Shown piece after piece: positions 1-64,000 of a DNA stretch of 64,000 nucleotides. This DNA is from Jeotgalibaca dankookensis (GTDB taxonomy: Bacteria; Bacillota; Bacilli; Lactobacillales; Aerococcaceae), in NCBI RefSeq assembly GCF_002005405.1, contig NZ_CP019728.1:620001-684000 (forward strand). Reading direction: 5' to 3'. The notes below the pieces were generated by a model. It saw nothing but the letters and a program-made list of their open reading frames with translations. It was not told the DNA's origin and ran no database searches. Each line of letters starts with the position of its first letter. Position 1 is the first letter of the stretch. Both the position numbers and the translations under genes were made by a program.

Positions 1-1088
1 AAAATTCAGGTATTAACTTTATCGGAACAGGGGTTTCAGGTGGAGAAGAAGGCGCGCTGAAAGGACCTTCCATAATGCCTGGTGGGCAAAAAGAAGCATA
101 TGAATTAGTGGAACCGATTTTAAAAGAAATTGCTGCTAAAGCAGACGATGGAACACCATGTGTCATTTATATCGGAAGTGACGGAGCAGGTCACTATGTA
201 AAAATGGTCCATAATGGTATTGAATATGGCGATATGCAACTCATTGCCGAGTCCTATGATTTAATGCGCCATTTTCTAAACATGAGTGTAGAAGAAATAG
301 CAGCTGTTTTTAAAGAATGGAATGCAGGAGAACTAGACAGCTATCTTATTGATATAACGGCTGATATCTTAACAAAGTATGATCCAGAAACAGGTAAACC
401 AATGGTTGACGTTATTCTTGACCGTGCTGGTAATAAAGGTACAGGCAAGTGGACTTCTCAAAGTGCACTTGATTTAGGAGTGCCATTACCATTAATTACA
501 GAGTCTGTTTTTGCACGCTTCATTTCCGCACTAAAGGCAGAGCGAATCATGGCAAGTAAAATACTTCCTAAAGTTGAGGGAGAGTTCCCTACCGTCGATC
601 GTGAACAGTTCTTAGAAAATATTCGTCAAGCATTATATTTTAGTAAGATTATGAGCTATGCCCAAGGATTTTCACAAATGCGTATAGCAAGCGAAGAAAA
701 TAACTGGAATCTTGAATATGGTGAGATTGCTAAAATATGGCGCGCAGGTTGTATCATCCGTGCAGGTTTCTTGCAAAATATTACAGATGCTTATGCTAAA
801 AAACCTGACTTAAGTAATTTATTGCTAGATGATTATTTTGTGGATATAACAAAAAAATATCACCAGTCAGTGCGTAAGGTTGTTGCAACAGCAGTAACAT
901 CAGGAATTCCTGTTCCAACTTTTTCTTCTGCTATTGCTTACTTCGACTCTTATCGAGCTGAAACACTGCCAGCAAATATTATTCAAGCACAACGAGACTA
1001 CTTTGGTGCTCATACATATGAACGAACTGATAAACCAGGAAACTATCATTTTGAATGGGATACTGAAGTAGAAACACTTCAAGATTAA
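1..1088 (+). CDS. gnd: 6-phosphogluconate dehydrogenase (decarboxylating), 5' end missing
   Basis: This gene oxidises 6-phosphogluconate with NADP to ribulose 5-phosphate, CO2 and NADPH in the cytosolic oxidative pentose phosphate pathway. The reading frame is already open at base 3 and has no start inside the window. About 362 codons are visible of a protein that is usually near 470 residues, so most of the N-terminal Rossmann NADP-binding domain is missing. Visible hallmarks are [11 protein letters not shown], then IMPGG, the family signature around [15 protein letters not shown], and the all-helical C-terminal domain with RAGCIIRA. It is followed by csrR-type regulator genes, as in several lactic acid bacteria. 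Identification is secure; only the cut edge is incomplete. Confidence 0.96.
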
Positions 1089-1099
1089 CAACAAGCATG

Positions 1100-1140
1100 A
1101 AGCAGGAGATGGCCAAGTCGTCTGCTGCTTTTTATATTTT
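1100..1140 (+). terminator. possible terminator after gnd
   Basis: AGCAG near 1101-1105 can pair with CTGCT near 1121-1126, with a partly paired interior, followed by a T-rich tract. The stem is imperfect, so this is a weak call. Confidence 0.4.
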
Positions 1141-1171
1141 TACTATTGCAATACGCTTTTAGTAGGAAATG

Positions 1172-1180
1172 TGTTAAAAT
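1172..1180 (+). promoter_or_regulatory. extended -10 promoter for csrRS
   Basis: TG-T-TAAAAT (TG at 1172-1173, hexamer 1175-1180) lies about 60 bases upstream of the regulator gene. No good -35 is seen at the standard distance, which is tolerated by extended -10 promoters. The same motif recurs upstream of several other genes here. Confidence 0.5.
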
Positions 1181-1241
1181 AAGAAAAGAATTTGATTATA
1201 AAAAGAATACATGACAATTAAAGTAATAAAAGGAGACGCCT

Positions 1242-1949
1242 ATGGAAAAAAATGGAAAACAACGAATATTGATTATAGAAGATGAAAAAAATTTAGCACG
1301 CTTTATTGAATTGGAATTAAAGCATGAGGGGTTTGAAACACAAACATGTGAAAACGGTCGGACTGGTTTAGAAGCGGCACTTAGTTCAGATTGGGATCTT
1401 ATTCTACTAGATTTGATGTTACCAGAACTAAATGGGATTGAAGTTTGTCGCCGTCTTCGCCCCGTCAAGAATGTACCAATTATTATTATGACTGCACGCG
1501 ATTCAGTAATTGACCGTGTGTCGGGATTAGACCATGGCGCAGATGACTATATTGTCAAACCTTTTGCTATTGAAGAACTATTGGCTCGTATTCGTGCATT
1601 ATTACGTCGAATTGATATTGAAGAAGAACAACGTAAAGTCAAACAAACAACTGTCTCTTATCGTGATCTCGTTATTGAAAAAGAAAATCGCATTGTTAAA
1701 CGAGGTGACGAACAAATTGAATTAACTAAGCGTGAGTACGAGTTACTCTTAATCCTAATGGAAAATATCAATATTGTTTTATCACGGCAAGTTCTTTTGA
1801 ACAAAGTATGGGGTTACAAGTCTGAGGTAGAAACAAATGTCGTTGACGTTTATATCCGTTATTTGCGTAATAAAATCGATGTTCCTGATAAAGACAGCTA
1901 CATCCAAACTGTCCGTGGAACAGGATATGTCATGCGCTCATCCAATTAG
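1242..1949 (+). CDS. csrR: OmpR-family response regulator, CsrR/CovR (ArlR) type
   Basis: This is a DNA-binding response regulator of 235 residues. The receiver domain (about 8-120) has the acidic pair in IIEDE, phosphoacceptor Asp57 in LLDLMLP, the conserved Thr in MTARD and Lys in IVKPF. The C-terminal winged helix (about 140-233) has the typical ETNVVDVYIRYLRNKID and TVRGTGYV segments. The sequence closely resembles CovR/CsrR of streptococci and ArlR of staphylococci; the two names cannot be separated from sequence alone. The start follows an AAAGGAGACG ribosome site. The partner kinase begins about 20 bases downstream, so the two are co-transcribed. In relatives this system controls surface and virulence functions; the target genes here are unknown. 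Confidence 0.9.
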   Translation: MEKNGKQRILIIEDEKNLARFIELELKHEGFETQTCENGRTGLEAALSSDWDLILLDLMLPELNGIEVCRRLRPVKNVPIIIMTARDSVIDRVSGLDHGADDYIVKPFAIEELLARIRALLRRIDIEEEQRKVKQTTVSYRDLVIEKENRIVKRGDEQIELTKREYELLLILMENINIVLSRQVLLNKVWGYKSEVETNVVDVYIRYLRNKIDVPDKDSYIQTVRGTGYVMRSSN

Positions 1950-1968
1950 GAAATGATAGGTGACAGTT

Positions 1969-3471
1969 ATGCTAAATAAGAAAAAAGGAAACCCTAAATC
2001 CATCCGGTGGAAATGGGGTTTTCGTTTAACAATTGCATTTTTTTTACTAGTTGTATTAACGGCTACGGTCTTATTAAACGGGTTTAGAGATAAACTTTAC
2101 GAGCAAGAAAAAGAAAATGCACGCGTTTTCGTTAGTCGGATTTCAGAAACGTTTGGACAAGTAAACACACGTCTTACCGCACAAAACGTAGAGAGTTTGA
2201 TTGAAAAGATTAATGTGTCCACCACTACAAGAGGACTAGTACGAGTTAATAATATACCTTATATTGACGCATTAAGGGAGCAAGGAATTGTTATCCGTGT
2301 GTTTAATCCAAAAGGAGAGCTTCTCTACCAAACACGACAAAATAATTCTAACTTTGCAAGACCATCAGGTTTTTATTTATTAGAAACACCCTTTAATGGA
2401 AAAGAGGGTTTTACCGGTGGAGATACAATCGTGAGCGAAAATGAGGGTGTTTTAAATGGATACGTTCAAGTATTCTTTCGTCTTTACGATTATCATGACA
2501 TAGTTGCTTCAGCCAATAAGTTAGTTTTTATTATTATACTAACTGGTTTTTTTATATCGGCAGCATTAGGATATGGGTTTGCGCAAATATTCTTTCGTCC
2601 TATTAAACAAATGACTGATACTATGACAGAAATTACCGAAGATAATCTATCGCAAACGCGTATCCGTATGAAAAAAATTGGGAGTGAAGATGAGTTGAGT
2701 GACTTGTCTTTTCAAATCAACCATTTATTGGATAAAATGGCTACTTATGTGACACAGCAAAAACAATTTGTAGAAGATGTTTCACATGAATTACGGACTC
2801 CAACGGCAATTGTAGAAGGTCACTTAAAGTTATTAAATCGGTGGGGAAAAGATGATCCGCAAGTATTAGATGAATCACTTGCAGCGTCATTAAATGAAAT
2901 AACGCGTATGAAAACGCTCGTACAAGAGATGTTAGATTTATCACGAGCCGAGCAAGTACAAACGCACTATCATAGCGAAGTAACGCCCGTTGTAGACGTC
3001 ATATCGCAAATATTTCATAACTTTAAAATACTTTATCCAGATTTCACTTTTTATTTCGATAACGATTTATCTAAAGAACGAGAAATTCAAATTTATAGAA
3101 ATCACTTAGAACAAATATTGGTGATATTATTAGATAATGCCGTTAAATATTCAACAACACGAAAAGAAATCCACATTTCTATTTCAGAAACATTAATGAA
3201 AATTCAAATTGCTATTCAAGATTTCGGTGAAGGCATGTCACGAGAAGACCAGGAGAAAGTATTTAATCGTTTTTATCGGATTGATAAAGCCCGTTCACGC
3301 GAAAAAGGGGGACACGGGCTAGGACTGTCAATTGCTAAAGAGCTAATTGAAGGTTACAAAGGCGATATCTCTGTTGAGAGCGCTTTGGGCCACGGAACTG
3401 TATTTCGTATTCAATTACCATTTATAAGTGATGAAATAGATGAAAAAAATATGTTGGACAACCAACTATAA
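1969..3471 (+). CDS. csrS: sensor histidine kinase, CsrS/ArlS type
   Basis: This is a membrane sensor kinase of 500 residues, partner of the upstream regulator. A short cytoplasmic N-terminus is followed by one membrane helix (about 17-37), an extracellular sensor region of about 145 residues, and a second helix (about 184-208). A HAMP linker comes next, then a HisKA domain with phosphoacceptor His273 in VSHELRTP, and a HATPase domain with N, G1 (DFGEGMS) and G2 (GGHGLGLS) boxes. An upstream in-frame GTG at 1960 is less likely: AGGTGA at 1958-1963 is well spaced for the ATG at 1969. The gene ends just before a strong bidirectional terminator. The signal sensed cannot be told. Confidence 0.9.
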   Translation: MLNKKKGNPKSIRWKWGFRLTIAFFLLVVLTATVLLNGFRDKLYEQEKENARVFVSRISETFGQVNTRLTAQNVESLIEKINVSTTTRGLVRVNNIPYIDALREQGIVIRVFNPKGELLYQTRQNNSNFARPSGFYLLETPFNGKEGFTGGDTIVSENEGVLNGYVQVFFRLYDYHDIVASANKLVFIIILTGFFISAALGYGFAQIFFRPIKQMTDTMTEITEDNLSQTRIRMKKIGSEDELSDLSFQINHLLDKMATYVTQQKQFVEDVSHELRTPTAIVEGHLKLLNRWGKDDPQVLDESLAASLNEITRMKTLVQEMLDLSRAEQVQTHYHSEVTPVVDVISQIFHNFKILYPDFTFYFDNDLSKEREIQIYRNHLEQILVILLDNAVKYSTTRKEIHISISETLMKIQIAIQDFGEGMSREDQEKVFNRFYRIDKARSREKGGHGLGLSIAKELIEGYKGDISVESALGHGTVFRIQLPFISDEIDEKNMLDNQL

Positions 3472-3517
3472 GATAATAAAAGGGCCACTCTCCAAAAGAG
3501 TGGCCCTTTTATTATCT
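3471..3517. terminator. bidirectional terminator between csrS and yidC
   Basis: A perfect 20-bp inverted repeat (3471-3490 with 3498-3517) surrounds a 7-base loop. The stem has a GGGCCACTC core and A/T-rich flanks, so each strand carries a U-run. It serves the two convergent genes. Confidence 0.95.
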
Positions 3518-3527
3518 TAGTAATCGT

Positions 3528-4454
3528 TTATTTTCGTTGTTGTTTTCCAGCATTACGGTTACGCTTTTTGCTTTTATTGGCGTACTCTTGTGAAGAGGAT
3601 AGTGTTTTTACTTCCGTTTTTGGTGCTGGTTTTACTTTTTTGATTGGGCGTTTAATTGGATTTTTTGTCATTTCTTCTGAAACTTGTGACTTAACACGCG
3701 GTTTAATCAACTTGTTTTGTAAGTAGGTTTGACCAATTGCGAATAAACCACCTGCAAACCAGTAAAGAGCCAACCCAGCAGGTGAAGACCATGAGAAGAA
3801 TAAAATCATCAATGGGCTCATCAGAGTCATTGTTTTCATTTGTTGTCGTTGTGCTTCTGGCATGTCAAGCATCGATATTTTACTTTGAATATAGTAAGAG
3901 ATACCAGCTAAGATAGCGAGTAGAGCACTTGGTTCACCTAAATTAATACCTAAAAAAGTACTTTGAGAAATTTCAGGTGTTAAGTTAACAGCTTGATACA
4001 TTGACGTAAAAATTGGCATTTGGATGAGAAGGGGTAAACAACCAATCCCACCTGTCATACTAATATTATTATCTTTATAAAGGGCCATCATTTCTTGAGA
4101 AATTTCTGCTTTTTCTTCCTGATTTGTTGCTTCTTTTTGACGACGCTGAATATCGTCTAAATCAGGTTTGATATACTTCATTTTTTCTTGCTGAATCATG
4201 GATTTACGCATTTGACTAAAGTTCAATGGCAAAATAATAATCCGGACAATGATGGTAATTACAATAATCGCAAGGCCATAATTTCCACCTAAGGATTCTG
4301 CCAACCAGACAATTGCCTTGCCAGTGGGAACAACAAGATATTCATAAATAAATCCAGTTGGATTTCGGTCGCTATCATACTGCATACAACCGGTTAGAAA
4401 CGTAACGATTGCAAGCATTTGTGCAGAAAACAATAACTTTTTGCTTATTTTCAT
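3528..4454 (-). CDS. yidC: membrane protein insertase YidC (lipoprotein form)
   Basis: YidC inserts and folds proteins in the cytoplasmic membrane, alone or with SecYEG. The product is about 308 residues with a lipoprotein signal ending in the lipobox LTGC. Several membrane helices follow, including the conserved segments GGIGCLPLLIQMPIFTSMYQ and SPAGLALYWFAGG. The tail is strongly basic (KKVKPAPK ... KSKKRNRNAGKQQRK), as in YidC2/OxaA2 paralogues that can bind ribosomes. The ATG at 4454 is chosen over an upstream TTG at 4481 because AAAGGA sits 8 bases before it. It lies downstream of acyP and is probably co-transcribed with it. rnpA and rpmH, neighbours of the other yidC copy in many relatives, are not present here. 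Confidence 0.95.
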   Translation of the reverse strand: MKISKKLLFSAQMLAIVTFLTGCMQYDSDRNPTGFIYEYLVVPTGKAIVWLAESLGGNYGLAIIVITIIVRIIILPLNFSQMRKSMIQQEKMKYIKPDLDDIQRRQKEATNQEEKAEISQEMMALYKDNNISMTGGIGCLPLLIQMPIFTSMYQAVNLTPEISQSTFLGINLGEPSALLAILAGISYYIQSKISMLDMPEAQRQQMKTMTLMSPLMILFFSWSSPAGLALYWFAGGLFAIGQTYLQNKLIKPRVKSQVSEEMTKNPIKRPIKKVKPAPKTEVKTLSSSQEYANKSKKRNRNAGKQQRK

Positions 4455-4554
4455 ATCAACATTCCTTTTTCTAAATTTCAATCGCTTTTAACTATAGCGT
4501 ACCGTTTCACTTATTTCAATGGCCTTTAGAATAAATAAGGAAAACTAAAGGAAT

Positions 4555-4833
4555 TTAAGGATAAACTATTTTAAACGAATTGTAGTTAGGCAAATCATTT
4601 TCTGTAGTCACCGTCACATCATCTATTACGGCGAAGGAAGGCTTTTTATTTTTTAACTGTGAGACAAAGGTTTGTAAATCTTCTTTATTAGAAGAAGCAT
4701 GAATTAAAACAGAACCATCTGATTGATTTTCTACTGTTCCTAAGATGCCTATTTGATCAGCTAAAGTTTTTGTATGGTAACGAAAGCCAACACCCTGAAC
4801 TTTCCCTTGGACAACTATTTTTACATTTTCCAT
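4555..4833 (-). CDS. acyP: acylphosphatase
   Basis: This small cytosolic enzyme of 92 residues hydrolyses carboxyl-phosphate bonds in acyl phosphates. The signature GKVQGVGFR (about 10-18) supplies the phosphate-binding loop and catalytic Arg. The catalytic Asn is in the segment TVENQSDGSV. The length equals the family norm. AAGGAG lies just before the ATG. A good sigma-A promoter reads into it at 4922-4894, and yidC follows in the same direction. The physiological substrate is not established for bacterial members. Confidence 0.95.
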   Translation of the reverse strand: MENVKIVVQGKVQGVGFRYHTKTLADQIGILGTVENQSDGSVLIHASSNKEDLQTFVSQLKNKKPSFAVIDDVTVTTENDLPNYNSFKIVYP

Positions 4834-4893
4834 ATTAAGGCTCCTTTCGAAAGCTAAAAATTTTATTCTTCCTTTCTTATTTGTTATATTTCT

Positions 4894-4922
4894 AGTGTAC
4901 CGACTTATAGAATACGCGTCAA
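4894..4922 (-). promoter_or_regulatory. sigma-A promoter for acyP-yidC
   Basis: Read on the minus strand, TTGACG (4922-4917) and TACACT (4899-4894) are separated by exactly 17 bases. The -10 ends about 60 bases before the acyP start. Confidence 0.75.
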
Positions 4923-4951
4923 TTTTAATCCTAGTGAAATGAGGGAATTTT

Positions 4952-5242
4952 ATGTATCAAGTTATTACAATGAAAGGCGAATATGAACCTTGGTGGTTCT
5001 TTGATAATTGGGAATTATTAATTGAAAGGAACGAATCCTTTCCTAAATTTGAACAAGCACTTCAAGTTTATGAAGAAAAACTAGCCGTCTTATCTAAGAA
5101 ATATCCAAATAGAAAAACAAAGGAACCATATCTAACAGCTTTTTGGACTAAGGAAGAAGCTACTTATTGCGAGTCATGCTCAGATGATTTACAAATATAC
5201 CATGGGTTAATTTTATTAAAAGATAATAAAAGAATCAGTTAA
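4952..5242 (+). CDS. DUF1033 family protein
   Basis: This small soluble protein of 96 residues matches the pattern of the DUF1033 family: MYQVI..KGE.EPWWFF near the N-terminus and an acidic and aromatic body. A CESC motif lies near residue 71. There is no signal peptide or membrane helix. It has its own ribosome site (GAGGGAATTTT) and is followed by a terminator, so it is probably a single-gene unit. The function is unknown. Family members occur mostly in Lactobacillales and Bacillales, which agrees with the suggested origin of this DNA. Confidence 0.8.
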   Translation: MYQVITMKGEYEPWWFFDNWELLIERNESFPKFEQALQVYEEKLAVLSKKYPNRKTKEPYLTAFWTKEEATYCESCSDDLQIYHGLILLKDNKRIS

Positions 5243-5250
5243 GGTGGTTT

Positions 5251-5281
5251 ACAGTATTTCCTCAAGGAATGCTGTTTTTTT
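5251..5281 (+). terminator. terminator after the DUF1033 gene
   Basis: ACAGTATTTCC (5251-5261) pairs with GGAATGCTGT (5266-5275) across a short loop with one bulge, followed by a run of seven T. Confidence 0.75.
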
Positions 5282-5318
5282 AGTATCTTTGTAAATTTTA
5301 AGGAATCCTCTATAAACA

Positions 5319-5327
5319 TGTTATAAT
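5319..5327 (+). promoter_or_regulatory. extended -10 promoter for ftsK
   Basis: TG-T-TATAAT (hexamer 5322-5327) is a consensus extended -10 about 43 bases before the start codon. The -35 is poor. Confidence 0.65.
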
Positions 5328-5369
5328 GTCATATAGTGTATATGATTTTATTAGAAATGAGTGAGCGTT

Positions 5370-7808
5370 ATGGCAAGACAAAAAACTACAAAGAGAAAAT
5401 TGAATCGGCCTAGAAAAAAAACGAGTCGAATGTCTTATGAATTAATAGGCATTTTATTCGTATTTGCAGCAGTTTTAGGAATAAGTCACCTAGGTTTTAT
5501 CGGGATATTAGTTGCGAATTTTTTCCGGTTCTTTTTTGGAGAAGTCTATCAGATCCCTCTTTCTTTATTTGGTATCTATGGTCTATATTTACTCATAATA
5601 GGCAGGGAACCACGTATTAGAAAACGTTATTTATTTTCACTACTGATTATTTTAGCAGCAGGCATGCTACTATTACATGCTCTGACATTTAAACATGTCA
5701 TCAATGATAACAGTTCATTGTTTCAAATAACGTTGCTGCGTTTTCTAGCTGATATGAATGCTGGCCTTATTTCAGGCATCATGGGCGGGGGAATGATTGG
5801 TGCTCTTTTATACACAGTGAGTCATTTTTTGTTTGCACAATGGGGAACCTACGTGATTGTAGCCATTCTACTATTTTGGGGTATTTGTATTGCTTTAGGT
5901 TTAACGACAAAGGATATTATGGATAAAATTCGAACGTTTACATTATATGTCATTCGTTCAATCAAACAGCTGTTAAGTCCTGTAGTTAGATTTGTTAAGT
6001 CTAAATTTGCTACAGCAAAAGAAAAATCACAAAAGAGTAAAACAGAGAATCCAGTTGTTGTAAATAACCATATGAATACTGAACGATCACAAGATTATAC
6101 AGAAAATAAAAGTGTAAAGACTTCTTGGTTAGATAATGCTAAGAATAAAATAAATAAAGTAGCAAAAAATTTAGAAGAGGATACTGCTTTAAAAAATGAA
6201 AAAAACGAACAATTAACAATTGATAGTTATCAAACAGAAGAGTTATCACAATTAAAACTAGCAGTAGAAAAGGATGATTTATTAAACGATCAAAATGAGG
6301 AAATGGATAGTGAGGACGATAACGAAGGTGTGTTAAGTTTTGAAATAGAAGCAGAAGCTGAAAATCGAGATTATCAGTTACCTCCGGTTACTTTGCTTAA
6401 AGAATTACCTCCAACAGATCAATCAAATGAATACACAATTATCGAAAAAAATGTAAAAAAATTAGAAGATACCTTTTCTAGTTTTGGTGTTGATGCTAAA
6501 GTTCGTAAAGCAAATTTAGGTCCTTCAGTTACAAAGTATGAAATCCAACCTGCTGTGGGGGTAAAGGTTAGTAAAATTGTCAGCCTGTCTGATGACTTAG
6601 CGTTGGCCTTAGCAGCAAAAGATATCCGAATAGAGGCACCGATACCAGGGAAATCATTTATTGGTATTGAAGTGCCTAATAGTGAAGTAAGTACGGTTTC
6701 TTTTAGAAGTGTGATTGAGCGCCACTCCAATGCAGATAAATTATTAGAAGTTCCGCTAGGAAGAGATGTTTCTGGTTCTGTCCAATATGCGGATTTAACC
6801 AAAATGCCCCATCTTTTAATTGCCGGAGCAACTGGGAGTGGTAAGTCAGTAAGTATCAACGGTATTATTATTAGCATCTTAATGAAAGCTAAACCAAACG
6901 AAGTTAAAATGATGATGATTGACCCAAAAAAAGTAGAATTAAATGTTTATAATGGGGTACCGCATCTTTTAACACCAGTTGTTACGAACCCACGTAAAGC
7001 TGCTCAAGCGCTACATAAAGTGGTAGCAGAAATGGAAAGGCGCTATGAATTGTTTGCTGGAACAGGTATGCGAAATATTGATGGCTACAATGAGCTCGTC
7101 CTTGAACATAATATTGAAACAGGAGAAAACAATCCAAAACTACCTTATATTGTTGTAATAGTCGATGAACTAGCTGATTTAATGATGGTAGCAAGTAATG
7201 AGGTCGAAGATGCCATTACGCGTTTAGCTCAAATGGCACGAGCAGCTGGTATTCATATGATTTTAGCTACACAAAGACCTAGTGTGGACGTCATTACAGG
7301 AATTATTAAGGCAAATGTCCCATCCAGAATTGCGTTTGCAGTTTCGAGTTCAATTGATTCTCGAACGATATTAGACGGATCAGGCGCAGAAAAATTATTA
7401 GGACGCGGGGATATGTTGTACCGCCCTATGGGGGAGAATAAACCCAAACGTGTTCAAGGTGCCTATATTTCTGATTCTGAAGTGGAAAGGATTGTTACTT
7501 TTGTTAAAGAGCAGCAAGAACCCAATTATTCTGAAGAAATGATGAAACTCGATACAACACCGGTTCAAACAGATGAACCCGAAGATGAATACTTCCAACC
7601 AGCATTAGAATTTATTATTGATGAAGAATCCGCTAGTATTTCTAAGCTACAACGTCGATTTAGAATTGGCTACAACCGAGCTGCTCGGATTATAGACGAT
7701 ATGGAGGCGCGTGGTTACGTAGGGCCAGCAGACGGAAGTAAACCTAGAAAAGTGAATGTTACAAGTGATATGATAGAAGATAATTCGGATTCTACGGAGT
7801 TAATTTGA
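5370..7808 (+). CDS. ftsK: DNA translocase FtsK/SpoIIIE
   Basis: This is a membrane-anchored, ATP-driven DNA pump that clears chromosomes from the division septum. The protein is 812 residues from the ATG at 5370; an in-frame GTG at 5361 has a poorer ribosome site. About four membrane helices lie in the first 190 residues. A polar, acidic linker (about 195-345) follows, then the alpha/beta motor with Walker A GATGSGKS at 486-493 and Walker B in [12 protein letters not shown]. The C-terminal gamma winged helix (about 740-800) contains [23 protein letters not shown] and reads polar DNA sequences. The gene stands upstream of the bmpA-nup and ymf genes, an arrangement also known in Listeria. Confidence 0.95.
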
Positions 7809-7898
7809 TAGTAAGTGTTTTCAAAGAGACAAGTCATTAATGTAAAATGAAAATTAGATAATAATTAACTGAAGTATATTCCTTAATTTTTTTAAATG

Positions 7899-7907
7899 TG
7901 CTATTCT
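7899..7907 (+). promoter_or_regulatory. extended -10 promoter for bmpA
   Basis: TG-C-TATTCT (hexamer 7902-7907) lies about 64 bases before the TTG start. The 7809-7970 gap otherwise shows only A/T-rich DNA. Confidence 0.45.
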
Positions 7908-7970
7908 TTAACTAAGCGAGAGATGAACTTGCAAAAATAGAGTGAATTTACTCAAAATGGAGGGTTTATA

Positions 7971-9041
7971 TTGAAAAACAAAAAATTAATCAGCTTACTA
8001 ACGCTAGGAATGAGTGCCAGCGTATTACTTGCTGCATGTTCTAGCGAAGGAGAAGAAGTGTCATCTGGATCTGTCGAAACAGCAGGTGATGATTTTTCAG
8101 TCGCAATGGTTACAGATACAGGCGGCGTTGATGATAAGTCCTTTAACCAAAGTGCTTGGGAAGGTTTGAAAGCATGGGGTGAAGAAAATGGAAAAGAAAA
8201 AGGATTAAGTGGTTATGACTACTTCCAATCTGAAAATGAATCTGATTTCATTACACACTTTGCAACAGGTGCGAATAGCGGTTTTGATGTGATGTTTGGT
8301 GTTGGTTATCTTCTAAAAGATGCAATTCAAGAGTCTGCTAATAACTACCCAGATACTAAATTTGCTATCATTGACGATACAATTGAGGGTGAAAATACAA
8401 CTTCTGTCTTATTTTATGATAACGAAGCGGCATTTTTAGCTGGTGTTGCAGCTGCTAAAACAACTAAAACTGACCATGTGGCCTTCGTAGGTGGTATGGA
8501 AAGTGTGGTAATTGACCGCTTTGAAGCAGGTTTTGTTGCTGGTGTTGAGCATGTAAACCCTGATATTGAAATTTCAGTTCAGTATGTAGGTAGTTTTGCA
8601 GATGCAGCACAAGCTAAATCAATTGCCAACGGCCTATACTCAAACGGCGCGGATATTATCTATCAAGCAGCTGGTAATGCTGGAAATGGTGTCTTCTCCG
8701 AAGCGCGTGATATTGTAACGGCTGATCCAAGTCGAGAAGTATATGTTATCGGTGTTGACCGTGACCAAGAAGAAGAAGGTAAGTTAGAAATTGATGGGGA
8801 AGTACGTGATTTAACTTTAACATCAACAGTTAAAGGTGTCGGAACTGCCGCTCAAGAGATTGCTAATAAAGCTTTGAATGGCGAATTTCCAGCTAATGAA
8901 ACACAATTCCTTGGTTTGGCAGATAACGGTGTAAGCTTAACCGATGGTGTGCTAAGTGAAGAAGCACTTGAAGCAGTTAGAGAAGCAGAAGAAGCGATTA
9001 TTAATGGTGAAATCGAAGTACCTGAATCACCTGCTGAATAA
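7971..9041 (+). CDS. bmpA: BmpA/PnrA-type nucleoside-binding lipoprotein
   Basis: This is an extracellular substrate-binding lipoprotein of 356 residues for an ABC importer of nucleosides. A signal peptide ends in the lipobox LLAAC (Cys near 22). The mature part fits the Bmp (PnrA-like) family: MVTDTGGVDDKSFNQSAWEGL near 45-65, then VGYLLKDAI and GADIIYQAAGNAGNGVF. It starts with TTG behind a strong GGAGGG site. The importer ATPase and two permeases follow after a terminator, which should make the binding protein more abundant than the pump. Homologues (TcsA, BmpA of Lactococcus, RnsB) bind purine and pyrimidine nucleosides; specificity here is inferred. Confidence 0.9.
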   Translation: MKNKKLISLLTLGMSASVLLAACSSEGEEVSSGSVETAGDDFSVAMVTDTGGVDDKSFNQSAWEGLKAWGEENGKEKGLSGYDYFQSENESDFITHFATGANSGFDVMFGVGYLLKDAIQESANNYPDTKFAIIDDTIEGENTTSVLFYDNEAAFLAGVAAAKTTKTDHVAFVGGMESVVIDRFEAGFVAGVEHVNPDIEISVQYVGSFADAAQAKSIANGLYSNGADIIYQAAGNAGNGVFSEARDIVTADPSREVYVIGVDRDQEEEGKLEIDGEVRDLTLTSTVKGVGTAAQEIANKALNGEFPANETQFLGLADNGVSLTDGVLSEEALEAVREAEEAIINGEIEVPESPAE

Positions 9042-9071
9042 TTAAATAACAATAGATAACACTTGTGAGTC

Positions 9072-9100
9072 GGTTGGAACAATTGTTCCAACCCTTTTTT
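9072..9100 (+). terminator. terminator after bmpA
   Basis: A perfect 22-base palindrome (9072-9093, 9-bp stem and 4-base AATT loop) is followed by CTTTTTT. It separates bmpA from nupABC and probably allows partial read-through. Confidence 0.85.
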
Positions 9101-9158
9101 ACCCTTTTTTTCAACGAAATCCATACTAATTATCATCATATTTTAATTAATAAAGCTA

Positions 9159-9187
9159 TAGTCATCTAAAGATTCTTCTAGTATAAT
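9159..9187 (+). promoter_or_regulatory. promoter for nupABC
   Basis: TAGTCA (9159-9164, 4 of 6 matches to TTGACA) and a consensus TATAAT (9182-9187) are 17 bases apart. The nupA start is about 44 bases downstream. Confidence 0.6.
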
Positions 9188-9230
9188 AGTTGTAATTATT
9201 TTAAATAAGATTTAATAAGGAGGAAAGCTA

Positions 9231-10805
9231 ATGGCTGAGGAGAACGTGGTTATTGAAATGCTCAATGTCACGAAGGCTTTCGGGAATTTTAAGGCAAACG
9301 ATAATATTAATCTCAAAGTTAAAAAAGGTGAAATCCATGCGCTTTTAGGAGAAAATGGTGCTGGAAAATCAACGCTAATGAATATCCTTTCTGGTTTACT
9401 TCAACCAACAAGTGGCGTCATTAAAGTAAACGGGAAAGAAGAAGATATTGCATCACCTACAATCGCAGACAAACTTGGTATTGGAATGGTTCACCAACAT
9501 TTTATGCTTGTTGATGATTTTACTGTTACTGAAAATATTATTTTAGGTAAAGAAACAAGTCAAGCCGGTGTTTTAAATAATAAAAAAGCACAAAAAATGA
9601 TTAAAGATTTATCGAATCAGTATCGCTTATATGTTGATCCAAAAGCGAAAGTAGCTGACATATCGGTAGGGATGCAACAACGGATTGAAATTTTAAAAAC
9701 GCTCTATCGAGGAGCAGACATACTAATTTTTGATGAACCAACAGCTGTTTTAACACCTCAAGAGATTGATGAGTTAATGTCTATAATGAAGGGCCTAGCT
9801 GCAGAAGGAAAATCAATTATTCTAATTACTCATAAATTAGATGAAATAAAACAAGTTGCAGATAAAGTTACTGTTATACGTAAAGGACAAAGTATTGGAA
9901 CCGTAAACACGGCTACAACATCAAAACAAGAACTAGCAGACATGATGGTTGGACGCTCCGTTATATTTAAAACTGATAAGACTGAATCTAATCCAAAAGA
10001 TGTTGTTTTAGAAATAGATGACTTACATGTCAAGGAAAGTCGTGGGCTGGAAGCTGTTAAAGGTCTAAATTTGAAGGTCCGTGCAGGTGAAGTAGTCGGG
10101 ATTGCAGGTATTGACGGCAATGGTCAGTCAGAACTCATTCAGGCTATAACGGGTTTACGTAAAGTAGAAAGTGGCACCATCCGTTTAAGCGGTGAGGATG
10201 TTACGAATCTTCCACCTAGAAGAATTACTGAAACTGGTTTGGGTCATATTCCGGAAGACCGCCAACGTCATGGACTCATCTTACCAATGACTTTAAGTGA
10301 GAATATTTCACTACAAAGTTATTATAAAGAACCGTTAAGTAAAAATCATTTTTTAAATGAAGATGAAATGGATAAATTTGCAGTTCGACTCATTAAAGAA
10401 TTTGATGTGCGGACTCAAAGTGAGCGCTCAACAGCTGGCTCTTTATCTGGTGGAAACCAACAAAAAGCCATTATTGCTCGCGAATTAGAGCGACAACCGG
10501 ATTTATTAATTGCGGCTCAACCGACACGAGGGTTGGATGTTGGTGCTATTGAATTTATTCACCAAAGATTAGTCAATCATCGTGATGCAGGTCATGCAGT
10601 TATCCTGATGAGCTTTGAATTAGATGAAATATTAAATGTCTCAGACCGCATTGTGGTTATGTATGATGGTAATATTGTCGCAGAAGTAAAACCATCTGAA
10701 ACAAGTGAACGTGAATTGGGATTACTGATGACAGGTAGTACACTTGAAAAAGCGCGTGAAGAATTAGCAGAAATGAATGTAGGAGGAGGAATAAAAGATG
10801 CGTAA
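9231..10805 (+). CDS. nupA: nucleoside ABC importer, double ATPase subunit
   Basis: This 524-residue ATPase drives nucleoside import together with the next two permeases. Two nucleotide-binding domains are fused. The first has Walker A GENGAGKST and Walker B LIFDEPTAVLTP. The second has the relaxed Walker A form GIDGNGQSE, the signature LSGGNQQK and AAQPTRGLDVG in place of a classical Walker B. This asymmetry is normal for the sugar and nucleoside class of importers. GGAGG stands 8 bases before the ATG. The gene overlaps the next by 8 bases, so translation is coupled. B. subtilis YufO/NupO and Lactococcus NupA are the named relatives. Confidence 0.92.
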   Translation: MAEENVVIEMLNVTKAFGNFKANDNINLKVKKGEIHALLGENGAGKSTLMNILSGLLQPTSGVIKVNGKEEDIASPTIADKLGIGMVHQHFMLVDDFTVTENIILGKETSQAGVLNNKKAQKMIKDLSNQYRLYVDPKAKVADISVGMQQRIEILKTLYRGADILIFDEPTAVLTPQEIDELMSIMKGLAAEGKSIILITHKLDEIKQVADKVTVIRKGQSIGTVNTATTSKQELADMMVGRSVIFKTDKTESNPKDVVLEIDDLHVKESRGLEAVKGLNLKVRAGEVVGIAGIDGNGQSELIQAITGLRKVESGTIRLSGEDVTNLPPRRITETGLGHIPEDRQRHGLILPMTLSENISLQSYYKEPLSKNHFLNEDEMDKFAVRLIKEFDVRTQSERSTAGSLSGGNQQKAIIARELERQPDLLIAAQPTRGLDVGAIEFIHQRLVNHRDAGHAVILMSFELDEILNVSDRIVVMYDGNIVAEVKPSETSERELGLLMTGSTLEKAREELAEMNVGGGIKDA

Positions 10806-11871
10806 TCTGTACGACGACAAACGGTTTCAGTCGCTGGCTATTCCTTTTTTCTCAATTATATTAGGAATTATTGCAGGGGCAATACTCATGGTAATGTTTG
10901 GCTATGATCCGATAGCAGGATATCGTGCCATGGTTACCGGAGCAGTCGCAAACCCTTTTTATATCGGTCAGACCCTTCGACTAGCAGCTCCTTTAATCGT
11001 TATTGGTCTTGGTTTTGCCGTAGCTAACACAGCAGGGTTCTTTAACATTGGTCTATCCGGACAAATGTTAATGGGTTGGTTCGCTTCTGTTTTTGTGGCT
11101 CAAGCTTTTCCAGACTTACCGAAATTAATACTTCTACCACTTGCTGTTATAGCAGGTATGATTGCTGGTGCCCTATGGGCCGGCATTGCAGGGTATCTCC
11201 GTGCCTATTTTGGCACAAGTGAAGTAATTGTAACCATTATGCTTAACCATATTTCTTATCATGTTGTGAATCATGTTGTCCGGACTTATATGGCAGAAGT
11301 TGGCGATTCAACAGAAAAAATTAGCCAAAACGCTAGTCTTCGTTTACCGTTTCTGACAACAATCACTAATAATTCAACGCTTCACAGTGGGATTTTTATT
11401 GCGATCATTATGGTTTTTCTTGTATGGATATTTATGAACCAAACAACATTTGGTTTTGAATTACGTTCTGTAGGTCTTAACCCGGATGCAACTGAGTATG
11501 CTGGAATGAATGCTAAGAAAAATATTATTTTGGCCATGTTAATGAGTGGGGCACTTGCTGGGTTAGGTGGAACCATGGAAGGATTGGGAAATTTCCAAAA
11601 CCTATTTGTTCAGGGTGGAATTCCACAACTTGGTTTTGATGGACTAGGTGTGGCATTACTGGGATCAAGTAACCCAATTGGTATTTTATTCTCTGCTTTG
11701 TTATTTAGTGTTATGAAAACAGGTGGGACAACTATGCCTTTAGTGGCAGGAATCCCTAATGAAATTGTTGATATTGTGATTGCGATGATTATATTCTTTA
11801 TCGGCGCTAACTATATTATTCGTTTACTCTTATCAAAAATGAAAAAAACAGAAAAGAAAGAGGTGGCTTAA
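10798..11871 (+). CDS. nupB: nucleoside ABC importer permease 1
   Basis: This integral membrane permease of 357 residues belongs to the branched-chain/sugar-type family (BPD_transp_2, as in RbsC and YufP). About nine to ten hydrophobic helices are visible. The conserved stretch TTFGFELRSVGLNPDATEYAGMN is the cytoplasmic loop that couples to the ATPase. The basic C-terminal tail is KMKKTEKKEVA. It overlaps nupA by 8 bases and abuts nupC with no gap, so all three are one transcription and translation unit. The pair nupB-nupC would form the heterodimeric channel. Confidence 0.92.
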   Translation: MRNLYDDKRFQSLAIPFFSIILGIIAGAILMVMFGYDPIAGYRAMVTGAVANPFYIGQTLRLAAPLIVIGLGFAVANTAGFFNIGLSGQMLMGWFASVFVAQAFPDLPKLILLPLAVIAGMIAGALWAGIAGYLRAYFGTSEVIVTIMLNHISYHVVNHVVRTYMAEVGDSTEKISQNASLRLPFLTTITNNSTLHSGIFIAIIMVFLVWIFMNQTTFGFELRSVGLNPDATEYAGMNAKKNIILAMLMSGALAGLGGTMEGLGNFQNLFVQGGIPQLGFDGLGVALLGSSNPIGILFSALLFSVMKTGGTTMPLVAGIPNEIVDIVIAMIIFFIGANYIIRLLLSKMKKTEKKEVA

Positions 11872-12828
11872 ATGAATATCATCGGAATACTGACGTTAGT
11901 TGTGTCGAATACTTTGGTTTATTCTGCCCCTCTGATATTTGCAGCCTTGGGTGGAACTTTTTCTGAACGAAGTGGGATTGTTAACGTAGGGATTGAAGGA
12001 ATAATGGTTATGGGAGCTTTTTCTTCAATTGTTTTCAACTTGAGTTTTGTTAATGTTTTTGGAAATGCAACACCTTGGGTAGCTTTGTTAGTGGGTGGAA
12101 TTGTTGGGATTTTATTTTCTCTCATACATGCAGTTGCAACCGTTAACCTACGTGCTGATCATATTATTTCTAGTACTGTTTTGAATTTATTAGCACCGGC
12201 ACTCGCTTTATTTTTAACAAAAGTCCTTTACCAAAAAGGACAAACAGAATTTATCTCAAAAAACTTTGGAAAAACTAGTTTTCCTATATTAAAAGATATT
12301 CCAATTATTGGACCAATCTTTTTTACTAATACACTAGCAGTTGCTCATGTGGGTATTCTTGTAGCAATTATTAGTTATTTCATAATATTCAAAACAACAT
12401 TCGGGTTGCGCCTTCGTTCTGTAGGAGAGCATCCACAAGCAGCTGACACTCTAGGAATCAATGTTTATTTAATGCGTTACGCAGGAGTAATGATTTCTGG
12501 TTTCTTAGGTGGATTTGGTGGGGCTATCGTCGCACAATCAATTTCATTAAACTTCTCACATGCTACAATAGCTGGCCAAGGCTTTATTGCGATGGCTGCG
12601 ATGATTTTTGGGAAATGGAATCCAATTGGTGTGATGGGCGCAGCTCTATTCTTCGGTTTTTCACAAAGTCTAAGTGTCATTGGAAACTATATTCCAATTA
12701 TCAAAGATATTCCAAACGTCTATTTATTTATTTTACCTTATGTGTTAACCATTGTTATTTTAGTTGGTTTTATTGGGAAATCCAAAGGACCAGCAGCAAA
12801 TGGGACAACCTATGTCAAAACAAAATAG
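11872..12828 (+). CDS. nupC: nucleoside ABC importer permease 2
   Basis: This is the second membrane permease of the importer, 318 residues, related to B. subtilis YufQ. Hydrophobic helices span nearly the whole protein. The coupling segment FKTTFGLRLRSVGEHPQAADTLGI near 185 parallels that of nupB, as expected for paralogous subunits. The N-terminal FAALGGTFSERSGIVNVGIEGIM is typical of this subunit. The ATG directly follows the nupB stop codon, with its ribosome site (GAGGTGG) inside nupB. A terminator follows, which closes the operon. Confidence 0.92.
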   Translation: MNIIGILTLVVSNTLVYSAPLIFAALGGTFSERSGIVNVGIEGIMVMGAFSSIVFNLSFVNVFGNATPWVALLVGGIVGILFSLIHAVATVNLRADHIISSTVLNLLAPALALFLTKVLYQKGQTEFISKNFGKTSFPILKDIPIIGPIFFTNTLAVAHVGILVAIISYFIIFKTTFGLRLRSVGEHPQAADTLGINVYLMRYAGVMISGFLGGFGGAIVAQSISLNFSHATIAGQGFIAMAAMIFGKWNPIGVMGAALFFGFSQSLSVIGNYIPIIKDIPNVYLFILPYVLTIVILVGFIGKSKGPAANGTTYVKTK

Positions 12829-12844
12829 ACAGGTTAGTGAAAAA

Positions 12845-12877
12845 ACATATGACCCTAAAAAGTCGTATGTTTTTTTG
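12845..12877 (+). terminator. terminator after nupC
   Basis: ACATATGAC (12845-12853) pairs with GTCGTATGT (12862-12870), with one G-U type pair, followed by seven T. Confidence 0.85.
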
Positions 12878-12953
12878 TTTTCATAATTTGTAAATGCCCA
12901 CTAAGTAGAGTATAGTTTCATTGTATATGCAATTAAGACGAGGAAGTGATCAA

Positions 12954-14225
12954 ATGGATTTACAAATAGCAAACGGTGTTCAAGCACATATTCAAACAAC
13001 AAATAAGTTCAAAACAGTCCTTATTGAATACAAATTTAGAACCTTATATGAACCGGAAACGGCAACGGCACGTACGTTACTAAAAAATATCTTAGTAACA
13101 AATACAAAAAAATATGCATCTCAAAAAGCTCTAGATAACCAAATGTCATGGTTATATGGTGCTTCTTTGAGTTCTGGGTCGCAAAGATATGGTGACCAAC
13201 ATGTCGTAACCTTTCGTTTAAATGTCGTGAACGACCGGTATATTGGTGGGGATGATCATTTGTTAGAGGAAGCATTTTCTTTTTTAAGAGAAATTATTCA
13301 TCATCCTAACGTTGAAAATAAAAAGTTCCATCAAAAAACTTTTGATCGTGAGAAAATAAATCTCAAACATTATTTTGGTTCATTAAATGATGATAAATCA
13401 CGCTATGCTGTTATGAAGTTAAATCAACTTCTATTCAAAGGAACAAAACAAAGGTATCTGGGGATGGGGTCAGAAGAATATTTAGATGAAATTACGAGTC
13501 AGTCACTCTATCAAACTTACCAAAGTATGATTGAGTCAGATACGGTTGATGTTCTTGTCTCAGGAGATGTATCTTTAAAACGAATAGATGAGATATTAAA
13601 AAAGGAATCCCTTCAAGATCGTCAAGCGTTACTAGAATTCCCATTTGTAACATTACCTACACGCGATATAGTCGAAAAAGTTGAAGAAGTTTCAGAAGTC
13701 ATCCAGGGGAAATTACTTTTGGGATTCCATTCCCCAGCTTATTATAATGAATCAACCTATTTTGCTGGAATCGTTTTTAATGGTTTATTTGGTGGATTCC
13801 CTCATTCCAAACTATTCCAAAATGTTCGCGAAAAAGAAAGCCTTGCTTATTCCGCTTCTAGTTTTATGGATTTTATTCGCGGAACAATGGTTGTCCAAAC
13901 AGGAATCGCATTTGATAAAAAAGATCAAGTGGAAGAAATTGTCCTCGAACAATTAGAAGCAATGAAAAAAGGTGATTTTTCGGACTTGCTGTTTGTACAG
14001 ACCAAAGATATGCTAATCAATCATTACAACCAAAATGATGACAGCCAGTCTGGTTCATTATCCAAGGTATATTCGAATCGAATCTTGAGAGGAAAAGATT
14101 TTTCTGATGATGAATGGTTAGCGGGTGTCAGTCAGGTTACAAAAGAAGAAGTTATGAACCTTGCAGGACAGCTAACACTCCAAGCACTGTTCTTTTTGAA
14201 AGGAGAGGAATTACCAAATGCATAA
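12954..14225 (+). CDS. ymfF: M16 peptidase-like protein YmfF, zinc motif absent
   Basis: This 423-residue protein has the fold of one half of an M16 (pitrilysin-like) peptidase. It lacks the HxxEH zinc-binding motif where the active subunit has it, so it is probably the non-catalytic partner. The C-terminal part has the usual FNGLFGGFPHSKLFQNVREKESLAYS stretch, corresponding to the R/Y substrate-binding region of these enzymes. The ATG at 12954 has a GAGGAAGTGA ribosome site; an upstream ATG at 12921 has none. It overlaps ymfH by 8 bases, so the two are made together, as in B. subtilis. The substrate is unknown. Confidence 0.88.
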   Translation: MDLQIANGVQAHIQTTNKFKTVLIEYKFRTLYEPETATARTLLKNILVTNTKKYASQKALDNQMSWLYGASLSSGSQRYGDQHVVTFRLNVVNDRYIGGDDHLLEEAFSFLREIIHHPNVENKKFHQKTFDREKINLKHYFGSLNDDKSRYAVMKLNQLLFKGTKQRYLGMGSEEYLDEITSQSLYQTYQSMIESDTVDVLVSGDVSLKRIDEILKKESLQDRQALLEFPFVTLPTRDIVEKVEEVSEVIQGKLLLGFHSPAYYNESTYFAGIVFNGLFGGFPHSKLFQNVREKESLAYSASSFMDFIRGTMVVQTGIAFDKKDQVEEIVLEQLEAMKKGDFSDLLFVQTKDMLINHYNQNDDSQSGSLSKVYSNRILRGKDFSDDEWLAGVSQVTKEEVMNLAGQLTLQALFFLKGEELPNA

Positions 14226-15519
14226 AGTTGAATATCCTTTATTAGATGAAGTAGTTTATTATGAAAAACTTCAAAATGGCCTTCAGGTTATATTGATTCC
14301 CAAACCTGGTTTTGCTAAAACCTACGGAATTATGACTACAAATTTTGGTTCAATTGATAACCATTTTATTCCTTTACAGTCTGATCGTGAATTACGAGTA
14401 CCGGATGGTGTTGCCCACTTTTTAGAACATAAACTTTTTGAAGGAGAAAAGCATGATGCGTTTGAAGATTTTTCTAAATTAGGCTCTTCTGCTAATGCGT
14501 TTACTTCCTTTACCCAAACAAGCTACTTGTTCTCTGCAACAAGTCGTGTACTGGAAAATATTGAGACCTTATTAAACTTTGTTCAAGATCCTCATTTTAC
14601 AGAGGAAGGAACAGAGAAAGAAAAAGGTATCATTACACAAGAGATTCAGATGTATGAAGACAATCCCGATTGGCGATTATTTTATGGGTTGTTAGAAAAT
14701 ATGTATCCCAAGCATGCTATTTCAATTGACATTGCCGGTACAGCTGAGAGTATCCAAGAGATTACGCCAGAGATTCTTCAAATGTGTTACGATACGTTCT
14801 ATCATCCATCAAATATGAATTTAGTTATTATAGGTAACTTTAATCCTGAAGAAGTGATAGAAGCAGTTCGGATCAATCAGCATAAAAAAGAATTTGCTAG
14901 AGAAGAGCCAATCGTGCGTTTTACTGCAACGGAAAACATTGAAGATATTATTCCGCATAAAGAGATTCAAATGGATGTTAAGCGTCCTAAAGTAATGATG
15001 GGACTCAAAGGGTTAATTGAACCAAATGCAGGTGACGAGGCAGATAATTATTATTTGATAGGAACACTGCTAATGGAACTTTTATTCGGTAAAGGCTCTG
15101 ATAACTTTAATCGTATGTATGACGAAGGTATTGTCGATGATAGTTTTGGTTATAATTTTAATATTGATCGTACTTTCAACTTTTTATCGTTAGAAGTTGA
15201 CACAAACCAGCCTGATCAAGTAATCAGCGAGTGGAAAAAGGTGTTAGTCAACTGGCAAGAAGATGCTGATTTTAATGAAGAAAACTTCCAACTTCTTAAG
15301 CGTGCGTTTATCGGCGAGCAATTGCAAGCGTTCAATTCTTTAGAATATATATCTAACCAATATGGTTATTTATACTTTAGTGGAATTGAAATGTTTAAAA
15401 GAATAGAACGTTTAGAGGCTATTTCTTTAAATGATGTAAAAGATTTTGCAGCACAGTATATTCGCGAAGATGCTATTAGTACGTTTATAATTAAACCAAA
15501 GCGAGTGAACGATCTATGA
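14218..15519 (+). CDS. ymfH: M16 family zinc peptidase YmfH
   Basis: This is the predicted catalytic M16 metallopeptidase subunit, 433 residues. The inverted zinc motif HFLEH lies near residues 66-70 in GVAHFLEHKLFEGE. A glutamate about 75 residues later (EKGIITQEIQMYEDN region) is the usual third ligand. The C-terminal homologous half is also present. The gene overlaps ymfF (8 bases) and ymfI (4 bases, ATGA-type junction), so the three are translationally coupled. Peptides rather than folded proteins are the known substrates of the family. No signal peptide is seen, so it should be cytosolic. Confidence 0.9.
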   Translation: MHKVEYPLLDEVVYYEKLQNGLQVILIPKPGFAKTYGIMTTNFGSIDNHFIPLQSDRELRVPDGVAHFLEHKLFEGEKHDAFEDFSKLGSSANAFTSFTQTSYLFSATSRVLENIETLLNFVQDPHFTEEGTEKEKGIITQEIQMYEDNPDWRLFYGLLENMYPKHAISIDIAGTAESIQEITPEILQMCYDTFYHPSNMNLVIIGNFNPEEVIEAVRINQHKKEFAREEPIVRFTATENIEDIIPHKEIQMDVKRPKVMMGLKGLIEPNAGDEADNYYLIGTLLMELLFGKGSDNFNRMYDEGIVDDSFGYNFNIDRTFNFLSLEVDTNQPDQVISEWKKVLVNWQEDADFNEENFQLLKRAFIGEQLQAFNSLEYISNQYGYLYFSGIEMFKRIERLEAISLNDVKDFAAQYIREDAISTFIIKPKRVNDL

Positions 15520-16241
15520 AAAGCGCTCTTGTCACAGGATCTTCCGGGGACATTGGCAGAAGTGTCTGTAGAAAGCTAGCGGCAGATGGTTGGTCTTTAT
15601 ATTTGCATTATCATTCGAACAAGAAAGTAGTAGATGATTTAATTTATGAATTTACCATTCTTTATCCAGAGCAAGATTTTTTCCCATTGCAAGTTAATCT
15701 TGAGGAAGATTATGCAATTGAGCGTCTAAAGAAACAAATATTTTCACTCAATGCAGTTATATTTGCGCACGGAACAACTGAATATGGACTTTTAAAAGAT
15801 CTAACGTCTGAAAAAATGGATACGTTATGGAAGATGCATGTAAAAATTCCAATATTAATCACACAAGCTTTTCAAAATAAACTTCACCGCGATAGAAATG
15901 GAAGAGTCGTTTTTATAAGTTCAGTATATGGCGAAATGGGTAGTGGGAATGAAGTTTTTTATAGTACAGTTAAAGGGGCCCAACTGGCCTTTGTGAGGGC
16001 TTATAGCAAAGAGGTAGCAAGTTGGGGAATAACCGTTAATGCCATTAGCCCTGGTGCTATTGATACGCATATGAATGAACACTATTCAGATAATGATTTA
16101 GAAGTTTTAAAACAAGAAATTCCAATGCGTCGATTAGGAAAAGCGAGTGAAGTAAGTTTCTGGGTAAGCCAACTCTTACAACCTGAAAGTAGTTATATGA
16201 CTGGGCAGTCATTAACAATTAGTGGTGGTTGGCTAAAATAG
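15516..16241 (+). CDS. ymfI: SDR-family reductase YmfI (EF-P 5-aminopentanone reductase type)
   Basis: This is a short-chain dehydrogenase/reductase of 241 residues with the NAD(P)-binding motif TGSSGDIG at 7-14, catalytic Ser in FISSVYGE and the YSTVK active-site pair. In B. subtilis, YmfI is needed to reduce the 5-aminopentanone group on translation factor EF-P to 5-aminopentanol, which helps ribosomes pass proline-rich stretches. Synteny with ymfF-ymfH supports the same identity here. The substrate is inferred from family knowledge; no EF-P gene is in this window. The gene overlaps ymfH by 4 bases. Confidence 0.82.
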   Translation: MKSALVTGSSGDIGRSVCRKLAADGWSLYLHYHSNKKVVDDLIYEFTILYPEQDFFPLQVNLEEDYAIERLKKQIFSLNAVIFAHGTTEYGLLKDLTSEKMDTLWKMHVKIPILITQAFQNKLHRDRNGRVVFISSVYGEMGSGNEVFYSTVKGAQLAFVRAYSKEVASWGITVNAISPGAIDTHMNEHYSDNDLEVLKQEIPMRRLGKASEVSFWVSQLLQPESSYMTGQSLTISGGWLK

Positions 16242-16271
16242 TCGTCTACTTCTATATACTAGAAAATAATA

Positions 16272-16280
16272 TGCTATAAT
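16272..16280 (+). promoter_or_regulatory. extended -10 promoter for rodZ
   Basis: TG-C-TATAAT (hexamer 16275-16280) is a consensus extended -10 about 30 bases before the rodZ start. It may allow expression independent of ymfI. Confidence 0.65.
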
Positions 16281-16310
16281 AAGTAAAAAAATATGGAAGG
16301 TGGTGTTGGA

Positions 16311-17171
16311 GTGAGTCAATCGAACCACATTGGTGAAAAATTGAAAAAAGGACGAATTGCAAAAGGATATACTTTAGATTATTTACAACAAGTTACAAAA
16401 ATTCAAAAGCGTTACCTCATTGCGATTGAGGAAAATAAGTTCGAAGAGCTTCCGGGTGACTTTTTTATTAAAACATTTATTCGCCAGTATGCAGATATAG
16501 TAGACGTTGACTTGAATGAGGACAATTTAAATTTTTACAATTTGGACTCTAGCCTTGAACCGCCTGTTAAAGAAACGAATACTGATGATAAGGAACGATT
16601 AACCCGTTCACAAGTCAGAAAAAACACAAAGGGGTTAGCCTTTACTTATAATAGTGAAGCGAAAGCTACATTAGCGACCTTGTTAGTTCTATTATTATTT
16701 ATTTTAATATTAGGAATGATTTGGTTTTATGGTTTTTATAACCGGGATAATTCGATACAGCCAAACCAATCGATTATTAATCAAACCCAAACGGTGCCCT
16801 CACAAGAAGGTACTGATTCTGAAGAAGCTGCAGCTGATACAGGGATCACACAAATTAATCAAACTGGATTCGATTTAGAAGCACCCGTATATTCCGTCAC
16901 ACAATTGGAATTTCCGTCTACACTTGTATTGGATATTAATCCAACAGGAGATTCTTGGGTAAGGGTTGATATTGGCGATGAAACACTATTTGAAGGTACG
17001 ATTAGTGCTGGTTCTCAGGAAGAAATAGAACTTGATAACAATATAGAAGAGATTGTTATCTCGGTAGGATACCTTCCTTCAACTTCAATCACTATTGGAG
17101 ATGAACAAGTGAATTTGCCGGATAATATTGAAACCACAGAATCTCAAGTATTAACCTTCCAAATAGAGTAA
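16311..17171 (+). CDS. rodZ: cell-shape protein RodZ
   Basis: RodZ is a bitopic membrane protein that joins MreB to the elongation machinery. The product is 286 residues. A cytoplasmic helix-turn-helix of the Xre type (about 6-70, GEKLKKGRIAKGYTLDYLQQVTKI) is followed by a charged linker. One membrane helix lies near 117-140 (LATLLVLLLFILILGMIWFYGF). An extracellular acidic linker and a DUF4115-like domain follow. The GTG at 16311 is preferred over ATG 16293 because AAGGTGG stands 7 bases before it. It corresponds to B. subtilis YmfM and, as there, precedes pgsA. Confidence 0.88.
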   Translation: MSQSNHIGEKLKKGRIAKGYTLDYLQQVTKIQKRYLIAIEENKFEELPGDFFIKTFIRQYADIVDVDLNEDNLNFYNLDSSLEPPVKETNTDDKERLTRSQVRKNTKGLAFTYNSEAKATLATLLVLLLFILILGMIWFYGFYNRDNSIQPNQSIINQTQTVPSQEGTDSEEAAADTGITQINQTGFDLEAPVYSVTQLEFPSTLVLDINPTGDSWVRVDIGDETLFEGTISAGSQEEIELDNNIEEIVISVGYLPSTSITIGDEQVNLPDNIETTESQVLTFQIE

Positions 17172-17202
17172 CATTAGAAAATATAGTTAGGAGCTTTTTA
17201 CT

Positions 17203-17787
17203 TTGAATTTACCAAATAAATTAACTGTGTTACGAATTTATATGATTCCACTTTTTATTATTTTAATGGTTGTTCCTTTTAACTGGGGAGCAATAGAATT
17301 ATTAGGATCGACAATTGCTACATCCGATTTAATCGGAACAATTATTTTTGCTATCGCCAGTTTTACCGATTGGTTGGATGGCTATATTGCTAGGAGAGAC
17401 AACATCGTTACTAATTTTGGTAAGTTTGCTGATCCATTGGCAGATAAAATGTTAGTCGCAACTGCCTTTATTATTTTAGTTGAAAAAGGGTTAGCTCCCG
17501 CTTGGGTGGTTGCAATTATCATTAGTCGCGAGCTAGCGGTAACCGGACTGCGTTTATTGTTGGTAACAGGTGGGGAAGTCATGGCAGCTGCTTGGCCTGG
17601 TAAAATCAAAACAATGACACAAATGCTAGCAATCATTCTTTTGTTTCTAGATAACCTTCCGTTTGAAGGATTAGGTTTACCCGTTGCTACAATCATGCTG
17701 TATATTTGTTTATTCTTTACTGTTTATTCGGGTGCTGATTATTTTATTAAAAACAAACAAGTATTTACAGATTCATTTGATAACTAA
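17203..17787 (+). CDS. pgsA: CDP-diacylglycerol--glycerol-3-phosphate 3-phosphatidyltransferase
   Basis: PgsA transfers a phosphatidyl group from CDP-diacylglycerol to glycerol 3-phosphate, the committed step towards phosphatidylglycerol. The protein is 194 residues with about five membrane helices. The CDP-alcohol phosphotransferase motif is complete: DG..AR, then G...D...D in DWLDGYIARR and FGKFADPLADK (about 54-82). It starts with TTG behind TAGGAG. Position between rodZ and cinA-recA is the conserved Bacillota order. A terminator lies just downstream. Confidence 0.94.
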   Translation: MNLPNKLTVLRIYMIPLFIILMVVPFNWGAIELLGSTIATSDLIGTIIFAIASFTDWLDGYIARRDNIVTNFGKFADPLADKMLVATAFIILVEKGLAPAWVVAIIISRELAVTGLRLLLVTGGEVMAAAWPGKIKTMTQMLAIILLFLDNLPFEGLGLPVATIMLYICLFFTVYSGADYFIKNKQVFTDSFDN

Positions 17788-17803
17788 GATTAGGCTTCAA
17801 AAA

Positions 17804-17834
17804 GAGAACAATTTAAAAATTGTTTTCTTTTTTT
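17804..17834 (+). terminator. terminator after pgsA
   Basis: GAGAACAATTT (17804-17814) pairs with AAATTGTTTTC (17817-17827) with one mismatch or G-U pair, followed by a run of T. Confidence 0.75.
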
Positions 17835-17881
17835 AACTGAAATTTAGTCGCTTCGCATATATATGTATAGGAGGAAGATAT

Positions 17882-19129
17882 ATGATTGCTGAAATTATCT
17901 GCATAGGAACCGAACTATTGATGGGTCAGGTCGTTAATACAAATGCTACTTATATAGCTGATAATTTGTCGCAACTAGGCGTCAATGCATATTTTCAAAC
18001 GGTTGTCGGTGATAATGTTGATCGAATTGAAGAAGCAATAAAGATTGCTGAAAAAAGAAGTGATTTACTTATTTTTTCAGGTGGTTTAGGACCAACGCAA
18101 GATGATGTAACCAAACAAACAGTTGCGAATTGCCTAAACGAACCACTCGTTTTAGATCAAGAAGCTCTCGAACAGATTGAAACTTTCTTTAAGAAAACCA
18201 ATCGTGAAATGACTGAGAGTAATAAGCAACAAGCACTAACTTTTCTTAATGGGCGCTCTTTCCAAAATAAAAATGGACATGCAATTGGGACTTGGATAGA
18301 AAAAGGTCAAAATAGCTACTTGCTACTACCAGGACCACCCAAAGAATTGAAATTGATGCTTGAAGATTCTGTTTACCCTTTCCTAGAAGTAAGAGTAGGT
18401 AAAAATAGGGATTTTATTATTTCAAAGACGCTTAGGTTTTATGGAATTGGCGAATCAACCTTAGTTAATAGATTAAACGATTTAATAGAAAAACAGACGA
18501 ATCCAACAATTGCTCCTTATGCAGGTGAACATGAAGTAACCCTGAGAATAACTGCTAGTGGAAATGGCGTAGAAGAATGCGAGAAGATGATAAAAAAAGT
18601 AACAGATAAAATTATTGACCGTGTGGGTGACTATTATTATGGAGAAGGATATAATAATTCCTTAGTAAAAGTAGTCGGAAACTTATTAAGAGATAATAAA
18701 AAAACAATTAGTGCTGCAGAGAGTTTAACTGGTGGATTGTTTCAATCACAAATGGTTTCGATTCCCAAATCGGGTGATTTTTTTGTCGGGGGTATAGTCA
18801 CCTATCATACTGAAATAAAATACCAGGTATTAGGTGTACCTGAACGTGTCATTAAAGAATACGGTGTTGTCAGTGAAGAATGTGCTATTTCGATGGCGGA
18901 GAACTGTTTAAAACTATTTGGTACTGATATTGGAATTTCATTTACAGGTGTAGCAGGTCCAGAACCTCTCGAAGGAAATGAAGCCGGAACGGTATGGATT
19001 GGTTTGAGTTTTAAGAATAAAGATTCTGTAGCTTATAAGTATCATTTTATGCATAATCGTGAGGGAAATCGTCAAAGAACTGTTATGCAAGGTTTGGACT
19101 TATTACGTCGTTCCTTAAACAATAACTAG
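17882..19129 (+). CDS. cinA: CinA: competence/damage-inducible protein, NMN amidohydrolase
   Basis: The protein is 415 residues with an N-terminal MoaB/MogA-like domain (about 1-170, with GTELLMGQVVNTNA and FSGGLGPTQDDVT). A C-terminal CinA domain (about 255-410) carries the SAAESLTGG motif. The C-terminal domain of characterised CinA proteins deamidates nicotinamide mononucleotide in pyridine nucleotide recycling. The N-terminal domain has ADP-ribose pyrophosphatase activity in some members. AGGAGG precedes the ATG. cinA next to recA is the standard order in competent and non-competent Bacillota. Confidence 0.93.
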   Translation: MIAEIICIGTELLMGQVVNTNATYIADNLSQLGVNAYFQTVVGDNVDRIEEAIKIAEKRSDLLIFSGGLGPTQDDVTKQTVANCLNEPLVLDQEALEQIETFFKKTNREMTESNKQQALTFLNGRSFQNKNGHAIGTWIEKGQNSYLLLPGPPKELKLMLEDSVYPFLEVRVGKNRDFIISKTLRFYGIGESTLVNRLNDLIEKQTNPTIAPYAGEHEVTLRITASGNGVEECEKMIKKVTDKIIDRVGDYYYGEGYNNSLVKVVGNLLRDNKKTISAAESLTGGLFQSQMVSIPKSGDFFVGGIVTYHTEIKYQVLGVPERVIKEYGVVSEECAISMAENCLKLFGTDIGISFTGVAGPEPLEGNEAGTVWIGLSFKNKDSVAYKYHFMHNREGNRQRTVMQGLDLLRRSLNNN

Positions 19130-19132
19130 AAC

Positions 19133-19146
19133 CGAACATGCGTTCA
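19133..19146. promoter_or_regulatory. LexA/DinR SOS box upstream of recA
   Basis: CGAACATGCGTTCA agrees with the Bacillus DinR consensus CGAACRNRYGTTYC at every position but the last. It lies 85 bases before the recA start, above a likely -10 TATAGT at 19176-19181. Confidence 0.85.
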
Positions 19147-19230
19147 CATTTTCCTTGCTTTTTTGGTGTAGGTGTTATAGTATTAGGATGCTGATTAAGA
19201 GAAACGAAAAAACCTTTTGGAGGCTATATA

Positions 19231-20286
19231 ATGGCAAGTAATAAAGAAAATAGACAAAAAGCATTAGATGAAGCATTGAAAAAAATTGAGCGTACTTACG
19301 GAAAAGGCTCTGTTATGAAAATGGGCGATAAGATTGAAACTGAAATTTCTACTATTCCGAGTGGTTCAATTGCACTTGATATCGCTCTAGGTGTAGGTGG
19401 ATACCCCCGTGGTAGAATTATAGAAGTCTATGGACCAGAGTCTTCTGGTAAGACTACGGTTGCATTACATGCAATTGCCGAAGCACAGAAAAAAGGGGGC
19501 GTTGCGGCATTTATTGATGCGGAGCATGCCTTAGACCCTAAATATGCACGTGCTATTGGTGTCAATGTGGATGAACTTTTGCTATCTCAACCCGATACAG
19601 GGGAACAAGGGCTAGAAATTGCAGATGCACTGATTTCCTCTGGAGCAATCGATATTTTGGTTATTGACTCGGTAGCTGCTCTTGTACCACGTGCTGAGAT
19701 CGAAGGGGAAATGGGAGACTCACATATGGGTCTACAAGCTCGCTTAATGTCACAGGCATTACGTAAACTTTCTGGTTCCATTAACAAAACTAAAACAATC
19801 GCTATCTTTATTAACCAAATCCGTGAAAAAATAGGGATTATGTTTGGTAATCCAGAAACAACACCCGGTGGTAGAGCTTTGAAGTTTTACTCAACGGTTC
19901 GTTTAGAAGTGAGACGTGCAGAACAAATTAAATCAGGTACAGATATTATGGGGAATCGGACTAAAATTAAAGTTGTAAAAAATAAAGTTGCTCCTCCGTT
20001 TAAAATTGCTGAAGTTGACATTATGTACGGAGAAGGTATTTCTAGTGTTGGTGAGGTCGTTGATTTAGCTTCTGAACATGACATTATTAATAAGAGTGGT
20101 TCTTGGTACTCATATGAAGATGAACGTATCGGCCAAGGACGCGAAAATGCAAAAAACTATCTTTTAGAAAATCCAAAATTGCTTGAAGAAATAGATAATA
20201 AAGTGAGAGCAATTTATGGTATCGGGGTAGACACACCTAAAGAAGCAACAGTTGAAAAAGAAAATGATGGAACAGAAACAAAATAA
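19231..20286 (+). CDS. recA: RecA recombinase
   Basis: RecA coats single-stranded DNA, carries out strand exchange, and triggers LexA self-cleavage. The protein is 351 residues. Walker A GPESSGKT is at 68-75, Walker B in [23 protein letters not shown], and loop L2 in [22 protein letters not shown]. The acidic C-terminal tail ([15 protein letters not shown]) is typical. TTGGAGG stands before the ATG. An SOS box upstream supports LexA control, and a strong terminator follows. No intein or frameshift is seen. Confidence 0.98.
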
Positions 20287-20294
20287 TTTAAATG

Positions 20295-20331
20295 AAAAGG
20301 TTTCGGACAAAAAAGTCCGAAACCTTTTTTT
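20295..20331 (+). terminator. terminator after recA
   Basis: A 14-bp stem (20295-20308 with 20315-20328, GGTTTCGGAC core) with a 6-base A-rich loop runs into a T tract. Confidence 0.93.
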
Positions 20332-20374
20332 GTCTTATAAAGCACTAAATTCTGTAAGGCCTTTTATAATTTGA

Positions 20375-20403
20375 TTGACAGTAACGGTTACAAAGTTTAG
20401 AAT
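20375..20403 (+). promoter_or_regulatory. sigma-A promoter for rny
   Basis: Consensus TTGACA (20375-20380) and TAGAAT (20398-20403) are 17 bases apart. The transcript would have a leader of about 85 bases before rny. Confidence 0.75.
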
Positions 20404-20493
20404 GTAGAGTATGTGTTACACTTATAAATAAACACATAAATTAAAAACTTTTTAATTTTTAACGACAAAATGAGTAGATACGGAGGTGAAACG

Positions 20494-22056
20494 ATGGAAT
20501 GGATGTACCTTGCCTTCGCTGCTATCATAGCCTTAATCTTGGGTGTCGTTATCGGGTATGCATATCGGAAATCGAGTCATGAAAAAGAAATAGCTGGAGC
20601 GAAAAATACTGCTGCCGGAATTCTAGAAGAAGCAGAAAGAGAAGCGGAAACAAAGAAAAAAGTAGCTATGTTGGAAGCGAAGGAAGAAAGCCAAAATTAT
20701 CGTTCAACTATTGAGGAAGAAATTCGTGATAGAAGAAACGAACTTGCCAAACAAGAAAATCGACTTATCCAAAAAGAAGAAAATTTGGATAGAAAAGATA
20801 ATAATTTTTCCAGACGTGAAAAAACGATTGATCAAAAAGAAGAAGATCTTTTCAAGCGCATGCAAACATTAGTAACTGAAGAAAATCGTATCCAAGCTAT
20901 CATTGAAGAACAACAGTTAGAATTGGAACGGATTGCAACACTATCAAGAGATGATGCCAAATCTATTATAATGCAAGAAACTGAAGACCAATTAGTCAAC
21001 GAACGTGCTAAGATGGTTAAAGAATCACAGCAACAAGCGAAAGACGAAGCAGATCGAAAAGCGAGAAATATTATTCTTCAAGCTATTCAACGCAGTTCTG
21101 CAGACTTAGTGTCTGAGAGTACGGTTTCTGTTGTTATTTTGCCGAATGATGATATGAAAGGTAGAATAATTGGTCGTGAAGGACGAAACATAAGAACACT
21201 TGAGTCTCTAACAGGAATCGATTTGATTATCGATGATACACCTGAAGCAGTCGTGTTAAGTGGTTTTGATCCGATTCGTCGTGAAGTTGCAAAAATTGCA
21301 CTAGAAAGATTAATCCAAGATGGGCGTATCCATCCAGCTCGTATTGAAGAAGCTGTAGATAAAGCTCGTAAGGAAATGGATGAACGTATTAGAGAGATTG
21401 GTGAACAAGCAGCCTTTGAGGTTGGTATTCACTCGCTCCATCCTGATTTAATCAAGATTCTTGGTCGTATGCAGTTTAGAACGAGTTACGGTCAAAATGT
21501 TTTAAACCATAGTATCGAAGTTGCAAAACTTGCAGGTGTTATGGCAGCTGAACTTGGAGAAGATATTACTCTAGCAAAACGAGCAGGGCTACTTCATGAT
21601 ATTGGAAAAGCTCTTGATCATGAGATTGAAGGCTCCCACGTGGAAATTGGAGCAGAAATTGCTCAAAGGTATAAAGAAAACCCTGTTGTTGTTAATGCAA
21701 TCGCATCCCATCATGGTGATGTTGAAGCCAACAGCACAATTTCAGTTCTGGTTGCAGCAGCAGATGCATTGTCTGCAGCACGTCCAGGCGCGCGTAGCGA
21801 ATCCCTGGAAAATTATATTCGTAGATTAGAACGATTGGAAGGTATTGCGAACGAGTTTGAAGGCGTAGACTACAGTTTCGCTATTCAAGCAGGTCGTGAA
21901 ATCAGAATTATGGTCAAGCCAGATGCAATTGATGATTCACATGCAGTTCTGATGGCTCGTGACATTAAAGAAAAAATCGAAGAAGAATTAGACTATCCGG
22001 GACACATCAAAGTAACGGTTATACGCGAAACAAGAGCAGTTGAATATGCGAAATAA
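20494..22056 (+). CDS. rny: ribonuclease Y
   Basis: RNase Y is the membrane-bound endoribonuclease that starts mRNA decay in many Bacillota. The protein is 520 residues, the family norm. An N-terminal membrane anchor (about 2-22, [19 protein letters not shown]) is followed by a long charged coiled coil (about 30-200). A KH domain ([25 protein letters not shown]) comes next, and an HD domain with LLHDIGKAL. The ATG at 20494 is chosen over 20470 because of the strong GGAGGTGA at 20481-20488. The order rny-ymdB is conserved; ymcA, whose product steers RNase Y in B. subtilis, is two genes on. Confidence 0.96.
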
Positions 22057-22086
22057 AAAGACAGGGTTTTTACCCTGTCTTTTTCT
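22056..22086 (+). terminator. terminator after rny
   Basis: AAAAGACAGGG (22056-22066) pairs with CCCTGTCTTTT (22073-22083) across a 6-base loop, followed by more T. Confidence 0.9.
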
Positions 22087-22118
22087 ATTGTCATCAAACT
22101 ATTTTAAAACTGATTTTA

Positions 22119-22127
22119 TGTTAAACT
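22119..22127 (+). promoter_or_regulatory. extended -10 promoter for the ymdB-ymcA-mutSL unit
   Basis: TG-T-TAAACT (hexamer 22122-22127) lies about 42 bases upstream of ymdB, between the rny terminator and the gene. Confidence 0.45.
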
Positions 22128-22168
22128 AATAGAATAGACAAAGTGTAGAGAAGAGGCTTATAAGAATT

Positions 22169-22969
22169 ATGAAAGTGTTATTTGTAGGAGATGTAGTGGG
22201 GTCGATTGGTAGAAAGATGCTTTTTGAAACCTTGCCTTTACTAAAGAGCAATTATCGGCCGCAACTTACTATCGTTAATGGAGAAAATGCTGCAGCAGGT
22301 AGAGGTATGACAGAAAAAATATACAAAGAATTTTTACAAGCAGGTGTAGACCTTATTACCATGGGTAACCATACTTGGGATAACCGTGATATTTTTGAAT
22401 TTATTGGAGACGAACGTATAAAAATGATTCGACCCGCCAATTTCCCAGATGGAACGCCTGGAATTGGCTATAAAATAATTCAAATCAATCAAAGTAAAAT
22501 TGCCGTTATTAATTTACAAGGGCGTGTCTTTTTAAATGATTTAGATGATCCATTTCGGAAAATAGATGAAATTTTAGAGGAGATTCCAAAGGACGTTTTA
22601 TGTATATTTGTCGACTTTCATGCAGAAGTAACAAGTGAAAAGCAAGCAATGGCTTGGTACCTAGATGGTCGCGTTTCAGCTGTTGTCGGCACTCACACGC
22701 ATGTCCAAACAAACGATGCCCGTATTTTGCCAAGTGGAACTGCTTATTTAACAGATGCAGGGATGACGGGCGCTTATGATAGCATATTAGGTGTTGAAAC
22801 GAATATTATTATTAATCGTTTCCTGACCCAAATGCCAGTTCGTCATCAAATACCAGAAGAAGGTCGTAAATTGTTAAGTGGTTGCTATATTGAAATAGAC
22901 GATAAAACTGGTAAAGCTACTAAAATCGAACCAATTATGGTAAATGACGACCGCCCATTTAAGGAGTGA
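22169..22969 (+). CDS. ymdB: YmdB metallophosphodiesterase
   Basis: This calcineurin-like phosphodiesterase of 266 residues hydrolyses 2',3'- and 3',5'-cyclic nucleotides in B. subtilis, where it affects biofilm and motility choice. Metal-binding motifs are visible in order: GDVVGSIG near 7-14, NGENAAAG, GNHTWDN, then DFHAE and GTHTHVQTND towards the C-terminus. The length is that of the family. The stop codon lies six bases before the next start, so it is co-transcribed with ymcA and mutSL. Its place next to rny hints at a joint role in RNA turnover. Confidence 0.93.
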   Translation: MKVLFVGDVVGSIGRKMLFETLPLLKSNYRPQLTIVNGENAAAGRGMTEKIYKEFLQAGVDLITMGNHTWDNRDIFEFIGDERIKMIRPANFPDGTPGIGYKIIQINQSKIAVINLQGRVFLNDLDDPFRKIDEILEEIPKDVLCIFVDFHAEVTSEKQAMAWYLDGRVSAVVGTHTHVQTNDARILPSGTAYLTDAGMTGAYDSILGVETNIIINRFLTQMPVRHQIPEEGRKLLSGCYIEIDDKTGKATKIEPIMVNDDRPFKE

Positions 22970-22975
22970 GTGATT

Positions 22976-23341
22976 TTGGAACCAACTATTGATCAGATTG
23001 AGCCTAGAATAGCGAAGGAATTAGATCAATTAATCACGATGCTAGCAAATAAAGAAGAAATTGTACGGTATAAAGAACTAGAAAAATACGTGCATGAAAA
23101 TAAGTGGATTAACCACACAATTGAACAAATCAAGAAAAAACAAAAAGAGTTAGTTCAATTTGAACACTACGATAAACCAGAAGCTCATAAGAAAGCACTT
23201 GAGGAACTAGCTGAGTTAAATCGACTCTTGGATGAAAATATTACGGTCAAAGCTTACCGAGCATCATTAGAAGAAGCAAATGACATAGTCCAGTTTATTT
23301 TTAAAAAAATGCAAGATGAAATAGATATGATTAATGATTGA
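22976..23341 (+). CDS. ymcA: YmcA/RicA, YlbF-family regulator
   Basis: This small all-helical protein of 121 residues belongs to the YlbF/YmcA family. In B. subtilis, YmcA (RicA) forms the Y-complex with YlbF and YaaT, which directs RNase Y to certain operon mRNAs. The sequence is charged, with heptad-like spacing and no membrane segment. The TTG at 22976 is preferred over GTG 22970, because AAGGAG at 22961-22966 is 9 bases upstream of the TTG and only 3 from the GTG. The gene lies between ymdB and mutS, as in other Bacillota. YlbF and YaaT are not encoded in this window. Confidence 0.85.
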   Translation: MEPTIDQIEPRIAKELDQLITMLANKEEIVRYKELEKYVHENKWINHTIEQIKKKQKELVQFEHYDKPEAHKKALEELAELNRLLDENITVKAYRASLEEANDIVQFIFKKMQDEIDMIND

Positions 23342-23350
23342 GGTGACAGA

Positions 23351-25912
23351 ATGCCACAGAAAAAAAAGCAAACACCCATGATGGAACAGTACGCTGCTAT
23401 TAAAGCACAAAATCCAGATGCTTTTTTATTTTATCGATTGGGTGATTTTTACGAATTATTTAATGAAGATGCTATTAAAGCGGCTAAAATTTTAGAAATA
23501 ACACTGACAAGTCGCAATAAAAATGCGGAAGACCCTATCCCTATGTGTGGAGTTCCTTATCACTCTGCCAAAGAATATATTCGGAAACTTATTAACGAAG
23601 GTTATAAAGTCGCCATATGTGAGCAAATGGAAGATCCTAAAACAACCAAAGGAATGGTTCACCGTGAAGTTGTCCAAGTGCTAACGCCCGGAACTTATAT
23701 GGATGAATCAGCTGGAGATGGAAAAAATAATAATTATTTAGTTGCTATTGAGAAACATCAACAGACTTATGCGCTTGCTTATGTAGACATTGGCACTGGA
23801 GAAGTACGCGTAACCTTATTGAATAATATTGATGCTGTTTTAAATGAACTTCAAACGTTTCAGTCGAAGGAAGTGGTTTTACCCCAAGGATCAGATTATT
23901 CTTTTGTAACTTTATTAAAAGAAAAATTCAGGATAGTTGTTTCCTATCAAGAGAAGAAAGAAAAAAGCCAACTTATCGCAACGGTGATGGATGATATCGA
24001 AGAAGCAAGTTGCCAAGAAGTTCTGACCTTACTATTGAGTTATTTATCAGATACACAAAAAAGAAGCTTGTCACATATCCAAAAGGCCATCCGTTACCAG
24101 CCGGACCAGTATTTAAAGATGGATACCTATGCAAGAAGAAACTTAGAATTAACCACGTCTATACGTGATCAGCAAAAGGCCGGTAGTCTGCTGTGGCTAA
24201 TCGATCGTACGAAAACAGCTATGGGAGGGCGTAAGCTAAAACAGTGGCTAGAAAAGCCTTTGATAAACCAGGCAGATATATATGTGCGACAAGATAAAGT
24301 GCAATCACTGTTGAATCATTACTTTGAACGTATGGATATCAGTCAGGCTCTGTCATCAGTTTATGACTTAGAGCGTTTAGTGGCTAAGATTTCCTTTGGC
24401 AATGTTAATGGTCGTGATTTAATTCAATTAAAACATTCTTTGCAACAATTACCTACGCTAAGAAATATATTGTTGGCAACGCAAGATGATATTTGGCAAG
24501 AAACGCTCTTAAAGCTAGAAGAAATGCCTGAATTGGTTCATTTAATCGATGTTGCAATTGTTGAGGATCCACCCAACCTCATTACCGATGGTAACATTAT
24601 CAAAGATGGCTTTCACTCACGACTCGATCAATACCGTGATGCGATGACAAATGGGAAAAAATGGATTGCGACTCTTCAGCAAACTGAGAGGAAGCGGACT
24701 GGAATTAAAACGCTCAAAATTGGCTTTAACCGCGTTTTTGGTTATTATATCGAAGTAACAAAAGCCAACGTCCCGCTTCTGCCAGAAGGACTCTATGATC
24801 GCAAACAAACCCTTGCAAATGCAGAACGCTTTATTACACCGGAATTGAAAGAAAAAGAGCAAATCATTCTCGAAGCAGAAGAAAAATCGGCCAGTTTAGA
24901 ATACCAGCTATTTTTAGAAGTACGTGAAAAAGTAAAACAACACAGTGAAAAACTACAGGAATTGGCTAAACAAATTTCTGAAATAGACGTGTTTCAGTGC
25001 TTTGCAGAAATTTCTGAAGAAAAACATTATACGCGTCCTAAAATTTTGGCAGATTCAAAAACCATTACTATTGAAAACGGACGCCATCCAGTTGTTGAAG
25101 AAGTATTAGGAAAAGAGAAATACATTGCTAATGATTTAAAAATGGAAGAGGGTACTGATATTTTACTCATTACCGGTCCTAATATGTCTGGTAAAAGTAC
25201 CTATATGCGTCAGTTAGCCTTAATTGCCATTTTAAGTCAGATAGGTTGTTATGTACCTGCTGATCGCGTAGAATTACCAATATTCGATCAAATATTTACA
25301 CGTATTGGAGCCGCAGACGACTTATATTCTGGTCAAAGTACGTTTATGGTTGAAATGGTTGAAACCAACCAGGCGATTCAATATGCGACCGATCGTAGTC
25401 TTATTTTATTCGATGAAATTGGTCGTGGGACCGCAACATTTGATGGCATTGCTTTAGCAGAGGCGATTTTACGCCATTTAAATCAATCAAATAAAGGAAA
25501 AGTTTTATTTTCAACCCATTATCACGAATTAACCGTTCTGGATCAAGAATTGCTAGGGGTAACGAACGTCCACGTTGGGGCGATTGAACAAAATGGTGAG
25601 TTAGTCTTTTTACATAAGGTTATGCCTGGTCCAGCTGATAAGAGTTACGGGCTTCATGTAGCGAAATTAGCTGGGATGCCGACGAGCTTGCTAACAGAAG
25701 CAAGACAAATTTTAAATCGTTTAGAAAAACAAGATAAAAAAGCAAAAGTGAATGATGATGGTGAGCAATTGTCATTATTTATGGAATCCCAGTTTGACTT
25801 GAACGAAAAAGAAGTTATAACAGAATTAAATGATTATCCTCTAGAGAAATATGCACCTCTTGAAGTCATGAACCAAGTGCATGAATGGAAGCAGTTATTG
25901 AAGAAGAAATGA
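23351..25912 (+). CDS. mutS: DNA mismatch repair protein MutS
   Basis: MutS recognises mismatches and small loops and passes them to MutL. The protein is 853 residues. The mismatch-binding domain has the Phe-x-Glu motif in FYRLGDFYELF (near 28-38). Connector, core and clamp domains follow, then an ATPase with Walker A GPNMSGKS at 609-616 and Walker B in LILFDEIGRGTATFDG. The C-terminal helix-turn-helix dimer region includes YGLHVAKLAGMP. GAGGTGACAG precedes the ATG. mutL starts 12 bases after its stop. Nothing unusual is seen. Confidence 0.97.
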   Translation: MPQKKKQTPMMEQYAAIKAQNPDAFLFYRLGDFYELFNEDAIKAAKILEITLTSRNKNAEDPIPMCGVPYHSAKEYIRKLINEGYKVAICEQMEDPKTTKGMVHREVVQVLTPGTYMDESAGDGKNNNYLVAIEKHQQTYALAYVDIGTGEVRVTLLNNIDAVLNELQTFQSKEVVLPQGSDYSFVTLLKEKFRIVVSYQEKKEKSQLIATVMDDIEEASCQEVLTLLLSYLSDTQKRSLSHIQKAIRYQPDQYLKMDTYARRNLELTTSIRDQQKAGSLLWLIDRTKTAMGGRKLKQWLEKPLINQADIYVRQDKVQSLLNHYFERMDISQALSSVYDLERLVAKISFGNVNGRDLIQLKHSLQQLPTLRNILLATQDDIWQETLLKLEEMPELVHLIDVAIVEDPPNLITDGNIIKDGFHSRLDQYRDAMTNGKKWIATLQQTERKRTGIKTLKIGFNRVFGYYIEVTKANVPLLPEGLYDRKQTLANAERFITPELKEKEQIILEAEEKSASLEYQLFLEVREKVKQHSEKLQELAKQISEIDVFQCFAEISEEKHYTRPKILADSKTITIENGRHPVVEEVLGKEKYIANDLKMEEGTDILLITGPNMSGKSTYMRQLALIAILSQIGCYVPADRVELPIFDQIFTRIGAADDLYSGQSTFMVEMVETNQAIQYATDRSLILFDEIGRGTATFDGIALAEAILRHLNQSNKGKVLFSTHYHELTVLDQELLGVTNVHVGAIEQNGELVFLHKVMPGPADKSYGLHVAKLAGMPTSLLTEARQILNRLEKQDKKAKVNDDGEQLSLFMESQFDLNEKEVITELNDYPLEKYAPLEVMNQVHEWKQLLKKK

Positions 25913-25923
25913 AGGTGAGAATT

Positions 25924-27729
25924 TTGGCAACTATTAAAGAATTATCAGCACAGTTAAGTAATCAAATCGCTGCCGGTGAAGTCATTGAAAGGCCGTCATC
26001 TATTGTTAAGGAATTGGTTGAAAATTCAATTGATGCTGAAAGCACCCAAATTGATATTTATGTTGAAGAAGCAGGGTTACGTAAAATTATTGTAAGTGAC
26101 AACGGCCAAGGCATTCATCCAGATGAAGTCAAACTCGCATTTGAGCGTCATGCAACCAGTAAAATTTATACGGCACATGATTTATTTCGAATTCACTCAC
26201 TTGGTTTTCGTGGTGAGGCTTTGCCCAGTATTGCTTCGGTTTCAAAGGTAACACTTGAAACGGCAATTGAAGACATGCCAGGTAAGTACATCAGGATTGA
26301 AGGCGGAGTCGTTGTAGAAGAACGCCTTCATGGAGCAAGAAAAGGGACAACAACGACCGTTGAAAGCTTATTTTATAATACACCAGCACGATTAAAGTAC
26401 GTCCGAACCTTGCAAACGGAATTAGCGAATATTGTTGATATTGTAAATCGCTTGTCACTTAGTCATCCAAACATCGCTTTCCGTCTTGTAAATGAAAGCA
26501 ATCAAATGTTAAGAACAAGCGGGAATGGCGATTTAAAACAGGCAGTAGCAGGTGTTTATGGAACGGATGTAGCACGGAAAATGCTAGCCATTGAATCTGA
26601 AAACTTGGACTTTAAGGTTTCTGGATATGTTAGCAAACCAGAAATTACTCGTGCCAGTCGCAACTACATAACACTGATTTTAAACGGCCGTTACATTAAA
26701 AATTACACCTTACAAAAGGCAATTGTAGAAGGCTACGGATCAAGGTTGATGGTTGGCAGGTTTCCAATTGCTATTATTAAGGTCGAAACAGATCCGCTTC
26801 TACTAGACGTTAATGTCCATCCTTCAAAAAAGGAGATTCGGATCAGTAAAGAAGCAGCATTGGCATCACTTGTTATAGAAGCTATTCAACTGTCTATGCA
26901 GGAGTCAACATTTATACCCAGTGGGATTGAAAATCTAGCATTCGAACGTCGGTCAAGTAGAGAAAATACTTACCAACAAATGCAAGTTGATTTTCAAACG
27001 GAGAAAAGTACGTTAGCAGAAGAGCCTCAGCCCTTAGAGATAAAAAAAGATAATAGCAATTTTCTACAACCAAGTAATCACAACGAACCAATCTTTAAAA
27101 CAGTTGAAAACATGCAAGAAGAAGAGGTTGTTGAACGCCACTTTCCTCAACTTTATTACTTTGGACAAATGCATGGTACTTATTTATTTGCACAGAACGA
27201 AACAGGCTTATATATGATTGATCAGCACGCTGCTCAAGAGCGAATCAAGTATGAATATTTCCGAGAAGAAATCGGTCATGTATCAGACAATCAACAAGGA
27301 TTACTCGTACCAATTACAATTGAGTTGCCTTTAGATGACTACTTAAAAATCAATGAAAATTTGGATAAAATGCTTGAAATGGGGATTCAATTAGAACCAT
27401 TTGGCAAACAAACCTTTCTCCTATCCCAGCATCCAAGTTGGTTTGAAGCAGGACAAGAAGAAGCAATTGTAAAAGATATTGTTCAAATGATTCTATCTGA
27501 AGAACGTGTTTCCGTGAAAAAATTACGAGAAGAAACGGCAATTATGATGAGTTGTAAACGATCCATTAAGGCTAATCACTATTTAAGTGATGCGGAAGCG
27601 ATTCAACTACTGAATGATTTAGCACAAACAAAAAACCCTTTTAATTGTCCACATGGGCGCCCCGTTTTGATTCATTTATCAAACAAAGACATGGAAAAAA
27701 TGTTTAAACGTATTCAAGACCCGCACTAA
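25924..27729 (+). CDS. mutL: DNA mismatch repair protein MutL
   Basis: MutL is the matchmaker and latent nicking endonuclease of mismatch repair; the protein is 601 residues. The N-terminal GHKL ATPase has ELVENSIDA, DNGQGI and LGFRGEALPSI. The C-terminal domain carries the endonuclease motif DQHAAQERI and the metal-site segments CKRSIKANH and CPHGRP. It should therefore nick DNA, as in bacteria without MutH. The TTG at 25924 is chosen because AAGGTGAG is 5-10 bases upstream and the residues after it match the usual MutL N-terminus; the longer frame would start inside mutS. Confidence 0.96.
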   Translation: MATIKELSAQLSNQIAAGEVIERPSSIVKELVENSIDAESTQIDIYVEEAGLRKIIVSDNGQGIHPDEVKLAFERHATSKIYTAHDLFRIHSLGFRGEALPSIASVSKVTLETAIEDMPGKYIRIEGGVVVEERLHGARKGTTTTVESLFYNTPARLKYVRTLQTELANIVDIVNRLSLSHPNIAFRLVNESNQMLRTSGNGDLKQAVAGVYGTDVARKMLAIESENLDFKVSGYVSKPEITRASRNYITLILNGRYIKNYTLQKAIVEGYGSRLMVGRFPIAIIKVETDPLLLDVNVHPSKKEIRISKEAALASLVIEAIQLSMQESTFIPSGIENLAFERRSSRENTYQQMQVDFQTEKSTLAEEPQPLEIKKDNSNFLQPSNHNEPIFKTVENMQEEEVVERHFPQLYYFGQMHGTYLFAQNETGLYMIDQHAAQERIKYEYFREEIGHVSDNQQGLLVPITIELPLDDYLKINENLDKMLEMGIQLEPFGKQTFLLSQHPSWFEAGQEEAIVKDIVQMILSEERVSVKKLREETAIMMSCKRSIKANHYLSDAEAIQLLNDLAQTKNPFNCPHGRPVLIHLSNKDMEKMFKRIQDPH

Positions 27730-27762
27730 GTCGAGTTATTTTAAAAATACAAAAAAATCAGG

Positions 27763-27768
27763 TATACT
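27763..27768 (+). promoter_or_regulatory. possible -10 for msrB
   Basis: TATACT at 27763-27768 stands about 36 bases before msrB. The -35 region is weak. Confidence 0.35.
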
Positions 27769-27803
27769 ATTAAGACAAAGGCAAAAGAAAAAGGTGAAAA
27801 CAT

Positions 27804-28229
27804 ATGGTTAATAAAGAAGATTTGAAACAACGATTGACTCGTGAACAATATGAAGTAACGCAAAATGAAGCAACTGAACGTCCTTTTTCAGGTGAATACG
27901 ATGATTTTTATGAAAAAGGAATTTTTGTAGATGTTGTTAGCGGAGAGCCATTATTTAGCTCTACAGACAAATATGATGCTGGGTGTGGTTGGCCATCCTT
28001 TACGAAACCCATTTCTAAACTAACTGAAAAAACCGACCGTAAACTTTTGAGAACGCGGACAGAAGTGAGAAGTTCGGAAGCCGATTCTCATTTGGGTCAT
28101 GTTTTTGAAGATGGACCGCAAGAATTTGGTGGCCTTCGCTATTGTATTAATTCAGCTGCAATGCGCTTTGTTGCCTATGAAGATTTAGAAAAAGAAGGAT
28201 ACGGCGACTATAAATCTTTATTTGAGTAA
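27804..28229 (+). CDS. msrB: peptide-methionine (R)-S-oxide reductase MsrB
   Basis: MsrB reduces the R form of methionine sulfoxide in proteins, using thioredoxin. The protein is 141 residues, a stand-alone MsrB without an MsrA fusion. The catalytic Cys is in [11 protein letters not shown] near residue 112, and the resolving or second Cys lies in AGCGWPSF near 53. The two CxxC pairs that bind zinc in other MsrB forms are absent, so this is the zinc-free type. The gene has its own terminator and appears to be transcribed alone. Confidence 0.95.
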
Positions 28230-28245
28230 AAATCATAAAGCAGAT

Positions 28246-28281
28246 GTAGAAAGTTACCGGAAGGGACTTTCTACTTTTTTT
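28246..28281 (+). terminator. terminator after msrB
   Basis: GTAGAAAGT (28246-28254) pairs with ACTTTCTAC (28266-28274), followed by seven T. Confidence 0.88.
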
Positions 28282-28309
28282 GAACATGATTTTATAAAAT
28301 AAAGTTTTT

Positions 28310-28334
28310 ATCCAATGTTTTTATTGGATATGAT
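28310..28334 (+). promoter_or_regulatory. inverted repeat overlapping the ruvAB promoter region
   Basis: ATCCAAT (28310-28316) and ATTGGAT (28323-28329) form a perfect 7-6-7 dyad that abuts a TATGAT -10-like hexamer (28329-28334). This is an operator-like arrangement. It does not match the SOS box seen at recA. Confidence 0.4.
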
Positions 28335-28374
28335 ATGATGATTGATAGAGATAATTGGAAGGGGAATAGGAATT

Positions 28375-28977
28375 ATGTATGAGTATATGCGTGGGAAGTT
28401 GGAAGAAATCCATCCACTCTATGTGGTTTTAGAACTTAGTGGGATTGGTTACCAAATTCTTGTAGCAAATCCATTCCGTTATTCATCGCAACTTAAACAA
28501 GAGATTCAGCTATATATTTACCAAGCCGTTCGTGAAGATAGTCAAACCTTGTATGGTTTTAAGGATTTTAAAGAAAAACAACTGTACTTGAAGCTGATAA
28601 GTGTTTCGGGTATTGGGCCAAAGAGCGGCTTATCCATATTGGCTAATGGGGATCATGAGGGGCTTATTCAGGCGATTGAAAACGAAAACAGTAAATACTT
28701 GACTAAATTCCCTGGAGTAGGTAAAAAAACAGCTTCACAAATTATTTTAGATTTGAAGGGTAAATTATCCGATCTTTTAGATGGCTCTGAACTGGACGTA
28801 AGCGAAGGATTAAATAGTCATGCTGATACATACATTAGTGAAGCCGAAGAAGCACTGCAAGGATTAGGGTATTCAACTCGTGAAGTAACGAAAATAATGC
28901 CACAACTAAAAGCAACTAATTATACAAGCACAGAAGAGGTACTTCGAGTTGCATTTAAATTATTACTTAAAGGATAG
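28375..28977 (+). CDS. ruvA: Holliday junction protein RuvA
   Basis: RuvA binds Holliday junctions as a tetramer and loads RuvB for branch migration. The protein is 200 residues from the ATG at 28375, which gives the normal N-terminus ([12 protein letters not shown]); an upstream start at 28342 would add an unrelated extension. An OB-fold N-terminal domain is followed by two helix-hairpin-helix motifs ([14 protein letters not shown] and [13 protein letters not shown]). The C-terminal three-helix domain that contacts RuvB is present ([14 protein letters not shown]). ruvB starts 14 bases after its stop. Confidence 0.96.
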
Positions 28978-28991
28978 GAAGGAGGGTAAGT

Positions 28992-30005
28992 ATGACGGAT
29001 GATTATCGCGTGATGTCAAGTGATATAAGCGACGATGGTGAAGAAGTCATTGAATTAAGTTTGCGCCCACAAACTTTAAGTGAGTATATCGGCCAAAAAA
29101 AGGTAACGGACGAGCTTAAAATATATATTGAAGCAGCAAGGTTCCGGAACGAAGCCCTCGATCACGTTCTTTTATATGGACCACCAGGACTCGGGAAAAC
29201 CACATTAGCGCGTGTAATCGCGAATGAGATGGGTGTGAATATTCATACAACGAGTGGCCCAGCAATCGAAAAGCCAGGGGATTTAATGGTTTTATTGAAT
29301 GAATTAGAAGCCGGAGACATTTTTTTTATCGATGAAATCCATCGTTTGCCGCGTATTGTAGAAGAAATTCTTTATTCGGCTATGGAAGACTACTTCGTAG
29401 ATATTATTGTGGGACAAGATGCAACTGCCCGCCCTGTTCACTTTTCTTTGCCACCTTTCACCTTAGTAGGCGCAACTACTAAAGCCGGAAGCCTTTCGGC
29501 GCCATTACGAGCCCGTTTTGGTATTGTTTTGCGAATGGACTTTTATGATGAAAAGGATTTAGAAAAGATTGTTGTTCGAACTGCAAATGTTTTAAATAGT
29601 AATATTGAAAAAGATGGTGCCATTGAAATTGCGCGACGCTCCAGAGGGACCCCGCGAATTGCGAACCGCCTCTTACGTCGAGTTCGCGATTACACACAAG
29701 TTTATGCGGATGGAATTATTTCCAACATTATGGCTGATAAGGCTTTAACTCTGTTACGAGTAGATCAAAAGGGACTGGACGCTGTAGACCGACAAATTTT
29801 GACTACTATGATTGAACACTATCAGGGTGGCCCTGTTGGAATAAGCTCAATTGCTGCCACAATAGGGGAAGATCGCGATACGATTGAAGATATGTATGAA
29901 CCATACCTTTTACAAATTGGTTTTTTAAGAAGAACACAACGGGGACGTATGGTAACTGCTTCTGCTTATGAGCATCTGGGTTACCAAATACCAAAAAATA
30001 TCTAA
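28992..30005 (+). CDS. ruvB: Holliday junction helicase motor RuvB
   Basis: RuvB is the AAA+ ring motor that pulls DNA through RuvA-bound junctions. The protein is 337 residues. Walker [10 protein letters not shown] is near 65-73, Walker B in [10 protein letters not shown], and a sensor region in [21 protein letters not shown]. The C-terminal winged helix has [23 protein letters not shown] precedes the ATG. It forms an operon with ruvA and probably queA, whose start is 30 bases downstream. Confidence 0.97.
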
Positions 30006-30035
30006 TAAACTTAATCAAGAAAATGAGGAATAGAT

Positions 30036-31082
30036 GTGAAGACAAGTGATTTTGACTTTGATTTACCGGAAGAATTGATAGCTCAAGTACCTTTGAAAGA
30101 TCGTACTTCATCGCGTTTACTACTTTTAGATTCAGATACAGGACAGATAGAAGATAGCCATTTTCCATCTATTTTGGATGAATTAAAAGCAGGTGATGCT
30201 TTAGTCCTAAACAACACGCGCGTCTTACCCGCACGACTACATGGTGTTAAACCAGATACAGGAGCTCATATGGAAGTATTGCTTTTAAACAATACTGAAG
30301 GTGATCGCTGGGAAACTCTCGTAAAACCCGCTAAACGTGCCAAAGTAGGGACTGTTCTGTCTTTTGGGAAAGGCCAGTTAATAGCAGTCGTAAAAGAAGT
30401 TTTGGATCACGGAGGAAGGATTATTGAATTCCAATATGAGGGGATTTTCTTAGAGATTTTAGAAGCACTAGGCGAAATGCCACTACCACCTTATATTAAA
30501 GAGAAATTAGATGATGCAGAGCGTTATCAAACGGTCTACGCAAAAGAAAACGGTTCAGCAGCAGCACCAACAGCAGGGTTGCATTTTACAAAAGAATTAA
30601 TAGCCCAAGCAGAAGCAAAAGGGGTACAAATTGTTTATTTAACCTTGCATGTCGGACTAGGGACGTTTCGTCCGGTATCTGTAGAGGATTTAGATAGCCA
30701 TGAAATGCACTCTGAATTCTATGAGCTTTCTGAAGAATCTGCTCAAAAATTAAAAGAAGTTAAACAGACAGGTGGACGTATTATTGCAGTAGGAACGACT
30801 TCTATCCGTACTTTAGAAACAATTGGAACCAAATTCAACGGTGAAATCAAGGCAGACAGTGGCTGGACGGATATTTTTATTTCGCCTGGCTATACGTTTA
30901 AACTGGTAGATGGCTTTATTACTAATTTTCATTTGCCAAAATCGACTTTAATCATGCTAGTGAGTGCCTTTGCTGGACGTGAACGTGTTCTTGAGGCTTA
31001 TGAGCATGCAGTAAGAGAAAAGTACCGTTTCTTTAGTTTTGGAGATGCGATGTTTGTCAAACCTAAGTCAGAATCCATATAA
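30036..31082 (+). CDS. queA: S-adenosylmethionine:tRNA ribosyltransferase-isomerase QueA
   Basis: QueA moves the ribosyl group of S-adenosylmethionine onto preQ1-modified tRNA to make epoxyqueuosine. The protein is 348 residues. It begins at a GTG with GAGGAA upstream, giving the usual [16 protein letters not shown] start. Further hallmarks are [20 protein letters not shown], and the C-terminal [18 protein letters not shown]. The ruvAB-queA order is conserved in Bacillota. A strong terminator follows. tgt, the usual next gene, is not here; the adjoining genes are a small membrane protein and dnaE. Confidence 0.96.
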
Positions 31083-31130
31083 AAAAGGAACCGCCTTTGA
31101 GTCTTAACTCAAATAGCGGTTCCTTTTAAG
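31083..31130. terminator. terminator between queA and the DUF2929 gene
   Basis: AAAGGAACCGC pairs with GCGGTTCCTTT, and an inner TTTGAG/CTCAAA extends the stem with a small bulge. A and T runs flank it, so it can serve the two convergent genes. Confidence 0.88.
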
Positions 31131-31144
31131 CACTGATTGAAAAA

Positions 31145-31327
31145 TTAAACATTTGCACTTTTACTCTTAGGGAATATTTCTGTAATAGCGATAACAATTA
31201 GAGCTACAAATAAACCTAGAATAGAGGCTCCCACAAAGTTATAAGCATTTCCTTCTAGTGCACTCCCTATATAAAAAGCAACTTGACCTAAAATAAATCC
31301 CCAAATTAATGTTACGATATATTTCAT
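31145..31327 (-). CDS. DUF2929 small membrane protein (YjzD-like)
   Basis: This 60-residue protein consists almost wholly of two hydrophobic helices (about 3-23 and 32-53, MKYIVTLIWGFILGQVAFYIGSAL and VGASILGLFVALIVIAITEIF) with a short basic end (PKSKSANV). The pattern fits DUF2929, which includes B. subtilis YjzD. The ATG at 31327 has AGAAGGTG upstream and is preferred over GTG at 31336. It is transcribed away from dnaE. The function is unknown. Confidence 0.8.
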   Translation of the reverse strand: MKYIVTLIWGFILGQVAFYIGSALEGNAYNFVGASILGLFVALIVIAITEIFPKSKSANV

Positions 31328-31458
31328 GTTTTGCACCTTCTCTCACACTATATTGTAACACTTTTCAATAATAACTCAAGATAATATTAAACAGAATGGC
31401 TATTTAATCGGTGCGTATTCGTATATACTAGATTTGTATAGGAAGGAGGAGAGGTACG

Positions 31459-34400
31459 GTGTCATTCGTCCATCTTCAAGTAATTAGCCATTATTCCCTG
31501 CTCCAAACCACAACGTCTTTAGAAGATCTAGTCCGACTTTCTAAAGAAAGAGGATACCAAGCAATTGCCTTAACAGATTACAATTACTTGTATGGGCAGC
31601 TAGATTTTTTTAAATTATGTAAAAAATATAAAATAAAACCCATAATAGGCGTTCAAATAGAATTACCAGGTATTATTCAAACAGACAGAGAATTCCCTCT
31701 CGTTATACTGGCTAAAAATGACAAGGGATATAGAAATTTGATGGCATTATCAACCTTGAAGTCAAAAGGTGATATGCTTACTTTCAAAAAAGTTTTACAA
31801 GAAGGTATGGCAGATCTTATTGCTATTACTCCAGGTAAAACGGGAGAGATTGAGTGGTTTTTAAATCAAAATGAGATAGAAAAAGCCCAAGAAATAGCAC
31901 TTTACTGGAAAAAAACATTTGAAAGAGAACAATTTCTTTTAGGAATTCAAGTATATAAGAGCATTCAAAATTTAATTCTACCTTTGAAACGGTTAGGAGA
32001 AAAGACAGGTATCCCAACTATCGCCATGGGAGATGTCCGTTACTTGAATGCTGATGATTATTTCAGTACGAAAGTTCTACAAGCAATCGGCAAAGGCGAA
32101 CAAATTGAAATAAAAGAAGAAGCTCTAACGGGTCAACACTATTTAAGAGAGGCCACGGAAACATTAGCACTTTTTTCAAAATGGGATTTGGAAAAAGAAG
32201 CGGCTATGACCGTCAAAGTGGCAGAGGCGATTCACATAAATATTCCCTTACATCAAAACCTATTGCCACGCTATCCCATCCCAAAAGAAACCACTACGCA
32301 AAACTATTTAAAAGATCTGTGTAGGGAAGGGCTTAAAAATAGAGTGCCTAGTGCGGGAGAAGAGTACTTTAAACGGCTCAATTATGAATTATCAGTTATT
32401 CACGATATGGGTTTTGATGATTATTTTTTAATTGTTTGGGACGTTATGGATTACGCGCGTCGCAAAAAAATATTACCCGGTGCTGGGAGAGGGTCTGCAG
32501 CCGGTTCTTTAGTTGCTTACGCATTGAATATCACTCATGTGGACCCAATTCGATATGCCTTGCTATTTGAGCGGTTTTTAAATAAAGCACGTTATACGTT
32601 GCCAGATATTGACCTTGACTTTCCAGATGACCGTCGTGATGAAGTCTTACATTACGTCCAACATAAATATGGGGAGGACCACGTTGCTCAGATTATTACC
32701 TTTGGGACACTGGCAGCGAAGATGTCTCTACGTGATACTGCCCGTGTGTTTGGACTGACTACGCAAGAAGCGGGAAGATGGTCGGCGGCAATCCCTAATC
32801 AATTGGGAATCAATTTAAAAGAGTCCTTTAGAAAATCATCAGGCTTACAAAAATTGATTGAAGAATCTCCAAAAAACAAATTATTATTTGAAACAGCCCA
32901 AAAAATTGAAGGATCTCCTCGACACATTTCAACGCATGCAGCAGGGGTAGTTATAAGCGATCGTTCCTTGGTTGATTTGATTCCGCTTCAATATCGCGAG
33001 GGAGAACTTCTCCTCACTCAGTATCCTATGGGGAATGTTGAAGAAATTGGCTTATTGAAAATGGATTTTTTAGGTTTAAAAAACTTAACCATTTTAAATA
33101 ACGCCATTCAGCTAGCAGAGGAACAAGCACACCTATCAATCGATATATTTGCTCTGCCAACCGATGATCAAGAAACCATGAACCTATTTAAGAGAGCCGA
33201 TACAAATGGGATTTTTCAATTTGAATCAGCTGGTATTCGAAATGTTTTACGTCGACTTGGGCCAGAAAACATTGAAGATTTAGTAGCTGTTAATGCTTTA
33301 TATCGACCTGGTCCAATGGAGCAAATAGAAGCATTTATCAATCGTAAAAAAGGCAAAGAAGCAATCGTTTACCCGCATCCTAATCTAGAACCTATTCTGA
33401 AAGTCACTTACGGAATTATGGTATATCAAGAACAAGTTATGCAGGTGGCATCAAAATTAGCTGGGTTTACACTTGGTGAAGCAGATATTTTGCGCCGTGC
33501 AATCGGGAAAAAGCACAAAGAAACGATTGATCAAGAGCGTGATCATTTTATTACAGGCGCCCTAGAAAATGGCTATGACCAGAGTACAGCGATACAAGTA
33601 TATGACTATATAGAACGTTTTGCGAACTATGGATTTAACCGTTCCCATTCGGTTGCCTATTCATTCATTGCTTATCAGATGGCTTATATGAAGACTCATT
33701 ACCCCGTCGCTTTTTTTGCTGCTTTATTAAATTCGATTAACCCTCATTCTGATAAGATGAATGATTATATTTTAGATATAAAAAAACATCATTTAGAGAC
33801 GCTTCACCCTGATATTAATGAGAGCATTTGGAATTTTTCAGTACAAAATGGCAAAATACAGTTTGGTTTAGGTAGTATCAAAGGTTTAAGACGGGATTTT
33901 ATTCAAGCTATTTTAAAAGAGAGAAAAGCATCCGGACCTTATAAACATTTTGTACAGTTCTTGAGGCGCTTACCTGAAAAATGGTTAAAATCAGAACTGA
34001 TTGAACCGCTTATTTTCAGTGGTGTTTTTGATTCTTTTGGATACAACCGTGCGACACTTTGTCAATCTTTACCAGGGATGCTTACAAGTATTGCTTACAG
34101 TGGGAATAATATTGGACTATTTCAGGTACTGGAACCTAAGTATATTTTAAGTGAAGAATTGTCACCCATTCAGTTGGCTGAAAAAGAAGAAGAGTACTTA
34201 GGTTTTTCTCTTAGAGGGCACCCAATTGATGCATATGATTACCTGTACGCACAAGAAGGCTTAAAATATATTAGTGAATTAGAAGCTTCACGACCTGAAC
34301 AAATCATGGGATTATTAAAAGAAATTAAAAGGATACAAACGAAAAAAGGAGATGCCATGGCATTCTTAACGGTTACCGATAGTTCAGGCGTTTTGAGCGT

Positions 34401-34788
34401 GACAGTCTTTCCAGAATTGTATCGCCGCTATTTAAAAATATTAAAAGAAGGGCGTTTACTTGTTTTAAATGGTAAACTCGATGTTAAACGCGGAAAAGAT
34501 CATGAATCATTTATTGTTAAATCAATAACAGAGTTAGAAGAATTTGTTCATAAAAGCCAAGAAAAATCAAAGAAATGTTATATTCGGTTAACACCAGAGA
34601 ATAAAAAGCAATTTGAAGAAGTGGGCTTATTATTGAAAAAACACCCCGGAGAAACACTGGTTATCGTTGTTGATACAATCAGTAATCGTACAATATTAAT
34701 GGACAAAACTTACTGTTTCAATTATTCTGAAGAAGTGGCAAGATCACTTGAATTACTAGTAGGTAAGTCTAATTTTATTTTAAAATGA
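31459..34788 (+). CDS. dnaE: DNA polymerase III alpha subunit DnaE
   Basis: This is a replicative DNA polymerase of 1109 residues, the DnaE form that extends RNA primers beside PolC in Bacillota. A PHP domain occupies about 1-270. The catalytic palm has the three-aspartate motif PDIDLDF at 382-388 (Asp383, 385, 387), preceded by GAGRGSAAGSLVAYAL. Fingers and a helix-hairpin-helix region follow, then an OB-fold near 960-1030 (GLLKEIKRIQTKKGDAMAFLTVTD). GTG is the start, with GGAGGAGAGG upstream. pfkA follows, an order conserved in many Bacillota. Confidence 0.95.
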   Translation: MSFVHLQVISHYSLLQTTTSLEDLVRLSKERGYQAIALTDYNYLYGQLDFFKLCKKYKIKPIIGVQIELPGIIQTDREFPLVILAKNDKGYRNLMALSTLKSKGDMLTFKKVLQEGMADLIAITPGKTGEIEWFLNQNEIEKAQEIALYWKKTFEREQFLLGIQVYKSIQNLILPLKRLGEKTGIPTIAMGDVRYLNADDYFSTKVLQAIGKGEQIEIKEEALTGQHYLREATETLALFSKWDLEKEAAMTVKVAEAIHINIPLHQNLLPRYPIPKETTTQNYLKDLCREGLKNRVPSAGEEYFKRLNYELSVIHDMGFDDYFLIVWDVMDYARRKKILPGAGRGSAAGSLVAYALNITHVDPIRYALLFERFLNKARYTLPDIDLDFPDDRRDEVLHYVQHKYGEDHVAQIITFGTLAAKMSLRDTARVFGLTTQEAGRWSAAIPNQLGINLKESFRKSSGLQKLIEESPKNKLLFETAQKIEGSPRHISTHAAGVVISDRSLVDLIPLQYREGELLLTQYPMGNVEEIGLLKMDFLGLKNLTILNNAIQLAEEQAHLSIDIFALPTDDQETMNLFKRADTNGIFQFESAGIRNVLRRLGPENIEDLVAVNALYRPGPMEQIEAFINRKKGKEAIVYPHPNLEPILKVTYGIMVYQEQVMQVASKLAGFTLGEADILRRAIGKKHKETIDQERDHFITGALENGYDQSTAIQVYDYIERFANYGFNRSHSVAYSFIAYQMAYMKTHYPVAFFAALLNSINPHSDKMNDYILDIKKHHLETLHPDINESIWNFSVQNGKIQFGLGSIKGLRRDFIQAILKERKASGPYKHFVQFLRRLPEKWLKSELIEPLIFSGVFDSFGYNRATLCQSLPGMLTSIAYSGNNIGLFQVLEPKYILSEELSPIQLAEKEEEYLGFSLRGHPIDAYDYLYAQEGLKYISELEASRPEQIMGLLKEIKRIQTKKGDAMAFLTVTDSSGVLSVTVFPELYRRYLKILKEGRLLVLNGKLDVKRGKDHESFIVKSITELEEFVHKSQEKSKKCYIRLTPENKKQFEEVGLLLKKHPGETLVIVVDTISNRTILMDKTYCFNYSEEVARSLELLVGKSNFILK

Positions 34789-34797
34789 CGATTTTGA

Positions 34798-34813
34798 TTG
34801 TTATCGATAACAA
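34798..34813. promoter_or_regulatory. CcpA-type catabolite responsive element (cre)
   Basis: TTGTTATCGATAACAA is a perfect 16-base palindrome. Its core agrees with the cre consensus TGWAANCGNTNWCA at all but one position. The centre is about 68 bases upstream of the likely pfkA-pyk transcription start, a place typical of CcpA activation. Confidence 0.7.
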
Positions 34814-34858
34814 GAATGTAAACTTTTGTCATTTTTAAAAGATTTCTACATAAAAAAG

Positions 34859-34867
34859 TGTTAAAAT
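34859..34867 (+). promoter_or_regulatory. extended -10 promoter for pfkA-pyk
   Basis: TG-T-TAAAAT (hexamer 34862-34867) predicts a start near 34874. The leader to pfkA is about 68 bases. Confidence 0.6.
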
Positions 34868-34908
34868 GAGTAGTGATTTGGTAGAACATTACCTGAAAAT
34901 ATAAATAG

Positions 34909-35904
<996 letters not shown>

Positions 35905-35938
35905 TTTTTACTTATAAACGAAAAGAGGAGTTTTATAT

Positions 35939-37696
35939 ATGAAAAAAACGAAGATTGTATGTACGATTGGACCTGCAAGTGAATCATTAGACACGCTGAT
36001 TACCCTTATAGAATCGGGTATGAATGTTGCACGTTTAAATTTTTCCCATGGTGACCATGAAGAACATCTAGCACGTATCAAAAACATCCGCGAAGCATCT
36101 CGTATTACTGGTAAAATGGTTGGGATTCTCTTAGATACAAAAGGCCCAGAAATTCGTACCCATAATATGAAAGAGGGTAGTGTAGAATTAATTTCTGGAC
36201 AAACCATACGTATTTCTATGACAGAAGTTGAAGGAACGAAGGATGTTTTTTCAATTACATACCCCGGACTAATTAATGACGTTGTTGTAGGGGATCACAT
36301 TCTGCTGGATGATGGGTTAGTGGATTTAGAAGTTACTGAACTCGATCAAGAAAATGATCATATTGTAACAGTTGTAAAAAACTCGGGTCTTTTAAAAAAT
36401 AAAAAAGGTGTCAATGTTCCGGGTGTTTCAACAGACCTCCCAGGTATTACAGAAAAAGATGCAAGTGATATTGAATTCGGTATTGCCAATGATGTTGACT
36501 TTATTGCAGCCAGCTTTGTTCGTCGCGCTAGCGATGTTTTAGCTATCACTGAAATTTTAGAAAAACATGATGCAACCAACATTCAAATTATTCCAAAAAT
36601 AGAAAACCAAGAAGGTATGGATAATATAGACGAAATCCTTAAGGTTTCTCATGGTTTAATGGTCGCACGTGGAGACTTAGGAGTAGAAATTCCAACTGAA
36701 GATGTTCCAATTGCTCAAAAATTACTTATCCAAAAGTGTAATGCTTTAGGTAAACCAGTTATTACAGCTACGCAAATGTTAGACTCTATGCAACGCAATC
36801 CGCGTCCTACAAGAGCAGAAGCAGGAGACGTTGCAAATGCAATTTTTGATGGAACAGATGCAGTTATGCTTTCTGGTGAAACAGCAGCAGGAGATTATCC
36901 AGTTGAATCTGTTCAAATGATGGCTTCAATTGCCTTACGGACTGAAGAAGCGCTTGTGGGTCAAGATTCCTTTACGCTTAAAGCTTATTCAAACACAGAT
37001 ATGGCGGAAGCGATTAGTCAATCGGTTGGTCATACAGCGCGTAACTTAAATATTCAAACAATTGTGGCCGCTACTGAATCGGGTCATACAGCACGAATGA
37101 TTTCTAAGTATCGTCCAAAAGCCCATATTGTGGCAGTGACCTTTACAGAAAGTCAAGCACGTGGGTTATCATTGTCTTATGGTGTTTATCCGTATGTGAC
37201 AGAAAAACCAGACTCAACAGATGAAATGATGGATTTGGCTACAATTGTGGCTAAAGAGAGTGGTTTCGCTAAAGAAGGCGATCTAATTATCATTACTGCG
37301 GGTGTTCCTGTTGGCGAACGTGGTACTACAAACTTGATGAAGATTCAGCTGATTGGATCAAAATTAGCAACGGGTCAAGGAGTTGGAAACCAATCGGTTA
37401 TTGGTAAAGCTGTAGTAGCACTATCCGCTGAAGAAGCAAATAGAAACGCAACAGAAGATTGTATCTTAGTAGTTAAGACAACTGATCGAGACTATATGCC
37501 GGCTATTGAAAAAGCAAGTGCCATTGTAGTCGAAGCTGGAGGTTTAACGAGCCATGCAGCTGTTATTGCGATTGCGCAAGGTATTCCTGTTATAGTAGGA
37601 GCGCAAGATATAACCAATCTTGTAACAGACGGGGAAATTATAACAGCCGATTCTCGCCGTGGTATCATTTACCGAGGAGCAACTACTGCTATCTAA
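35939..37696 (+). CDS. pyk: pyruvate kinase with C-terminal PEP-utiliser domain
   Basis: Pyruvate kinase transfers phosphate from phosphoenolpyruvate to ADP. The protein is 585 residues, longer than the usual 470. The catalytic barrel has [35 protein letters not shown] and [11 protein letters not shown]. After the regulatory domain, an extra C-terminal domain (about 505-585, with [21 protein letters not shown]) resembles the phosphohistidine domain of PEP-utilising enzymes. This extension is known from Bacillus and Geobacillus enzymes. GAGGAG stands before the ATG, and the gene shares the pfkA promoter. Confidence 0.97.
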
Positions 37697-37712
37697 TCAT
37701 ATAAATTGATTG

Positions 37713-37757
37713 AAACTGAGAAGAACACTTTTAGTGTCATCTTCTCAGTTTTTATTT
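37713..37757 (+). terminator. terminator after pyk
   Basis: AAACTGAGAAG (37713-37723) pairs with CTTCTCAGTTT (37741-37751), with an inner ACACT/AGTGT stem, followed by T. Confidence 0.9.
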
Positions 37758-37796
37758 ATACGAAATGATTTTAAAGATAACATTTGAAAAGTTATA

Positions 37797-37805
37797 TGTT
37801 AAAAT
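37797..37805 (+). promoter_or_regulatory. extended -10 promoter for cvfB
   Basis: TG-T-TAAAAT (hexamer 37800-37805) lies between the pyk terminator and cvfB and predicts a leader of about 70 bases. Confidence 0.6.
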
Positions 37806-37842
37806 AAAAGCAGACACATTTCGGCCTAAGTGTAGAATAAAT

Positions 37843-37870
37843 AAGAGGATCCTCAGATATGGATCCGCTT
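37843..37870 (+). promoter_or_regulatory. stem-loop next to the cvfB ribosome site
   Basis: AAGAGGATCC (37843-37852) and GGATCCGCTT (37861-37870) form a 10-bp stem with one mismatch and an 8-base loop. It ends directly before GGAGG (37871-37875). There is no T run, so it is not a terminator. Confidence 0.55.
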
Positions 37871-37883
37871 GGAGGAAAGATAG

Positions 37884-38756
37884 ATGAATAAAGATTTGGG
37901 AACCGTCATAACAGCGCTTATTACTGACGAAAATGAACAAGCTTTTTTTGCTCAAAAAAATGGTGTCACTTATCGCTTGAATAAAAGTGAAGAAAACGAC
38001 CAGTTGCAAATTGGTGATACGGTAGAGGGTTTTGCCTATGAATCAATGAAAAAAGATTTAACAATTACACCTACAATACCAAATAGTCAAGTTGACCAAT
38101 ATGGGTGGGGAACAGTTGTAGATGTACGCAAAGACTTAGGCGTTTTTGTTGATATTGGTTTACCTGATAAAGAAATTGTCGTTTCATTGGACTATTTATC
38201 AGATATAAAAAGTTTATGGCCTAAAAAAGGTGATCAATTAATGATTGCTTTAACCGTAGATGAAAAAGATCGTATTTGGGGAGAGTTGGCTGATGAAGAG
38301 GTCATGCGTTCAATTTCCAAAATCCCTCAAGCTGACGGTTGGCAAAATAAAGATGTTACCGGAACGGTATATCGTTTGAAGATGGTAGGAACTTTTGTCC
38401 TAACCGATGATTATCATATTGGTTTCATCCATCCAACAGAACGGGAAGTAGAGCCGCGTTTAGGTGAAAAAGTACAGGCACGTGTGATTGGGGTTAGCCC
38501 ACATGGTATGTTAAATCTATCACTTAAACCACGTGTTCATGAAGCTTTAGAAGGGGATGCTCAAATGATTTTGACCTTACTTGAACAAAGTCCGACGCAT
38601 TCATTACCTTACTATGATAAAAGTGATCCAGACACAATCCGTGATTATTTTGGGATTAGTAAAGCTCAGTTCAAACGGGCGCTGGGCAGATTGATGAAAG
38701 AAAAATTAATTGTCCAAGAGGATGGACAAACAAAGTTAATCAAAAATAAAGAGTAA
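37884..38756 (+). CDS. cvfB: S1-domain RNA-binding protein CvfB
   Basis: This 290-residue protein is related to B. subtilis YitL and S. aureus CvfB, which binds RNA and affects expression of virulence factors. Two S1-like OB-folds are evident (about 70-130, GWGTVVDVRKDLGVFVDIGLPDKEIVV, and about 145-215). A weaker one lies at the N-terminus. A C-terminal winged helix (about 230-290, DYFGISKAQFKRALGRLMKEKLI) follows. GGAGG lies before the ATG and directly after a stem-loop. xerD begins 19 bases after its stop and may be co-transcribed. Confidence 0.88.
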   Translation: MNKDLGTVITALITDENEQAFFAQKNGVTYRLNKSEENDQLQIGDTVEGFAYESMKKDLTITPTIPNSQVDQYGWGTVVDVRKDLGVFVDIGLPDKEIVVSLDYLSDIKSLWPKKGDQLMIALTVDEKDRIWGELADEEVMRSISKIPQADGWQNKDVTGTVYRLKMVGTFVLTDDYHIGFIHPTEREVEPRLGEKVQARVIGVSPHGMLNLSLKPRVHEALEGDAQMILTLLEQSPTHSLPYYDKSDPDTIRDYFGISKAQFKRALGRLMKEKLIVQEDGQTKLIKNKE

Positions 38757-38775
38757 GTAAAAGTAGGTTTCAAAT

Positions 38776-39666
38776 ATGAATGATAAAATTCAAGAATATT
38801 TGCACCATTTACGAATTGAACAAGGGTTAGCAACGAATACCATTCAAAGTTATAAACGCGACTTAGAAAAGTATGAAGGCTTTCTAAAAGATAACCATAT
38901 TAATCATTTTTCAGAGGTTACCAAAAAAAACATTCTCACTTACCTAACCTATCTAGATAGCCAAAAATTAGCTGCTAGTTCTATTAGTCGGATGATTTCA
39001 GCTCTACGCCAATTCCATAAGTACTTAATTCAAGAAAAAACAATTCTAATCAACCCGATGGATGATATTCGTTTACCTAAAAAGAAACAATCACTACCAA
39101 AATCGTTAAGTTTTGAAGAAATAGAGCGTCTACTGACAACGCCAGATACAAAAACCGATTTGGGATTACGTGATCGTGCTATTTTAGAAGTGTTGTATGC
39201 AACAGGATTACGCGTGACAGAACTGATAACGTTGACTTTGAGTGAGGTACATTTAGAGCTGGGCTTTGTCCAATTCATTGGTAAGGGTGATAAAGAAAGA
39301 ATTGTGCCTTTAGGTGAAGAAGCTATCTATTGGGTAGAAGAATACTTGTCCACCAGTCGGCCCAACCTAGCAAAGGGTCGAACGCCGAGTCCACATCTTT
39401 TTTTAAATTTCCACGGGCATGGGTTTAGTAGGCAAGGAATTTGGAAGAATTTAAATGGTATGGTTAGACAAGCAGGTATAACTAAAAATGTTTCACCACA
39501 TATGTTGCGCCATTCATTCGCCACGCATATTTTAGAAAATGGTGCAGATTTACGGGTGGTTCAAGAATTGTTGGGCCATTCTGATATATCAACCACTCAA
39601 ATTTACACACACATTAGTAAAGCACGAATGGTAGAGTCCTACCGTCAATACCATCCTCGTGCTTAA
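38776..39666 (+). CDS. xerD: tyrosine recombinase XerD
   Basis: XerD resolves chromosome dimers at dif together with XerC/CodV. The protein is 296 residues. An N-terminal SAM-like core-binding domain (about 1-85) is followed by the catalytic domain: Arg in YATGLRVTELI, His-x-x-Arg in PHMLRHSFATH, His in ELLGHSD and the nucleophile Tyr277 in TQIYTHIS. The xerD-deoB-punA order is found in B. subtilis (ripX-drm-pupG), which supports XerD rather than a mobile-element integrase. No att-like duplications are seen around it. Confidence 0.94.
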   Translation: MNDKIQEYLHHLRIEQGLATNTIQSYKRDLEKYEGFLKDNHINHFSEVTKKNILTYLTYLDSQKLAASSISRMISALRQFHKYLIQEKTILINPMDDIRLPKKKQSLPKSLSFEEIERLLTTPDTKTDLGLRDRAILEVLYATGLRVTELITLTLSEVHLELGFVQFIGKGDKERIVPLGEEAIYWVEEYLSTSRPNLAKGRTPSPHLFLNFHGHGFSRQGIWKNLNGMVRQAGITKNVSPHMLRHSFATHILENGADLRVVQELLGHSDISTTQIYTHISKARMVESYRQYHPRA

Positions 39667-39681
39667 AAAGGGGAGTTTTAT

Positions 39682-40854
39682 ATGAAAAAATACAAACGTA
39701 TACATGTAGTTGTAATGGATTCTGTAGGGATTGGAGAATCTCCTGATGCAGGAGATTTCGGAGATTTAGGAGCTCATACTCTGGGCCATATCGCAGAAAC
39801 AGCAGGATTAAATGTTCCTGAAATGGAAAAGTTAGGTTTAGGCCATATTACAAATATCGAGCAAATTAAAGCAGTAGAAGAGATTAAAGGTTACCACACA
39901 AAATTAGAAGAAATATCTGTTGGTAAAGATACCATGACAGGGCATTGGGAAATAATGGGGTTAAATATTGAAACGCCATTCCGCGTTTTTCCAGATGGGT
40001 TTCCTGAAGACTTAATCAACCAATTAGAAACTTTTTCAAACCGAAAAATTGTTGGTAATAAACCAGCAAGTGGAACAGAAATATTGGATGAATTAGGCGA
40101 GCATCAAATGAAGACGGGGGACTTAATTGTTTATACCTCTGCAGACTCAGTTCTACAAATTGCTGCTCATGAAGAGGTTATCCCGCTAGAAGAGTTGTAC
40201 AAGATTTGTGAATATGCACGTGAGATTACTTTAGAAGATCCTTATATGATTGGACGCATTATTGCCCGTCCTTACCTTGGTAAACCGGGAGATTTTAAAC
40301 GAACCAGTAATCGTCACGACTACGCATTGAGTCCCTTTGGAGAAACTGCCATGGACCATTTAAAGAATGCTGGTTTAGATGTAATAGCGATTGGTAAAAT
40401 TAGTGATATTTTCAATGAACAAGGCGTTACCGATTCAGTTAGAACAAAGAGTAATATGGATGGCGTTAATCAGTTTATTAAAGTTCTAGATCGCGATTTT
40501 ACAGGAATTAGTTTCTTAAACCTTGTTGATTTTGATGCCGTTTATGGACATCGTCGTAATCCACAAGGATACGCTGAGGCAATTGAGGCGTTTGACAGTC
40601 GTATTCCAGAAATATTATCACATTTAAGAGAAGATGATTTATTGCTCATCACCGCAGATCACGGAAATGATCCGACTGCGCCAGGGACAGATCATACTCG
40701 TGAATATGTACCATTACTAGCTTATAGTAAATCAATGACAAAATCAGGTAAGTTACCACAAGGTTATTTTTCTGATATCGCACAAACCATAGTTGATAAT
40801 TTCGACGTTAAACCAACTGAATATGGTAAAAGTTTTTTAAATAAATTAGTTTAA
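39682..40854 (+). CDS. deoB: phosphopentomutase
   Basis: DeoB interconverts (deoxy)ribose 1-phosphate and 5-phosphate, feeding nucleoside sugars into central metabolism. The protein is 390 residues of the alkaline phosphatase superfamily. The N-terminal metal-site motif [16 protein letters not shown] is near 12-27, with [12 protein letters not shown] and the C-terminal [18 protein letters not shown] supplying further metal ligands. AAAGGGGAG precedes the ATG. It is followed after 24 bases by punA, so phosphorolysis and mutase reactions are made together. Confidence 0.96.
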
Positions 40855-40878
40855 TAACACGAAAAGGGGCAAATAACA

Positions 40879-41697
40879 ATGACAATTACAATTGAAAAAC
40901 TGACACAATCAACTGATTTTTTAAAGGAAAAAGGCTTTGAAAATCCTGAAATCGGCCTTATATTAGGTTCCGGATTAGGTGATTTAGCTGATGAAATTAA
41001 AGATGCAATCGCTGTTCCATACGAAGAAATTCCTAACTTTCCAGTATCAACTGTTAGTGGACATAAAGGACAGCTTGTTTATGGCACGCTAGAAGGTAAA
41101 AAAGTTATTGCTATGCAAGGTCGTTTCCATTATTACGAAGGTTATCATATGCAAGAAGTAACTATGCCTGTACGTGTTATGAAGATGTTAGGTGTTCACA
41201 CCTTAGGTTTGACTAACGCCGCTGGTGGGGTAAATATGGGCTTTACACCAGGAGATTTAATGCTAATTACTGATCATATCAATTTTACGGGTCAAAACCC
41301 CCTAATTGGAATTAATTATGATGAGATTGGTCCGCGTTTTCCTGATATGAGTGAAACTTACAGTAAAGAATATCAAGAACTAATTAAAAAAACAGCAAAT
41401 GAAATGGACGTTACCTTAAAAGAAGGTATTTATATGGGGTATACAGGGCCTACTTATGAAACACCGGCTGAAATAGAAATGTCACGTACGCTTGGAGCAG
41501 ATGCCGTCGGTATGTCAACCGTTCCAGAAGCCATTATTGGTCGACATGCTGGATTAAATATTTTTGGTATTTCATGTATTACAAACTTAGCAGCGGGAAT
41601 GCAGTCTAACTTAAACCACGAAGAGGTTGTGGAAGTAACCACACAGGTTAATAAAACGTTTAAATTACTTATTAAAAAAATTCTGAAAGCTATATAG
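40879..41697 (+). CDS. punA: purine nucleoside phosphorylase, PunA/PupG type
   Basis: This enzyme splits purine (deoxy)nucleosides with phosphate to base and pentose 1-phosphate, the substrate of the upstream DeoB. The protein is 272 residues, of the trimeric class. Hallmarks are GLILGSGLGDLAD near 27-39, SGHKGQLVYG, MQGRFHYYEGY, LTNAAGGVN and MGYTGPTYETPAE. GNMS-type residues for purine binding appear as AVGMSTVPEAI. AAAGGGGC precedes the ATG. The nucleoside importer earlier in the window would supply substrates, although it is a separate operon. Confidence 0.95.
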   Translation: MTITIEKLTQSTDFLKEKGFENPEIGLILGSGLGDLADEIKDAIAVPYEEIPNFPVSTVSGHKGQLVYGTLEGKKVIAMQGRFHYYEGYHMQEVTMPVRVMKMLGVHTLGLTNAAGGVNMGFTPGDLMLITDHINFTGQNPLIGINYDEIGPRFPDMSETYSKEYQELIKKTANEMDVTLKEGIYMGYTGPTYETPAEIEMSRTLGADAVGMSTVPEAIIGRHAGLNIFGISCITNLAAGMQSNLNHEEVVEVTTQVNKTFKLLIKKILKAI

Positions 41698-41738
41698 AAT
41701 TAAGCGACACTATTGTATTTGTAGTTCATTCCTCTATG

Positions 41739-41747
41739 TGTTAAAGT
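41739..41747 (+). promoter_or_regulatory. extended -10 promoter for ribT-scpAB
   Basis: TG-T-TAAAGT (hexamer 41742-41747) lies about 63 bases upstream of ribT. The 41698-41809 gap shows no clear terminator. Confidence 0.45.
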
Positions 41748-41809
41748 AGCCTATGGTCACTAAATGGGATAATTTATTTCAATAATCGTATAGATGTGAG
41801 GAGAAAAGC

Positions 41810-42193
41810 GTGCTTATTTCTTATAATCAAAGCTATGAAAAAATTGCAATGGGACTATTGTCCTATATTGAAGATTTTAAATCTGTTGAGCGTTTACGCG
41901 AAGCAATGGATAATTATATACAATCAGAAGATCGTACTCTATATTTGTGGAAAGACGGAGAAACCGAGAATATCGTCGGTATTGTTGGTGTTGAACACAG
42001 TGATGTAGTCGTTTTAGTTCGACATATAGCAATTAATCCTTCTTTTCGTCAAGAAGGAGTCGTTTACCAAATCTTGGATAAATTACAAACTAGATTTCCT
42101 GATTTAGCAATCAATGGTACCTTAGAAACGGTACCATTGATTACTAAATGGGCTCAAAAAAATAACCAACTCGATAATACGGTGTGTGAATAA
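41810..42193 (+). CDS. ribT: RibT-like GNAT acetyltransferase
   Basis: This 127-residue protein has the GNAT fold and closely follows the B. subtilis RibT pattern: a start near [32 protein letters not shown] and [14 protein letters not shown]. In B. subtilis, ribT is the last gene of the riboflavin operon and sits directly before scpA, as here. No ribDEAH genes accompany it in this window. The acetyl acceptor is unknown. It starts with GTG behind AGGAG, and its stop codon overlaps the scpA start by one base. Confidence 0.85.
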
Positions 42194-42966
42194 TGCTAGA
42201 AAAGCCAGATACATTAACAATCAAGCTTGAAGCCTTCGAGGGACCCTTAGATTTACTACTTCATCTGATCAAAGAGCTGAAAGTAGATATTTTAGATATT
42301 CCTATGATAGAAATTACCGAACAGTATCTCCAATATCTTCATGCGATGCAAGAGTTAAGTCTTGATATTGCTGGAGATTATTTGTTGATGGCTGCTACTT
42401 TAGTAGAAATCAAAAGTCGAATGCTTTTACCAAAAAAAACAATGTTAATAGATGAAGAATTTTATGAAGATGGACAAGATCCACGCGAAGAATTAATTCG
42501 ACAGTTGGTTGAATATAAACGTATACAAGAAGCAGCGAAAGTATTAAAAGAAATGGAAAATGAGCGTGGCGATTACTTCACCAAGTTGCCAGCAGAGTTA
42601 GAAAATTTTCGTCATGCTATCCCGCTCAATCCTGGGGAAGTGACAAAAGAAGATTTATTGGTTGCTTTACAAAGAATGTACGTGCGCTTACAAAAAAGAG
42701 CACCTTTACAAGTAGAAATGGATAAAGAAGTATTCTCAGTTGAGGAAACGATGGATGACATTATGGAAGAGTTCAATCAAAAGTTCGAAGAAAATCAACT
42801 TCAAATTCCCTTTACTCATTTTTTTGAAAAAAATGCTTCAAAAAAAGCAATTGTCAATACCTTTTTAGCTATGTTGGAATTAGTTAACCAAAAGAAAATT
42901 TGGTTTAGACAAGAGGTTCTTTATGGAGAAATCTTTTTAGAACGATTACTTGGGAGTGTTTTATAA
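42193..42966 (+). CDS. scpA: segregation and condensation protein ScpA
   Basis: ScpA is the kleisin subunit that closes the SMC ring and helps chromosome condensation. The protein is 257 residues. The N-terminal helical domain has the signature [24 protein letters not shown] near 14-37 that binds the SMC neck, and [16 protein letters not shown] follows. The C-terminal winged helix (about 200-257) has [21 protein letters not shown]. It overlaps ribT by one base and is followed two bases later by scpB, so all are co-translated. Confidence 0.95.
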
Positions 42967-42968
42967 TC

Positions 42969-43547
42969 ATGGAAAAAATAGCTGCACTGGAAAGCCTCTT
43001 ATTTGTTACGGGCGATGAAGGCATTAGTCTAGAAGAACTTGCAAGCCTACTAAATATTACAAGTTTAAAAGCTCATAAGTTAGTGGCAAGCCTTAGGCAA
43101 CGCTATGATAGCGACAACAGCTCTGGCCTAACTATTATCGAAGCTAGAAATCGCTATCAAATGGCTACTAAGCGGCAATATTCAGAAATCATTCGTAAAT
43201 ATGCCGTGTCACCTTTTATGTCTCAATTATCTCAAGCTGCTTTAGAAACATTGGCAATTGTTGCGTATCGACAACCTGTCACAAGAATTGACATAGATGA
43301 TATCCGTGGTGTTCAATCTTCTAGTCTACTCCAACGTTTAATGTTAAGAGGATTAGTTAAAGAGCTCGGGCGAGCAGAAACGCCTGGTAGACCTATCCTT
43401 TACGGGACGTCTGACTACTTTATGAATTACTTTGGATTAAAAGATATCAATGAATTACCTGATGCAGAGGCTTTGTTCGACTTGCAAGAATCTGACATTT
43501 TTGATTTATTTATGCAAGAAGAAGTAACAAAAAATGAAGAACAGTAA
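42969..43547 (+). CDS. scpB: segregation and condensation protein ScpB
   Basis: ScpB dimers bind the middle of ScpA in the SMC-ScpAB condensin. The protein is 192 residues with two winged-helix domains. The first (about 1-80) begins KIAALESLLFVTGDEGISLEELASLL. The second (about 90-165) contains LSQAALETLAIVAYRQPVTRIDIDDIRGVQ, a strong family signature. The acidic C-terminal tail is typical. It lies 2 bases after scpA and 12 before rluB. Confidence 0.95.
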   Translation: MEKIAALESLLFVTGDEGISLEELASLLNITSLKAHKLVASLRQRYDSDNSSGLTIIEARNRYQMATKRQYSEIIRKYAVSPFMSQLSQAALETLAIVAYRQPVTRIDIDDIRGVQSSSLLQRLMLRGLVKELGRAETPGRPILYGTSDYFMNYFGLKDINELPDAEALFDLQESDIFDLFMQEEVTKNEEQ

Positions 43548-43559
43548 TGGGGAGATAAA

Positions 43560-44291
43560 ATGGAACGTCTACAAAAGGTGATTGCGCACGCAGGAATTGC
43601 ATCACGAAGAAAAGCCGAAGAATTAATTGAACAAGGGCGCGTAACAGTTAATGGGAAATTAGTAACAGAATTAGGTGTCAAAGTGTCATCTCGTGACAAA
43701 GTTGAGGTAGATGGACTACCAATTTATCGTGAAGAACCAGTTTATTATCTATTTTATAAACCAAAAAATACTCTTTCAGCAGTTTCTGATGAATTTGATC
43801 GGACAGTTGTAAATGATTATTTCCCCAATGTAAAAGAGCGTATTTATCCTATTGGAAGGTTGGATTTCGATACTACCGGTTTATTGTTGATGACAAATGA
43901 TGGAGAATTTGCCAACTTATTAATGCATCCACGCTATCATGTTGAAAAAACTTATGTTGCAAAGGTGAATGCTATTCCAACCCGTGAAAACTTATTAAAG
44001 TTAGAACGAGGCGTTATAATTGATGGCAAAAAGACTTCTAAAGCAAAAGCACGGTTAATTTCGCAAAATACCAAAAAAAATTCAGCAGTTGTTGAGTTGA
44101 CCATACACGAAGGATGGAACCATCAAGTGAAAAAAATGTTTGAAAGTATTAATTGCCCGGTTGTTAAATTGAAACGTGAAAAATTTGCTTTTTTAACATT
44201 AGATAATCTCCAACCTGGTATGTCACGGCCGCTAAAAACTTTTGAAGTTGATAAATTAAAAAATTTAGCCAAGCAAAGTATTGATAAATAA
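43560..44291 (+). CDS. rluB: 23S rRNA pseudouridine synthase RluB
   Basis: This RsuA-family pseudouridine synthase of 243 residues is expected to modify position 2605 of 23S rRNA by analogy with RluB. An N-terminal S4 RNA-binding domain (about 2-60, RLQKVIAHAGIASRRKAEELI) is followed by the catalytic domain with Asp in GRLDFDTTGLLLMTNDG near 102. The C-terminal part has HEGWNHQVKKMFE. The scpAB-rluB order is conserved in Bacillota, which supports RluB over RsuA or RluE. GGGGAG precedes the ATG. Confidence 0.92.
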   Translation: MERLQKVIAHAGIASRRKAEELIEQGRVTVNGKLVTELGVKVSSRDKVEVDGLPIYREEPVYYLFYKPKNTLSAVSDEFDRTVVNDYFPNVKERIYPIGRLDFDTTGLLLMTNDGEFANLLMHPRYHVEKTYVAKVNAIPTRENLLKLERGVIIDGKKTSKAKARLISQNTKKNSAVVELTIHEGWNHQVKKMFESINCPVVKLKREKFAFLTLDNLQPGMSRPLKTFEVDKLKNLAKQSIDK

Positions 44292-44324
44292 AAAGTACCT
44301 AACTAAGGAAAGGAGGGGTGCGTG

Positions 44325-45026
44325 ATGAGCTCAAAAACAACCATATTAATAGTGGACGATGAAGAGCGAATCAGAAAGCTTCTTAATCTTTACTTAGTTA
44401 AAGAAGGCTATCGGACTGAAGAAGCTTCAGATGGGACTTCTGCTATTCAGATGATGGAGAGCAAAAATTATGACTTAGTCTTATTGGATATTATGTTACC
44501 GGGTATGGACGGATTAGAAGTCATTAAAGAAATCAGAAAAACCAAGGACACGCCTATCATCATGATATCAGCACGAGGTGAGGAGAACCATCGAGTAGAG
44601 GGATTTCAATCCGGTGCAGATGATTATATTGTTAAACCCTTCAGTCCAAGAGAAGTAATGTTGCGTGTAAGTGCGCTTTTAAAACGAACCAAAGTAGAAG
44701 AAAAACAAGTAGAAATTATTAAATATTCACAGCTAGAAATTTATCCAGAATCTCGGCTCGTTTTAGTTACAAGCCAACCGGTAACATTAACCCCGAAAGA
44801 ATTCGACTTAATTTTATTTTTATCTCGGAATCCCGAACAAATTTTTACACGTGAAATGTTATTAAAAGAGGTTTGGTGTTACGATTTTTTTGGAGATTTA
44901 CGTACGGTTGATACACACGTAAAAAGATTAAGAGAAAAACTGCAAAAAAATTCTGTCTTAGCTGCAAAAATGATTGTAACGGTATGGGGAAAAGGTTACA
45001 AATTTTCACCAATTGAAGGGGAGTAA
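44325..45026 (+). CDS. resD: response regulator ResD-like
   Basis: This OmpR-family regulator has 234 residues counting the upstream GTG, or 233 from the ATG at 44325. The ATG is favoured because AGGAGG lies 8 bases upstream. The receiver domain has IVDDEE, phosphoacceptor Asp55 in LLDIMLP and KPFSPRE. The winged helix has FFGDLRTVDTHVKRLREKL and IVTVWGKGYKF, nearly diagnostic of ResD. In B. subtilis, ResD controls respiration and oxygen-limited growth and also sits downstream of rluB. The resABC cytochrome maturation genes are missing here, so the target set has probably changed. Confidence 0.88.
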   Translation: MSSKTTILIVDDEERIRKLLNLYLVKEGYRTEEASDGTSAIQMMESKNYDLVLLDIMLPGMDGLEVIKEIRKTKDTPIIMISARGEENHRVEGFQSGADDYIVKPFSPREVMLRVSALLKRTKVEEKQVEIIKYSQLEIYPESRLVLVTSQPVTLTPKEFDLILFLSRNPEQIFTREMLLKEVWCYDFFGDLRTVDTHVKRLREKLQKNSVLAAKMIVTVWGKGYKFSPIEGE

Positions 45027-45060
45027 AGACAGAGTTCTCTTTGGTTAAAGGATGGTAGAA

Positions 45061-46827
45061 ATGAAGAGAAAAGATAAAATCCTTCAAAACAGAATTTTTT
45101 TAGTTCTAATTATTTTTTTCGTGTTATTTCTTTTTAATTATATGAATAAAAAAAATTTCCAAGAAACAGTGGAGTCAGATTCATTTAAAACAGTTGAATG
45201 TTCGATGCGATATGCTGAAAAATATCTGATGTCTCTTAACAATGCAGAACAAGAAGGGCAAATTATTTTTCAACCAGATGTGAGCGTTATTTTAGTCTCA
45301 AAAGGAAACACGTTTGAATTAAACAAATTAGTAACTGATCAAGAACATTCGCGCTATGTTCAAACAGAGTTTTTGTCTATAGGCAAGGGAAAAGATTTGC
45401 TGAATATACCGCAAACAAAAGCAAACCAGTACGCCTTAAAGGATGATAATCATCAGTTGCGAACATTCATAGCCCTCTCAAGTAAAGTCGGTGATGATGT
45501 TTTAATCGTATCTAAAAATGTGTCTCATTATAAAACCTTTATAAAAAATAGCGAATTACTATTTTTAGGACTATTAATCGCTTCTATTATTATGATTACA
45601 ATTTATACGATTCACCAAAGACGTTATTTCTATTCGCCAATAGAGGAGCTAACAGACTTAGCTTATGAATATTCGGAAAATAACTTTAGTCATCATAAAG
45701 AAACTACCTCAAATGATATGATTGGCCATTTGGAAACAGCAATCAATAAGCTAGGTAAGGTACTTGAAACAAATAGTCTGATGAATAAAAGAGAACGCGA
45801 ATTAATGACGCATATTTATGACTCACTTGACATTGGAATCATCTATGTAACCAAAGAAAATATTGTTTTCCCCTTTAATGTAGAAGGGAAAGACTATTAT
45901 ACCGCTTTCATAAAGAGTGACGATCAAGAAAAAAGAATAAAAGATTCTTATCGCAAACTCATCCATGAAGCCATTGTTAATAAAAAGAATAGTCATATGG
46001 AAGTTCAACAAAATCATCTGATTTATGATTTAGAATTTTCTCCCGTAGCCTCGCTAACAGGAGTTGTTATTTTCATTAAAGACATAACAAGCGCCAAACA
46101 ATTGCTATCTATTCGTGAAGATTTAATCACAAATGTTTCACACGATTTGCGAACGCCATTGGCAACTATCCAGGGTTACAGTGAAGCCATAAAAGATGAT
46201 ATCGCGGAAACCATTCAAGAAAAAAATGAAATGGCTCAGATTATCCACGAGGAAGCGAGTCAAATGAATCATATGATCACCCGTTTATTGGAAGTGTCGT
46301 CTATTAAGGCGGGAGAATCTACTGTGAACAAAAAACCCGTTCACTTAGCGGAATTTTTTAATGGTGTCATGCATCGTTTTTCACAAACCCTTAAAAGCGA
46401 AGGAATCCAGTGTGAACTCGAGATTGCCTATAACATTAGCTATTTTTCAATGGACGCTGATAAAATGCATCGTGTTTTTTATAATTTAATTGATAATGCC
46501 ATTAAGTATGCGGCTGATCCTCGTACACGAGAATCGCGGTTTATTAAAATAACCGTTAACTTCGATGGATTAATCGATGAACTATTCGTTACTGTCTCTG
46601 ATAATGGAATTGGTATCAGCAAAGAAAGTATTCCGTATATTTTCGAACGTTTTTATAAGGATGATAAAGCAAGAACGAAACCGAAAACAAATGGCTCAGG
46701 AATCGGGCTTTCAATTGTTGAAAATATTATCAAAGAACATAGTGGAACAATAAGCGTTAAAAGTCTCCCCGATGTAGGAACTTGTTTCATGATACGCTTA
46801 CCACTTTTGGACGATACCATAGAATAA
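45061..46827 (+). CDS. resE: sensor histidine kinase ResE-like
   Basis: This 588-residue membrane kinase is the partner of the preceding regulator. Membrane helices lie near 8-24 (IFLVLIIFFVLFLFNYM) and near 163-182 (LLFLGLLIASIIMITIYTI), enclosing an extracellular domain of about 135 residues. A HAMP-like linker and a probable PAS-like segment (about 240-340) follow. The HisKA domain has phosphoacceptor His361 in VSHDLRTP, and the ATPase has DNAIKYA, SDNGIGIS and GSGIGLS. ATG 45061 is preferred over 45052, which overlaps the ribosome site AAAGGATGG. Identity as ResE rests on ResD and on synteny. Confidence 0.85.
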   Translation: MKRKDKILQNRIFLVLIIFFVLFLFNYMNKKNFQETVESDSFKTVECSMRYAEKYLMSLNNAEQEGQIIFQPDVSVILVSKGNTFELNKLVTDQEHSRYVQTEFLSIGKGKDLLNIPQTKANQYALKDDNHQLRTFIALSSKVGDDVLIVSKNVSHYKTFIKNSELLFLGLLIASIIMITIYTIHQRRYFYSPIEELTDLAYEYSENNFSHHKETTSNDMIGHLETAINKLGKVLETNSLMNKRERELMTHIYDSLDIGIIYVTKENIVFPFNVEGKDYYTAFIKSDDQEKRIKDSYRKLIHEAIVNKKNSHMEVQQNHLIYDLEFSPVASLTGVVIFIKDITSAKQLLSIREDLITNVSHDLRTPLATIQGYSEAIKDDIAETIQEKNEMAQIIHEEASQMNHMITRLLEVSSIKAGESTVNKKPVHLAEFFNGVMHRFSQTLKSEGIQCELEIAYNISYFSMDADKMHRVFYNLIDNAIKYAADPRTRESRFIKITVNFDGLIDELFVTVSDNGIGISKESIPYIFERFYKDDKARTKPKTNGSGIGLSIVENIIKEHSGTISVKSLPDVGTCFMIRLPLLDDTIE

Positions 46828-46847
46828 AACTGAATTTAATTCAAGAG

Positions 46848-46876
46848 TTGATTAAATTATCCAAATGCTATATAGT
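46848..46876 (+). promoter_or_regulatory. promoter of the FMN riboswitch-ribU transcript
   Basis: TTGATT (46848-46853) and TATAGT (46871-46876) are 17 bases apart, placing transcription start about 25 bases before the aptamer. Confidence 0.7.
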
Positions 46877-46907
46877 TATCTATGTATAAAAAATATAAAT
46901 ATGAAAC

Positions 46908-47034
46908 GTCTTCAGGGCAGGGTGAAATTCCCGACCGGTGGTAAAGTCCACGACCTCATATCAAACGCAACGTTGATATGGGCTGAACTGGTGAAATTCC
47001 AGTACCGACAGTAAAGTCTGGATGGAAGAAGATT
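46908..47034 (+). ncRNA. FMN riboswitch (RFN element)
   Basis: The conserved FMN aptamer is clear: TCTTCAGGGCAGGGTG near the start, AATTCCCGACCGGTGGT, a variable stem (CATATCAA ... TTGATATG), then CTGGTGAAATTCCAGTACCGAC, GTAAAGTCTGGATG and a closing GAAGAAGAT. It senses flavin mononucleotide and turns off the downstream riboflavin transporter when FMN is plentiful. A terminator with a competing upstream hairpin follows, so control is most likely by transcription attenuation. Confidence 0.96.
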
Positions 47035-47040
47035 AGGTTT

Positions 47041-47115
47041 CTTTGGTATAAATATAACCAAAGAGCTTATTTTACCCTGTTTGGTTTTTACGCAGGATAA
47101 GTAAGCTCTTTTTTG
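47041..47115 (+). terminator. riboswitch expression platform: terminator with overlapping hairpin
   Basis: AAGAGCTTA (47061-47069) pairs with TAAGCTCTT (47102-47110), followed by TTTT. A second hairpin, CTTTGGT (47041-47047) with ACCAAAG (47057-47063), overlaps the terminator's 5' arm and may act as its competitor. Confidence 0.85.
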
Positions 47116-47162
47116 TACCTAAGAAATACTTCTCTGAGATAGTTTCAACAGGAGGATTTCAT

Positions 47163-47738
47163 ATGTTAAAAGGCAAGACACACAGGATTGTTGGGATTTC
47201 ACTATTTGGAGCGCTCGCATATATTTTAATGCTGTTTGCATTTCCAGTAATCCCTGCTTTCTCTTATTTAAAAGTAGACTTTAGTGATGTTTCACTACTT
47301 ATTTCCTTTTTAATTTACGGGCCAGTTGGTGGATTTATGTCGACATTAATTCGGACCATTTTGCACTACATCCAAACGGGTGGGGATATGGGGTATCCGA
47401 TAGGAGACATGGCAAGTTTGCTCGCATCCGTTTCATATTGTTTACCTGTTTATCTGATAGTGAAACGAGCTAAAACAAAGACCGGCTTGATTACTGCTCT
47501 ATTTGTGGGTACTTTAACTATGACCATTGTTTTAACTATTGCCAATTGGTTTATTATTACGCCTCTTTATTTGTATATTTTAAATTTTAGTGTTGGAAAT
47601 TTGAGAGATTACATTGTAATAGGGGTCGTACCCTTTAATATTATTAAAGGGCTCATTATAAGTGCTGCCATTTTAATTATATTACCGAAATTGAAACCTT
47701 GGCTTGTTAAACAATATAAGTTCATGGCAATAAAATAG
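47163..47738 (+). CDS. ribU: riboflavin transporter RibU (ECF S component)
   Basis: RibU binds riboflavin and works with the shared ECF energising module (EcfA, EcfA', EcfT), which is not in this window. The protein is 191 residues with about six membrane helices. The early segment FPVIPAFSYLKVDFSDVSLLISFLIYGPVGG (given in part, about residues 21-51) is the family signature with the ligand-binding Asp/Leu region. Control by the FMN riboswitch directly upstream makes the substrate assignment firm. GGAGG precedes the ATG. Confidence 0.95.
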   Translation: MLKGKTHRIVGISLFGALAYILMLFAFPVIPAFSYLKVDFSDVSLLISFLIYGPVGGFMSTLIRTILHYIQTGGDMGYPIGDMASLLASVSYCLPVYLIVKRAKTKTGLITALFVGTLTMTIVLTIANWFIITPLYLYILNFSVGNLRDYIVIGVVPFNIIKGLIISAAILIILPKLKPWLVKQYKFMAIK

Positions 47739-47746
47739 TTTCAACC

Positions 47747-47785
47747 AGAAGGAGGGTGGATTTTTGTCTCAACCTTTCTTTTTTT
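47747..47785 (+). terminator. possible terminator after ribU
   Basis: AGAAGG (47747-47752) can pair with CCTTTCT near 47773-47779, with weak inner pairing, followed by seven T. The IS element lies just beyond. Confidence 0.4.
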
Positions 47786-47796
47786 ATGATAGTTTG

Positions 47797-48732
47797 TCAA
47801 ATTAAGTGCAACACCTCTTCCATAAAGACCTCGTGAGGCGTTCGGTAGCCAAGACATTTTCTTGGTCTATTATTAATCAGGTACAAAGCTTTTTGAAGTT
47901 CTTCCTGTTCCACATGATCAAAGTTGGTTCTCTTCGGAAAGAACTCCCTCAGGAGTCCATTACTGTTTTCATTGCTTCCTCGTTGCCAAGAAGAATAAGG
48001 ATCTGCGAAATAAACAGGGATGCTTAAGTCTTCTTCAATGACAGGATAACAGCTGAATTCCTTTCCTCTGTCTGTCGTAAAACTTTGGAAGGCAGTTTCA
48101 GGAAAAAGCGTAGTCAGTTTTCGTATAGCCCCTTCCATTGAGGAAGCGGAACGGTTGGGTATTTTGATGGCGAGGTACCAGCGGCTTTTCCTCTCTAGGA
48201 AAGTAGCAACGCAACCTTTTGCCTGTCCGCGTCCTGATACGACGGTGTCCAGCTCCCAGTGACCGAAGGTCGTTCGCTTCTTGACGTCTTTTGGTCGTTT
48301 TGAAATAGAGGTTCCGATATTGAATCTTCCTCTGGTTTCTTTTGGTTTCTGTCGTTTGCCTTTTTGTCTCAGAACGGACAATGGAACTTGTAAGAGACCG
48401 TAATAGAGCCAGCGATAGATTGTTTTGAAAGAAATTTTCCCTTGAAATAGCCGGCCTACAATTTGTTCTGGAGACCAGGTAAGAGTTAGTTTTTCCTGAA
48501 CCTTTTCTTTGATTTCAGAAGTCAACTTTGATTTTGCTCCACAGTTCGCTTTCTTTTGTTTATAGCGTTCCTGTGCCTGATCACACTGATAATATGGGTT
48601 CCTGTTCAGTTCCCGTGAAACAGAAGAAGGGGCACGACCAAGGATTCGAGCGATCCGGCGGATCGAAAAACCTAGATCACGAAGCGTTTCTATTTTTGAG
48701 CGTTCGGCTATGGTAAAATGAGTGTAGCTCAT
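47797..48732 (-). CDS. IS30-family transposase
   Basis: This DDE transposase has 311 residues. An N-terminal helix-turn-helix region (MSYTHFTIAERSKIETLRDLG, about 1-60) includes SIRRIARILGRAPSSVSREL. The catalytic core has Asp in GHWELDTV, Asp in TTDRGKEF and Glu in GSNENSNGLLREFFPK, all present. GGAGGACTC precedes the ATG. The frame runs through the terminal inverted repeat, and its stop codon (TGA at 47799-47797) lies in flanking DNA. No frameshift or internal stop is seen, so the element may be active. Confidence 0.95.
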   Translation of the reverse strand: MSYTHFTIAERSKIETLRDLGFSIRRIARILGRAPSSVSRELNRNPYYQCDQAQERYKQKKANCGAKSKLTSEIKEKVQEKLTLTWSPEQIVGRLFQGKISFKTIYRWLYYGLLQVPLSVLRQKGKRQKPKETRGRFNIGTSISKRPKDVKKRTTFGHWELDTVVSGRGQAKGCVATFLERKSRWYLAIKIPNRSASSMEGAIRKLTTLFPETAFQSFTTDRGKEFSCYPVIEEDLSIPVYFADPYSSWQRGSNENSNGLLREFFPKRTNFDHVEQEELQKALYLINNRPRKCLGYRTPHEVFMEEVLHLI

Positions 48733-48822
48733 GGCGAGTCCTCCAGTCGAATGTTGTGTGGTAACTCCATTCTACACGAGGTCGTCATGGGTTTCTTTTA
48801 TTTTACCTAGGTGTTGCACTTA
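47803..48822. mobile_element. IS30-family insertion sequence, complete
   Basis: The element is about 1020 bp, bounded by perfect terminal inverted repeats of 14 bases (TAAGTGCAACACCT-type arm at 47803-47816, mirrored at 48809-48822). The outer bases AT occur on both sides (47801-47802 and 48823-48824) and can be read as a 2-bp target duplication, although an ATTA/TAAT ambiguity allows the repeats to be extended to 16 bases instead. It carries one transposase gene on the minus strand. It sits in the gap between the convergent ribU and ferredoxin genes and breaks no gene. Confidence 0.92.
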
Positions 48823-48845
48823 ATATTACAATTCATCTTATATTA

Positions 48846-49070
48846 TCAACTAAATGGTGTGTCTGAACGCATAATTGCCCCGGTAGGACAACTCCTATAA
48901 GCTTTTTTAAAAGGCAGTGTGTCTTCTTTAGCTAAGGGATATGTGCCTGTATTATTGTCTTTTTTTGTATAAGCAATCCCATTCTCATCATATTCATAAA
49001 TATCTGGTGCAATAAGTTGGCATAGCCCACAAGCGATGCACCGTTCACGATCTATTTTGGTATAATACAT
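48846..49070 (-). CDS. fer: 4Fe-4S ferredoxin
   Basis: This 74-residue electron carrier binds a single [4Fe-4S] cluster. The ligands are in CIACGLC (near 12-18, three Cys) and the remote Cys-Pro in RSCPTGAI near 60. The body is acidic, as in B. subtilis Fer, which also lies divergently from ypbB-recQ. ATG at 49070 is preferred over GTG 49079 because AAGGATG is well placed for it. The 46-base gap to ypbB must hold both divergent start regions. The redox partner is not evident here. Confidence 0.9.
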   Translation of the reverse strand: MYYTKIDRERCIACGLCQLIAPDIYEYDENGIAYTKKDNNTGTYPLAKEDTLPFKKAYRSCPTGAIMRSDTPFS

Positions 49071-49116
49071 AAAGAACACATCCTTTTATTTATATCATTC
49101 AAATGAGGTGTCATGA

Positions 49117-50178
49117 TTGGAACTAACATATATAGATTATCTTTTTTTAGATTTATTTTCAATAGACGAATCTCGAAAACCTAACACACTCTATCATGTG
49201 TTAAACGGAAAACGAACCGTATCGGTCCTCCTTCAAACGATGAAGATGGATTTGACAGCTTTTTTCCATTTATTCCCCAAGTTAACATTAACAGATTTTG
49301 AAAGTCATATTAAAGAGTTTCAAAAAAGAAAATTAGTGACCGAAAACTATTGTTTAACTCAAAAAGGCTTGGAAGCTAAAAGAATTTTTTTTAGAACACA
49401 TCGGCAAGTGGTAGAGAAGCAAAGATTAAAATATGCAAGGGTACTTCCTCAATTTATTTCTCGAACTCTCTTTTTAACACAAGTATTATCCGAGTTAAGG
49501 TATCAAAATAAAAATTATTTACCAATCCAAGCTCGTGCATCAGAACAGTTGTGGATAAAATCTTTTTTAGACAAAAATCGTTTGGGAAAAGATGAAATTG
49601 GGAAGCAGTTTGGTATTGAATGGCTTGAAATTATAAAAAAATCGCAAATAAAGCAGCCACCTTTATTTTTAGAACAATTAGAAGGGCATGATAAATCTAG
49701 AAAAACATGGCGACAAATAGCGATAGATAATCATCTAGACGAAAGCGAATTATATGTTTACTTTCAAGAAGATTGGTTGAAGATTATTACTTGTATTGAG
49801 GATAATGAGCTTTTTTTTCCTCTATTTACAGCTATTTTAAAGGAACTAACGCATAAAGCAGGCTTGTGTTCAACTAGCGCCCAAGAAACCTATCAGCTTT
49901 GGGTTCAAGGTCGCTCTGCGCTGGATATTGTTAGAGAAAGACGATTAAAACCTAGTACCATTAATGATCATTTTACAGAAATTGCGCTCTTCTACAGAGA
50001 TTTTCCTTTTGAACAATTTTTGACAGTTGAGCAAATACAATTTGTCGAACACAGACCTTCCCCAAATAGTAATTTGACGCATGAAATGATTAAGGAGCGC
50101 TTCCCCGACATACCTTTTTTTCAAAGCCGTTTGATGCAAGTGAAAGGAGATTCAATTAAATGGAGGAAACAGATTTAA
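49117..50178 (+). CDS. ypbB: YpbB-like helix-turn-helix protein
   Basis: This 353-residue protein is encoded immediately upstream of recQ, as YpbB is in B. subtilis. There is no membrane segment. The C-terminal third has a helix-turn-helix of the RecQ-partner type: ETYQLWVQGRSALDIVRERRLKPSTINDHFTEIAL near 270-305. The start is TTG with GAGGTG upstream. It overlaps recQ by 19 bases, so translation is probably coupled and a joint role in DNA repair is likely. The biochemical activity is unknown. Confidence 0.82.
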   Translation: MELTYIDYLFLDLFSIDESRKPNTLYHVLNGKRTVSVLLQTMKMDLTAFFHLFPKLTLTDFESHIKEFQKRKLVTENYCLTQKGLEAKRIFFRTHRQVVEKQRLKYARVLPQFISRTLFLTQVLSELRYQNKNYLPIQARASEQLWIKSFLDKNRLGKDEIGKQFGIEWLEIIKKSQIKQPPLFLEQLEGHDKSRKTWRQIAIDNHLDESELYVYFQEDWLKIITCIEDNELFFPLFTAILKELTHKAGLCSTSAQETYQLWVQGRSALDIVRERRLKPSTINDHFTEIALFYRDFPFEQFLTVEQIQFVEHRPSPNSNLTHEMIKERFPDIPFFQSRLMQVKGDSIKWRKQI

Positions 50179-51608
50179 TAAAAAATCTAAAAGAGTGGTT
50201 TAACTTTGATCGTTTTCGAGCTGGACAAAAAGAATCAATCGAAACCATTTTAAATGGTGAAAATACGTTAGCTATTCTTCCGACTGGAACAGGTAAGTCG
50301 CTTATATATGAATATTGTGGTTATGTCACTGAGGGACTTGTCCTTATTGTCTCACCTCTCCTATCACTAATGGACAACCAGGTTCTCCAACTAAATCAAG
50401 CAGGTGAAAAGCGAGCAGCCGCTTTAAATAGTATGCTAAACCTTGAAGAGCGGCGGTTAATTGAAAAACGTCTTGACTACTATAAATTTTTATTTGTATC
50501 CCCAGAAATGTTGCAGTCTAAATGGTTGGTTCAGCGTTTAAGTCGCCTTAAAATCGCTTTATTTGTTGTAGATGAAGCTCACTGTATTTCGCAATGGGGA
50601 CTCGATTTTAGACCGGATTATCTCTATTTAGGTAAAATTAGAGAAGAACTAAATAATCCTTTGACACTCGCTCTAACGGCAACAGCACCCCAAGAAGTTA
50701 TTGACGATATTTTAAAAACACTAAATTTAGACCCTACCGATACTGCCGTTTACCAATCAAATCCAAATCGGGAAAATATTTATTATGATTTCCGAGAAAT
50801 AGAAGACAACGATAAGGATACTGAATTGTTACAACTAATAAATGATTTTCCAAATCCTGGTATCATTTATTTTTCCAGTAAGGTAAAGGCTGAACGAATA
50901 TGTCAATTATTGAGAGAGAATACGGAGCAAGCAGTTGATACTTACCATGCTGATCGTTCAATAGAAGATCGAAAAATTATTCAAAGACAATTTCTAAATG
51001 GAGAATTAGATATTATTTGTGCAACTACTGCCTTTGGTATGGGAATTAATAAAAAGAACATTCGTTTTATTATTCATTATCATATCCCAAATTCTATAGA
51101 AGAATATTTACAAGAAACTGGTCGAGCTGGTAGAGATGGCTTGCAGAGTATTGCGGTACTTCTTTATTCTAAATCAGATGCGGTATTTAAATTTAAAAAA
51201 ATGAAAGAAACACAATTAAACGATAATATTATCACGATGAACGATAAGAATGAATCACTTGAACCGTGGGGGCTATCTGATTCCGATCTAGCGATGCTCC
51301 AAGTCATTAAAGCGCGGCATTTAAGCAAAGAACAAGCAAAAAGCCTGATTAACCAACGCCTAGAAAAAAGAATCAGTAAATTTGTAGCTATGGGACAATT
51401 AGCCACGCAGAATAGGTGTAAACGAGAAATGATGTCTATTTATTTTAATCAAAAGAATGATCCGGTGCAAATATGGTGTTGCTCATTTTGCCAATCAGAT
51501 ATACAATCATTGGTGGAAGAAATGCAATTGATTTCACAACCGAAAAAAATTCAAATTAATTATGAAAAAAAATGGGATCAAGTCATCAAGGAACTTTTTA
51601 TTCTGTAG
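50160..51608 (+). CDS. recQ: RecQ-family DNA helicase (RecS type)
   Basis: This ATP-dependent 3'-5' DNA helicase has 482 residues, shorter than classical RecQ (about 600). Motifs in order: motif 0 in FRAGQKESIETIL, Walker A LPTGTGKS near 40-47, VDEAHCISQWG, TATAP, then motif VI in YLQETGRAGRDG. A cysteine cluster near the C-terminus (NRCKREM ... WCCSFC) fits the RecQ zinc module. No HRDC domain follows. This is the short form found beside ypbB in Bacillota. It overlaps ypbB by 19 bases. Confidence 0.93.
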   Translation: MEETDLIKNLKEWFNFDRFRAGQKESIETILNGENTLAILPTGTGKSLIYEYCGYVTEGLVLIVSPLLSLMDNQVLQLNQAGEKRAAALNSMLNLEERRLIEKRLDYYKFLFVSPEMLQSKWLVQRLSRLKIALFVVDEAHCISQWGLDFRPDYLYLGKIREELNNPLTLALTATAPQEVIDDILKTLNLDPTDTAVYQSNPNRENIYYDFREIEDNDKDTELLQLINDFPNPGIIYFSSKVKAERICQLLRENTEQAVDTYHADRSIEDRKIIQRQFLNGELDIICATTAFGMGINKKNIRFIIHYHIPNSIEEYLQETGRAGRDGLQSIAVLLYSKSDAVFKFKKMKETQLNDNIITMNDKNESLEPWGLSDSDLAMLQVIKARHLSKEQAKSLINQRLEKRISKFVAMGQLATQNRCKREMMSIYFNQKNDPVQIWCCSFCQSDIQSLVEEMQLISQPKKIQINYEKKWDQVIKELFIL

Positions 51609-51633
51609 TGTCTTTATTTTCAAACCATAAATA

Positions 51634-51642
51634 TGCTACAAT
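51634..51642 (+). promoter_or_regulatory. extended -10 promoter for the LysM gene
   Basis: TG-C-TACAAT (hexamer 51637-51642) lies about 32 bases before the GTG start. Confidence 0.5.
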
Positions 51643-51673
51643 TAGTTCGAAGATTATTAGGGGGGGATTTTTA

Positions 51674-52324
51674 GTGAGTAAGAAAAAAAACAATGATAAA
51701 CCGTGGTCGCGTCGATTCGATGAGGACGAAAAAAATAATAGTAATAATCAATTTAGATCGGGTCGCAAATCACAGGATAAGGAAGTGGCTCCTTTGTATA
51801 AGGTGTTACTGTTTTTGTTCTTAGCTCTGCTCATTATTCCTTTCGCTACCTATTACTGGAGTACGCAGACACGTGCAAACCCAAATCCACAAACGGCAGA
51901 CCAAGTGATGATTAGTAAGAAAAGTAGTGAGTCAGAGTCTGAAAGCAGTAAGTTAGTAAGTTCAGAGTCTGAAAGCTCTGCTAAATCGAGCGCAAAAGAA
52001 GTAGAACCAGCATCGAGTGAAGAAGCTGAAAATAATGAACCAAGTACTCCTGTTGTTGAAACGGAACCAGAATCATCAGCAGAAACACCTAAACCAGAAG
52101 AAGTTGTTGAAGAGCCGGTAGAATCCGTAGAACCACCTGTTGAGGTTGTCGAAGAAACGCCGGAACCCTTAACTGAAGAATACTCCAACACGTATACTGT
52201 TCAACCCGGAGATAATTTGTATCGAATTGCTTTGAATCATGGGATGGATGTGGATGTGCTTAAAGAAATTAATGGCATTTCATCGAATGAGATTGCTGTA
52301 GGTACCGTTTTAAAAGTACAATAA
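51674..52324 (+). CDS. ypbE: membrane-anchored LysM protein (YpbE-like)
   Basis: This 216-residue cell-wall-associated protein has a charged cytoplasmic N-terminus (SKKKNNDKPWSRRFDEDEK). One membrane helix lies near 39-57 (VLLFLFLALLIIPFATYYW). A long Ser/Glu/Pro-rich extracellular linker (about 75-168) is followed by one LysM domain at the C-terminus (NTYTVQPGDNLYRIALNHGMD, about 172-216), which would bind peptidoglycan. GTG 51674 follows a GGGGGG-rich ribosome site; a longer frame from 51572 would start inside recQ. The position after recQ fits B. subtilis ypbE. No enzymatic domain is present. Confidence 0.85.
   Translation: MSKKKNNDKPWSRRFDEDEKNNSNNQFRSGRKSQDKEVAPLYKVLLFLFLALLIIPFATYYWSTQTRANPNPQTADQVMISKKSSESESESSKLVSSESESSAKSSAKEVEPASSEEAENNEPSTPVVETEPESSAETPKPEEVVEEPVESVEPPVEVVEETPEPLTEEYSNTYTVQPGDNLYRIALNHGMDVDVLKEINGISSNEIAVGTVLKVQ
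51932..51976 (+). repeat. 15-base direct repeat in the linker of the LysM gene
   Basis: TCAGAGTCTGAAAGC occurs at 51932-51946 and again at 51962-51976, exactly 30 bases apart and in frame. It codes for a repeated Ser-Glu-Ser segment, consistent with linker growth by duplication. Confidence 0.8.
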
Positions 52325-52328
52325 ATTT

Positions 52329-52364
52329 GAGCTTCGAGGTCCACGTTTAGCGTGGACCTTGCTC
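52329..52364 (+). terminator. stem-loop between the LysM gene and cmk
   Basis: AGGTCCACG (52337-52345) pairs with CGTGGACCT (52351-52359), and flanking GAGC/GCTC can extend the stem. The following bases (TATTTG) are a poor T run, so it may be a weak terminator with read-through into cmk. Confidence 0.6.
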
Positions 52365-52383
52365 TATTTGCAGGAGGATAAGA

Positions 52384-53064
52384 GTGGAACAATTTAATAT
52401 AGCAATAGATGGCCCAGCCTCAGCTGGTAAAAGCACCATTGCCAAGCAGGTAGCAAAAGAATTAGGTTTAACATATCTAGATACCGGTGCAATGTACCGA
52501 GCACTAACTTATATGGCATTGGTTCATAAACTGAATTTAGAAGATGAAACAGCATTATTGAATTTATTAGCAGATACAGAAATTTCGTTTCCTTCTAACC
52601 AAGGTATGCAACATGTGTTTATAAATAAAATGGAAGTAACTGAGGTTATTCGTTCTAAAGAAGTGACACAAAATGTAAGTTTAGTCTCATCACATAAAAA
52701 TGTCCGCAAAAAAATGGTTTCCCGACAACAGAAAATTGCACAACAAGGGGGAATTGTTATGGACGGACGAGACATCGGGACCGTTGTTCTCCCAAACGCT
52801 GCTCTCAAAATTTATTTGGTAGCTTCTGCTGAAGAACGTGCGCTGAGGAGATACCGTGAATCAATTGAAAAAGGCATGCAAGTATCATTAGAAGAATTAA
52901 CTGCAGATATGATTGCGCGTGATAACTATGATATGAATAGAGAGGCATCACCTTTGAAAAAAGCTGAGGATGCTATTGAAATTGATTCCACAAATTTATC
53001 AATCAACCAAGTAGTTGAAATGATATTGGATTATGCAAAAAACTATCAAAAAAAGGTTAAATGA
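52384..53064 (+). CDS. cmk: cytidylate kinase
   Basis: Cmk phosphorylates CMP and dCMP to the diphosphates, recycling pyrimidines from RNA decay. The protein is 226 residues. Walker A is GPASAGKST near 10-18, and YLDTGAMYRALTY marks the NMP-binding region. DGRDIGTVVLPNA and RRYRESIEKG supply further substrate and lid residues. GTG is the start, with GCAGGAGGA upstream. cmk before rpsA is a widely conserved pair. Confidence 0.96.
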   Translation: MEQFNIAIDGPASAGKSTIAKQVAKELGLTYLDTGAMYRALTYMALVHKLNLEDETALLNLLADTEISFPSNQGMQHVFINKMEVTEVIRSKEVTQNVSLVSSHKNVRKKMVSRQQKIAQQGGIVMDGRDIGTVVLPNAALKIYLVASAEERALRRYRESIEKGMQVSLEELTADMIARDNYDMNREASPLKKAEDAIEIDSTNLSINQVVEMILDYAKNYQKKVK

Positions 53065-53104
53065 AGCTTTAAAATGGAGATAACTGGACGATGTATGATC
53101 AAAA

Positions 53105-53113
53105 TGTTAAAAT
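53105..53113 (+). promoter_or_regulatory. extended -10 promoter for rpsA
   Basis: TG-T-TAAAAT (hexamer 53108-53113) predicts transcription from near 53120, which gives a leader of about 90 bases containing a long stem-loop. Confidence 0.55.
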
Positions 53114-53135
53114 GATTATATACGAAGTACGTTTG

Positions 53136-53178
53136 CATACAGAAGTTTTATTAAAATCTAATAAATTACTTCTGTATG
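53136..53178 (+). promoter_or_regulatory. stem-loop in the rpsA 5' untranslated region
   Basis: CATACAGAAGT (53136-53146) pairs perfectly with ACTTCTGTATG (53168-53178). An inner TTTATTA/TAATAAA stem (53147-53153 with 53159-53165) continues it after a 2-base bulge, around a 5-base loop. No T run follows. The ribosome site AAGGAGG is about 15 bases downstream. Confidence 0.75.
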
Positions 53179-53208
53179 AGAAAAATGCTTTCAAGGAGGA
53201 AATGTCAT

Positions 53209-54462
53209 ATGTCAGAACACAATGAGAATTTAGAAGAAAAAGAAGAAATGACACAAAGTACTACAGAAAACGGAGAAATGACAATGGATGATATGTTAGA
53301 TGCCTATCCACCATTAGAAGTCGGTGATACCGTTCAGGCTGAAATATTAGCAATTGAAGACAATCAAGCGATTGTAGGAATCAAAGATCGCGGAGTCGAA
53401 GGAGTAATTCCTTATAAGGAATTAGCAGCTAAGCCTTTTGATGAAGTAACTGAGATTGTTAATGTCGGTGATGTAGTGGATGTTGTTGTTATTAAACAAA
53501 TCAAGGACAAAGAGAACGGCAGCTATTTGTTATCTAAACGTCGTGTAGATGCAAAAGCTGTTTGGGAAGAGATTCAAGAAAAATATGATAATGAAGAATA
53601 CATTGAAGCACCTGTAAAAGATGTTGTTAAAGGTGGACTAGTCGTGGATGTTGGTGTACGTGGATTTGTACCCGCGTCTATGGTTGAAGCTTTCTTTGTT
53701 GAAGATTTTTCGGAATACAAAGGAAAAACAATGAAATTTAAAATCATTGAATTAGAACCTAGTGAAAACCGTCTTATCCTTTCTCATAAAGCAATTGCAC
53801 TTGCTGAAAAAGCCGCTAAAAGTGTTGAGCTTATGGCTGAAATTTCTGAAGGTGATATCATTGAAGGAACCGTTGCACGTTTAACTAATTTCGGAGCCTT
53901 TATTGATCTTGGTGGTGTGGATGGTCTCGTTCACATTTCTCAAATTGCCCATGAACATATCAAATCTCCGGGTGATGTTTTAACAATCGGTGAAAAAGTG
54001 AAAGTAAAAGTTTTATCTGTTGATGTTGAAAAAGGACGTGTTTCTTTAAGTATTAAAGACACACTACCTGGACCATGGGAGTCAATTGAAGAAAAAGCAC
54101 CAATTGGTTCTGTTCATACTGGTACAGTAAAACGCTTAACAAGCTTTGGAGCTTTTGTTGAAATATTCCCAGGGGTAGAAGGTCTCGTTCATATTTCACA
54201 AATTTCCCACCAACACATAGCAACACCACATGAAGTGCTAGAAGAAGGTCAAGAAATTGAAGTGAAAGTTTTGGATGTTAAACCAGAAGAAAATCGCTTG
54301 TCGTTAAGTATCAAAGCGTTACAAGAAAAAACCAATGATACGCCTGTTAAAGAAAAGACAATTGAGAAGTATGAAGCATCTGAAGATGATGATTCAAAAT
54401 TCACTTTAGGTGATTTACTAGGTGATCAATTGAAGGAATTGCAAGACCAAGATGAAGAATAA
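53209..54462 (+). CDS. rpsA: 30S ribosomal protein S1 homologue (four S1 domains)
   Basis: This RNA-binding protein has 417 residues and four S1 OB-fold repeats: about 33-105 (VGDTVQAEILAIEDNQAIVG), 120-190 (VKGGLVVDVGVRGFVPASM), 205-280 (EGTVARLTNFGAFIDLGG) and 290-365 (GTVKRLTSFGAFVEIFPG). It is the shorter Gram-positive form (YpfD in B. subtilis) rather than the six-domain E. coli protein. An acidic N-terminus and tail flank the repeats. ATG 53209 has AAGGAGGAA upstream; an in-frame ATG at 53176 does not. The leader carries a notable stem-loop. Confidence 0.93.
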   Translation: MSEHNENLEEKEEMTQSTTENGEMTMDDMLDAYPPLEVGDTVQAEILAIEDNQAIVGIKDRGVEGVIPYKELAAKPFDEVTEIVNVGDVVDVVVIKQIKDKENGSYLLSKRRVDAKAVWEEIQEKYDNEEYIEAPVKDVVKGGLVVDVGVRGFVPASMVEAFFVEDFSEYKGKTMKFKIIELEPSENRLILSHKAIALAEKAAKSVELMAEISEGDIIEGTVARLTNFGAFIDLGGVDGLVHISQIAHEHIKSPGDVLTIGEKVKVKVLSVDVEKGRVSLSIKDTLPGPWESIEEKAPIGSVHTGTVKRLTSFGAFVEIFPGVEGLVHISQISHQHIATPHEVLEEGQEIEVKVLDVKPEENRLSLSIKALQEKTNDTPVKEKTIEKYEASEDDDSKFTLGDLLGDQLKELQDQDEE

Positions 54463-54494
54463 CATTTTTAAGAACTAAAATAGTTTTAAATATT

Positions 54495-54576
54495 AAAACG
54501 GACAACCCCGAGTGATTGAATCCAATTTACTGTAGAAGAAACAGTTGGATTGATCCTGCGTCGGGGTTACGTTTTT
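54495..54576 (+). terminator. large branched or bulged stem after rpsA, probable terminator
   Basis: Nested pairings are AAAACG/CGTTTT (54495-54500 with 54570-54575), AACCCCGA/TCGGGGTT (54504-54511 with 54561-54568), AATCCAA/TTGGATT (54519-54525 with 54545-54551) and CTGT/ACAG at the tip. The last pairing arm runs into T bases, so termination is likely, but the size and internal loops are unusual. Confidence 0.65.
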
Positions 54577-54608
54577 GATTATAAATCGAGAGTAAGAGCT
54601 TAGTAATT

Positions 54609-54639
54609 GGCTGTGACTTCTGTCTCAGCCTTATTTTTA
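54609..54639 (+). terminator. second stem-loop upstream of der
   Basis: GGCTGTGAC (54609-54617) pairs with GTCTCAGCC (54622-54630) with one mismatch around a 4-base loop, followed by TTATTTTT. Confidence 0.6.
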
Positions 54640-54669
54640 AGCTATCAATTATTTAAGGGAGTGATGAAA

Positions 54670-55983
54670 ATGCCAAATCCTGTTTTAGCAATCGTCGGAA
54701 GGCCAAATGTTGGAAAATCAACCATTTTTAATCGATTAGCGGGAGAAAGGATTTCCATCGTTGAAGATATTCCCGGAGTAACACGTGACCGTATTTATGC
54801 TCAAGGAGAGTGGTTAGGTAGAACGTTTGATGTTATCGATACTGGTGGTATTGATATTCTAAATGAGCCTTTCATGTCTCAAATTAAATTACAAGCACAA
54901 GTAGCGATGGAAGAAGCAGATGTAATCCTGTTTTTGACAAGTGTTAGAGAAGGTGTAACAGAAGCTGATGAAAATGTAGCGCGTTTGCTATACAAATCCG
55001 GTAAACCAGTTATTTTGGGTGTCAATAAAGCTGATAATCCAGAAATGCGTGCAGATATATTTGAGTTTTATAGTTTAGGTCTGGGTGACCCGTATCCGAT
55101 TTCAGGAAGTCACGGTTTAGGACTGGGTGACATGTTAGATGCAGTAGTTAATGAATTCCCTTCAGCTGAGGAATTAGAAGAAGAAGATGATTTAATTAAA
55201 TTTTGTCTGATTGGACGCCCGAATGTGGGGAAATCTTCACTGGTCAACGCTATTCTAGGAGAAGACCGTGTTATTGTTTCTTCAATTGCCGGAACCACAC
55301 GTGATGCGATTGATACAACCTTTGAAGATGAGGAAGGCGCTCGCTTTACTATGATTGATACAGCCGGAATCAGAAAAAAAGGTAAAGTAACTGAGAGTAC
55401 CGAAAGATTTAGTGTTATGCGTGCCTTACGTGCCATTGACCGCTCTGATATCGTCCTAGTCGTTTTGAATGCAGAAGAAGGAATTCAAGAACAGGATAAG
55501 AAAGTTGCTGGTTACGCACACGAAGCAGGCAAAGGTATTATTATTTTAGTTAATAAGTGGGACAAAATTGAAAAAGATAACCATACAATGAAAGAATTCG
55601 AAGAAAAGATTCGAAATGAATTTCAGTACTTATCTTATGCTCCGATTCTCTATGTTTCTGCACTTACAAAGCAACGATTGATACATATACCTGCAAAAAT
55701 TAAAGAAATTAGTCAATCACAAAATCGTCGAATCTCATCGTCGGTGTTAAATGACGTTTTAATGGATGCGATTGCGAGAAATCCGACCCCTACTGATAAG
55801 GGTAGACGATTGAAAATTTATTATGCGACTCAAGTCTCTGTTAAACCACCAACCTTTATTTTATTTGTGAACGATCCTGAGCTCTTGCACTTTTCTTATG
55901 TGCGATTTATCGAAAATCAAATCCGAAAAGCCTTCGAGTTTGAAGGGACACCGTTCAAGGTAATTGCTCGTCAAAAGAAATAA
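54670..55983 (+). CDS. der: ribosome assembly GTPase Der (EngA)
   Basis: Der is an essential GTPase with two tandem G domains that acts in 50S subunit maturation. The protein is 437 residues. G domain 1 has GRPNVGKST near 11-19, DTGG and NKAD. G domain 2 has GRPNVGKSS near 183-191, DTAG and NKWD. A C-terminal KH-like domain ends in [22 protein letters not shown] 54670 gives the standard N-terminus [10 protein letters not shown] and has AAGGGAG 9 bases upstream; a longer frame from 54607 runs through a stem-loop and is rejected. Confidence 0.96.
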
Positions 55984-56081
55984 TCATGAGAAATGTATCA
56001 GAAACAGTGATAATCATTGCAGTGATAGCTTTTCTGTGATATTCTTTATAAGAAATAACCAAAACAAACGGTATTTCAATT

Positions 56082-56108
56082 ACTATTTTTGGACCACTCA
56101 AAAATAGT
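56082..56108. terminator. stem-loop between der and hup
   Basis: ACTATTTTTG (56082-56091) pairs perfectly with CAAAAATAGT (56099-56108) around a 7-base loop, followed by TTTC. It may end der transcripts. The rest of the 55984-56169 gap shows only a partial direct repeat (CAGTGATA twice) and A/T-rich DNA. Confidence 0.5.
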
Positions 56109-56169
56109 TTTCATGTTGTTATATCATAAGAGCATGGATTTTCTTTTTAGCAGGAGGTGAAAACACAAT

Positions 56170-56448
56170 ATGGCAAATAAAGCACAATTAATCGAAAAAG
56201 TTGCTGAAAAAACTAACCTTACTAAAAAGGAAGTTACAGTTACTGTAGATGCATTGTTTGAATCTATTCAAGAAACTTTAGCAACAGGTGAAAAAGTTCA
56301 AGTTATCGGATTTGGTAACTTTGAAGTTCGCGACCGCGCAGCTCGTAAAGGACGTAACCCACAAACTGGGGAAGAAATCCAAATCGCTGCAAGCAAAGTA
56401 CCTGCATTCAAACCAGGTAAAGCGTTAAAAGATGCAGTAAAAAATTAA
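56170..56448 (+). CDS. hup: DNA-binding protein HU
   Basis: HU is the main histone-like, DNA-bending protein, acting as a dimer. The protein is 92 residues. It begins [22 protein letters not shown], followed by the conserved core [28 protein letters not shown] with the DNA-contacting arm tip RNPQTG. It ends with [27 protein letters not shown] precedes the ATG. The codon use looks that of a highly expressed gene. It is flanked by terminators and is probably transcribed alone. Confidence 0.98.
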
Positions 56449-56455
56449 TTTTAAA

Positions 56456-56487
56456 AAAAGCCAGAGACTTTGTCTCTGGTTTTTTTG
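56456..56487 (+). terminator. terminator after hup
   Basis: CCAGAGAC (56461-56468) pairs with GTCTCTGG (56472-56479) around TTT, with A and T runs on the two sides. Confidence 0.92.
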
Positions 56488-56545
56488 TTTCTATCTTGTA
56501 ATTTGCTACTAAAAAGGAAGTTTAAGAGCTAGGAATATTAGAATG

Positions 56546-56554
56546 TGTTAAAAT
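56546..56554 (+). promoter_or_regulatory. extended -10 promoter for ypiA-ypiB-cca
   Basis: TG-T-TAAAAT (hexamer 56549-56554) lies about 32 bases upstream of ypiA. Confidence 0.6.
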
Positions 56555-56585
56555 GAAATTAGACAATATAAGTAGGTGATAGTAA

Positions 56586-57857
56586 TTGAATGATAAAGCA
56601 AAAGAAATGTTCGAAGCGATTCGAGAAAATGAGCTAGAAATTGCGCAAATTAATTTTGAAGCTTCACTCAAACAAGCACTCTTGGAAGATGATATTGAAG
56701 GGCTTGTTGAATTTGCGGAAAGACTCCACCAAGCAGGTTTTTTAAGTGAAGCTAAACAAACCTATGAACTTTTAAAGAATATGGCACCGCATATTGAGGA
56801 ATGGGATCTATTCTTAGCAGAATTGGCAATCGATCAAGATCACGTATTAGAAGGCATTGATTTATTATTAAAAATTGATTCAACAAATGAACTATATCCA
56901 AATGCACTACTTTTGTTAGCTGATGCTTACCAAACAATCGGTCTATACGAAGTCAGCGAACAAAAAATATTAGAAGCAATATCAATTTTGCCAGAAGAAC
57001 CCATCTTACAGTATGCATTAGCAAAACTTTATTATGCAATTGGAAGTTTTAAAAAAGCTATTCCGATTTATGAAAACTTAATTGAACTGCAACCCGATTT
57101 CGTAGAGGCAGAAAACATCTTGATGCAACTAGCTGAGTGTTATCATGCAATTGGTGATTTCGAAGAAGGGGTTTATTACCTAGAGCAAATTGAATCAAAA
57201 AAACATACTTCTGATAGTTTATTTCAATTGGGACTTGGTTATTTACAGTTAAAAGATTATGGACGAGCTGTTCGAAATTTTGAAGAACTTCTAAGTAAAG
57301 ATCCAGATTATTTAAGTGCTTATTTATACTTAAGTCAGGCCTTAGAGGCAGATTTACAGCTAGAAGAGGCGCTCGGTACAATTCTAAAAGGGATTCAAGA
57401 AAATCCTTTTCAAGCCGAATTTTATTTAGCTGCTGCAAATCTACACCGGAAATTAAAGCAACCGGAACAAGCACATTTACTACTAGAAAAAGCTTTAGAG
57501 CTTGAACCAGACATTATGGAAGCGGTAGCGATGAAAGTTGATTTGGCAATGGAGGCAGAGCAATATGAAGATGTGATTTCTATTTTAGAATCTCAAGAAG
57601 ATTATATGAATCAGCCGCTTTACCAATGGAGCTTAGCACGTGCTTACAATTATTTAGAGGAATATGAACGAGCTAGCGACTACTTTGACAAGGCCTATTA
57701 CCAACTAGATGAGAATCTAGACTTTTTACAAGATTATAGTCAATTCCTTCGAGAAGAAGGCAGAGTAGAAGACAGAGCTGAAATTATAAAAAAGGCATTA
57801 TCCATCGAACCAAATAATCCTTACTTTTTAGAAATGGACAAGAATCAATTTGAGTAA
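56586..57857 (+). CDS. ypiA: tetratricopeptide repeat protein YpiA
   Basis: This cytosolic 423-residue protein is made almost entirely of tetratricopeptide repeats, at least eight of about 34 residues each; examples are ALAKLYYAIGSFKKAIPIYENLIELQPD and QLGLGYLQLKDYGRAVRNFEELLSKDPD (parts near 140 and 210). Such repeats mediate protein contacts. It starts with TTG behind TAGGTGA. The order hup ... ypiA-ypiB is that of B. subtilis. The protein is strongly acidic. Its partner is unknown; YpiB, encoded next, is a candidate. Confidence 0.88.
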   Translation: MNDKAKEMFEAIRENELEIAQINFEASLKQALLEDDIEGLVEFAERLHQAGFLSEAKQTYELLKNMAPHIEEWDLFLAELAIDQDHVLEGIDLLLKIDSTNELYPNALLLLADAYQTIGLYEVSEQKILEAISILPEEPILQYALAKLYYAIGSFKKAIPIYENLIELQPDFVEAENILMQLAECYHAIGDFEEGVYYLEQIESKKHTSDSLFQLGLGYLQLKDYGRAVRNFEELLSKDPDYLSAYLYLSQALEADLQLEEALGTILKGIQENPFQAEFYLAAANLHRKLKQPEQAHLLLEKALELEPDIMEAVAMKVDLAMEAEQYEDVISILESQEDYMNQPLYQWSLARAYNYLEEYERASDYFDKAYYQLDENLDFLQDYSQFLREEGRVEDRAEIIKKALSIEPNNPYFLEMDKNQFE

Positions 57858-57871
57858 AAAGGGGTGGGAAT

Positions 57872-58432
57872 ATGATGAAGGCGTCATTAGAAGATAAAAA
57901 GTCTTTCTTAACTTGGTTTATCCAGAATAATCAATTGAAACGCCGCGAATCATTGTGGATTTTAAATTACCTGCTCAACCATGAGCAATTATTAAAAAAT
58001 GTTCATTTTATAGAAGAAGTATCGCTAACTAATCGCGGTATGGGTTTAGCTACAATTGAGAGTGAACAAGATCCATTTGTTTATTATAAAGACGGGCGAA
58101 AATTCGAAGATCCAGAACAAGCATTTCATGATTTAAGATTAAATTGGCAAGAAACCTTTTATTTAGAACTTTATTTTGATAATGCTTATCAAGTACTCTC
58201 CGCTTATGGTATTCTAGAACAGAATCCAAACATTGAAGAAGGATCAGACATGTCGTTTGAATTAGGAGAAAAAGTAGAGAGTTCTTTAAACCGATTAGCC
58301 TGGAAAGAACGTAAACGCCAATTACTCCTACTTATCGATCAAGCACTTAGTGATCAAAACGAAGAAAAGTTTCAATCTTTCACGGATGAATTAAGAAAAA
58401 TTGATGAAAAAATAAAAGCTAATGACTTATAA
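57872..58432 (+). CDS. ypiB: YpiB/ReoY-family protein (UPF0302)
   Basis: This soluble 186-residue protein has the family pattern KKSFLTWFIQNNQLKRRESLWILNYLL near 8-34 and NVHFIEEVSLTNRGM. A C-terminal IDEAL-like basic/acidic helix (LLLLIDQALSDQNEEKFQSFTDELRKI) is near 150-178. The Listeria homologue ReoY (YpiB family) controls ClpCP-dependent breakdown of MurA and so peptidoglycan synthesis; that role is inferred here. AAAGGGGTGGG precedes the start; the second ATG at 57875 is an equal alternative. It lies between ypiA and cca in one probable operon. Confidence 0.85.
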   Translation: MMKASLEDKKSFLTWFIQNNQLKRRESLWILNYLLNHEQLLKNVHFIEEVSLTNRGMGLATIESEQDPFVYYKDGRKFEDPEQAFHDLRLNWQETFYLELYFDNAYQVLSAYGILEQNPNIEEGSDMSFELGEKVESSLNRLAWKERKRQLLLLIDQALSDQNEEKFQSFTDELRKIDEKIKANDL

Positions 58433-58444
58433 AATGGTGATAGA

Positions 58445-60028
58445 ATGGGTTTAAAAATGATTGATATTGATAAAATTCCAGAATTTAAAAAAGCAAGTTC
58501 TTTAATTGCTAAAATAGAAGCGGCGAATTATGAAGCATACTTTGTTGGAGGCGGTGTTCGCGACACGCTCTTAAACCTTCCGATATCTGATATTGATATC
58601 GCTAGTAGTGCCACACCAGATGAAATTCAAAGGATTTTTCCAGTTACCTTTGATGTTGGGATTAAACATGGAACTGTAATGGTGTTACAAGATAACGAAA
58701 CTTATGAAATAACAACATTTCGAACAGAATCAAAGTATGAAAATTTTCGTCGGCCAGAAAAAGTAGCCTATGTTAGAAGCCTTGAAGAAGATTTAAAAAG
58801 ACGTGATTTTACAATCAATGCGATTGCACTAGATCGAAAGGGTTATCTTCAAGACCCTTTTAATGGTGAGCGTGATATTGAATTACAGTTAATCAGAGCG
58901 GTTGGCAATCCAATCGAGCGTTTTAGGGAAGATGCGTTACGAATGATGCGAGCAGCGCGCTTTATTAGTCAGTTAAATTTTGATATTGAAAGGGAAACGA
59001 AAGAAGCTGTTATAGATTACCATCCGCTTTTATCAAAAATTGCTGTAGAAAGAATCCGAGAAGAATGGACTAAGCTGTTATTAGGACGCAATCGTAAAGG
59101 TGGCATCAAATTCTTCGTTGAAACACGATTATTTCATATGTGTCCCGGATTTCAAAATAAAGATAAGCATCTCGTTGACCTGGCTTTATTTCCTTTAAGG
59201 TTTGAAAGTTCACTTAGTGCTTGGACTAGTTTGCTTTACTTTTTAAAGATAGATGAAACAGATGTGGATGCTTTTTTACGCGCATGGAAACTTTCAAACA
59301 AAGAAATTAATGATACAAAGAGGGCATACCATGCGCTCCATAAGAGATTAGAGTGTTATTGGGATTATTCACTACTCTTTCAAACAGGGTTACCCATTGC
59401 ATTAGAGGTTGAAGGTCTGATTGCTGGCTTTGGCTTGGATAATGATTTTGAAGGCCTTTTGGCGATGGGTAGAACAATTCCTATTCATACTGTTAAAGAT
59501 CTTAAAGTGGATGGAAAAGATATTATGGCGGTTTTAAGTATGCAGCGTGGTGGCCCATATCTAGGGAAAATACTTGAAGAAGTGAAACAAAGGGTACTTA
59601 ATGAGAAGCTTGAAAATGATAAACAAGCAATTATGACTTTTATTGAAAAAAGAAGGTTGATTTATTTGGATGAGGTGTTCGAAAAACGATATCTTGTAGA
59701 AGAAAAAGATACTGCCATTGAAATGGGATCTGGTGATTTACCTGTTCTTGCTTCACCTAGCTTAATTGCTTTCATGGAAAACACTTGTAAACATATGATG
59801 ATGAATTTATTAGATGAAGGTGAGACATCCGTCGGAACCTTTATCAGTATGAAACACAGTGCTCCAACTAATGTAGGTGAAAAGGTAGTCATTGAGGCTC
59901 GCATTAAAGAATTAAGTGGCAGTAAATATTCATTTTCAATTGTAGCCAAGTCTCAAGACTTAATCATCGCAATGGGAGAGCACACGCGCTCAGTTGTTAA
60001 TATCGATCGTTTTATTAAAAGTATATAA
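58445..60028 (+). CDS. cca: CCA-adding tRNA nucleotidyltransferase fused to a FlK-like thioesterase domain
   Basis: The first part (about 1-402) is a class II tRNA nucleotidyltransferase, which builds or repairs the 3' CCA end. It has the head motif VGGGVRDTLL and catalytic DIDIA near 34-55, RRDFTINAIA, the EDALRMMRAARFISQL motif and the usual C-terminal end VDGKDIMAVLSMQ ... LENDKQAI. The frame then continues into about 110 residues of hot-dog fold resembling fluoroacetyl-CoA thioesterase FlK. Features are MGSGDLPVLASPSL, then FMENT, GETSVGT, MKHSAPT and GEHTRSVV. The FlK triad Thr-Glu-His maps to Ser437, Glu445 and His471. The usual CCA enzyme is about 400 residues, so the extension is real unless a stop was lost. 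An internal TTG start at 59666 with AGAAGG 9 bases before it could also yield the thioesterase alone. The substrate of the added domain is unknown. Confidence 0.85.
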   Translation: MGLKMIDIDKIPEFKKASSLIAKIEAANYEAYFVGGGVRDTLLNLPISDIDIASSATPDEIQRIFPVTFDVGIKHGTVMVLQDNETYEITTFRTESKYENFRRPEKVAYVRSLEEDLKRRDFTINAIALDRKGYLQDPFNGERDIELQLIRAVGNPIERFREDALRMMRAARFISQLNFDIERETKEAVIDYHPLLSKIAVERIREEWTKLLLGRNRKGGIKFFVETRLFHMCPGFQNKDKHLVDLALFPLRFESSLSAWTSLLYFLKIDETDVDAFLRAWKLSNKEINDTKRAYHALHKRLECYWDYSLLFQTGLPIALEVEGLIAGFGLDNDFEGLLAMGRTIPIHTVKDLKVDGKDIMAVLSMQRGGPYLGKILEEVKQRVLNEKLENDKQAIMTFIEKRRLIYLDEVFEKRYLVEEKDTAIEMGSGDLPVLASPSLIAFMENTCKHMMMNLLDEGETSVGTFISMKHSAPTNVGEKVVIEARIKELSGSKYSFSIVAKSQDLIIAMGEHTRSVVNIDRFIKSI

Positions 60029-60040
60029 ATTTAAATAATG

Positions 60041-60099
60041 AAAAAACTCCTCTCTACTATGGTTAAAGTATCTAAACCATAGTGGAAAGGAGTTTTTTT
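60041..60099 (+). terminator. terminator after cca
   Basis: AAAAAACTCC (60041-60050) pairs with GGAGTTTTTT (60089-60098), and ACTATGGTT/AACCATAGT extends the stem inward. It is strong and closes the ypiA-ypiB-cca unit. Confidence 0.94.
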
Positions 60100-60159
60100 A
60101 ACGAGCGTGTATGGCAAGTGTGACCATTTGAATTTTTAGTAATAAGAGCTCAGAACAGT

Positions 60160-60165
60160 TATAAT
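60160..60165 (+). promoter_or_regulatory. -10 element for the ribose-type ABC operon
   Basis: Consensus TATAAT (60160-60165) lies about 55 bases before the binding-protein gene; a second overlapping TATAAT-like hexamer follows. The -35 is unclear, and no cre site is seen. Confidence 0.5.
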
Positions 60166-60219
60166 ATAATTAAGAAAATTTTTGCTATAAAGTCAGATCA
60201 TGGAGGAAGGAATATTATT

Positions 60220-61173
60220 ATGAAGAAAATACTTATATTTATCCTGATGCTTTCCGTTTCATTTAGCTTAGTAGCTTGTACCACAGATGGAAACGATGCT
60301 TCATCAGGAGAGGCGAATGAAAATCTTAGAATGGGATATATCACAATGGATCTGGGGAATCCTTATTTCGTTAGATTAGTAGATGGTATGGAGGAAAAAG
60401 CTGAAGAATTAAACATAGAACTTAGTATTCACGATGGCGAAAATGAAGTGGAACCTCAAATAAGAGCGATGGAAAATCTCATTACGCAGCAAGTAGATGC
60501 CATTATACTGAGTGCAAACGATTCACAGGCCCTAAATGCTATGGTCAAAGAAGCGCAAAATGCATGTATACGAGTGATTGCTGCGAATGGGCCAGTAGAA
60601 GAACCTGATGCATTTATAGGTTCCATAGAATATGATAACGGCTTCCAAGCGGGCGAAATAGCAGGTGAATATATAGCAGAACATTTAAATGGAGAGGCAA
60701 AAGTAGCTATCTTGCAATTATCGACCATACCAGCTGCCCTTGAGAGAGCCCAAGGACAAAGAGAAGGATTGTTGTCTTTGGCTCCAAATGCACAAATTGT
60801 TGGCGAACCCAATGCTAGTACAAGAGAAGGTGGATTGTCGGCTATAGAAACGTTGCTACAAACTCACCCAGATTTGAACGTCGTCTTAGGTGTCAACGAT
60901 GACTCTGTTCTTGGCGCTTACCAAGCCATGAAGGCAGCGGGAAAAGAAGGAGAAGATATCGCTTTAGTTGGTTTTGACGCCATAGAAGAAGCTCTGCTAA
61001 AGGTCAAAGAGGGCGGAATATATCGAGGAACGATAGATATAGCGCCGTTTGAAAGCGGCAAAGTCATTATAGAAACGGCAGCTAAAGTAGTAGAAAAAGG
61101 TCCCATAGAAGAATTGATAGAATTCCCAGTTACAAAAGTGACTGAAGAAAATGTAGATGAATTTTTAGATTAA
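60220..61173 (+). CDS. sugar-binding lipoprotein, RbsB type
   Basis: This extracellular substrate-binding lipoprotein of 317 residues belongs to the ribose/galactose/autoinducer-2 class (Peripla_BP_4). A signal peptide ends in the lipobox SLVAC (Cys near 20). The mature protein shows the two-lobe pattern: GYITMDLGNPYFVRLVDGMEEKA, DAIILSANDSQALNAMV, then VVLGVNDDSVLGAYQAMKAAG and LVGFDAIEEAL. GGAGGAAGG precedes the ATG. It is the first gene of a binding protein-ATPase-permease operon. The sugar cannot be told; no kinase, mutarotase or LacI regulator accompanies it within the window. Confidence 0.88.
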   Translation: MKKILIFILMLSVSFSLVACTTDGNDASSGEANENLRMGYITMDLGNPYFVRLVDGMEEKAEELNIELSIHDGENEVEPQIRAMENLITQQVDAIILSANDSQALNAMVKEAQNACIRVIAANGPVEEPDAFIGSIEYDNGFQAGEIAGEYIAEHLNGEAKVAILQLSTIPAALERAQGQREGLLSLAPNAQIVGEPNASTREGGLSAIETLLQTHPDLNVVLGVNDDSVLGAYQAMKAAGKEGEDIALVGFDAIEEALLKVKEGGIYRGTIDIAPFESGKVIIETAAKVVEKGPIEELIEFPVTKVTEENVDEFLD

Positions 61174-61212
61174 TGACAAGTAACCGACATTTGATTGGCG
61201 GTTCATTTGTCA
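61174..61212 (+). promoter_or_regulatory. intercistronic stem-loop between the binding protein and ATPase genes
   Basis: TGACAA (61174-61179) pairs with TTGTCA (61207-61212), and AACCG (61182-61186) with CGGTT (61199-61203). There is no T run. Such hairpins often protect the upstream mRNA and raise the yield of binding protein. Confidence 0.6.
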
Positions 61213-61225
61213 TATGGAGGAATAG

Positions 61226-62713
61226 ATGGAAAACGATATTTTAAGAATAGAAAACGTTACAAAAGAATACCCAGGCGTGACAGCACTAAAGGATGTCTCA
61301 ATCACTTTTGAAAAGGGTAAAATACATGGCTTAGTAGGAGAAAATGGTGCTGGAAAATCGACACTTATAAAATTACTAACTGGTGCTATAGATAAAACTT
61401 CGGGGAAAATTTACTATAAAGGGCATGTCTTGGAGAACAATACACCCATAAAAAGTTTAAACATGGGAATTGTACCAGTTTACCAAGAATTAAATGTGAT
61501 TCCTGCACTTTCGGTATCTGAAAATATATTTTATGGACATGAAAAAATTAAGGGGAAAATTTTAGATAAAAAATATATGCGGGACAAAACGATTGAACTT
61601 CTCAAACAAGTGGGCCTTAATGCCTCTCCTCAAACCATAGTAAGAGATATGGGTATTGGGAATCAACAATTAGTCGAAATATCAAAAGCACTCATAAAAG
61701 AAACGGACGTATTGATATTAGATGAACCGACCACCTCCCTTACGGATGTAGAGGTAAAAAACCTCTTTCGTATATTGCAAAATCTTAAAGAAAACGGGGT
61801 AAGTATTATATATATCTCCCATAAATTGGACGAGGTACTTCAGATGTCAGATACAATTACCGTCTTAAGAGATGGAGAAGTAATAGATACAAAACCTGCA
61901 CAAGGATTGGATGAAGAAAATTTAATAAGTATAATGGTTGGTAGAGAACTCTCAAGAAGTAAAAGAAGCGAAGATAAAATGATTCAAAAAGAAAAGGTCC
62001 TTGAACTTAGAAACGTTAACACAAATAAGATTAAGAATATATCCTTTCATTTATTAAAAGGTGAAATACTCGGTGTTGCGGGTCTTATGGGCTCCGGAAG
62101 AACAGAGTTGGCAGAAGCAATATTCGGGATAGACAAGCTAAATTCTGGAGAATTTTTTATAAATGGTAAATTAAAAGAAATTAATAGTCCTAAAGACGCT
62201 GTTGAAGAAAACATTGCTTTTATAACAGAAGATAGGAAAAGCCTAGGTCTGATGCTTCATCTGTCCTTACTTGAAAATGTTACTTATGTTTCTCTTGATA
62301 AGATAACTAAAAACGGTGTTATTAATAAAAAAGAAGAAAAACAAGTCGTAGCAGATATCCTTGAAAAATTAAATGTCAAATACGCTTCACTAGACGAAAA
62401 AATTCTGAATTTAAGCGGTGGAAATCAGCAAAAGGCCGTCATAGCAAAGTGGTTGCTCTCAGAGGCCCAAATATTTATTTTTGATGAACCTACTCGTGGA
62501 ATAGACGTTGGTTCTAAGGAAGAGATATACGGTATATTAAGAGGTTTAGCTAAAGAAGGGAAATCTATTATTCTGATTTCTTCAGAAAATGAAGAAATTA
62601 TCAATATAACAGATAGAGTCATGATAATGAGTAATGGAGAAATAGCCTCAGAGTATAATTCCAAAACACTCACAGCCCACACAATATTTAAAGATTCGTC
62701 AAGTCTATTATAG
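61226..62713 (+). CDS. rbsA: sugar ABC importer, double ATPase subunit, RbsA type
   Basis: This 495-residue protein with two fused nucleotide-binding domains powers the monosaccharide importer. Domain 1 has Walker A GENGAGKST near 35-43, the signature MGIGNQQLVEISKAL and LILDEPTTSLT. Domain 2 has the relaxed Walker A GLMGSGRTE, signature LSGGNQQKAVIAKWL and IFDEPTRGIDVGSKEEIY. This is the carbohydrate uptake class 2 (CUT2) layout. GGAGG lies before the ATG, just after the stem-loop. The permease gene follows after 10 bases. Ribose is only one possible substrate of the class. Confidence 0.9.
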   Translation: MENDILRIENVTKEYPGVTALKDVSITFEKGKIHGLVGENGAGKSTLIKLLTGAIDKTSGKIYYKGHVLENNTPIKSLNMGIVPVYQELNVIPALSVSENIFYGHEKIKGKILDKKYMRDKTIELLKQVGLNASPQTIVRDMGIGNQQLVEISKALIKETDVLILDEPTTSLTDVEVKNLFRILQNLKENGVSIIYISHKLDEVLQMSDTITVLRDGEVIDTKPAQGLDEENLISIMVGRELSRSKRSEDKMIQKEKVLELRNVNTNKIKNISFHLLKGEILGVAGLMGSGRTELAEAIFGIDKLNSGEFFINGKLKEINSPKDAVEENIAFITEDRKSLGLMLHLSLLENVTYVSLDKITKNGVINKKEEKQVVADILEKLNVKYASLDEKILNLSGGNQQKAVIAKWLLSEAQIFIFDEPTRGIDVGSKEEIYGILRGLAKEGKSIILISSENEEIINITDRVMIMSNGEIASEYNSKTLTAHTIFKDSSSLL

Positions 62714-62723
62714 GAGAATAAAG

Positions 62724-63656
62724 ATGGAAAAAGTTAAGAGAACAGGGATTTTCACATATGGTATATTGATATTTTTAATTGTATTATTTGTCGTATTGTC
62801 ATTTAGTAGCTCCTATTTTTTCACAATTGGTAATTTGACTACGGTTTTACGACAAGTAGCAGTAGTAGGCATAATTACCGTCAGTATGACGATGATTATA
62901 CTAACAGGAGGCATAGACTTATCAGTTGGGTCTATGTTAGGACTTTGCGCTGTTATTTTGGCAAAACTCATGGTTCAAGGTACAAATATGATTTTAGCTA
63001 TAATCATTACACTTGTTGTCGGTACGATTCTTGGGTTGTTTAATGGGTTTTTAATAAATGAAATCAACATTTCCCCTTTAATTTCTACTCTTGGAACAAT
63101 GACTATATTCAGTGGTGCTACCTATATACTAACAGGAGGTGAAGGAATTTTTGGCTTTCCCAGCCAGTTTTCTTTTATAGGACAAGGTTATGTATGGAAC
63201 GTGCCGGTTCCGATAATTATTCTTGTCTTCGTCTATGCCTTTGGCTTTTTTGTATTAAACAATACCCGCTATGGCAGATACCTTTATGGTATTGGAGCCA
63301 ATGAAAAAGCTTCAATTCTATCGGGTGTAAATGTTAAAAAAGTAAAATATATTGCTTACGCGATGTCTGGTTTATTGTCATCTTTAGCTTCAGTCGTTAT
63401 GCTTTCTAGAGTAAATAGCGCCCTTCCAAACTTAGGGAGTGGTTTAGAGTTTGATGTCGTAACAGCAGTCGTCTTGGGTGGTATAAGTGTCAATGGCGGA
63501 GAAGGGAAATTGCAGGGGGTCGTTATAGGGCTACTTATCATAGCGATACTCTCTAATGGTATGGTTCTATTAGGTGTGGGGAACTATTTCCAAACTGTTG
63601 TAAAAGGGCTCGTCCTCCTTATTGCTGTTGGGATTGATAATATTTCAAAAAAATAG
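62724..63656 (+). CDS. rbsC: sugar ABC importer permease, RbsC type
   Basis: This integral membrane permease of 310 residues has about ten hydrophobic helices. The family signature MTMIILTGGIDLSVGSMLGLCAVI lies near 54-77. The coupling region NNTRYGRYLYGIGANEKASILSGVNVKKVK is near 176-205, and GLEFDVVTAVVLGGISVNGGEGKL follows. It probably forms a homodimer, since only one permease gene is present. GGAGAATAAAG precedes the ATG. No terminator was identified in the 63657-63804 gap, which holds only A/T-rich DNA and one promoter-like motif. Confidence 0.9.
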   Translation: MEKVKRTGIFTYGILIFLIVLFVVLSFSSSYFFTIGNLTTVLRQVAVVGIITVSMTMIILTGGIDLSVGSMLGLCAVILAKLMVQGTNMILAIIITLVVGTILGLFNGFLINEINISPLISTLGTMTIFSGATYILTGGEGIFGFPSQFSFIGQGYVWNVPVPIIILVFVYAFGFFVLNNTRYGRYLYGIGANEKASILSGVNVKKVKYIAYAMSGLLSSLASVVMLSRVNSALPNLGSGLEFDVVTAVVLGGISVNGGEGKLQGVVIGLLIIAILSNGMVLLGVGNYFQTVVKGLVLLIAVGIDNISKK

Positions 63657-63765
63657 AAGGTCAAAAGGATGAACTGAAACGGTGAGAGCTCATTATAATT
63701 ACCTAGATCCGCCGATTTAAGATAAAATAAATTTTTTAGATACTATTCTGTTTTAACTAGAAGTG

Positions 63766-63774
63766 TGTTAAAAT
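63766..63774 (+). promoter_or_regulatory. extended -10 promoter for the last gene
   Basis: TG-T-TAAAAT (hexamer 63769-63774) lies 30 bases before the start of the final frame. Confidence 0.5.
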
Positions 63775-63804
63775 ATTCACAAGAAAGAAATTAGGGGGAA
63801 GAAC

Positions 63805-64000
63805 ATGAAAAAAGTAATGGCACGTTTAAAATTCATTTTTCGTAATGGTGAAACTTGGACCATAAATAAAGAACATATTGGTGATTTGTGGATTAAACAA
63901 GTAACTACAAGTTATGGACGTATCGGTAATAGTGAGTTCCAAGAAATTCACCCATGTGAGTCTTTACGAATTGAAGTCTATCCTGAGGCAAATAATGTAA
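63805..64000 (+). CDS. hypothetical protein, 3' end outside the window
   Basis: An open frame begins at ATG 63805 after the ribosome site AGGGGGAAG and an extended -10 promoter, and runs off the window after 65 codons. The visible part (MKKVMARLKFIFRNGETW, then GDLWIKQVTTSYGRIG and a Cys in HPCESLRIEV) is mixed charged and aromatic. It has no signal peptide or membrane helix. It is not recognised, and no function is proposed. The promoter and ribosome site make it a believable gene. Confidence 0.7.
   Translation, partial: MKKVMARLKFIFRNGETWTINKEHIGDLWIKQVTTSYGRIGNSEFQEIHPCESLRIEVYPEANNV

Follow-up and report, generated by a model that had tools for sequence, protein, structure and literature searches.

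A gene joining a CCA-adding enzyme to a FlK-type thioesterase domain in Jeotgalibaca, and its probable origin in a Lactobacillales gene pair

The cca-flk gene and its neighbourhood

The window analysed here, a stretch of 64,000 nucleotides from Jeotgalibaca dankookensis (contig NZ_CP019728.1, positions 620,001 to 684,000), carries on its forward strand a gene, cca-flk (58445–60028, +), that translates into 527 amino acids followed by one terminal stop, bearing out the single uninterrupted frame described in an earlier note on this DNA. Upstream lies a gene for a UPF0302/IDEAL (ReoY-like) protein (57872–58432, +), recognized from its Pfam/NCBIfam matches and its place in a conserved gene order, and downstream a set of sugar-type ABC transporter genes (60220–63656, +) separates cca-flk from dinG, found at position 684415 of the genome (window 64415), 0.4 kb beyond the window end. 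Among the genomes compared, the transporter genes occupy this place in the present genome only; the relatives have dinG there, together with a small conserved protein. Well beyond the genera in which the two genes are fused, one finds the order TPR protein – reoY – (mazG-like, dapB-like) – cca – flk – small protein – dinG, its genes being named for the most part from the starts of their sequences. Because the whole neighbourhood is conserved, the cca-flk pair is weak evidence of a shared function, and its conservation alone says little on a functional link.

The first 404 residues (58445–59656, +) form a complete class II CCA-adding enzyme. This part exceeds the equivalog cut-off of NF009814 (NCBIfam, CCA tRNA nucleotidyltransferase; 466 bits versus 290, residues 13–403), aligns to PDB 1miv with an E-value of 3e-89, and matches the Pfam families PF01743, PF12627 and PF13735, with PolyA_pol at residues 31–151 (E 1.8e-36), the RNA-binding domain at 178–235 and tRNA_NucTran2_2 at 252–400. 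The motifs of the family are present as D49-I-D51 (DxD), R119-R120-D121 (RRD) and E162-D163-A-L-R166 (EDxxR), and those of J. caeni are identical except for I50V. The fusion proteins of relatives begin at the residue corresponding to Met5 (58457), so translation may really start four codons downstream of 58445.

The remainder (59666–60028, +) would be a free FlK of 120 residues if translation started internally. It contains the FlK hot-dog domain PF22636 at residues 418–519 (59696–60001, +), with 96.1 bits against a cut-off of 27. In the alignment to the FlK structure 3kuv, S437, E445, G464 and H471 fall on positions 42, 50, 69 and 76, exactly matching the earlier proposal that Thr42, Glu50 and His76 of FlK correspond to Ser437, Glu445 and His471; position 42 of 3kuv itself is a serine, Thr42 being the wild-type residue of FlK. 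The earlier division of the frame into a complete class II enzyme and a FlK-type domain, including the boundary between them, likewise agrees with Pfam and NF009814. As the identity to FlK is only ~30%, its substrate is not to be carried over, and a sequence of this kind does not imply fluoroacetyl-CoA. Note that a structure prediction of the fusion from two sequences reached a pLDDT of 30 and was left unused.

Spread of the fusion and the gene pair behind it

We observed the open fusion in 6/6 Jeotgalibaca genomes and in 13/13 genomes of the sister genus, g19, with proteins 60–71% identical to that of the window and a PF22636 score above the gathering cut-off in every one of the 19. The earlier note had proposed counting the fusion in related genomes and aligning the linker; the count, and a junction common to all fused proteins, both indicate a genuine fusion. 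In a tree of the CCA parts, the fused proteins form a single clade with a support of 100/100. The tree of the FlK domains alone leaves the fused domains of Jeotgalibaca and g19 apart, which hints at an independent fusion in each, but a single clade is not rejected (p-AU 0.44), and one event is favoured by the CCA tree and by the junction common to both. The presence of the fusion in all genomes of both genera and the single clade of the CCA parts establish that it is old and has been kept.

The fusion is absent from the family's 19 remaining genera, whose CCA proteins are of ordinary length, as spot checks bore out, and, judged by frame length and match strength, no further case appeared in samples of 395, 300 and 199 genomes from the order, the class and the phylum, respectively. 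One genome (G762) has a single weak FlK match (2.5e-11) in a 457-aa frame. An apparent cca-dinG fusion in genus g9 (G034, locus L147), seen as an open frame of 1265 aa, proved to be two genes that share a frame but are separated by a stop and only 10 bp. No description of the cca-flk fusion or gene pair, or of a link between the two activities, was found in the literature searched, which covered subscription journals thinly, and the CCA-FlK architecture is apparently undescribed.

In 53 of the 55 sampled FlK genomes from three other Lactobacillales families, Enterococcus-like and Lactobacillus-like ones among them, stand-alone flk follows cca immediately and on its strand (f2, 5/6; f3, 24/25; f8, 24/24; adjacent pairs at loci L047–L050, L059–L086 and L088–L108). 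The gap between the two genes ranges from -56 to +140 bp, mostly from -17 to +38, and a 4-bp overlap of the ATGA type is frequent. Stand-alone FlK proteins are mostly 117–126 aa long, and the FlK part of the fusion has an equal length. As flk stands directly behind cca in these relatives, often overlapping it, the fusion appears to derive from the conserved gene pair by loss of the stop between neighbours. The earlier note held that relatives with two separate genes would reduce the fusion to a sequencing error or a recent mutation; such relatives do exist, but they imply descent from a gene pair and not a mistake in the sequence.

In f4, f6 and the rest of f1, flk is found away from cca. Outside the Lactobacillales the adjacency was seen at none of 8 loci from other Bacilli and none of the 14 from other classes of Bacillota at which FlK could be located again. 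In the latter classes (loci L131–L146), flk often lies near ndk, FtsH-like, HTH regulator (possibly NAD-biosynthesis) and formate-THF-ligase-like genes; these neighbours, named by eye from sequence starts only, hint at a housekeeping role. Within the order, many genomes have cca and lack FlK.

Junction and putative internal start

The junction reads R-R/K-x-I-Y-L/M-D-E in every fused protein, mostly with a K in front, in short K-R-R-x-I-Y-L. In the DNA of the fused genes this corresponds to AAR-AGR-AGR, then 9 nt, then TTG (ATG in G005). In the window, the Shine-Dalgarno (SD)-like stretch AAAAGAAGG (59648–59656, +), which encodes K402-R403-R404, stands 9 nt before the TTG of Leu408 (59666–59668, +), a probable internal start codon at the place where stand-alone FlK proteins begin; the equivalent purine-rich stretch is AAGAGGAGG in G002 and AAGAGGAGA in G004. 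A TTG or ATG occupies the old FlK start in 17/19 fused genes, the exceptions being CTG in G003 and TTA in G001. The unfused relative at locus L097 preserves the arrangement that preceded fusion: its cca ends in ...KRRMI-stop, coded AAAAGGAGA ATG ATA TGA / AAAAGGAGAATGATATGA, and overlaps the start of flk.

As a control, synonymous codons were shuffled within the codon usage of the gene concerned. The shuffled genes showed a start codon with an equal or better SD sequence with P 0.013 for the window gene and 0.0015, 0.003 and 0.115 for the others of four Jeotgalibaca genes, and with P 0.04–0.08 in g19; the SD strength is moderate in g19 and in the window (-5.8 to -6.0 kcal/mol). Between the two genera, synonymous codon identity peaks at residues 400–408, which rank first of 521 positions, and a peak of this height was reached by 0/3000 permutations at that place and 13/3000 gene-wide, although the four Jeotgalibaca sequences are related rather than independent and single pairs are mostly not significant. 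The junction thus combines an SD-like sequence, a proper spacing before a start codon and conservation at the nucleotide level. Because the SD-like stretch and the TTG/ATG coincide with the gene's highest synonymous conservation, we infer that the former ribosome-binding site still functions and that the fusion gene probably yields free FlK from within as well.

Selection on the FlK domain and explanations of the fusion

The fate of the fused domain differs with the presence of another flk. Scored with a profile of 73 stand-alone domains, it reaches 120–139 bits in the 16 genomes whose only FlK it is, against 98 (G003), 79 (G002) and 62 bits (G001) in the three that carry a separate flk. In these three the GSG motif is lost from the fused domain. 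The catalytic positions are kept in 18/19 fused genes, the exception being G001, where the catalytic His and Gly are replaced (H to Y, G to S). The internal start is lost in two of the three (G001 and G003). They cluster in the CCA tree with weak support, and the decay may be one event. The second flk of these Jeotgalibaca species is at loci L051, L052 and L053 (G002, G003 and G001, in that order); in two of the species it neighbours recQ and a small conserved gene.

Omega is 0.046–0.082 for the fused FlK part, 0.035 in G001, 0.014–0.043 for the CCA part and 0.066 for the adjacent separate flk of Enterococcus-like genomes, these values being rough, with synonymous change near saturation and no rise in the three decayed genes. 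Outside those three, the FlK part is under purifying selection. Since the domain is intact where it is the sole copy and degenerate beside a separate flk, its function seems not to need the CCA enzyme; a detached FlK, this suggests, relieves the fused one of its duty, and the function under selection would be that of an independent thioesterase, an activity predicted from the conserved residues.

The reading we prefer, to which we give a probability of about 0.6, is a stop-loss fusion of coupled neighbours that left an autonomous thioesterase and probably two products, the 60-kDa fusion and a free FlK of 13 kDa. The tight cca-flk pair would be ancestral and still present in the Enterococcus-like and Lactobacillus-like families, and the stop between the genes would have been lost in the common ancestor of Jeotgalibaca and its sister genus. 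In the resulting chain, a CCA-adding enzyme of the usual kind would be followed by an equally usual FlK-type acyl-CoA thioesterase, probably active. What had been the ribosome-binding site of flk inside the 3′ end of cca would have been retained and translated as K-R-R, with the TTG or ATG at the old start still allowing the free protein to be made. Both enzymes would most likely be independent, the fusion mainly coupling their expression. Among the three roles suggested in the earlier note, the co-expression of two unrelated enzymes accordingly fares best, because the FlK domain decays beside a separate flk and an internal sequence resembling a ribosome-binding site is conserved; for its other two suggestions, tRNA deacylation and acyl-CoA sensing, we found no positive evidence.

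A functional coupling, in which the fusion places the thioesterase where it can act on an acyl group on or close to the 3′ end of the tRNA, or on an acyl carrier inhibiting CCA addition, is unlikely, and no observation here calls for it. The conservation of the pair in three families and of the fusion in two genera would fit it, as would the fact that the degenerate FlK domains of G001–G003 were never deleted, but a detached copy evidently suffices, given that beside a separate flk the fused domains lack GSG, and that of G001 also the active-site His and Gly. A distance between flk and cca is moreover the rule in f4, f6, the rest of f1 and the other Bacilli and Bacillota sampled, and the many Lactobacillales with cca and no FlK also speak against it. 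Equally improbable is a structural role, in which the hot-dog domain, a fold that pairs up, would serve chiefly to dimerise or stabilise the CCA enzyme, with catalysis secondary. The retention of the decayed domains of G001–G003 agrees with such a role, notably that of G001, kept despite the loss of its active-site His and Gly and with an omega that is low although synonymous change is saturated; against it stand the conservation of the catalytic positions in all other fused genes and the CCA enzymes of all other genera, which work without a hot-dog domain.

A shared physiological task, in which the thioesterase removes acyl or aminoacyl groups at the tRNA 3′ end, or acyl-CoA(-RNA), during CCA synthesis or repair, is slightly less likely still; if true, the pair across the Lactobacillales and the fusion would point to a connection, still undiscovered, of tRNA maturation with the metabolism of acyl-CoA. 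We consider it very improbable that the domain is an acyl-CoA sensor tuning tRNA maturation: the physical link and a CoA-binding family are all that favours it, the catalytic residues are kept and not lost, the domain decays where a second copy exists, and no precedent was found in the literature searched. Lastly, a sequencing error, an annotation or assembly artefact or a very recent mutation, for which no point can be adduced, is refuted by 19 independent genomes that have diverged to ~60% identity and are all open.

Comparison with known systems

Overall, the locus adds to the CCA enzymes an apparently undescribed domain architecture together with its origin in a Lactobacillales gene pair, and this pairing of tRNA end synthesis with an acyl-CoA thioesterase poses a functional question in tractable Lactobacillales. 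The fusion shares all domains and the full length of the class II CCA tRNA nucleotidyltransferases (NF009814; Geobacillus stearothermophilus, 1miv), but at its C-terminus it continues for 120 residues past the point, near residue 400, at which 1miv and the CCA proteins of the family's 19 other genera stop. With the fluoroacetyl-CoA thioesterase FlK (PF22636; 3kuv) it shares the fold family and positions 42, 50, 69 and 76; unlike FlK, the domain in the window is attached to a CCA enzyme and has Ser instead of Thr at position 42. The stand-alone flk behind cca in Enterococcus-like and Lactobacillus-like genomes has an equal gene order, the same domain and an SD sequence inside the 3′ end of cca, and differs in that a stop separates the two genes.

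The CCA protein of the E. coli type carries a C-terminal HD hydrolase domain that acts on phosphoesters; it is likewise a CCA enzyme followed by a C-terminal hydrolase, but the HD domain is unrelated to the hot-dog thioesterases. In infB, cheA and clpB, a long and a short product are made by means of an internal start. The short product proposed here would differ from theirs in being a whole separate enzyme, the relic of a former second gene, whose ribosome-binding site has turned into protein sequence (K-R-R) and has apparently kept its old job.
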